From positions 1 through 35,787 of the forward strand of contig SCQV01000055.1 in assembly GCA_004299085.1 (NCBI GenBank): a DNA stretch of 35,787 bases, read 5' to 3'. Below the pieces are notes generated by a model. That model had not been told where the DNA came from. It did not search any database and saw only the letters and a program-made list of their open reading frames with translations. Below are positions 1 through 35,787 of this stretch, one piece after another; the first letter of the stretch is position 1; each line of letters begins with the position of its first letter. This stretch comes from Chitinophagaceae bacterium. GTDB lineage: Bacteria > Bacteroidota > Bacteroidia > Chitinophagales > Chitinophagaceae. The position numbers and the translations under genes are program-made.

Positions 1-58
1 TGAAACCTGAAACCTGAAACCATCGCCTGAGGCGAGGCAAACTTGAAACCTGAAACAT
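1..58. repeat. Heptameric TGAAACY repeat array interrupted by a GC-rich palindrome (CATCGCCTGAGGCGAGGCA)
   Basis: Direct reading: TGAAACC TGAAACC TGAAACC ATCGCCTGAGGCGAGGCAA ACTTGAAACCTGAAAC; bases 16-52 match the reverse complement of 5491-5527 at 34/37 positions. Confidence 0.8.
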
Positions 59-97
59 AAAACCCCTCCACTCCCGTACCATACCCGTAGATAATGG

Positions 98-150
98 CAG
101 GATACTCCCTGTCTTCTCCCTACCTTCCCCCTATTAAAAGCGCACTTTTT
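98..150 (-). repeat. Copy 1 of dispersed G-rich repeat (AAGTGCGCTTTTAATAGGG + 11-bp units + GTATCCT)
   Basis: Reverse complement reads aaaaagtgcgcttttaatagggggaaggtagggagaagacagggagtatcctgc; a second copy lies on + at 20538-20621. Confidence 0.75.
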
Positions 151-302
151 GCATATCAGGTAGGTATCGCTTCCCGGAAAGCAGCAGGGTAGGTATAAAT
201 AAAAGTGGTAGCAGCCTCTGCAAGGCGTCATGAATTTGCCTGGCAAATCTTCATATTGCCTGCCGGCCCATTCCCGCTCTTCGGACCAGCAGTACAAATT
301 AC

Positions 303-333
303 TTGGCTTTTTCCCTGCTAATCAATATTTTTG
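303..333 (+). promoter_or_regulatory. Predicted Bacteroidetes-type promoter for pdhB (TTG, 20-bp spacer, TATTTTTG)
   Basis: TTG at 303-305, TATTTTTG at 326-333 matches the TAnnTTTG -7 consensus; 32 bp upstream of the pdhB start. Confidence 0.55.
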
Positions 334-365
334 CAGGTTAAATAACCTTACAAAATTATATTTCA

Positions 366-1349
366 ATGCGAGAGATACTTTTCAGACAGGCACTCAGAGA
401 AGCCATGGAAGAAGAAATGCGCCGTGATGAACGGGTTTTCCTGATGGGAGAAGAAGTGGCAGAATACAATGGCGCCTATAAGGTAAGCCAGGGAATGCTG
501 GATGAATTCGGTGAAAGACGCGTGATAGATACCCCGATAACTGAGTTGGGCTTTGCCGGCATTGGTGTGGGCGCCGCACAAAACGGCTTACGCCCTATAA
601 TAGAATTTATGACCTGGAATTTTGCCGTGTTAGCATTAGATCCGATATTAAATACCGCTTCTAAGATGCTGGCAATGAGTGGCGGTCAATTAGGCTGTCC
701 GATTGTTTTTCGTGGCCCAAACGGCTCTGCCGGTCAGTTGGGCGCCCAGCATTCTACTGCTTTTGAAAGCTTTTATGCCAACATTCCGGGTCTTAAGGTG
801 ATCTCAGTTTCCAATCCTTATGATGCCAAAGGCTTATTAAAGTCTGCTATTAGGGATGACGATCCGGTTATTTTTATGGAAAGCGAGGTAATGTATAGCG
901 ATACGGGAGAAGTGCCTGAAGAAGAATATCTGATTCCTATCGGAAAGGCCATTGTGAAAAGGCAGGGAAAAGACGTAACGATTGTTTCCTTCAATAAAAT
1001 GATGAAGGTGGCTTTGGGTGCCGCGGAAGAGCTTTCCAAAGAGGGAATAGAAGCCGAAGTGATTGACCTCCGCACCATTCGCCCATTGGACTGGATGACT
1101 ATTTTGGAATCCGTTAAAAAGACCAATCGCCTGGTGATTGTGGAAGAACAATGGCCAATGTGCAGCGTGTCTTCTGAAATAGGATATCGTATTCAGAAAG
1201 AAGGATTTGATTATTTAGATGCGCCCATTCGCCGTATTACTTCGGCGGATGCGCCCATGCATTATGCCCCTAATCTGGCAAAATTGTATTTACCTACTAT
1301 CGAGAAAACAGTGAAACTGGTGAAGGAAGTGATGTACGTAGAGAAATAA
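366..1349 (+). CDS. pdhB: Pyruvate dehydrogenase E1 component subunit beta
   Basis: 327-aa [47 protein letters not shown] is typical of alpha-keto acid dehydrogenase E1 beta. Confidence 0.95.
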
Positions 1350-1372
1350 TGCTCATTATTTGAGTATCTCTG

Positions 1373-1392
1373 ACCTGCCGGTAGGCGCAGGT
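1373..1392. repeat. GC-rich palindromic element ACCTGCCGGTAGGCGCAGGT
   Basis: Imperfect inverted repeat; resembles the element at 24649-24672 (ACCTGCCTTTGCCGGCAGGCAGGT). Confidence 0.5.
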
Positions 1393-1455
1393 TTGGAGAG
1401 GTCTGATGCAGGGATATTATAATTTCCATGTATGTCTGGATATCCAAATCCGAAC

Positions 1456-1491
1456 GTGAAACCTGAAACTTGAAACCTGAAACTTGAAACA
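1456..1491. repeat. Heptameric (TGAAACY)n array immediately upstream of the response regulator start
   Basis: TGAAACC TGAAACT TGAAACC TGAAACT TGAAAC, ending a few bases before the ATG at 1497. Confidence 0.85.
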
Positions 1492-1496
1492 AACCA

Positions 1497-2663
1497 ATGG
1501 CCACAATCCTGATTATAGATGATGAAAAGAGTATCCGCACTACTTTATCTGATATTCTTAGTTACGAAGGGTATAAAATAGAAGAAGCGGCGGACGGACA
1601 GGAAGGCATTAATTTATTCAAAAAGAAGCAATATGATGTTGTGCTTTGCGATATCAAAATGCCGAAGATTGACGGGATGGAATTCCTGGAACAGGCGGTG
1701 GAGGTGAATCCTGATGTCCCCATTATCATGGTTTCCGGCCATGGGAATATTGACAATGCCGTAGAAGCGGTTAAAAAAGGTGCTTTTGATTTTATCTCCA
1801 AACCGCCGGATCTAAACCGCATCCTGATTACTATTCGTAATGCACTGGATAAAACTTCATTGGTTGCCGAAACAAAAACACTCCGTAAAAAAGTTTCCAG
1901 GACACAGGAAATGATTGGTGAATCGGATCCCATTCAACGCATCAGGGAAACTATAGGGAAAGTTGCGCCTACCGATGCCAGGGTTTTGGTTACCGGCGAG
2001 AACGGCGTGGGAAAGGAACTGGTAGCCCGTTGGATTCACGAGAAAAGTAACCGCGCTGAAGCACCGTTGATTGAGGTGAATTGTGCGGCTATTCCCAGTG
2101 AATTGATTGAAAGTGAGCTGTTCGGCCATGAAAAAGGTTCTTTCACTTCCGCGATAAAACAACGTATCGGAAAATTTGAAAAAGCCAATGGCGGTACACT
2201 GTTTCTTGACGAAGTGGGGGACATGAGCCTGAGTGCCCAGGCTAAAGTATTACGCGCTTTACAGGAAGGAAAAATTACCAGGGTGGGCGGTGAAAAAGAA
2301 ATTAATGTGGATGTGAGAGTGATTGCGGCTACTAATAAAGAGCTGCTGAAAGAAGTGGAAGAAAAGAATTTTCGCCTCGATTTATATCACCGGCTTAGCG
2401 TCATTATCATTCATGTGCCCTCTCTGAATGACAGAGTGGACGATATCCCTGTGTTGACGGAGTATTTCCTGGAGAATATCTGCGCTGATTATGGCATAGC
2501 CAAAAAAGAAATTAATAAAGACGCACTGAAAGCTTTACAAAAGCATGACTGGACAGGCAATATCCGCGAATTGCGTAATGTGGTGGAAAGATTAATAATC
2601 CTTTCAGGAAAAACCATTATGGAAACGGATGTGAATGCGTATGTGATACCGAACAGGGGATAA
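1497..2663 (+). CDS. Sigma-54-type (NtrC family) response regulator: receiver + AAA+ domain, no C-terminal HTH
   Basis: Receiver ILIIDDEKSIRTTL...DVVLCDIKMPKIDGMEFL; Walker A-like GENGVGKELVAR; ELFGHEKGSFTSA; Walker B GGTLFLDEVGD; ends shortly after the GNIRELRNVVERL lid segment. Confidence 0.93.
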   Translation: MATILIIDDEKSIRTTLSDILSYEGYKIEEAADGQEGINLFKKKQYDVVLCDIKMPKIDGMEFLEQAVEVNPDVPIIMVSGHGNIDNAVEAVKKGAFDFISKPPDLNRILITIRNALDKTSLVAETKTLRKKVSRTQEMIGESDPIQRIRETIGKVAPTDARVLVTGENGVGKELVARWIHEKSNRAEAPLIEVNCAAIPSELIESELFGHEKGSFTSAIKQRIGKFEKANGGTLFLDEVGDMSLSAQAKVLRALQEGKITRVGGEKEINVDVRVIAATNKELLKEVEEKNFRLDLYHRLSVIIIHVPSLNDRVDDIPVLTEYFLENICADYGIAKKEINKDALKALQKHDWTGNIRELRNVVERLIILSGKTIMETDVNAYVIPNRG

Positions 2664-2740
2664 TTGTCGCCGGTGGGAAAGGGACAAGATTGAATGATTA
2701 GTTCAATTAATATTCGGAATTAAGATGACTAAGGGAGTAG

Positions 2741-2978
2741 TTGAACCTCCGAACTCCGGCATTTGATATCCAATATTCCGTGTTCTTTATTCAAAGTTCT
2801 TCATTCAAAGTTCCTTATTCGATATTCCTTGTTCAATGTCCTTTATTCAAAGTTCTTTATTCAGTGTTCTTTATTCGATATTCTTTATTCAGTGTTCAGT
2901 GTTCTTTATTCTGTGTTCCTTATTCGATCTTCTTTATTCGAAGTCCCTTGTTCTTTATTCAATCTTCCTTATTCGATA
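2741..2978. repeat. Long heptamer-phased array, about 34 consecutive TTCNNNN-type units
   Basis: From 2741 to 2978 the sequence parses into 7-mers in one phase, most starting TTC (TTCTTTA TTCAAAG TTCTTCA TTCAAAG TTCCTTA TTCGATA...). Confidence 0.9.
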
Positions 2979-2996
2979 TTACAGTCAATCTCTCTT

Positions 2997-3785
2997 ATGG
3001 AAAATTCAACGCCAATTATCACCATTCACAATCTTTTCAAGCGCTATGGTAATGGCGATTGGGTTTTGAATGGCATTGATATGACTGTTTATCCCGGTCA
3101 GGTGATTGGCTATATAGGGCCAAATGGCGCCGGTAAATCTACTACCGTCAAGATACTTACAGGATTGATATCTGAATTTGAGGGAGATATTTCTATTCTC
3201 GGACTTGACCTGCATAAAGAGACACTTGAAATAAAAAAACATATCGGATATATTCCTGAAAATGCCGAATTATATGATGTGCTTACTCCGATGGAATATC
3301 TGCAATTCATTGGCGGGCTATATAATTTGCCAGAGAATAAGGTGAAGGAACGCGCCCTTATAATGTTAGACTCCTTCGGGCTAAGAATGCATGCCCATAA
3401 CCGCATGGACACTTTTTCCAAAGGCATGAGACAAAAAGTGCTGATTATTTCAGGGCTTATTCATAATCCTAAGATCATCTTTATGGACGAGCCGCTGTCG
3501 GGATTGGACGCTAATGCTGTTATTATTGTCAAAGAAATTATTTCCAGACTGGCTGCAGAAGGCAAGACTATTTTTTATTGCTCACACATGATGGATGTGG
3601 TGGAGAAAGTTTCTGACCGCATTGTTCTGATTAATAACGGCAGAATAATGGCAGATGGTCCTTTTGCAGAATTGCAACAACAGGCACAAGGTAAAAGCCT
3701 GGAGAATATTTTTGCACAGCTTACCGGACATAGCGATTTAGATGATATTGCCGGACAGTTTCTAAACGCCTTTGAAAATGAATAA
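2997..3785 (+). CDS. ABC transporter ATP-binding protein
   Basis: MENSTPIITIHNLFKRYGNGDWVLNG; Walker A GPNGAGKST; signature FSKGMRQKV; Walker B IIFMDEPLSGLD. ORF track start 2763 is an artefact of the open upstream repeat; ATG at 2997 preferred. Confidence 0.92.
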   Translation: MENSTPIITIHNLFKRYGNGDWVLNGIDMTVYPGQVIGYIGPNGAGKSTTVKILTGLISEFEGDISILGLDLHKETLEIKKHIGYIPENAELYDVLTPMEYLQFIGGLYNLPENKVKERALIMLDSFGLRMHAHNRMDTFSKGMRQKVLIISGLIHNPKIIFMDEPLSGLDANAVIIVKEIISRLAAEGKTIFYCSHMMDVVEKVSDRIVLINNGRIMADGPFAELQQQAQGKSLENIFAQLTGHSDLDDIAGQFLNAFENE

Positions 3786-3793
3786 CCCGGGCC

Positions 3794-5485
3794 ATGAATA
3801 AGATATTTCTCTATATCCTTAGTTGGCTGAATCCTGTTTGGGAAGCGCTGGGAGCAGATTCCCGTCAATTGCATGGGATACTGACAACCAAGCTCACAAT
3901 GGATGACCGGCGGCCCTCCACCTTGCAAATGGGAAGGCAAAGGAGAAAGGAAACGGGTAACTCTACGCTGCTTACCGCTTTTATTTCGTTATTATATGGT
4001 TTCTTTATGATGGCGATTGTCATCGGCATGCAGAAGCAAATGCTGACCGGATTAACTATTTATTTCGGGATGTTTATTATTATGCTGGCTTTGACGTTAA
4101 TTTCCGACTTTACTTCTGTTTTGATTGATGTGCGGGATAATTATATTGTTTTTCCGCGCCCGGTGAATGACCGTACTGTGCTGCTTGCCAGGCTGTTGCA
4201 TATCAGCGTTCACTTGAGCAAAATAGTTATCCCGATGGCGGTTCCGGGTATTATTTATCTTGGGATTGCTTATGGAGCATCGGGTGCTGCTCTGATGATC
4301 TTAATGGTTTTTCTGGCAACGGTATTAACTATCTTTCTGATTAACCTGGTTTATTTGTTAATTCTGCAAATTACAACGCCGGCTAAGTTCAAAGAAATCA
4401 TCAATTATATCCAGATAGGTTTTACTATTTTCATATTTGCGTTCTATGAATTATTCCCAAGGTTAATGAACAATAAGGTTCTTGGTAATATTGATCTGAG
4501 ATCGCATCATTGGATTTATTATGTGCCCCCCTTCTGGCTGGCGTCTGTTTGGAGCGTTATTATGGATCATCAATTTCAGCAAACACTCATAATCACTGCA
4601 GGATTAGCTATTATCATCCCCTTGTTGTCTGTATGGGTTGTGATTCGTTTTTTTGCTCCTTCTTTTAATAAGAAATTATCTTCCATCAACTCATCGTCGG
4701 ATGAAAGTAAACCTGTAACTGACATAAAAGTCAAAGCTACGCAGCGAAGCCTTCCCCGGTTCTTATCTAATCTTTTAATCAGAAATAAAACAGAAAGAGC
4801 AGGATTTGTCTTCGGATGGAAGCTGACTTCCCGCAGCAGGGATTTTAAGCTGAAAGTATATCCCATGTTTGGATACGTGATCGTGCTGTTTTTCCTTTTT
4901 ATGTTCGGAGGATTTTCCGGGAATACTCATAAAATTCAAGGTGTGGATTTTTACAAAAAGGGGCCGGGAATACTTTTTATTATTTACTTATGCAGCATAA
5001 TGATCGCTAATGCCGTAGTTTTAATAAAATCATCTGATAAATATAAAGCTGCATGGGTATATTATATATCCCCCGTTCAAAAGCCGGGAATCTTGATCCG
5101 TGGCATGATGAAAATGCTGCTTTTTAAGTATTTTTTCCTGATTTATTTCGTCATAGTGTTACTATCATTATTTCTCAGAGGAATATCTTTTTTACCCAAT
5201 TTATTACTGGGGTTGGTGAATATAATTTTTGTAAGCCTTGTTCTTGGCTTGTTTTATTTAAAGACCTTTCCTTTTTCGGAACAATGGAATATCAATCGTT
5301 CGTCCGGCAGGATGATGAGATCCTTTTTTCTGATGATTATGGTGGGTATTCTGGGAGTGATCCATTATTTTATAATGAATTTTACCATTGTGGTTTTAAT
5401 TCTAACTGTACTGGTGGCAGCCGCGGATTGGTTGTTATTGGATAAATTTAGAAATATAAGTTGGGAGGAGATGAGGACGGAATAG
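3794..5485 (+). CDS. ABC transporter permease-like integral membrane protein
   Basis: 563-aa ORF with many hydrophobic segments, 8 bp after the ATPase gene. Confidence 0.75.
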   Translation: MNKIFLYILSWLNPVWEALGADSRQLHGILTTKLTMDDRRPSTLQMGRQRRKETGNSTLLTAFISLLYGFFMMAIVIGMQKQMLTGLTIYFGMFIIMLALTLISDFTSVLIDVRDNYIVFPRPVNDRTVLLARLLHISVHLSKIVIPMAVPGIIYLGIAYGASGAALMILMVFLATVLTIFLINLVYLLILQITTPAKFKEIINYIQIGFTIFIFAFYELFPRLMNNKVLGNIDLRSHHWIYYVPPFWLASVWSVIMDHQFQQTLIITAGLAIIIPLLSVWVVIRFFAPSFNKKLSSINSSSDESKPVTDIKVKATQRSLPRFLSNLLIRNKTERAGFVFGWKLTSRSRDFKLKVYPMFGYVIVLFFLFMFGGFSGNTHKIQGVDFYKKGPGILFIIYLCSIMIANAVVLIKSSDKYKAAWVYYISPVQKPGILIRGMMKMLLFKYFFLIYFVIVLLSLFLRGISFLPNLLLGLVNIIFVSLVLGLFYLKTFPFSEQWNINRSSGRMMRSFFLMIMVGILGVIHYFIMNFTIVVLILTVLVAAADWLLLDKFRNISWEEMRTE

Positions 5486-5487
5486 CA

Positions 5488-5565
5488 TTCCAAGTTTCAA
5501 GCCTGCCTCGCCTCAGGCGATGGTTTCGTATGCTGTATTTCGTATTGGATCTTTCACGTTAGACG
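5488..5565. repeat. Heptamer array (TTCCAAG TTTCAAG ... TTTCGTA TGCTGTA TTTCGTA TTGGATC TTTCACG TTAGACG) with inserted palindrome
   Basis: 7-bp phasing on both sides of GCCTGCCTCGCCTCAGGCGATGG; the palindrome segment is an inverted copy of the one at 16-52. Confidence 0.75.
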
Positions 5566-5581
5566 ATTTATTCTTTTTCTT

Positions 5582-6592
5582 ATGAATATATACAAAGATT
5601 TTTCTTTAAAACCATATAACACTTTTGGAATAGATGCTTATGCAAAATATTTTGCATCATTTGCATCGGCAGATGAGCTGAAAGAGATATTGTCTGAAAA
5701 AGAAAATGCCGGAATATCCCCATTCATATTAGGTGGTGGAAGCAATATTCTTTTCACCAAAAATCAGGAATATGTCTTAAAAAATGAGATAAAAGGGATT
5801 GAAAAAACGGATGAAGATGCAGAATATATTTATGTAAAAGCAGGAGCAGGAGAGATCTGGCATCAGCTTGTGATGTATTGCATTGAAAATAACTGGGCAG
5901 GTATCGAAAATCTTTCCCTGATACCAGGGAACGCCGGCGCAGCGCCTATGCAGAACATTGGCGCTTATGGCGCCGAAATAAGAGATGTATTTTATTCGCT
6001 GGAAGCATTCCATTTAAAGGAGAAGACAGTAACTAGTTTATATCATAATGACTGCGCTTTCGGATACCGTGAAAGCGTTTTTAAAAATAAGTACAAGGGG
6101 CAATTTGCTATTCTGTCTGTAACGTTAAGGTTGAATAAGAAACCGCATTATAATACTTCTTATGGCGCCATCGGGAAAGAGCTGGAGGCTATGGGCGTAC
6201 GGGAGTTAAGCATTCAGGCAATCAGTCAGGCTGTAATCAATATTCGTTCTTCTAAATTACCGGATCCCAAAAAGATAGGAAATGCAGGTAGTTTTTTTAA
6301 AAATCCCGAAGTGGCTTTGGACAAATATGAGCAACTAAAAGGAAAATTTCCCGGATTAATTGCTTATCCTGCCGATGACAAATATAAGCTGGCGGCAGGC
6401 TGGATGATTGAGCAATGCGGTTGGAAAGGATATAGAGAGGGTACTGTGGGCGTACATGCCAGACAGGCATTGGTGCTGGTTAATTATGGAAATGCTCAGG
6501 GAAAAGAGGTGTACAGGCTTTCTGAAAAAATACAGCGTAGCGTTTTAGATAAGTTTGGGGTGATGTTGGAAAGAGAAGTGAACGTGGCATAA
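5582..6592 (+). CDS. murB: UDP-N-acetylenolpyruvoylglucosamine reductase
   Basis: 336 aa; FSLKPYNTFGIDAYAKYF, ILGGGSNILFT, IPGNAGAAPMQNIGAYGAEI, GNAGSFFKNP. Confidence 0.96.
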   Translation: MNIYKDFSLKPYNTFGIDAYAKYFASFASADELKEILSEKENAGISPFILGGGSNILFTKNQEYVLKNEIKGIEKTDEDAEYIYVKAGAGEIWHQLVMYCIENNWAGIENLSLIPGNAGAAPMQNIGAYGAEIRDVFYSLEAFHLKEKTVTSLYHNDCAFGYRESVFKNKYKGQFAILSVTLRLNKKPHYNTSYGAIGKELEAMGVRELSIQAISQAVINIRSSKLPDPKKIGNAGSFFKNPEVALDKYEQLKGKFPGLIAYPADDKYKLAAGWMIEQCGWKGYREGTVGVHARQALVLVNYGNAQGKEVYRLSEKIQRSVLDKFGVMLEREVNVA

Positions 6593-6624
6593 AAAAAATT
6601 AACCCCGCTGGGAACAGCGGGGTT
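6590..6624 (-). terminator. Strong intrinsic terminator with its U-tract on the minus strand
   Basis: Perfect 10-bp stem AACCCCGCTG-GGAA-CAGCGGGGTT at 6601-6624; on the minus strand it is followed by AATTTTTTTTA. Confidence 0.8.
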
Positions 6625-6740
6625 CTTGTGTTAAACCCTTTGAAAAATTACTACTCTCTGCTATTTGCAGGCTTGGCTGCGTTTTAGCTTCTTTGGATCA
6701 GTTTATGATAAATGATGATCTTTTTCTTTTTGTTACTTGC
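6592..6740 (-). ncRNA. Candidate small RNA (~150 nt) between promoter-like TATCTTTG and a strong terminator
   Basis: Minus-strand -7 element TATCTTTG at 6753-6746, no ATG until the terminator tail, stop codons in the frames examined, ends at the 6601-6624 hairpin plus U-tract. Confidence 0.45.
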
Positions 6741-6745
6741 TGAAG

Positions 6746-6753
6746 CAAAGATA
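6746..6753 (-). promoter_or_regulatory. Predicted -7 promoter element TATCTTTG
   Basis: Exact match to TAnnTTTG on the minus strand; no convincing -33 element. Confidence 0.45.
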
Positions 6754-6823
6754 CAAATAAATATAAGTACCGCGGTTAATTAATCGTTATTGAGAGTTAA
6801 AGATATGTTAACGGAAGGAAGCC

Positions 6824-7720
6824 TTATTTACAAAGAATGTAGAGTATTGAGCTTGAACGCTCAATATGTTTATTTGCGTATGCCCATGACCGTGACCCAT
6901 TGAGGATTCCCTTCAGGTAATGATTTTTATTGTCCTTATATTTTTCGCTCAGCAGGCAAATATAGAATGCATCAAAAGGCATAGCTATTATCTTTTTCAA
7001 TGTTAAGCCGTGCTGTTGAACAAGCGTTCTCATTGTGTCTGGCGAGAAGTGGTATAAATGTCGCGGTACATCGTAAGCCGCCCAATACTGTTGATATATC
7101 GCCGCATCTAATGAAGTGTAGTTGGGGACCGCAATAAAAATATGCCCGTTTGCATCCATTAATTTTACAATTTGTTCCATGTAACCATGCAAATCATGTA
7201 TATGTTCCAGCACGTGCCATAGAGTGATGGCTTGGAAATTGTTTTGCGGCAAATGGTAGAGTGAATCGGAACGCAGGATTGATAATCCATATTTTCTGTG
7301 AGCAATATCCCTTGCTCCTTCATCAGGTTCTAATCCTGTAGTATTCCATCCCGATTGCTGCATGACGTTTAAAAAAGCTCCGGTGCCACAGCCAATATCT
7401 AAAACACGGCCGTTTGTAATCCCTGCTGTTTTTTCAACCCAATGTTTTTTTTGTTTCAGAGAAATTTTCCTGACGGTATGATAGAGCTTATTCACTAATC
7501 CCTTAGAAGTATCAGTGTGAGATATGTAGTTCTCTGAATGATAATATTTCCCAATATGCTGTTCATCGGGCACAGTCCATGTAAAACGTAAGGAACACGC
7601 CTGACATTGGCGGATGTGAAAAGTCTCACCACTGACAGTATAATCTCTGGCTTCTAATGCAATACTTGTGTCAGTTGAACCGCATACCGGACATGGAGGA
7701 GGAAGCGTTTCTTCAGTCAT
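6824..7720 (-). CDS. Class I SAM-dependent methyltransferase with N-terminal zinc-ribbon-like motif
   Basis: CPVCGSTDTS...CQACSLRFT; GRVLDIGCGTGAFLNVMQQSGW; AITLWHVLEHIHD. Confidence 0.85.
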   Translation of the reverse strand: MTEETLPPPCPVCGSTDTSIALEARDYTVSGETFHIRQCQACSLRFTWTVPDEQHIGKYYHSENYISHTDTSKGLVNKLYHTVRKISLKQKKHWVEKTAGITNGRVLDIGCGTGAFLNVMQQSGWNTTGLEPDEGARDIAHRKYGLSILRSDSLYHLPQNNFQAITLWHVLEHIHDLHGYMEQIVKLMDANGHIFIAVPNYTSLDAAIYQQYWAAYDVPRHLYHFSPDTMRTLVQQHGLTLKKIIAMPFDAFYICLLSEKYKDNKNHYLKGILNGSRSWAYANKHIERSSSILYILCK

Positions 7721-7745
7721 GATATATTTTTATGCAACCTTGCGT

Positions 7746-8732
7746 TTATTTTGAAACAGCGCTGTCATACTCTATATGTACCTTGTCGCCATACAATTTC
7801 ATCATGGAAACCAGGCTGACAGTGGTATCCGAAGGAAGTGTTATAAATGGCATTCCCAATTCATAAGTAGATACCCCTTTTGCAAGCAACACAACCGGAT
7901 GCCCCCAATCTTTCATTTTATGATATTGATGCATGGCCTTTTCTTTATTGTCATAAACTCCGAAAATAATGGTATAATGAATAGAATCAGGCCGCCGCAT
8001 CGAATTTTCTTGCAGCACGGAATCTTTGCTTAAGTTTAATGAATCACTTTTTGCCAAATATTTTGTCGTATCTTTTGCAATAATGCTTTTTATGACTGCG
8101 ACCTTTTCGTTCCTCTTGATGGTCCCTTTATAAGTCAGCCAACCTACCACCAACAAGGCAATGATGGTGGCAGCAATCCACCAGGATGCCATCTCCCTGC
8201 GTCTTTTATTCCTTTTATGAATTGTCGGTGAAATATCTTTCTCCGGTTGCTCTTCCATTTGAGGAGAATCTTTTGAGGGAGAAGCTTCGGTCGTTGATTC
8301 CGCTTTCGGAATTGAAAAACTTTTTATTTCATCTAAAGAAACCGGTCCGTACACGGAAATGGGTGATCGTTCCTCATCTAAAGTAATTCGCCTGTCGTTG
8401 TCCAGATTCAATAATCCGATTCCTGGTAATTCAACACTGGAACCGGTTGAAAGTTTTTCCCTGATGGCCGAGGCAGCTTCGCTCCATTTTAAAGCGGCTT
8501 CTTCTTCCGGTAATGAGTGGGAAAAAGCTATTTGTTGAATGATCGAATAAAATTTATCATCTTTCCCGCTTAAGGGAATTAAAGAAATCTCATAGACAGG
8601 AGGATGGATCTTATTATCCTGATAAGATCTGGAAGAGGGGTTCCGAATGATAAATAATAATCCTACATCTGGCAATAAACAATGCCCGTATTGTTGCAGG
8701 GCATCGTTCATATCAGAAGAATAAGTTTCCAA
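7746..8732 (-). CDS. HU-CCDC81-like domain + transmembrane segment + SPOR domain protein
   Basis: N-terminal ALQQYGHCLLPDVGLLFI and VELPGIGLLNLDND; TM WWIAATIIALLVVGWLTY; C-terminal HYTIIFGVYDNKEKAMHQYHKMKDWGHPVVLL resembles SPOR. Confidence 0.7.
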   Translation of the reverse strand: METYSSDMNDALQQYGHCLLPDVGLLFIIRNPSSRSYQDNKIHPPVYEISLIPLSGKDDKFYSIIQQIAFSHSLPEEEAALKWSEAASAIREKLSTGSSVELPGIGLLNLDNDRRITLDEERSPISVYGPVSLDEIKSFSIPKAESTTEASPSKDSPQMEEQPEKDISPTIHKRNKRRREMASWWIAATIIALLVVGWLTYKGTIKRNEKVAVIKSIIAKDTTKYLAKSDSLNLSKDSVLQENSMRRPDSIHYTIIFGVYDNKEKAMHQYHKMKDWGHPVVLLAKGVSTYELGMPFITLPSDTTVSLVSMMKLYGDKVHIEYDSAVSK

Positions 8733-8736
8733 GTTG

Positions 8737-10404
8737 CTAAAATTTTATCATGATGCCGCCCAGCACATTTAATCCTAAAGACTGATAATTATGCCAGCGT
8801 TCATAATGGCTGTTAAATAAATTATTGCCATTCAGCCAGATGCTGAATTGTTTATTAATCTGATAACTGGCGCCTGCGTTCAGATCAAAAGCCCCTTTGG
8901 TTTTATGCGAATTACCAAGAGAATCCGGGTAAAAGCTTCCGCTTAACGCATATAAATCGGCAGTCAGCCGCAGCTTTTCTGCAATAATATACTGGCCGGA
9001 AAGGCTGGCTTCAAATGGACGCAATCCCCAGGGTTCTTTAGCAGTTTGTTCTTTAAAATAATTAAACCAGTTACCCGACAATTTCAATTGAAATCCTTCA
9101 TTATTGATATATCCCAATTCGGCATGAAGCTGATAAGCTTTTAAATCGGCTTCATTCACTGTTTTAAAAGTATTTCCGTAAATTGAATCGTTCACAAATA
9201 ACGGACGATTATGATACTCTACAAATGAAAATTTAGTATTGTAAGTAAAATGACTGTTTATCGTCCCCTTTATTCCGGTATATTTTTCTTCCACACGGGT
9301 ATTCAACGAATTAGCGTAATCGCCTAAGAATGGATTTTCTTTCACCATGTTCATATAAGTATTCTGATCAAAATAAGATATCCATCCGCTGCTCAGAATA
9401 AGCTTATCAGGAATTAAGTCAGTTTCATTGACAATATCCGGTAAAAGAAAAAATTTATTGTTAGTCCACGTAGGATTGATGCCGGCATGCAGGAAAAAAT
9501 TGGGTTTATTTATTTCGACTGCCGGATGAAATGCCATCAGGTTATTATTGTAGGTATTGTATTGACCTGTAAAAGTAGAAAAGCTTCCGGTAAAATCCGC
9601 TACGATGGAAATATCTTTGAAGATTTCTTTTTGTGCCGGTATAAAAATCAGAAAATTGGATTCGCGTCTTTTGTGGATATCAGAAAAGCTGGTAATGGTG
9701 AGGTTGGGCTGATAATTAATACCCACTGAATTTTTTGCGGTATTACTCAGTCCGAATTCGGCGCTGATGGTATTATAAGCCTGTTTTACCTGGCTTTTCG
9801 GAAGCTTGGCGGTATCATGATCGTACCCATAATAGCGAATGCCGTGGCGATCATAAGTAACATTTCCATGAAACTCATGTGTGGCTGAAAAATACTGGCC
9901 ATGAATTAATAAATGATCTTTACTATAATTCTGATTTTCGATGTTTCCCTGAGACGAAATGTGACTGAAGTTTAATCCGTATTGAAAAGGAAGACTTCTT
10001 CCATTGCTCAACCCGATTTGCAAAAAAGGAGTTTGGTAATTGCCGAATCCCGCTTTTATATAATTATTATACATGCCTTCATTGGTGGTATCTCTTCCCA
10101 TTGCCAGGGGACGCAGAGGCACAGGTTCATAAGTAAAGTTGAGGTTTTGTGCAGGTACATTGTACACCATACGCGGCCTCACGGTATCCAGCCGGGGCAA
10201 AGTAGCGGTCAAGTTCAGCTTGGCCGCTGCACGCAATACAGGCTGGTAAGTGTTATATATATCAATAGTTTGCTGCTGAATGGTCGTATCCTGTTGTGCC
10301 ATGGAGCTTTGTGACAGAATGAGCAACATGCAGGAAACCAGCCCTGATATTTTTAAAATTGAAAAGATCCGCTTTTGCATATTGTTTTGACGATTGAATA
10401 CCAT
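8737..10404 (-). CDS. Outer membrane beta-barrel protein (TonB-dependent-receptor-like, no clear plug); start may be the Met at 10380
   Basis: Signal peptide MQKRIFSILKISGLVSCMLLILSQSSMAQQ; alternating aromatic strands throughout; C-terminal NSHYERWHNYQSLGLNVLGGIMIKF. Confidence 0.75.
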   Translation of the reverse strand: MVFNRQNNMQKRIFSILKISGLVSCMLLILSQSSMAQQDTTIQQQTIDIYNTYQPVLRAAAKLNLTATLPRLDTVRPRMVYNVPAQNLNFTYEPVPLRPLAMGRDTTNEGMYNNYIKAGFGNYQTPFLQIGLSNGRSLPFQYGLNFSHISSQGNIENQNYSKDHLLIHGQYFSATHEFHGNVTYDRHGIRYYGYDHDTAKLPKSQVKQAYNTISAEFGLSNTAKNSVGINYQPNLTITSFSDIHKRRESNFLIFIPAQKEIFKDISIVADFTGSFSTFTGQYNTYNNNLMAFHPAVEINKPNFFLHAGINPTWTNNKFFLLPDIVNETDLIPDKLILSSGWISYFDQNTYMNMVKENPFLGDYANSLNTRVEEKYTGIKGTINSHFTYNTKFSFVEYHNRPLFVNDSIYGNTFKTVNEADLKAYQLHAELGYINNEGFQLKLSGNWFNYFKEQTAKEPWGLRPFEASLSGQYIIAEKLRLTADLYALSGSFYPDSLGNSHKTKGAFDLNAGASYQINKQFSIWLNGNNLFNSHYERWHNYQSLGLNVLGGIMIKF

Positions 10405-10424
10405 AGAAAAAGAATGAAATTAAA

Positions 10425-13400
10425 TTATTGGTTTTGCCCGTTTGCGTTTCTGATCTTTGAATGCGCCTGTTCATCCGCTTTCACTTTAGCGAGGGTATCG
10501 CTGGCTTGCGTAACTAATGCCGGTATTTTACAATTATCTACAATACTTTGCAAAGTGGCTTTTGCATTAAAGTAATCATTTTGCTTCCAGAAAACATTTC
10601 CGAGCATGATATAGGCGCTTGCGACCCAATAGTCGTAAGAAGGCGTATTTTTTATTACATCATAGGCTGCATTGTTGGCGTTAGTCCAATCATTTTGTGC
10701 AAAGTAGCATTGAGAAATAAAATACCTTGATTCAGCACCTAATTCTGATTTAGTCATTTGTGCAACCGTTTTATAATTGGCAATGGCGGAATCATATTCG
10801 TTTTGTTGCTGCTGTGCTCGCGCCAGATAAAAATATCCTACAATTTGATCGTCCGTGCTGATATCCGGTGTCTGCAGCAAGGCTTGTGCGCTGATGCTTA
10901 CCTGTGGCCATTGCGACAACTGGTAGTTGCAACGGAGAGTACCCCGCAACGCAGCCAGTGTATTTTCTTTGCTGGTGGACAATTGTTTCAGTTGTGTGAA
11001 ATAGCCGAGTGCTTGCTGATAATTTTTGTTCTGATAGAAGCTAATCCAGGCTGCCTGTGATGCCGACCGCTCAGAGTATAAGCTGGCACTTTGTGAAAGT
11101 ACATAGGCGTAGTTGGTCAATGCATTATTATAATCTTTCTGATTAAAATAACTTTCCGCCAGATAAAAATGGGCGGGCAATACAAACTGGCCGTTAGAGA
11201 ATTTATTTAAATAACTGGTTAACTGCGTAATGGCAGAAGTGTATTGATTATTCCCAAAGCTTGATTCTCCGGCAGCATACGTAATGGAATCTTCAGCAGA
11301 AACGGTTACGGTGTGTCCTGTTGATTTAAGGAAATTCAAATAAGCATCCGGTTGACCGCTATTAATATATAAAGTTCGCAGACTTTGCAATGCATCATTC
11401 GCCTGTGGACTGTTGGGATATTGAGTTACTACTTTTTGATAACTGCTGATGGCTCCCTGCTGATCATTCAGGCTGAAATCAGCCACCCCAAGTTGAAGTA
11501 ATGCTTTAGCAGCGTTAGGATCATCAGGATTATTAATGACCTTTTGCAAATAAGGAACAGCCAGATTATATTGTTCATTGGTCATATAAGTGGCAGCAAT
11601 CTGATAATCGGCATCGCTGTTATAGGAAGATGTAGGATATTGGTTAGACAACTGCTGCATAAGAGAAATCTTCTGGCCCGTGTTTCCCGTGACGCCGGCG
11701 ATGATTCCTTTTTGGTATAATGCATAATCGCTACCCGGCTGCCCGGATGAGATCGCTTTATTATAGAGATTTTGTGCATCCGTATAATTTTTCAGCATAT
11801 AATAGCAATCCGCAGTTCTTAAAGTAGCATCATTGGCAATTTGTCTTCCATTGGCTCCAAATATATGCTGCGCTAATTGAAATTGTTGCAAGGCCTGTGC
11901 ATATTCATTCTTTTTCAAATAGCTGTAACCTAAGTTATAATGGGCAGTCTGTACATTGGCTTCACCCAATGCAGCGGGTGTATTTCCTCCTAATGCCAGA
12001 TATTGGTTGGTGTTCACAATGGCTTCCTCCGGATTCCCCTGGCGAAGTGCAATTTCTCCTTTCCAGAAAAATACCAATTGTTGCATTTGAGGATCCACCG
12101 GATATTGCAAAGACTTATTCAGTAAATCATTGGCATGGCTTAGATCGCCGTCATTGATAAGCTGTACTGCCCTGCCGAAAGTGATGCGTTGATAAGCAAG
12201 CTGAACATCCTGGGATGTTTTAGGGACAGAAGAGATGGCATCCAATGCGTTTTTATAATCATTGGTATTCATAAAAAGATGTGCCAGTAATTCCTGCGCC
12301 TCCGTTGAATAACCTGAATTAGGATACTCGGTGGTAAACTCTTTCAGAGTATTGATAGCAGCATCCTGATAACCTAATTCATAAGAAAGCTTTCCATAAT
12401 TAAACCGGGATATCTCCTGCTGTTTCGGGTTATAATTGGAGCGTGCGCAAAAGGAAAATGCGTTTCTGGCTTCCGATTTTTGCCCTGTCCTCAGATAACA
12501 GTCGCCTAAAAGATACATGGAATTTTGGCCGAGTGAATCCTCTGTGCCGCTAAGTTGTTTGAATCCTGCAATGGCTTTTTGGAGGTTATTTTCCTGATAG
12601 TAACAATAGGCCAGTTCATACACATCTTCCTTTGTAAGGGTTTTAGCGCCTGCTTCATATTCCTGCAAATAAGGCAATGCTTTGGAATATTCTTTTTGTT
12701 CAAAATAAGTCTGACCCACTAAATGTTTCAAATCATTATTGTAATATAAATTTCCCGAAGCTAAATAAGGCTGGGCATAAGATATCACTTTTTCAGGCTT
12801 ATCCTGATAGTAGTATATTTCGGCAATATAATAAGGTACGATCAGATCATATTTAGGTTCATTTACCACCCGCTGAAAGCTTTGCAAAGCATCCGAATAA
12901 TTTTTGTTGTAATAAGAAATAAATCCATAATAATAATTGGCGGGAATATAATATTGATTGCGGACATCTTTGATAGCGTTGAAAAGAGGTTGTGCTTTGT
13001 TAAATTCCTTCATGTTAAAATAACAATAGCCAAGCTCAAATTTAGCTTCTGCCACATCATTATTGGAAAGGTTATCAAATCCTGCCTGTTCGTAATACGG
13101 GACAGCTTCTTCTAACTGATTGTGGCGGAAATAATATCTTGCTAAATTATAAGCGGTTAATTGTTTGCGTGGATTGTTGTCCACATCGCGGAGATACTTT
13201 TTAGAAAGGTCAACGGCATCCGGCTGATTCAGTTGAAGAGCGCACATATTAAAATAATATTGCGCATTCTGTAAGACAAGCTGACGGTTAGTTTCCTGAA
13301 AATAACTAATCTCACTGATTGTTTTTCTGAACATAGGTTGCGCTTCTGCATACAGTCCTTGTTGGTATAATTCCTGCGCTTCTTTGAACTGATAAGACGG

Positions 13401-13547
13401 ATCAGCATAAAGGGCGGTTCCCTGCGCAAAAGAAAGAATCGGGCCGGCAAGAAAACAGGCGGAAATAATAAGAGGTGCCAATAACCTTTGTGCAGGCAGC
13501 GTAAGCCGCTTCGTTTGAATGTCATTTACTTTGAGGGACAAATGCAT
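10425..13547 (-). CDS. Large tetratricopeptide repeat protein (1040 aa), exported
   Basis: N-terminal hydrophobic signal LLAPLIISACFLAGPILSFAQG; many TPR units (AYYNLGYSYLKKNEYAQALQQF, ALLQLGVADFSLNDQQGAISSYQKVV etc.). Confidence 0.88.
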   Translation of the reverse strand: MHLSLKVNDIQTKRLTLPAQRLLAPLIISACFLAGPILSFAQGTALYADPSYQFKEAQELYQQGLYAEAQPMFRKTISEISYFQETNRQLVLQNAQYYFNMCALQLNQPDAVDLSKKYLRDVDNNPRKQLTAYNLARYYFRHNQLEEAVPYYEQAGFDNLSNNDVAEAKFELGYCYFNMKEFNKAQPLFNAIKDVRNQYYIPANYYYGFISYYNKNYSDALQSFQRVVNEPKYDLIVPYYIAEIYYYQDKPEKVISYAQPYLASGNLYYNNDLKHLVGQTYFEQKEYSKALPYLQEYEAGAKTLTKEDVYELAYCYYQENNLQKAIAGFKQLSGTEDSLGQNSMYLLGDCYLRTGQKSEARNAFSFCARSNYNPKQQEISRFNYGKLSYELGYQDAAINTLKEFTTEYPNSGYSTEAQELLAHLFMNTNDYKNALDAISSVPKTSQDVQLAYQRITFGRAVQLINDGDLSHANDLLNKSLQYPVDPQMQQLVFFWKGEIALRQGNPEEAIVNTNQYLALGGNTPAALGEANVQTAHYNLGYSYLKKNEYAQALQQFQLAQHIFGANGRQIANDATLRTADCYYMLKNYTDAQNLYNKAISSGQPGSDYALYQKGIIAGVTGNTGQKISLMQQLSNQYPTSSYNSDADYQIAATYMTNEQYNLAVPYLQKVINNPDDPNAAKALLQLGVADFSLNDQQGAISSYQKVVTQYPNSPQANDALQSLRTLYINSGQPDAYLNFLKSTGHTVTVSAEDSITYAAGESSFGNNQYTSAITQLTSYLNKFSNGQFVLPAHFYLAESYFNQKDYNNALTNYAYVLSQSASLYSERSASQAAWISFYQNKNYQQALGYFTQLKQLSTSKENTLAALRGTLRCNYQLSQWPQVSISAQALLQTPDISTDDQIVGYFYLARAQQQQNEYDSAIANYKTVAQMTKSELGAESRYFISQCYFAQNDWTNANNAAYDVIKNTPSYDYWVASAYIMLGNVFWKQNDYFNAKATLQSIVDNCKIPALVTQASDTLAKVKADEQAHSKIRNANGQNQ

Positions 13548-13682
13548 GAAATCCTGTTTGTTAAGATAATGTAACGTTCTAAGGTTTTATTTATTTTCGG
13601 GAAGAACGCTTTTTCCGAATGCGGACAAAGATAAAGTTTTCTCATTTCTGTTTTCATGCTGTGCGCCGCTTGTGGATATTTC

Positions 13683-13715
13683 TTTTGAAGGGTTAAAATT
13701 TGATTATTATTTTCG
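13683..13715 (+). promoter_or_regulatory. Predicted promoter for the doxX-like gene (TTTTG, 20 bp, TATTTTCG)
   Basis: TTTTG at 13683-13687; TATTTTCG at 13708-13715 differs from TAnnTTTG at one position; start codon at 13736. Confidence 0.4.
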
Positions 13716-13735
13716 CCGGATAAAAGACTAAATCT

Positions 13736-14143
13736 ATGGCAAAAATTTCTTCCGTTAAATACACTGCTCCGGGTGTTCAACTGGCGTTGCTCATATTGAG
13801 AATCGGCGCCGGACTGATGATTATTAACCACGGGCTTCCAAAAATTGCACACTTCAGCCAATTGGCGCCTCATTTTGCCAATCCTTTATATATTGGCACT
13901 TATGCCTCTCTTGTACTGGTATTATTTGCGGAAATAGTATGCGGTATATTGTTGGTTTTTGGCCTTTTCACTCGCTGGGCATCCATTCCGCTGATTATTG
14001 AAATGCTGGTCCTGGTATTTTTAGTACATCATGCACATGAATTTTCCGAACAGGAATTAGCAGTTCATTTTCTGATCGCATTTATCGTCATTCTGATCCT
14101 TGGCCCGGGTAAGATATCTTTGGATGGATTGATTTCTCGCTGA
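13736..14143 (+). CDS. DoxX family membrane protein
   Basis: QLALLILRIGAGLMIINHGLPKI...FAEIVCGILLVFGLFTRWASIPLIIEM. Confidence 0.85.
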   Translation: MAKISSVKYTAPGVQLALLILRIGAGLMIINHGLPKIAHFSQLAPHFANPLYIGTYASLVLVLFAEIVCGILLVFGLFTRWASIPLIIEMLVLVFLVHHAHEFSEQELAVHFLIAFIVILILGPGKISLDGLISR

Positions 14144-14168
14144 TAAAATTTAACAAAACGCTAACATC

Positions 14169-14582
14169 ATGTTTTCAACTACAACCGGCATCAGAGTTCG
14201 ATACGGAGAGACGGATCAGATGGGATTCCTGTACTATGGAAATTATGCGCTTTATTATGAAGTGGGAAGGGTGGACATGATCCGGCAGATAGGAATCACT
14301 TATAAAGAGCTCGAAGAAAGAGGTATTATTATGCCGGTAGTGGAACTAAAAAGTAAATATATCCGCCCGGCTTTATATGACGATTTAATTACCGTTAAAA
14401 CCATTCTAAAGGAATTACCCACCGATCATAAAATTTCTTTTCATTCGGAATTATACAATGAAAGGCAGGAGTTGCTGAATATAGGAACTACTACCTTAGT
14501 TTTTCTGGAAGCTAAAACAAGAAGAAAAATTTCCTTGCCGGAAGTTTTGAAGGAAAAGCTGCAGGCTTTTTTTGAAAAATAA
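14169..14582 (+). CDS. Acyl-CoA thioesterase (YbgC/4HBT hot-dog fold)
   Basis: IRVRYGETDQMGFLYYGNYALYYEVGRVDMIRQIGITYKELEERGIIMPVVEL. Confidence 0.9.
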   Translation: MFSTTTGIRVRYGETDQMGFLYYGNYALYYEVGRVDMIRQIGITYKELEERGIIMPVVELKSKYIRPALYDDLITVKTILKELPTDHKISFHSELYNERQELLNIGTTTLVFLEAKTRRKISLPEVLKEKLQAFFEK

Positions 14583-14754
14583 TTTTTTATTTTTTTTAGT
14601 ATCACATGATAGGAGTTATCTTTTTTTGCGACTTTGATACAACTCTGCTCAAATTAATTCTATTCATTTAGTTTGTGATAATAGTCCTTTTCTGATATAA
14701 ACTAAACCATAACGAAAGACAACACCCGATTACCGATTAATAAAAATATTGTGA

Positions 14755-15852
14755 ATGAACATACAACAAATCGTCGAAACGCTTGAATCATTTTCTCCGC
14801 CTGTCTATCAGGAGCCTTACGACAATGCCGGCCTGCTCACCGGGCGTCCCGAATGGGAAGTAAACAATGCGTTGCTTAGTTTAGATGCGACCGAACCCGT
14901 CGTTCAGGAAGCTATTGACAAAAAATGCAATTTAATTATTGCGCATCATCCTGTTATTTTCCGCGGATTGAAAAAGCTGACCGGCAGCAATTATGTGGAG
15001 CGTGCTGTCATACTCGCTATTAAAAATGATATAGCCATTTATGCGGCTCATACCAATTTAGACAATATGCTCATGGGGGTCAATGATATGATCTGTGAAA
15101 AATTGGGGCTGATTAATCGTAAAATTCTATCCCCTTCCACGGGTACCTTAAAAAAGCTATACGCCTTTGCTCCACATGCCGATGCGGAAAAAGTACGCCG
15201 GGCATTATTTGAGGCAGGAGCGGGAAATATCGGCCATTATAGTGAGGCCAGCTTTAATACTTCGGGAACAGGGACTTTTAAAGGGGACGAAAATACCCAT
15301 CCTTACGTGGGTGAAAGGGGCGTTCAGCATCATGAGCCTGAAACGAAAATCGAAGTTATTTTTCCAAAACATTTAGAGAGCAGGATTTTGAAAGCATTAC
15401 TCAAATCTCATCCTTATGAAGAAGTGGCTTATGACATCATTTCAATGGGTAATGCCAATGGGGAAATTGGCAGTGGTATGATAGGAGAATTAGAAAAACC
15501 CGCAGATGAAAAAACATTTTTAAAAAAAATAAGACAACAAATGCAGGCAGAAGGTATCCGGTTTACTCCATTGCGCGGGAAGCCGGTAAAAAAAGTGGCT
15601 GTTTGCGGTGGGGCCGGCAGCTTTTTGTTGAAAGAGGCCATCAGGGCCGGAGCAGATATGTTTGTCAGTGCTGATTTTAAATACCATGAATTCTTCGATG
15701 CTGATAATCATATAGTTATAGCAGATATTGGACATTTTGAAAGCGAACAATATACGGTGGACATATTTTATAAAAAATTAACGGAAAAGTTCCCTACCTT
15801 TGCACCTCTAAAATCCGAAAGTAGAACAAATCCAATAAATTATCTGCACTAA
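14755..15852 (+). CDS. Nif3-like dinuclear metal center hexameric protein (YqfO-type insertion)
   Basis: PYDNAGLLTG; NLIIAHHPVIFRGLKKLTG; IYAAHTNLDN; KVAVCGGAGSFLLKEAIRAGADMFVSADFKYHEFFDA. Confidence 0.93.
   Translation: MNIQQIVETLESFSPPVYQEPYDNAGLLTGRPEWEVNNALLSLDATEPVVQEAIDKKCNLIIAHHPVIFRGLKKLTGSNYVERAVILAIKNDIAIYAAHTNLDNMLMGVNDMICEKLGLINRKILSPSTGTLKKLYAFAPHADAEKVRRALFEAGAGNIGHYSEASFNTSGTGTFKGDENTHPYVGERGVQHHEPETKIEVIFPKHLESRILKALLKSHPYEEVAYDIISMGNANGEIGSGMIGELEKPADEKTFLKKIRQQMQAEGIRFTPLRGKPVKKVAVCGGAGSFLLKEAIRAGADMFVSADFKYHEFFDADNHIVIADIGHFESEQYTVDIFYKKLTEKFPTFAPLKSESRTNPINYLH
15795..15802 (+). promoter_or_regulatory. Possible internal -7 element TACCTTTG upstream of the zinc ribbon gene
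   Basis: Exact TAnnTTTG match 54 bp before the start at 15856, inside the Nif3-like CDS; no clear -33. Confidence 0.3.
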
Positions 15853-15855
15853 CCA

Positions 15856-16614
15856 ATGGCAACCGTAAAAGAGTTTTCAGTAGAAGAAAAGCTGGTGTCA
15901 CTCCTCCGGCTTCAGAAAATTGATTCCAAGCTGGATGAGATTGAAATCCTGAAAGGGGAGCTTCCGATGGAAGTAAAAGATCTGGAAGATGAATTGGAAG
16001 GACTGAATACCCGCCTCACTAATTTAGGGGACGAGATTAAGGGTATTGAGGCTTTTATTTCCGGGAAAAAAGAAGCTATTAAAGATGCCGAAGCGAATAT
16101 TAAAAAATATGAGAAGCAGCAGGATAACGTAAAGAATAACCGTGAATATGAAGCTATTTCCAAGGAAATAGAAATGCAAACGCTGGAAAATAAGCTGAAT
16201 GAAAAGCAAATCCGGGAAGCGAATGATAAGATAAAAGAGAAAAATAACGTATATGAATCTGCCAAAAAAGCTATCAAGGATAAAGAGGGCAATCTGAAGC
16301 ATAAGAAAGCTGAATTGGAAAAAATTATTGTTGATACAGATAAAGAAGAAAAACAATTTGAGAAAGAATCTGAGAAAGCCGGCGAGGAGGTGGAGCCCAG
16401 ATTATTGGCAGCTTATGAAAAAATCCGTAAGACTTATCGTAACGGATTGGCGGTAGTGAGTATTGAAAGAGACTCCTGTGGCGGATGCTTTAACAAGATA
16501 CCTCCCCAAAGACAGGCCGAAATACGCCAGCGAAAAAAGATCATAGTATGTGAGCATTGTGGAAGAATATTAGTTGATTTTGATCTTTTTAATTCCGTTA
16601 CCGCAAAGAAATAA
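15856..16614 (+). CDS. Coiled-coil protein with C4-type zinc ribbon
   Basis: Long coiled coil followed by CGGCFNKIPPQRQAEIRQRKKIIVCEHCGRILV. Confidence 0.92.
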   Translation: MATVKEFSVEEKLVSLLRLQKIDSKLDEIEILKGELPMEVKDLEDELEGLNTRLTNLGDEIKGIEAFISGKKEAIKDAEANIKKYEKQQDNVKNNREYEAISKEIEMQTLENKLNEKQIREANDKIKEKNNVYESAKKAIKDKEGNLKHKKAELEKIIVDTDKEEKQFEKESEKAGEEVEPRLLAAYEKIRKTYRNGLAVVSIERDSCGGCFNKIPPQRQAEIRQRKKIIVCEHCGRILVDFDLFNSVTAKK

Positions 16615-16641
16615 AGAGAATGGTCAAATTTTTGCAATAAG

Positions 16642-16671
16642 GGACACTTAAAAAGGTGTCCTTTTCTTTTT
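16642..16671 (+). terminator. Rho-independent terminator after the zinc ribbon gene
   Basis: GGACAC (16642-16647) / GTGTCC (16656-16661) stem followed by TTTTCTTTTT. Confidence 0.7.
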
Positions 16672-16719
16672 GCAGGAAATTTTCTTTTTAGATGTTGGTT
16701 TAATGTTTTGAAATGAGAA

Positions 16720-16747
16720 TTGGATGTTGATTATTGAATATTCTGGG
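16720..16747. repeat. Degenerate heptamer run (TTGGATG TTGATTA TTGAATA TTCTGGG)
   Basis: Four 7-bp phased units upstream of the TPR gene at 16780. Confidence 0.35.
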
Positions 16748-16779
16748 TTTTTTAGGATTTGTAAAATGAATTTATTGGC

Positions 16780-18294
16780 ATGCGTAACTTGCTTAAGAAA
16801 CTTATCTTTTTTGTTTGCATATCTTCCTCCTTATTGATGCCTGGGTTGAGCTATGGCCAGGCAAAGGTTTTTGATTTTAATGCGCGTTGTGAACAGGCTT
16901 ATCATCAGATTATGATGATGAAAACCGGTGAGGGACAGCGTATTCTAAATGAGGAAATCAGGTCCAACCCTAATAACCTTATCCCCTATTTCCTGGAAAA
17001 TTATATTGATATGTTTACTTTGTTTTTTCACGAAAATAAAGCTGAATACAATACCAGCTTTCTGAACAGGGAAAAACGTATTAAGCTGATGCAGCAGGGC
17101 CCAAAAAATTCTCCGTTTTATCTGTTTACACAGGCTATGATTTATGAGCAATGGGGTATTGTGAAGCTGAAATATGAAGAAAATATTTCCGCCATGTGGG
17201 ACTTTAGAAGAGCTTATCTGGCCGCTGAAGAAAACAATAAGGCATTTCCTGATTTTTCGGCTAATAAAATTATTATGGGGCCGATGAAAGCCATGATTGG
17301 CACGGTTCCTTCTTCTTACCGCTGGATAACTAATATCTTAGGATTTAATAACGGGAGTGTCAACGATGGAATAGCGCTTTTAAAATCATATATAAATGAT
17401 CCCGGAAATGATGGAGGCCTTTTCAAAGATGAGGCTTGCTTTTATTATGCTTACATGGAATTTTATATTGCCCATAAGCCTGAGGCTGCCATGAAATTCA
17501 TCCGGGATCAAAAGCTGGATATCGTCAACAATGCCTTGTATGCCTTTATGGCTGCCAATCTAGCCTTGAATGATCATGAGGCAGGTTATGGGCTGCAGGT
17601 TCTTGAAAATATGCAGAAAGGCCCTGAATACTTAAAAATGCCCGTACTGAATTATGAGTTTGGAACGTTAAAATTATATCACATGGATTTGAACGGCGCC
17701 ATTCATTATCTGGATATTTTTGTCAATAATTTTAAAGGGAAATTTTATATAAAAGATGCTTTATCCAAGTTAAGCTGGGCTTATTATCTCCAAGGCAACA
17801 TGAAAGAAGCAGAAAATTACCGGAAGCTGGTGTTGACAAGAGGAAATACGGTGGTGGATGCGGATAAAGTGGCTTTGCGGGAAGCAAAGTCGGGGCAATG
17901 GAGCGATCCCGAAATCCTGAAAGCCCGTATGCTGATGAATGGGGGATATTTTAAAGAGGCTTTGCAGGTGCTTAGACAAAAAAAGATTGAAGATTATCAT
18001 AAGCTCATCAATAAGATAGAATATGCATATTTTCTGGCGCGTATTCATGATGAATTGGGAAATGAAAAAGAAGCTGTTCAATTATATGAAGCTACTATCA
18101 AGGCCGGCGCCGACCGTCCGGAATATTATGCGGCCAGATCGGCCTTGCAGTTGGGCTTTATTTATGAAAAAAGAAAAGATACCGCTATAGCGCTGAATTA
18201 TTTCCGCCAATGCCTGAACATGAACGAAAAAGAATACAAGAGTTCATTAGATCAAAGGGCGAAAGCAGGCATTAACCGGTTGACTATTCGATAA
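16780..18294 (+). CDS. Exported TPR-like protein (504 aa), possible TTC39/Iml2-like
   Basis: Signal peptide MRNLLKKLIFFVCISSSLLMPGLSYGQ; TPR-type helices; central IIMGPMKAMIGTVPSSYRWITNILGFNNGSVNDGIALLKSYI. Confidence 0.75.
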   Translation: MRNLLKKLIFFVCISSSLLMPGLSYGQAKVFDFNARCEQAYHQIMMMKTGEGQRILNEEIRSNPNNLIPYFLENYIDMFTLFFHENKAEYNTSFLNREKRIKLMQQGPKNSPFYLFTQAMIYEQWGIVKLKYEENISAMWDFRRAYLAAEENNKAFPDFSANKIIMGPMKAMIGTVPSSYRWITNILGFNNGSVNDGIALLKSYINDPGNDGGLFKDEACFYYAYMEFYIAHKPEAAMKFIRDQKLDIVNNALYAFMAANLALNDHEAGYGLQVLENMQKGPEYLKMPVLNYEFGTLKLYHMDLNGAIHYLDIFVNNFKGKFYIKDALSKLSWAYYLQGNMKEAENYRKLVLTRGNTVVDADKVALREAKSGQWSDPEILKARMLMNGGYFKEALQVLRQKKIEDYHKLINKIEYAYFLARIHDELGNEKEAVQLYEATIKAGADRPEYYAARSALQLGFIYEKRKDTAIALNYFRQCLNMNEKEYKSSLDQRAKAGINRLTIR

Positions 18295-18355
18295 GAATAA
18301 AAATAGGTGTAAGATAATTTCTATATTTTTACCTGAATTTTGATGGTTATTTACC

Positions 18356-19399
18356 ATGACTGACCTACGAAAAACCATGCATTTTGTCATGCTAACCTGT
18401 ATCTTGTGTATTACAGGCTACTTAGGTCGTGCGCAGGATATTCATCTCTCCCAGTTCTATGAAACGCCTCTATTGAGGAATCCGGCATTGGCAGGCATAT
18501 TCACCGGCGACTATCGGATAGAAGCCGTTTACAGGAATCAATGGGCCAGCGTAACCATTCCTTATCAGACAGGCGCTCTGAGCGGAGAAGTCAGATTTCC
18601 CATAGGCAATGATAATGATTATCTAACGGGTGGTTTACAATTGGTGTATGATGTGGCAGGCACTTCCCGTTTTCAGACAACGGAAATTATGCCCGCCATC
18701 AATTATCATAAATCACTCAGCGATACAAGGAGCATGTATTTATCTGTGGGTTTTATGGGGGGAATTACCCAACGGCAATTTAATCCCGCCAAGCTAACTT
18801 TTGACGATCAATATAACGGTAGCAACTTTGATCCTTCTGCTCCCAGCGGAGAGAATTTCTCGAAATTCGGATATACTTATCCTGATATGGCAACCGGAAT
18901 CAGCTTTAACAGCACTTTCGGTGAAAACGTGAACTGGTTTGTCGGTGCATCTTATTATCATTTTAATCATCCCAAAGTTTCTTTTTTCGGCGATCCATCC
19001 ATTGAACTTAGTCCTAAGTGGGAATATAACGCAGGATTATCTGCTCCTTTAGGGGACTTTGGAAAGCTGATTGTCCAATATAACCAGATAAAGCAGGGCG
19101 CTTATTCGGAAGTAATGGCAGGGGGGCTTCTGGGCTATACGCTTCAGATTAAACAAGGTGCTACGGAAGAGACAAATATGATTTATGGCGGGCTCTTTGT
19201 GCGCTGGAATGATGCCGTAGTACCTGTCATCAAGCTGCAAATGAATAAATACGATGTCGGCTTCAGCTATGATATTAATGTTTCACAATTGAGCAAAGCC
19301 AGCCAAACTTTCGGTGGGTTTGAAATTTCACTTTCTTACATCGGATTTTTCAAATCTGCTAATAGCTCTGCCTCTAAGCTGGAATGTCCCAGATTTTGA
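18356..19399 (+). CDS. PorP/SprF family type IX secretion system membrane protein
   Basis: AQDIHLSQFYETPLLRNPALAGIFTGDYRIEAVYRNQWASVTIPYQT is diagnostic of PorP/SprF. Confidence 0.93.
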   Translation: MTDLRKTMHFVMLTCILCITGYLGRAQDIHLSQFYETPLLRNPALAGIFTGDYRIEAVYRNQWASVTIPYQTGALSGEVRFPIGNDNDYLTGGLQLVYDVAGTSRFQTTEIMPAINYHKSLSDTRSMYLSVGFMGGITQRQFNPAKLTFDDQYNGSNFDPSAPSGENFSKFGYTYPDMATGISFNSTFGENVNWFVGASYYHFNHPKVSFFGDPSIELSPKWEYNAGLSAPLGDFGKLIVQYNQIKQGAYSEVMAGGLLGYTLQIKQGATEETNMIYGGLFVRWNDAVVPVIKLQMNKYDVGFSYDINVSQLSKASQTFGGFEISLSYIGFFKSANSSASKLECPRF

Positions 19400-19531
19400 T
19401 TGTGTGCTCATTGGCTTAGCGTTATTTTCAGAATGTGAATTTTTCATGAAGCAAAAGTTCCAAGAATAGACAAACTGTTAAAATTCACTTAAAGAACCCC
19501 TCACCTGTAAAAACGGCTTGAGATTTGTCCT

Positions 19532-19539
19532 TATATTTG
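19532..19539 (+). promoter_or_regulatory. Predicted -7 element TATATTTG upstream of the minimal T9SS cargo gene
   Basis: Exact TAnnTTTG match about 74 bp upstream of the start at 19613; -33 not convincing. Confidence 0.4.
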
Positions 19540-19612
19540 CCTAAAGGTTTTTAAAAAAAATTTCTGGAAACTATTGGAAAATTTCTAAAGATGTATTAGA
19601 TTTGAGGGGAAT

Positions 19613-19984
19613 ATGTACAAAAGAGTTACTATACTATTCATGTTTTTGGCCTGTACAATAACTTTTGCTTATGGGCAAAACACTTATCCACCACATGGAC
19701 AAGGCTCTTCTACGCAAGATCCGCCGACACCAGTCAAGGTTCTGAAGGTCTATCCAAACCCTGCTTCATCACAGATTAATTTTGAGGTACTGAATAATAA
19801 CGAAGGTGCTTATGAAATTATTGTGTATAATTTTTTAGGCAAGAGGCTGGATGATCTGAAGAATGTCAGCGGAACCCAACCATTGGATTTAAGTAATTAT
19901 TTTAGTGGTATATATATATACCAGGTACGGGACCAGAAAGGAAACTTAGTGGAATCCGGTAAATTTAACGTGATCCGACAATAA
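19613..19984 (+). CDS. Small secreted protein consisting almost only of a T9SS type A sorting domain
   Basis: Signal peptide MYKRVTILFMFLACTITFAYGQ, about 20 residues, then VLKVYPNPASSQINFEV...YEIIVYNFLGKRL...LDLSNYFSGIYIYQVRDQKGNLVESGKFNVIRQ (Por_Secre_tail pattern). Confidence 0.88.
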   Translation: MYKRVTILFMFLACTITFAYGQNTYPPHGQGSSTQDPPTPVKVLKVYPNPASSQINFEVLNNNEGAYEIIVYNFLGKRLDDLKNVSGTQPLDLSNYFSGIYIYQVRDQKGNLVESGKFNVIRQ

Positions 19985-20006
19985 GTATGATTGATATTAT
20001 TGATAA

Positions 20007-20047
20007 AAATGCCTGTCTTGCCAAACAAGGCAGGCATTTACTTTTTT
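20007..20047 (+). terminator. Rho-independent terminator after the minimal T9SS cargo gene
   Basis: AAATGCCTGTCTTG - CCAAA - CAAGGCAGGCATTT stem (one G.U), followed by ACTTTTTT. Confidence 0.85.
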
Positions 20048-20062
20048 AAATGGAATTACTAT

Positions 20063-20430
20063 TTATGCAGCCGGATGTGGCTGAACAGACGGAGTTACAA
20101 GCCATTTCATTTTGAGGTGTAAGATTGCATCAGGATCATCGCCACGAATGCCGGCTGCCGGTACAATAAAGGACAGCGTGGGGCTGCTACTAATAACTGA
20201 TAACGGCAAAGCACATCGAATCCATGATTTCCCGTCCATTAGCCAATGACAGCAGCTAATGCATCGGGCCAACACCACTCCAATAATAGCCTTCTGATTG
20301 TTCCTGTCCCGCAGATAAGGGCGAAACCCATAAAAGGCTTGTAAGACAGTAATTCCACTTTACGCTTTCTTTCCGCCTTACTGGCAGTTTTTGACTTTTC
20401 GGAGTGGACTCAATCTTCCAATTTTCTAAT
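20063..20430 (-). pseudogene. Possible decayed coding sequence (frameshifted), family not assigned
   Basis: Minus strand gives EKSKTASKAERKRKVELLSYKPFMGF in one frame and GFRPYLRDRNNQKAIIGVVLARCISCCHWLMDGKSWIRC... in another; protein-like pieces continue across frames without an intact ORF. Confidence 0.3.
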
Positions 20431-20537
20431 CGTATTATAATGCCTGAATAACTAAACTAATCCAACTTTAAACTAATGGGAGTTCAAGCCATTTCACCTC
20501 GATAATCAGGGTGGTATTTTCGGCTCGCTTATACCTT

Positions 20538-20621
20538 AAGTGCGCTTTTAATAGGGCGATGATAGGGAGGAGATAGGGAGGAGACAGGGAAAAGGTAGGG
20601 AGAAGGCAGGGGCGTATCCTC
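20538..20621 (+). repeat. Copy 2 of dispersed G-rich repeat with about 4.5 units of 11 bp (YAGGGARRAGR)
   Basis: aagtgcgcttttaatagggcga tgatagggaggaga tagggaggaga cagggaaaagg tagggagaagg caggggcgtatcctc. Confidence 0.8.
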
Positions 20622-20814
20622 CTTTTGTCTCACGCTTTGATTGGGGCTCCATGATAAAATATGGATCTCAGGTAAATTCATGGTGGGGCCTTTAAGGAGC
20701 CTCCAAACTCATGTTAAACTACCGATAAATGGAATGGGTGGTTTAATAAATAGTTGTTTACCTGAAGGTCCCTGATTACTCGCTGCCGGAAAGGATTGAT
20801 TTAGAATAAAAAGG

Positions 20815-20890
20815 TGTCATTTTGTCGGAATTTTTATTTGGCAAAATAATTGACCAATGCCTGAAAAGTGGATTGCAATTGCTAATTTTG
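20815..20890 (+). promoter_or_regulatory. Candidate heat-shock regulatory region for grpE-dnaJ: TGTCATTTTGTCGG, TTGGCA-N6-TTGA, TAATTTTG
   Basis: TGTCATTTTGTCGG at 20815-20828; sigma-54-like TTGGCAAAATAATTGA at 20838-20853; TAnnTTTG match TAATTTTG at 20883-20890. Confidence 0.35.
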
Positions 20891-20970
20891 CAGGTTTGTC
20901 AGCAATGGTGTATTTTATGGGGAATATAAATGGGGGAAAGCAATTTTTTATAACTTAAAAATTTTATTCA

Positions 20971-21579
20971 GTGCAAAAAAAAGAACAAGATTCTGAACTT
21001 TCCGGTAATCTGGAGCAGCAGGAAAATGAACCCGATTCCCGTAGGCAAGAAGATATTCAGAATGTACAGGCAGAGGATAGAGATATGGGAGAAGCGAAGG
21101 CTCAGATGTCCCAGGAAGGAGATGATGCGATTAAGATAGCAAAACTGGAAAATCAATTACAGGAGCAGAGGGATAAATATCTTCGCCTGGTAGCGGAATT
21201 CGATAATTACCGGAAGCGTATTGCGCGGGAGAAATTGGATTTAATACAGACTGCTAACAAAGAGGTTATTATTTCATTGTTGGATATACTGGACGATTGT
21301 GATCGTGCTGCCGGTCAAATGGAAGACAGCGATGATATTGATAGTGTTAAAGAGGGAGCTTTTTTGATTTTCAATAAATTAAAGAACCAACTGCAAGCGC
21401 TTGGCCTTAAAGAAATGGAAAGCCTTCATGAGGATTTTGATGCTGAATTGCATGATGCTGTTACCGAAGTTCCTGCATCTTCTAAGGATTTAAAAGGAAA
21501 GGTGATAGACAATGTTCAAAAAGGATATTATCTGAATGACAAGCTGATTCGTCATGCAAAAGTAGTGGTAGGAAAATAG
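20971..21579 (+). CDS. grpE: Nucleotide exchange factor GrpE (GTG start)
   Basis: LRLVAEFDNYRKRIAREKLDLIQTANKEVIISLLDILDDCDRA; KGYYLNDKLIRHAKVVVGK; adjacent to dnaJ. Confidence 0.94.
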   Translation: MQKKEQDSELSGNLEQQENEPDSRRQEDIQNVQAEDRDMGEAKAQMSQEGDDAIKIAKLENQLQEQRDKYLRLVAEFDNYRKRIAREKLDLIQTANKEVIISLLDILDDCDRAAGQMEDSDDIDSVKEGAFLIFNKLKNQLQALGLKEMESLHEDFDAELHDAVTEVPASSKDLKGKVIDNVQKGYYLNDKLIRHAKVVVGK

Positions 21580-21600
21580 GAGGTAGCCAGAAGGGATGTT

Positions 21601-22749
21601 ATGACAAAAAGAGATTATTACGAAGTTTTGGGCGTTTCCCGCAATGCCTCACAGGATGAGATTAAGAAGGCATACCGCAAGGTGGCTATGCAATATCATC
21701 CTGACAGAAATCCGGGCAATAAAGAGGCGGAAGAGAAATTTAAAGAAGCAGCAGAAGCGTACGAAGTGCTGAGCAATCCGGATAAGCGCGCTCAGTATGA
21801 CCGTTTCGGACATGCCGGCATGCGTGGCCAGGGAGGATTTGGCGGCGGTGGAATGCGTATGGAAGATATTTTTACCAATTTTGGGGATATCTTCGGAGAT
21901 GATATTTTTGGAAGCTTTTTTGGCGGTGGGCATTCTCAGCAACGACCGGGAAGGGGGATGCGTGGCAGTAATCTTCGTGTCAAAATAAAACTAAATTACT
22001 CGGAAATTGCCAACGGCGTAAATAAAAAGATCCGCGTTAAAAAATATATACCCTGTCAGCAATGTGGAGGGAATGGTGCTAAAGATAAAGGTTCTTTTCA
22101 AACCTGCAGCCAATGTGGCGGTTCAGGCCAGGTGCGCAGAGTAACTTCTACTTTTCTTGGCCAGATGCAGACTGTGACGACCTGCCCTTCCTGCAATGGT
22201 GAAGGGACTATCATTACCTCGAAGTGTAATAACTGTCATGGTTCGGGAAAAGTTTACGGGGAAGAAACGGTTTCCATTGATATACCGGCAGGTGTTCAGC
22301 AGGGCATGCAGCTTAGTGTAAACGGTAAAGGGAATGCGGGAGACAGGGGGGGAGCGCCCGGTGATCTGATAATTTTAATAGAGGAAGAAGCGCATCCCGA
22401 GTTACAGCGGGACGGACTTAATATAGCTTATGACCTGTATATTTCTTTAACTGAAGCTATTTTTGGAAGCCAGCAGGAAGTACCTACCATTGAAGGACAT
22501 GCGAAGATAAAGATACCACCCGGGACTCAAAGTGGGAAAATATTCAGATTAAGAAGTAAAGGATTTCCAGATATTCAAAGCCATCAGAGAGGAGATCAAT
22601 TGATTCAGGTGAATGTGTGGACACCTCAGGCACTTACGGAAGATGAGAAGGTTTTATTTGAAAAACTAAAAGATTCGGATAATTTAAAACCGAACCCCGG
22701 AAAGTCAGAAAAAAGCTTTTTTGACAAGGTAAGGGATGTTTTTAGTTAG
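21601..22749 (+). CDS. dnaJ: Chaperone protein DnaJ
   Basis: [40 protein letters not shown] region; four CxxCxGxG-type motifs. Confidence 0.97.
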
Positions 22750-24526
22750 AAGAGGCCGCGTCCAGATGTGCTGCTTTCTGGATTAATTTTAAGCAGGCTT
22801 TCCGTTCATCTTTATCATATTTTCCTTTTAAATGGCGGATGATTTTTTCAACCATGGCGTAAGTTCCTTCGCCTGCATATACCGATTGCCTTAATAACAT
22901 AGCGAATAAAGTGACTGCTGAAGCAAACTGCAGATCACTGTCTGCATGTTTAAATTCCACCACTTTGTCCGGAACTTCTTTTATGGTCACTTGTTCCGTC
23001 CTGCCGTGGATCGTTTGGCATTGCAATGCAACGGTTGCCAGTATTTTACCCGGATTATCATCTTTGCTTATAGGAAGATTTGCAGCGGGCCTAAGCTCGT
23101 AGAAGGCGGTCATGCTTTGCCCGTAACCTATTTCACCGCCGGGAAAATAGGTTGACGTGGTGTCATGCCTTCCGCCTGTATTATTTTCATAACCTATCAG
23201 CCGGTAAGAGGTAATAAGATCAGGATTGAAGATAGTCTTGATTCTTGCGCCGAAGGCTATGGGTATCAGCATTTTCCGGTAATTCTCCCGATCGAATAAT
23301 CTTTTTGCCTCTTCTTCATCATCTATATAGGCGAAGTTTCCCTGGCCCCATTGTGCCAGTGTTTCCAGTTTGGAATCTTTATAATTGCCCATTCCTACTC
23401 CAATGCAGGTTAAATAAATACCCCAGTAATGATATTTCATTACCAGTCTCCGCATGTCTTCATCGCTTGTTTTTCCAACATTAAAATCACCGTCAGTAGC
23501 AATGATAATACGGTTATTTCCATTGGGTATAAAATTAACTTTAGCAAATTCAAAAGCTTTCTCTATGCCTGCCCCCCCCGCTGTGGATCCGCCTGCATAT
23601 AAATTATGAATCACATCCAGTATCTTACTCTTCTCGTTGCATGAGGTGGGCGGCAGGATGACGGATACATCGCCTGCATAAATAACTATGGATACCCTGT
23701 CTAAAGAATCCAGTTGATTTACCAGAACGCTAAATGCTTTTTTTAATAAAGGAAGCTTATTGCTTCTGGCCATAGAGCCGGAAACATCTATCAATAGAAC
23801 TATATTATTAGGCAATGTGGTGTCTGAAGGTAAATTCCCGGCTTGTACTGATATTCTCATAAGCCGATTGCCAGGATGCCAAGGACAGGTAGCCACTTCC
23901 GTATGCAGGGCCATAGGCCGGCGTGCGTCTGTGTCAACGGGGTAGTCGTAAGGGAAATAATTGATCATTTCTTCTATACGAACAGCTTCTTTGGGAGGCA
24001 GTTGATTAGCCATGATAAATCTTCTGACATTACAATAGGCAGCATCATTGGCGTTCAGGGTAAAGGATGACAAGGGATAATGGCCGGCGGGCTTAAACGG
24101 ATTCTCCCTGATCTCATCATAAGTCTCATCGTCATGAGTATGGATTTCAGTGGGCATTGTAAAATTACCCTGAGCGTTTCCGCCTGTTATCGTGCTGTCT
24201 TGTTGTAAATTTTCCTTGTGCTCGGAATCACTAATTTTATATAGGAATACAGTTGAAAAACTTTGGCCGGGGGGAATGGTTTTTAGTGTACTGTGATATC
24301 CCGGTAATTGAAATATGAGCTTCGTTGCGGAAGAAGGTGCTTTTATTTCAAAAAAGCCGGTGGAGTCGGTGGTAAAAATTTGTTGATTTGCTTCCTCATG
24401 GACATTAACCCCTTGCAACAGGGTGACCGAATTCCCGTCCAGTACCACTCCGGTGATACGGTGAGATTGTGCATGTAATTCCGGCACAATCAAAAACAGA
24501 AATAACCATAGTAACCACCCTTTCAT
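22742..24526 (-). CDS. von Willebrand factor type A domain protein with N-terminal carboxypeptidase-regulatory-like domain (YfbK-like)
   Basis: [69 protein letters not shown] (MIDAS); [12 protein letters not shown]. Confidence 0.9.
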
Positions 24527-24630
24527 ATTACAGGGATTTATACCTGTTTTGAACAGGCAGGCTGATAAGCGGTATCTCCGTAAAGATAAGTGAAAATAAA
24601 TGATTATCCGTTTAAGTACAGGAACATCTT

Positions 24631-24735
24631 TTGAATAATGAACATTGAACCTGCCTTTGCCGGCAGGCAGGTATTGAAGTAGAGACAGTACTTCTAAAAT
24701 CGGAAATCGGTGTTGGATATTCGATATTGGGCCAA
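24631..24735. repeat. Degenerate heptamer array with inserted palindrome ACCTGCCTTTGCCGGCAGGCAGGT (24649-24672)
   Basis: TGAATAA TGAACAT TGAACCT, palindrome, then TCGGAAA TCGGTGT TGGATAT TCGATAT TGGG, all 7-bp phased. Confidence 0.6.
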
Positions 24736-24794
24736 ACGAGAGCTATCATGTAGGTTCCTGCATTACAGCGGATAGTCATTTGAAAATATAAATA

Positions 24795-25343
24795 TCAATT
24801 TTCTTCAACTACCTGATATATCTCCGGAAGATTCCGTCCTAACCCATCGTAATCCAGTCCATAACCGAGCAGGAATTTATCGGGGACAGAAAATCCTACA
24901 TAATCAATATTGACAGGGTATTGCCTGACCTCCGGTTTTGAAAGCAGGGAGGCAATCAATAATTTTTTAGGATGCTGATGTACGATATTGGGCAGGAACT
25001 CGTGCAGGGTCTTTCCGGTATCCACGATGTCTTCCAGGATCACTACGGTACGGTTAAAAAGGTCTATATCCAGTCCGATTGCGGTAACAACATGTCCTGT
25101 AGAACGGGTGCCTTTGTAAGATGCTAACTTTATAAAGGATATTTCTGCGTCAATGGTCAGCTTACGGAAAAGATCGGCTGCGAAAATAAATGCACCGTTC
25201 AAGATGGCAATAAACAAAGGATTTTCGTCACGAAGATCTATATTAATCCTGGCTGCCATGGTTTTGATGCCTTCCTGAATGTGTCCGGCACTCAGATAGA
25301 TTTGAAAGGATTTATCACGAACGTGAATGATAGATTGCGCCAT
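24795..25343 (-). CDS. hpt: Hypoxanthine phosphoribosyltransferase
   Basis: PRPP-binding motif VVILEDIVDTGKTLHEF; FIAILNGAFIFAADLFRKL. Confidence 0.93.
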   Translation of the reverse strand: MAQSIIHVRDKSFQIYLSAGHIQEGIKTMAARINIDLRDENPLFIAILNGAFIFAADLFRKLTIDAEISFIKLASYKGTRSTGHVVTAIGLDIDLFNRTVVILEDIVDTGKTLHEFLPNIVHQHPKKLLIASLLSKPEVRQYPVNIDYVGFSVPDKFLLGYGLDYDGLGRNLPEIYQVVEEN

Positions 25344-25350
25344 AGCCGGT

Positions 25351-26712
25351 TTATTTTGTATGGATAATAAGGCTTTGTCCGATTTTAATGGTAGTGCCGT
25401 CCAAAAGATTCCATTGTTGAATTTGTTCCACTGTTACCCCATATTTTTTTGAAATGTTATATAGGGTATCCCCCTGTTTCACTTCATAAGTCACGGATGC
25501 TGGTGGCGGGGATTGTTTAGCCTGCCTGACGATTTTGGTATCCGGTTGTTTTCCAGAAGAATCTGTAGCAGCAGGAGCGGAGGTATTTTTATTTTGCTGA
25601 TCAAGAAGATTGTTGAGCTTTTGTTTCCATTCATCATTCTTTTTTGGGGAAGAGGTCCTACGGTTATTGGCCAGCAACTGATTGGAGTCTGGCGCATAGC
25701 CATGAAGATATAAGACCTCACCGGGCTGTAATAGATCACTACCACGGATTCTGTTGCGTTTGAGAACCCATTTTGACTGTATTCCTTCTTCCTGTGCCAC
25801 TTCATGCAAAGTTTCTCCATTTCTCACCAGGTGGGTTTCATGTGCTCCGGTCTTTTTCTTTTTTTGTAAATAAATAAGCATGTTCTTATTAATCACATCG
25901 CTGTTCAGCTCATTGAGCCGCACTAATCTGCTTAGCCTGATATGATATTTCTCGGCGACGGAAATTAATTGTGTCCCCTCGGGTAAATACACCACCTTTC
26001 TGCCATTAATCCGAAACAAACCTGCAGGATAGGGAGAGATAACGGCAGCTTTCGTTTCAGCAGCCGGCTGTGAAACAGGTTTGTGTTTCACGATGCCCAT
26101 TGCTCTCCGATCTTCCTCCACTTTTTTATCCAGCATGGCTGCGAAAGCATTTTGTGGGTTGTTTTTCATTTGGGCATAGGCTTGTTCCGAATATTGTTCC
26201 AGGTTCCATGTTTGAACGGTATTAATGAGCTGTTGTGCATACGTGCTACTTGTGGCATAGCCGGCTCTTTTTAATCCCTGCGCCCAGGCTTTATAATCTA
26301 ACGGATCTAAAGAAAAAAGGAAGGCGTACCGAGGAGATGATCTTAAAAAATCGGAATGATCCCGCCAGGAGGAATCCGGATTTCCATAAGCCCGAAAACA
26401 TTCGTCAGGTGCATCGTCATTATGAAGTACGCTTGGGCCTGTCCAGTCCGACTTACATTTAATACCAAACTGATTATTCGCATGCGTAGCCAGCCACCCT
26501 GTCCCTGCTTGTGACTCAACGATGCCTTGTGCCAGGGAAATGGCTGCCGGCACCCCTGTCCGAATCATTTCTTCTTCGGCGATTGGTTTATAAATTTCAA
26601 TATATTGTTGGATTTGGCTGTCAGTCTGTGCAAAGGATACCTGTGTAAAACAAATAGTTGCACCGAATATTATCAGGGCTTGTGATGCCATGATTTTTGC
26701 TAAAGCTTTCAT
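25351..26712 (-). CDS. Glucosaminidase domain protein with C-terminal LysM repeats
   Basis: AISLAQGIVESQAGTGWLATHANNQFGIKC (FlgJ-like glucosaminidase); VTYEVKQGDTLYNISKKYGVTVEQIQQWN (LysM), plus two weaker LysM-like segments. Confidence 0.92.
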   Translation of the reverse strand: MKALAKIMASQALIIFGATICFTQVSFAQTDSQIQQYIEIYKPIAEEEMIRTGVPAAISLAQGIVESQAGTGWLATHANNQFGIKCKSDWTGPSVLHNDDAPDECFRAYGNPDSSWRDHSDFLRSSPRYAFLFSLDPLDYKAWAQGLKRAGYATSSTYAQQLINTVQTWNLEQYSEQAYAQMKNNPQNAFAAMLDKKVEEDRRAMGIVKHKPVSQPAAETKAAVISPYPAGLFRINGRKVVYLPEGTQLISVAEKYHIRLSRLVRLNELNSDVINKNMLIYLQKKKKTGAHETHLVRNGETLHEVAQEEGIQSKWVLKRNRIRGSDLLQPGEVLYLHGYAPDSNQLLANNRRTSSPKKNDEWKQKLNNLLDQQNKNTSAPAATDSSGKQPDTKIVRQAKQSPPPASVTYEVKQGDTLYNISKKYGVTVEQIQQWNLLDGTTIKIGQSLIIHTK

Positions 26713-26721
26713 CAGAAAGAT

Positions 26722-27369
26722 TTATTTTTTCATCATAAAAAAAAGCCCGTCTCTTATCGTCAGCATCACCTTGTCAATACGTTGATCCGCGGCAATTTTC
26801 CTATTAAACGCGGAAATAGCTTTTGCATTATTGCTTTGCTTATCACCCAGCAACAAAGTTTCTCCATGGAATAATACATTGTCAGCCATTATAATCCCCC
26901 CCTGCCGGACTTTGTCAATAATCAAATCGAAATAAGCGGCATAATTCGGCTTATCTGCATCTATAAATACCAGATCGAATGGGCCGGACAACGTTGGTAT
27001 AATATCCAAAGCATCGCCGTTGTGTAAGTTAATTTTATTATCCATACCTGCTTCGTGAAAGTATCTTTTACAACGCTCTATTAACTCATCATTTTTGTCA
27101 ATAGTGTGTAGAACCCCGCCTTCCTGCAATCCTTCTGCAAGGCACAGGGCCGAATATCCTACGAAAGTTCCTATTTCCAATATAGATACTGGTTTTACCA
27201 TTCTGCTGATCATGCTCAGAAACCTTCCCTGCAAATGTCCGCTGAGCATATTGGCCTGAGGAACCTGGGTATTGGTTTCACGGTTTATTTTTTGGAGGAA
27301 GTCCGACTCTTGGGAAGTGAAACTTTCGGCATAACGATGCAATTCATCTGGGATAGCGTCAGACATCAT
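26722..27369 (-). CDS. O-methyltransferase (class I SAM-dependent, family 3)
   Basis: MVKPVSILEIGTFVGYSALCLAEGL; FDLVFIDADKPNYAAYFDLIIDKVRQGGIIMADNVLFHG. Confidence 0.92.
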   Translation of the reverse strand: MMSDAIPDELHRYAESFTSQESDFLQKINRETNTQVPQANMLSGHLQGRFLSMISRMVKPVSILEIGTFVGYSALCLAEGLQEGGVLHTIDKNDELIERCKRYFHEAGMDNKINLHNGDALDIIPTLSGPFDLVFIDADKPNYAAYFDLIIDKVRQGGIIMADNVLFHGETLLLGDKQSNNAKAISAFNRKIAADQRIDKVMLTIRDGLFFMMKK

Positions 27370-27385
27370 TGTTGCTTTGAAATTG

Positions 27386-28084
27386 TCAGAAATTGGGCCT
27401 TAACGGATTCTTCGAATAAAATTCTTTAAAGTAATTTACCACTTCTCCGGGCGTATCAAAAAGATGAAGGAGGTTCATATCATCCGGTCCAATATTGTGC
27501 TGCTCATCCCGCATTACCTGTGAGAACCAATCTAACAACCCTTTCCAATATTCTTTTCCCACAAGCACCATGGGTGTTTCATTCATTTTTCTTGTTTGAA
27601 TAAGGGTAAGCACTTCCGTGAATTCATCCATAGTTCCGAATCCGCCGGGCATCATAATAAACCCTTGTGAATATTTGGTGAACATCACTTTCCGGACAAA
27701 GAAATAATTAAAATTGATAGTCTTATCCATATCTATATAAGGATTGCTATGCTGTTCGTGAGGCAGTACAATATTTAATCCTACCGAACGGCCGCCGGCT
27801 AATTGGGCTCCTTTATTGGCAGCTTCCATGGTGCCGGGGCCACCGCCGGTGATAATACCGAAACCTTCTTCTGCAAGGCTTTTGGCTACTTCTACCGTCA
27901 GCTCATAATAAGGATTTCCGGGTCTTGTCCTTGCCGATCCGAAAATGGAAATGCAGGGCCCTATTTTATTTAAAGTATCAAAGCCTTCTACAAATTCCGA
28001 CATGATTTTAAATATCTGCCAGCTTGAGTGTGCCCTGGTTTCTGTCCATTCCCTGCTTTTCAGGTTTTTAATGAGGTCGTTCAT
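27386..28084 (-). CDS. TIGR00730-type Rossmann-fold (LOG family) protein
   Basis: ISIFGSARTRPGNPYYE; GFGIITGGGPGTMEAANKGA; FIMMPGGFGTMDEFTEVLT. Confidence 0.93.
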   Translation of the reverse strand: MNDLIKNLKSREWTETRAHSSWQIFKIMSEFVEGFDTLNKIGPCISIFGSARTRPGNPYYELTVEVAKSLAEEGFGIITGGGPGTMEAANKGAQLAGGRSVGLNIVLPHEQHSNPYIDMDKTINFNYFFVRKVMFTKYSQGFIMMPGGFGTMDEFTEVLTLIQTRKMNETPMVLVGKEYWKGLLDWFSQVMRDEQHNIGPDDMNLLHLFDTPGEVVNYFKEFYSKNPLRPNF

Positions 28085-28085
28085 A

Positions 28086-29579
28086 TTATGATGCTTTTTG
28101 TAATTGTAATTCTAAATTTTTTTTCTTCGATATAATCATCATGCCGATAAATGTAATCAATCCGTTAACGATGAGCAGTTCAAATCCGAATACGTATCCG
28201 CCCAGCCAGGCTTTGGAATGTGAAGCCAAAAGCCAGCATACAAAGGGTGATAACAGGCAGACCACAGGTACCCATTTATCATGAACCTGACGCTTAGCTA
28301 TGATGCCAAACATAAACATACCCAGTAAGGGCCCATAAGTATAAGAGGCAACGGTAAAGATGGCGGTTACCACAGCTTCACTTACCAGATATTTAAAACC
28401 CACTACTACTAAAAGGAATACGACTGAAAAAAGAATATGTATGTTTTTCCTTAACCTGATTAATTTTTTAGCATTTCCTTCCGTGGCTTGCCGTTTATCC
28501 ATATTCAAAAAGTCAACGCAAAAGGAAGTGGTGAGTGCCGTAAGCGCTGAATCTGTAGTGGCAAATGTGGCGGCAGTTAAACCGAGGACGAAAGTTATGG
28601 CAGCGACCGGGCCTAAATAATTGAAGGCTATATCAGGAAATAAGAAATCAGAACGGCCGGGGAATGGGATATGTTTCGCATTGGCAAAAATGTAAAGCAA
28701 AGCGCCTACGCTCAGGAAAAGAATATTAACCAGAACAAAAATCCCCATAAAGGAAAACATATTCTTCTTCGCTTCATACAGGTTGCGGCAGCTCAGATTT
28801 TTCTGCATCAAATCCTGATCCAGTCCCGTCATCGCGACAGCCACTGCGGCGCCACCGAGAAAATGTTTCAGGAAGAAACGACGGTCGCTGAGAAAATGAT
28901 CGAAGATGAAAATCTTAGAATAGCTGCTGTTTTTTACGGTATCAATTAATCCGCCTATGCTCAGATGCATGGCTTTACCGATAAAAATAATAGACAGGAT
29001 AACTGATGCAACTAAAAATACAGTTTGAATAGTGTCCGTCCATATAATTGTTTTTAATCCGCCCCGGAAAGTATAGGTCCAGATCAGCAGGAGTGAAACT
29101 GCTACGGTCACCCAAAACGGAACACCCCAGTTTTCAAAAATGAAATGTTGTAAAACAATAGCTACTAAAAACAACCGGAAAGCAGAACCTATAATGCGTG
29201 ATATAAGAAAAAAGAAAGCACCTGTTTTATAAGACCAAAAACCAAAGCGATGCTCTAAATAAGTGTAAATAGAAGTCAGTTTAAGTCTGTAATACAAAGG
29301 CATCAGCACAGTGGCAATGATGACATATCCCACTGCATTTCCGAGAACAAATTGAAAATAACTGAAGTAATCCTGGTTAACTGTGCCTGGGACAGAAATG
29401 AAAGTAACTCCCGATATGGAAGTGCCTATCATGCCAAAGGCTACCAGATACCATTTGGAATTGCGGTTGGCAATAAAGAAAGTATCATTATCTGTGGATT
29501 TTCTGGAAGTGAGCCATGCAATTACAAGCAAAAGAATGAAATAGCCAATTACAAAACAGAACAGAATTCCCGGGGTCAT
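28086..29579 (-). CDS. Sodium:solute symporter family protein
   Basis: 497 aa with many TM segments; FGMIGTSISGVTFISVPG, TAATFATTDSALTALTTSFCVDF. Confidence 0.9.
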   Translation of the reverse strand: MTPGILFCFVIGYFILLLVIAWLTSRKSTDNDTFFIANRNSKWYLVAFGMIGTSISGVTFISVPGTVNQDYFSYFQFVLGNAVGYVIIATVLMPLYYRLKLTSIYTYLEHRFGFWSYKTGAFFFLISRIIGSAFRLFLVAIVLQHFIFENWGVPFWVTVAVSLLLIWTYTFRGGLKTIIWTDTIQTVFLVASVILSIIFIGKAMHLSIGGLIDTVKNSSYSKIFIFDHFLSDRRFFLKHFLGGAAVAVAMTGLDQDLMQKNLSCRNLYEAKKNMFSFMGIFVLVNILFLSVGALLYIFANAKHIPFPGRSDFLFPDIAFNYLGPVAAITFVLGLTAATFATTDSALTALTTSFCVDFLNMDKRQATEGNAKKLIRLRKNIHILFSVVFLLVVVGFKYLVSEAVVTAIFTVASYTYGPLLGMFMFGIIAKRQVHDKWVPVVCLLSPFVCWLLASHSKAWLGGYVFGFELLIVNGLITFIGMMIISKKKNLELQLQKAS

Positions 29580-29736
29580 GCAATAGATTTATATATAAAC
29601 GAAGGGTTAAAGATAAAGAAAAATTATGTCACGTTGCCTGCCAATTCTTTGGCATTCCCTGATTCTACCCTTAGCAAAAGCATTTGGCTCCGTACTTTTG
29701 ATATGGGAAAGAAATTCAATTTAATTTTTAATTATC

Positions 29737-29764
29737 AGCCTGAACGATCCCTTTTTTTCAGGCT
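29737..29764 (+). other. Inverted repeat just upstream of a TTG start (AGCCTGAA / TTCAGGCT)
   Basis: 8-bp perfect stem, 12-nt loop, 14 bp before the TTG at 29779; TACTTTTG -7-like element at 29693-29700. Confidence 0.4.
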
Positions 29765-29778
29765 TAAAATGTTACGTC

Positions 29779-30138
29779 TTGTTTCACGATCTGCTAAGCA
29801 CTACAAAACTGGACATTACTGTTATAGCTGCTATTGCGGGTTATACTGCTTTGAGGCTTAGCATTCACATGGACAAAGGATATCTTCCCAAACCGGTTGT
29901 CTTTTTTCGCAATGAATTATTGCTCACGGGGTTTGCTTATCTGGGAATCGGATACCTCTGTGCCGCTATTCTGACTTCGTTGATTGTGAATCCCTGGTGG
30001 ACGATATTATTTATCTTGTTTTTTACGGTTATTCTGAGCGAGTTCGTCATTATTCCCTTGCTCAGGCAGCATGCTTGTATTCTGTCAGGTGTGCTGATGC
30101 TGGCCACTATCTATTTTTACCTGCAGTATATCTTTTAA
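29779..30138 (+). CDS. Hypothetical small membrane protein (TTG start, uncertain)
   Basis: 119 aa with three to four hydrophobic segments (FRNELLLTGFAYLGIGYLCAAILTSLIV, WTILFILFFTVILSEFVIIPLL). Confidence 0.6.
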   Translation: MFHDLLSTTKLDITVIAAIAGYTALRLSIHMDKGYLPKPVVFFRNELLLTGFAYLGIGYLCAAILTSLIVNPWWTILFILFFTVILSEFVIIPLLRQHACILSGVLMLATIYFYLQYIF

Positions 30139-30752
30139 AGACCTATATCCACTCCTGCACGAAATATAGGTTTATTGCCGTAAGGAGCATGCGGATTTTG
30201 TAAAACATCATATAAAATCATCAGGGTAAATGCACTGTTCCTTCCTGTATTTTGCGAATAGCCAATACCTGTCAGCAGGCTTGGAACATGCTCCCGGTAT
30301 TTTTGAGTGGTGACGCCGTTCCCATTGTAAAAAAATGTTTTCCCGAAAATAAAGTTCATTTCGGGTTGTATATGAACGAATAATTGTGGGATGGGATAGA
30401 TCCTTCCGAAAATGCCGCCACCCAATACGCTGTAACGGTCTTTTTGATAAAGGGCGTTTGTCTGGTCATAATATTTTACGGACTCATACTGTGTGTTAAT
30501 CTGAAAACCCGCCGCCAGCAATTGAGAAAAACGATATCCTATAGAAGGAGATACATTTAAGTAGGTAATATTTCCGAACGTGAACCCCAGGCTGCCACCC
30601 GCGAAAAGCTTCTGCGGATCGAAACCCTTATGAGCCAATGTATCCTGCGCTTTTTCATAAGGAGGATGGTAATATTGAGCATGGACATTTCCTGCATAGC
30701 ATCCTGCCATGAGCATGCAACCCATTAAAATTTTTTGAAGCCGGCAATTCAT
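30135..30752 (-). CDS. Hypothetical outer membrane beta-barrel protein
   Basis: Signal peptide MNCRLQKILMGCMLMAGCYAGNVHAQ; GGSLGFTFGNITYLNVSPSIGYRFSQLLAAGFQINTQYESVKY. The ORF track start at 30794 overlaps the upstream gene; the Met at 30752 fits better. Confidence 0.75.
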   Translation of the reverse strand: MNCRLQKILMGCMLMAGCYAGNVHAQYYHPPYEKAQDTLAHKGFDPQKLFAGGSLGFTFGNITYLNVSPSIGYRFSQLLAAGFQINTQYESVKYYDQTNALYQKDRYSVLGGGIFGRIYPIPQLFVHIQPEMNFIFGKTFFYNGNGVTTQKYREHVPSLLTGIGYSQNTGRNSAFTLMILYDVLQNPHAPYGNKPIFRAGVDIGL

Positions 30753-30778
30753 AAGATAAGGATTCTGTGTTTTAATTG

Positions 30779-31831
30779 TTAGAAATGCGGACACAAATAG
30801 GTTCGTTTTTTAAAATGCCCGTTGGTTTTTGGATATAGTCCCAGATAAACCAGCGAGACTTCATAAGCCCCCCGACTCTTATCTGCAGAATTAAAAGAAG
30901 ATACCGTCACATCATAAGTGAACATCAGCCGCCATTGCCTGAGTTGATATCCAATAAGCGGGATTATAGCATCATTCACCCTGTAGTAAGCTCCTGCCAG
31001 CAACTGGAAGTCACCTCCCTCGCCGGACAGATCATAAGCTACCCATCCGCCGGCAACAGTTTCCGATGCTTTACTTTGATTAGAATAATAAGCATTGGGA
31101 TTGATGATTACATTGGGCGCTACTTTGATAACGGCGTTTAAAAATCCCGTATATCGCCTGCCGATTTCATTAGTTCCGCTTGCCAAAAAAGTTTCTTTTG
31201 GTGTATTGATATGCTGTACCGAGAAGCCGGCGTTCAGGTAAATATTATCCGTAGGAAAATAGGCATAATTCATCCCCGCCTGCAGGTCAAAATAATGAAT
31301 GTTGGATGAAACGAAGCTTTCGCCACTGGGTAATTGCGTATCGAAAAACCATTTTCCAAAAGCATCATTAAATTGATCGGGAAAAGTAAGCTTGGATAAA
31401 TCAATTCTTTTCATGGCAACGCCTCCGTTAAAGCCCAGCGTCAATAAGCTGTTGTTACCCAGCAACTGATGATAGGCAATAGAAGCATAGAGCTTGGTGG
31501 AAGTGAGCATACCATTCCCTGCATCGTCTTCCAACAAAACACCGCCGATGCCGAGCCATCCGTAGTACCATCTGTCGCGTAACAGTTGTGCATCTCCAAA
31601 GACAGAATAAGTTTTATAAGGCGCCGGAACGTTGGACCATTGATTGCGATAATTCATCCCAATCCGGTAATTGGCATCCGGGATAAAGCCTGTATTGGCA
31701 GGATTAGTAGTTAAAGGAGAATTGAAAAATTGAGAAAAATGCAAATCCTGCCCTTGCGAATATTCTGCAAAAACAAGGGTTATTATTAAGAAAGATATTA
31801 TTTTGAATAATCTATATTTCATGTTGAACAA
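30779..31831 (-). CDS. PorP/SprF family type IX secretion system membrane protein
   Basis: GQDLHFSQFFNSPLTTNPANTGFIPDANYRIGMNYRNQWSNVPAPYKTYSVFGD. Confidence 0.95.
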   Translation of the reverse strand: MFNMKYRLFKIISFLIITLVFAEYSQGQDLHFSQFFNSPLTTNPANTGFIPDANYRIGMNYRNQWSNVPAPYKTYSVFGDAQLLRDRWYYGWLGIGGVLLEDDAGNGMLTSTKLYASIAYHQLLGNNSLLTLGFNGGVAMKRIDLSKLTFPDQFNDAFGKWFFDTQLPSGESFVSSNIHYFDLQAGMNYAYFPTDNIYLNAGFSVQHINTPKETFLASGTNEIGRRYTGFLNAVIKVAPNVIINPNAYYSNQSKASETVAGGWVAYDLSGEGGDFQLLAGAYYRVNDAIIPLIGYQLRQWRLMFTYDVTVSSFNSADKSRGAYEVSLVYLGLYPKTNGHFKKRTYLCPHF

Positions 31832-31848
31832 TCAAACCATAAAACCAT

Positions 31849-34800
31849 TTATCTTATTAACGCTATACTACCCTGCTTAGTTGTTTCTGTCCCATCGTTG
31901 AAAACGATATGGAGGGTATAAGCATATACATCCATTGGTTGTGGTTTTCCATGGAATTTACCATTCCATCCCTTATTCTGTATGTAGGCAATCTGAGGGT
32001 CGTTGCTTTCAAATACCAATTGTCCCCAGCGGTTATAAACGCGGAAATTTATTTTGACAACCCCAAAAGCACGGGGTGCAATATAATCATTTATTCCGTC
32101 TCCATTGGGTGTGAATGCGTTTGGCATGGCCAAATGGGGGATGATGGTTTCCGTAACATCCTGTGAAGCGGTATCAGCGCAACCGGCATTGTTATAAGTT
32201 ACTAATTCCACATTATAAGTCCCTGATTTAGGAAACAGATGTTGTGGGCTTTTTTCGGTAGAAGTACTTCCATCTCCAAAATCCCAGTAATAGTGCAGCG
32301 TGTTATCTGAGCCGCTAAAGTTGGATAAAGAAGTGTTGGTAAAGGTTATCACCTGGTTGGTCGCATTCTGTGGCGAAGCAGTAAAGCCTGCTGTAGGCTT
32401 TGGATAAGCCAGTACGGAATCTATCGTTTCATCATGCGTGCCGCAAACGGTGTCGTCGGCTATCAGCAATATATTATAATATCCGGCTTCATTAAAATCA
32501 TAAGGTAACTGACTCAAATCACCTTTATAAAAAGTATCTACTGTGCCCTGCGGGGTGGTAATGACCCATCTGAAATTCGTACCGCCCTGGGAAGCATTTC
32601 CTAATAAATATTGATTGGGAATGCAAACCGTATCCGGTGCCTGGATAACGGCTTTCAAACGATTGGAAATGCTGATGACTATGGAAGTATCCAATGGCGC
32701 ATTACAAATATCAGCCGTATCCTGTAAAGTTAATGTGACCGTATAATTCCCTTCTCCGGGGAATTGATGATAAAGCGTGTCTGCATTGCTGATAACGGGA
32801 GCGGAATTATCCCCGAAGTTCCAGACGAATGCGCTGTCTGTGAAAGGAATATTTTTGGCATTAGAGGATAGATTGACAAACATATAACGATAGCTGTTGC
32901 ATGGCCGCAGCTTGTGTGTGATGATTTTCAGAATGGCAGGGTTATCTCCGATGTGGATTTTATCATAAGACGTATCATATTCAATACAGTCGCCGGGTAA
33001 ATATTTGATTAGTCTTACGGTGTAATAACCAGCCTGCCCGAAAGTATAATTAAAAATATAGGGTAATTTTTGTGTAGAATCCTGCACCACATGCTTTACC
33101 AGTGTGCTGTTATTTAATTGGGTGCTGTCCCAGGTATCAAAAACATCCCAAATCCATTGATAAGCACTCCTCCCATAAAGGGTGTCAATAAATGAAACCT
33201 GCTCATCATTGCAATAAACTTTTCTTCTGTCCTGGGTGGCCACTCCTCCTCTGACACCGTCGAGGTCAAAGGCAATTTTTAACGCTATTTCGTTGCATCC
33301 CGCCAGATTGGATCCGGGTTTTCTACTGCCATTGGAACGGCTGAAAACACCCGGAGGACCCGTTGGCCAAACAGTTCCACCGCCACAATTGCCGCATATA
33401 GCTTCATATATCACACCGGTGGGATCAAAGCGGCTGGTGCCTCCGTCCACATGATCCGTGAATCCGCCATTTTGCCCGTAAGTGCTGGCAAAAAGGATTT
33501 TTTGTGCATCTTTTTTCAAGACAAAAAAGTAAAAATCCCTGCCGTCCCCCGGACGGGGATTAATCGCATTGACCATAGGCATATCATTGGTACCGGAATT
33601 AGTGTACATGGTAGGAGTTCCCGGCTCTATCAATCCGCCCCATCCTGCATAATATACGTTCTCACAACGATCAACTAAGAAGGCGGTGGGTGAAATATTG
33701 GGTAAAGAAGGCGCGGTGGAATTATTTGAACCGAATACAGTGGAATATATATATCCTGAAAGGTCCGGTTTTAACTCGGCTATGAATTGCTTCCCATTGA
33801 GGTTAATGCCGGCATATTTGGCGTTATTGGTTACTGTCCACACTCCTTCTGTCGTTCCCGCTACATACACATTACCTCCAGTGTCCACCTGAATGCCATA
33901 GATCTGATCTGCCTGATCGGTACCCAAATAAGTGGAGCGGACGATAGAGGAACCGTCGTCCGTAATCTCTGTAATAAACCCGTCAATCCTTCCTCCATAA
34001 GCAGGTTGGATAACATTGCCTTTGATGGGAAAATCGGGGCTTTCTGTGCCTCCTGCCACATACAGATTCCCGTCTCCGGAGAAATTAACTACATAAGCGG
34101 CGTCATTGCCGCTCCCGCCGAGAAAGGAGCTCCAGATAACTTTGGAAAGGTCCGGCGCAGCTTTTAGCACAAAACCATCCTGTTGTACAGGCGCCCCTTT
34201 TATCCCACCGCCAAAATTCGGCTGAAAGACATTCCCGATAATGGGGAAATCACCGGATTGCGTGGAACCTACTAATATGACATTACCGGCGCCATCAACA
34301 TTTACCTCACCCCGCGCATCATCTCCGTAAAAACGGCGCAGAGAATAAGTATAAGCACCGTTTATGGTAGTATATTTATCTGCAATGTTAACGCCATCCG
34401 GGCCTTTGCCACCTATAGCCAACGAGCCTACCAAATCGCTGCCGGAAGCATTTAACTCAAGCAGCACAACATCCCAATTACCTAATGGACCCACTGAGTT
34501 GGCTGTACTTTTATTCCCATTTGCCTTCGGACCCGGCATCCCCGGCCCATCGGTGGTTCGTCCTGCAATGATCAGATTGCCGCTGCTGTTCACGATCAGG
34601 CTCTGCGGTTGCTCATTGCCTGAATTGCTGCCAATATAAGTTGCATATATTTCATTGGTTCCGTTTGGGCTGAATTTGGAGATACCCATATCAAATCCCC
34701 CTTCATTATAGACATTGGCTCCTCCGCTGAAATTCACCTCGAAAGCGCCGGTAGTGGTCGGGTATCCCATCCCGAAAACGATGCCGCCCATATAAAAATT

Positions 34801-35736
34801 CCCTTGTGCGTCATAAGTGGCCGTATAACCCCAGTTGTCAGCAGTAGAGCCACTGAAAGTTGCAAAGATCAGTCTTGGATCAATAATCAATGGATAACCG
34901 GGATTGTATTTATCAGAAATCTTAAATTGAAGGATATTCCCATTAAGCTTATAGCTGCAGGGTATTTCTATTTTATTATTATTGATGATCTGAAAGGCAT
35001 AGGGCGCTACCTCAATGATTTCACCCATCGTAGTATAAACATGTAAATGCCCGTCTTTGAGCTTCATTTTTGTCGGACCGGTATATTGCAAACGGATATC
35101 TTTCCTTGGATCACTGCCGGGATAAGCAATGAGATCATATTTTAATCCTTCATCCTGGGCATACACCCGGGCTTCAATATGAGGATACAAATCACGATAA
35201 GTAACTCCACTATATGCCCTCACATTGCTGGCCCATTTACTGCGATCAGTTCCGATGATATAATTATATCTTGTTTCTGAAGGATGGTCAGGTATCAACT
35301 GGGCATCTGGATTTGAGCCTAAAAAATTAACCTGATAGGCATATCCATGAATGACAGTAACGGGCTTATCCGGCATGGCATTTTCTCCTGAACCAGGTGT
35401 TTGATTTTTATTGGACTGATGCCCCGGGCCTTTTACAAACATACCGCCGTTCCCGGATGCATCGGTTTGATAAGCGGCCCCATGATAATAATTATGCATA
35501 TCAGTCATGTCCTTCTGACTGAGCAAGGCATAAGTAAAACCGTTTTGTCTAAGATAAATATATCCCCCCGGAATCTGCGTGCGATACTTCACGGCAGCAT
35601 TCCATTGTCCTTTATTTTCCCTGAATTGGTAAGAAACCTGTGCAGCAGCAGTCTGTGACAGGGCAAAACAAGTAACAACCAACAGTAAAATGATATAAAA
35701 TTTAGGTTTCGATATCAAAAAACGGTCTTTTAACAA
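31849..35736 (-). CDS. Large secreted protein with SBBP-like and PKD domains and T9SS type B (gliding motility-associated) C-terminal domain
   Basis: YQFRENKGQWNAAVKYRTQIPGGYIYLRQNGFTYAL N-terminus; DYWDFGDGSTS-type PKD segments (HYYWDFGDGSTSTEKSPQHLFPKSGTYNVEL); C-terminal NAFTPNGDGINDYIAP...INFRVYNRWGQLVFES. Confidence 0.93.
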   Translation of the reverse strand: MLKDRFLISKPKFYIILLLVVTCFALSQTAAAQVSYQFRENKGQWNAAVKYRTQIPGGYIYLRQNGFTYALLSQKDMTDMHNYYHGAAYQTDASGNGGMFVKGPGHQSNKNQTPGSGENAMPDKPVTVIHGYAYQVNFLGSNPDAQLIPDHPSETRYNYIIGTDRSKWASNVRAYSGVTYRDLYPHIEARVYAQDEGLKYDLIAYPGSDPRKDIRLQYTGPTKMKLKDGHLHVYTTMGEIIEVAPYAFQIINNNKIEIPCSYKLNGNILQFKISDKYNPGYPLIIDPRLIFATFSGSTADNWGYTATYDAQGNFYMGGIVFGMGYPTTTGAFEVNFSGGANVYNEGGFDMGISKFSPNGTNEIYATYIGSNSGNEQPQSLIVNSSGNLIIAGRTTDGPGMPGPKANGNKSTANSVGPLGNWDVVLLELNASGSDLVGSLAIGGKGPDGVNIADKYTTINGAYTYSLRRFYGDDARGEVNVDGAGNVILVGSTQSGDFPIIGNVFQPNFGGGIKGAPVQQDGFVLKAAPDLSKVIWSSFLGGSGNDAAYVVNFSGDGNLYVAGGTESPDFPIKGNVIQPAYGGRIDGFITEITDDGSSIVRSTYLGTDQADQIYGIQVDTGGNVYVAGTTEGVWTVTNNAKYAGINLNGKQFIAELKPDLSGYIYSTVFGSNNSTAPSLPNISPTAFLVDRCENVYYAGWGGLIEPGTPTMYTNSGTNDMPMVNAINPRPGDGRDFYFFVLKKDAQKILFASTYGQNGGFTDHVDGGTSRFDPTGVIYEAICGNCGGGTVWPTGPPGVFSRSNGSRKPGSNLAGCNEIALKIAFDLDGVRGGVATQDRRKVYCNDEQVSFIDTLYGRSAYQWIWDVFDTWDSTQLNNSTLVKHVVQDSTQKLPYIFNYTFGQAGYYTVRLIKYLPGDCIEYDTSYDKIHIGDNPAILKIITHKLRPCNSYRYMFVNLSSNAKNIPFTDSAFVWNFGDNSAPVISNADTLYHQFPGEGNYTVTLTLQDTADICNAPLDTSIVISISNRLKAVIQAPDTVCIPNQYLLGNASQGGTNFRWVITTPQGTVDTFYKGDLSQLPYDFNEAGYYNILLIADDTVCGTHDETIDSVLAYPKPTAGFTASPQNATNQVITFTNTSLSNFSGSDNTLHYYWDFGDGSTSTEKSPQHLFPKSGTYNVELVTYNNAGCADTASQDVTETIIPHLAMPNAFTPNGDGINDYIAPRAFGVVKINFRVYNRWGQLVFESNDPQIAYIQNKGWNGKFHGKPQPMDVYAYTLHIVFNDGTETTKQGSIALIR

Positions 35737-35787
35737 ATGGTGAAAGTACGAAATAATAACGTAATAAATATGGTTTTGTTACTTAGG

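Follow-up and report, generated by a model that had tools for sequence, protein, structure and literature searches.

A degenerate TTC heptamer array upstream of an ABC transporter gene in a Chitinophagaceae bacterium, probably one of a genome-wide class of intergenic heptamer repeats

Described heptamer repeats and how this locus compares

The STRRs of cyanobacteria are tandem 7-bp units located in intergenic DNA at many loci, with several families per genome. The Chitinophagaceae genome considered here is similar in that its 7-bp units are also arranged in tandem (well above chance), lie at many, mainly intergenic loci, and fall into several unit families. The analogy with STRRs proposed in a preliminary description of this locus is supported. 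The differences are the phylum, the units, and the character of the present array, which is strongly degenerate and has a fixed triplet and a 14-bp alternation.

MacGregor (2015, PMC4679880) reported TAACTGA heptamers in Beggiatoaceae, Cyanobacteria, and five Bacteroidetes. These arrays occupy gaps, in many cases directly before a start codon (within several nucleotides of it in the BOGUAY Beggiatoaceae genome), change length in 7-nt steps, and are missing in close relatives, and those of Bacteroidetes are mixed with other heptamers (PMC4679880). The present locus shares the position in a gap upstream of a start codon, the mixture of different heptamers, the probable 7-nt steps, and the absence in a close relative, but its unit is TTCNNNN rather than TAACTGA. 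Rehm (2015, PMC4692102) reported that the GGGAATC/(GGGANTN)n repeats of Xanthomonas and the GGGGAYT repeats of Nostoc form G-quadruplexes, as well as a strand preference of the heptamers in both. Our array also combines a fixed core with variable positions, but TTCNNNN units lack the G-runs needed for quadruplexes: no repeated GGG was found on either strand of its units, and there is only one CCC, in the unit TCCCTTG. The strand preference recurs in another member of the family (G005) but is not clear in the window's genome.

The SPADE survey of 7006 prokaryote genomes (Mori 2018, PMC6344855) found heptamers to be more abundant than any other intergenic tandem repeat, with no known function; it is a general survey, and the available text does not describe the TTC family or its anatomy. 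The preliminary description stated that no functional counterpart had been described in Bacteroidetes. Heptamer arrays have in fact been reported there (PMC4679880), although with no known function (PMC6344855). A literature search for Bacteroidetes-specific heptamer reports found only MacGregor (2015, PMC4679880). The general heptamer class is already known, and the window array adds to it a member whose unit is TTC-anchored and unusually degenerate.

Anatomy and setting of the array

The window, that is, the whole stretch of 35,787 nucleotides that was analysed, contains the features listed in Table 1.

Table 1. Features of the window relevant to the heptamer array
Feature	Position	Strand	Basis or remarks
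Second heptamer array, GTTTCAR family, TTCAAGT/TTCAGGT alternating	1453..1490	-	Precedes the response regulator gene
Response regulator with sigma-54 interaction domain (upstream gene)	1497..2663	+	Domain search
Full heptamer parse, 238 bp = 34 x 7	2741-2978	+	Single phase, no slip
Five in-phase degenerate heptamers (TTGAACC, TCCGAAC, TCCGGCA, TTTGATA, TCCAATA)	2741..2775	+	Unit parse
Robust TTCNNNN array, 29 heptamers	2776..2978	+	Unit parse, per-position information
Spacer from array to start codon, 18 bp	2979..2996	+	The intergenic gap showed no promoter consensus
ABC transporter ATPase gene, PF00005	2997..3785	+	Pfam; start backed by the congener's ATG
Putative ABC permease	3794..5485	+	No Pfam match; inferred from position and hydrophobic stretches
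MITE copy with TTC heptamers	24599..24780	-	Terminal inverted repeat AATGA[T/C]TATCCG; 8-bp target duplication TATTTTCA

The parse into 34 heptamers without a phase slip, its coordinates, and the distance of 18 bp to the ATG were all given correctly in the preliminary description, as was the statement that nearly all units begin with TTC or TCC (27 and 5, respectively, with 2 other starts). Since none of the first five units begins with TTC, we restrict the robust array to the remaining 29; the first five are a probable decayed edge. In dinucleotide shuffles (n = 2000), in-phase TTCs reached a maximum of 11, as opposed to 27 in the array, and the lag-7 match was 0.323 ± 0.028, as opposed to 0.554 (z 8.2). 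The matches at lags 14 and 28 are 0.679 (z 12.4) and 0.638 (z 10.6). The preliminary description had made its case depend on a 7-bp autocorrelation exceeding that of shuffled sequence, and it does so by far.

The consensus of the 29 units is TTC-N-D-T-R and that of the 14-bp unit is TTC-YTTR-TTC-RNNR, with 2.0, 1.64, 2.0, 0.05, 0.53, 1.21, and 0.72 bits of information at heptamer positions 1 to 7 (units of 2776-2978). The four bases following TTC had been called not random, and the alternating classes bear this out, but the positions are not equally free, given that position 6 is mostly T and position 7 mostly A or G. The 14-bp alternation with two breaks is real in units 6 to 34, in which same-class neighbours make up 2 of the 28 pairs (permutation mean, 13.5). 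The first five units are weak. Over the four variable positions, the match is below chance at lag 7 (0.277, with 0.43 expected) and above it at lag 14 (0.546). Since the same alternation is present in another array of this genome (L068) and absent from the long arrays L070-L072, it is a trait of some arrays and not of the TTC family. The observation that phase is kept while bases vary also stands: there are 20 different units among the 34, and the long run of identical units that characterises phase-variable simple sequence repeats is absent.

Regarding the neighbouring genes, the nearest relatives of the ATPase outside the genus are found in Chitinophagaceae and other Bacteroidota, at no more than 67% identity. 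The frames of the array contain 2 stops on the plus strand and 20 on the minus strand, the former being nearly stop-free because stops are rare in TTCNNNN units, and a TTG-initiated ORF (2763-3785) is open through the array. We considered whether the array could be coding sequence and rejected this possibility: the gene of the congener begins at an ATG equivalent to the one at 2997, without an array. Because of the position of that ATG, the longer ORF is probably spurious. No sigma-70-type promoter was found in the gap, nor did a simple scan of it find the Bacteroidota-type promoter TTG-N(17-23)-TAnnTTTG. Elsewhere in the window, heptamer arrays of the GTTTCAR/AAACCTG family are located at 1-64 and 1453-1490, the latter not being found in the same form in the congener, and a tandem 11-bp repeat, ATAGGGAGAAG, occupies 20551-20611.

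Heptamer arrays in the genome, the genus, and the phylum

A search for five in-phase TTCs in the window's own genome (G000) returned 160 matches, in comparison with 18 for the reversed control, and these TTC heptads correspond to around 30 non-MITE loci plus one MITE family. In 494 kb of sequence from this genome, made up of stretches picked in part regardless of arrays, periods 7, 14, and 21 yielded 37, 25, and 24 arrays, whereas the best unrelated period, 11, yielded 11; according to our own gene calls, 5 of the 37 period-7 arrays are mostly coding. TTC is a large family here but has company, as the genome also contains units of the families ATGATYT, ACTNYTT, ATTGANN, AAAAGAT, AATCAGA, and GTTTCAR. 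The preliminary description had also raised the possibility of a one-off expansion absent in close relatives. The absence is real, at least at the orthologous site of the congener, but the array is not a one-off, because its own genome has many others.

Among 41 genomes, including the window's own, TTC heptads are present in 24, with counts that range from none to more than 160 and do not closely follow kinship. In the phylum, six in-phase TTCs were found in 61 of 148 Bacteroidota genomes, representing 39 of 83 genera, in arrays that span from pure (TTCCTAA)n to mixed. Period 7 dominates the intergenic repeats of the window's genome and of several relatives. In 500 kb of G005, for example, we counted 75 heptamer arrays (72 intergenic) but no array with a period of 3-6 or 9-11. 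According to our own ORF and hexamer gene calls, which make start-side distances approximate, the GTSAATN arrays of G005 often begin at the stop codon (16 of 23 after-stop arrays lie within 5 bp), its TTTTGAM arrays precede start codons in 8 of 11 cases, and 62 of 73 intergenic arrays have their purine-rich strand directed away from the nearest gene. The stretches of G005 in which these rules of position and strand were observed are L133-L137 and L142-L161. In the window's genome, by the same gene calls, the GAA strand of arrays between co-directional genes is the coding one in 15 cases and the non-coding one in 8; thus, a rule by which the purine strand faces outward, strong in G005 (62:11), is not evident there, and we do not retain it as general. 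We also discarded the idea that heptamers supply stops in three frames, which suits many of the stop-codon arrays of G005, but the stop-rich strand of the window array is the non-coding one. In genomes G023 (L120, L121) and G010 (L110), we observed arrays directly followed by inverted counterparts, which could form long imperfect hairpins.

Our comparison between species is based on one genome per species, with G001, from another species of the genus, as the sole congener. Gene order around the locus is the same in G001, but the gap between aligned flanks is around 164 bp, in contrast to around 364 bp in G000, and there is no array at the orthologous site. The ATPase and permease genes of G001 (L083/L292) are fused by a large in-frame deletion that joins the first 95 or so ATPase residues to the end of the permease. 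Seven orthologues in the family also lack the array, and when 80 further, more distant orthologous loci were examined over about 160 bp upstream, a heptamer array of any kind was seen in 2. Elsewhere, the two species carry arrays that draw on a common vocabulary but differ in length and units (L051/L288 and L071/L290), both have an array but on opposite strands (L050/L268), or around 330 bp of heptamer DNA in G000 correspond to around 30 bp in G001 (L091/L310); lengths at the sites common to both thus differ between the species. Since the sites share their vocabulary yet differ in length, strand, and presence, we conclude from these alignments that arrays come and go, and that the unit vocabulary predates the split of the species.

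The MITE family that carries TTC heptamers has 12-bp terminal inverted repeats (AATGATTATCCG/CGGATAATCATT), a length of around 174 bp without inserts, and around 30 copies in the window's genome, most of them with perfect 8-bp target duplications (L316-L355). Its heptamers are TTCAATA, TTCATCA, TTCCTTG, TTCAATG, TTCATTA, and TTCAAAA. A 22-bp palindrome, CCTGCCTGCCGGCAAAGGCAGG, is inserted exactly at heptamer junctions, in one or two places (for example, in L324, L322, L320, and L327); copies missing the 14 bp between the two insert places resemble recombinants between inserts, and a second small insert, TCTCCGAAGGAGCCCTTTGGG, lies within the array of some copies. The copy in the window has lost these 14 bp, which we considered as direct evidence of slippage but did not accept as such, because two of the 22-bp inserts flank the same 14 bp in other copies. 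Recombination between the inserts better explains the 14-bp difference between MITE copies than slippage does.

Origin and possible roles of the array

In our view, the array is likely to belong to a genome-wide, STRR-like class of degenerate intergenic heptamers, as a lineage-specific member that expanded locally in steps of 7 and 14 bp and has no dedicated role related to the ABC genes. As it is one of dozens in its genome and is missing at the site of the sister species, we take it, most probably, for filler DNA that expands on its own and not for a switch dedicated to the ABC gene. Such arrays would gain and lose units through replication slippage or unequal recombination, 7 or 14 bp at a time. 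This fits the alternation, the constant phase, and the fact that arrays range from pure to mixed. They would survive owing to their intergenic location. The mobile MITE spreads short arrays of TTC units. The preliminary description reasoned that the array would lie in the promoter or 5′ UTR. A tie to this promoter or to the ABC operon is not supported: the array is not conserved in orthologues, no RNA fold, Rfam match, or promoter match was found for its gap, and in G001 most of both ABC genes is gone. We found no evidence tying the array to the regulation of the ABC gene, and it would have no dedicated part in its control.

One aspect of the array calls for more than the simplest form of slippage. 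Mismatch is 0.044 at the TTC positions, as compared with 0.570 elsewhere in the array, and none of 600 simulations of uniform duplication and mutation, nor any of 91 diversity-matched simulations, produced such an extreme contrast. Under these models, uniform slippage and mutation alone would not explain why TTC is nearly fixed while four bases vary. Arrays picked regardless of their core presented a mild excess of position-specific constraint (10 of 47 and 4 of 23 at p < 0.05). The variable positions of the units are correlated with one another across loci, as expected if whole units are copied, suggesting copying from a limited set; this could produce the contrast by descent, the alternative being selection on the core. 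Most likely, the near-fixed TTC would go back to a small vocabulary of TTC units from which the arrays descend and which has been copied again and again; weak selection on the core may have added to this.

Three heptamers span 21 bp, which is two turns of the helix. It is possible, albeit with a small probability, that a DNA- or RNA-binding protein uses the arrays as platforms, reading TTC (or GAA) every 7 bp, so that core and spacing are selected while the linker drifts. A nearly invariant core beside a free linker is what this would predict, and the MITE copies, with 1 substitution in 192 core positions and 10 in 256 linker positions, point in the same direction, although these are few and not independent. 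The alike core-plus-variable design of the Xanthomonas GGGANTN repeats (PMC4692102) and the orientation of the G005 arrays, many of which start from a stop codon, also speak for it. Nevertheless, the core varies between families of one genome and between species, the array is absent from the congener, and the window's genome shows no clear rule of orientation. We consider it unlikely that TTC arrays and their sister heptamer families in these Bacteroidota serve, as a group, to bind a putative protein through a short core repeated every 7 bp, with core and spacing under selection; if they did, there would be a functional cause behind the widespread excess of period 7 between bacterial genes.

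The remaining alternatives concern this locus more directly. Given that the array ends 18 bp before the start codon and that its coding strand is nearly stop-free, changes in repeat number could alter the 5′ UTR or the spacing of the promoter, thereby raising or lowering expression of the ABC genes. Fast switching arrays consist of identical units, however, while those of this array are not identical, and with no promoter consensus around it, no conservation in orthologues, and decayed ABC genes in the congener, we regard such a contingency switch as very unlikely. It is extremely unlikely that the array acts as an RNA element, folding in the 5′ UTR or between genes as a leader or terminator: the fold of the window gap is no better than that of shuffles (z +0.75), it has no Rfam match, and array-bearing gaps of G005 show no more structure than those without arrays (median z -0.74 and -1.06, respectively). 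Inverted arrays at convergent genes of G005 do sometimes fold (median z -3.1, n = 9), but so do array-free convergent gaps (n = 3), and folding thus gives no support to a hairpin or terminator function. Finally, the array could be a decayed copy of the MITE, which itself carries TTC heptamers and whose array aligns closely with around 36 bp of the window (2816-2851). As an account of the whole array, this seems highly improbable, as we found neither 12-bp terminal inverted repeats nor an 8-bp target duplication surrounding it, the alignment of the MITE outside its own array is at chance level (score 16; shuffle 95th percentile, 18), and most of the window array's units differ from those of the MITE. 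A MITE fragment may still have seeded the array.

By itself, a single array at an ABC gene, which we interpret as a locally expanded member of a genome-wide class, is of minor importance. The group to which it belongs is nonetheless good material for probing the function of heptamers, as it offers many families per genome and a mobile element that carries arrays. Also useful are the close species with and without an array at the same site and the genomes of one family with more than 100 matches beside others with none, and in G005 the arrays at the ends of genes sharply obey a rule of position and strand.
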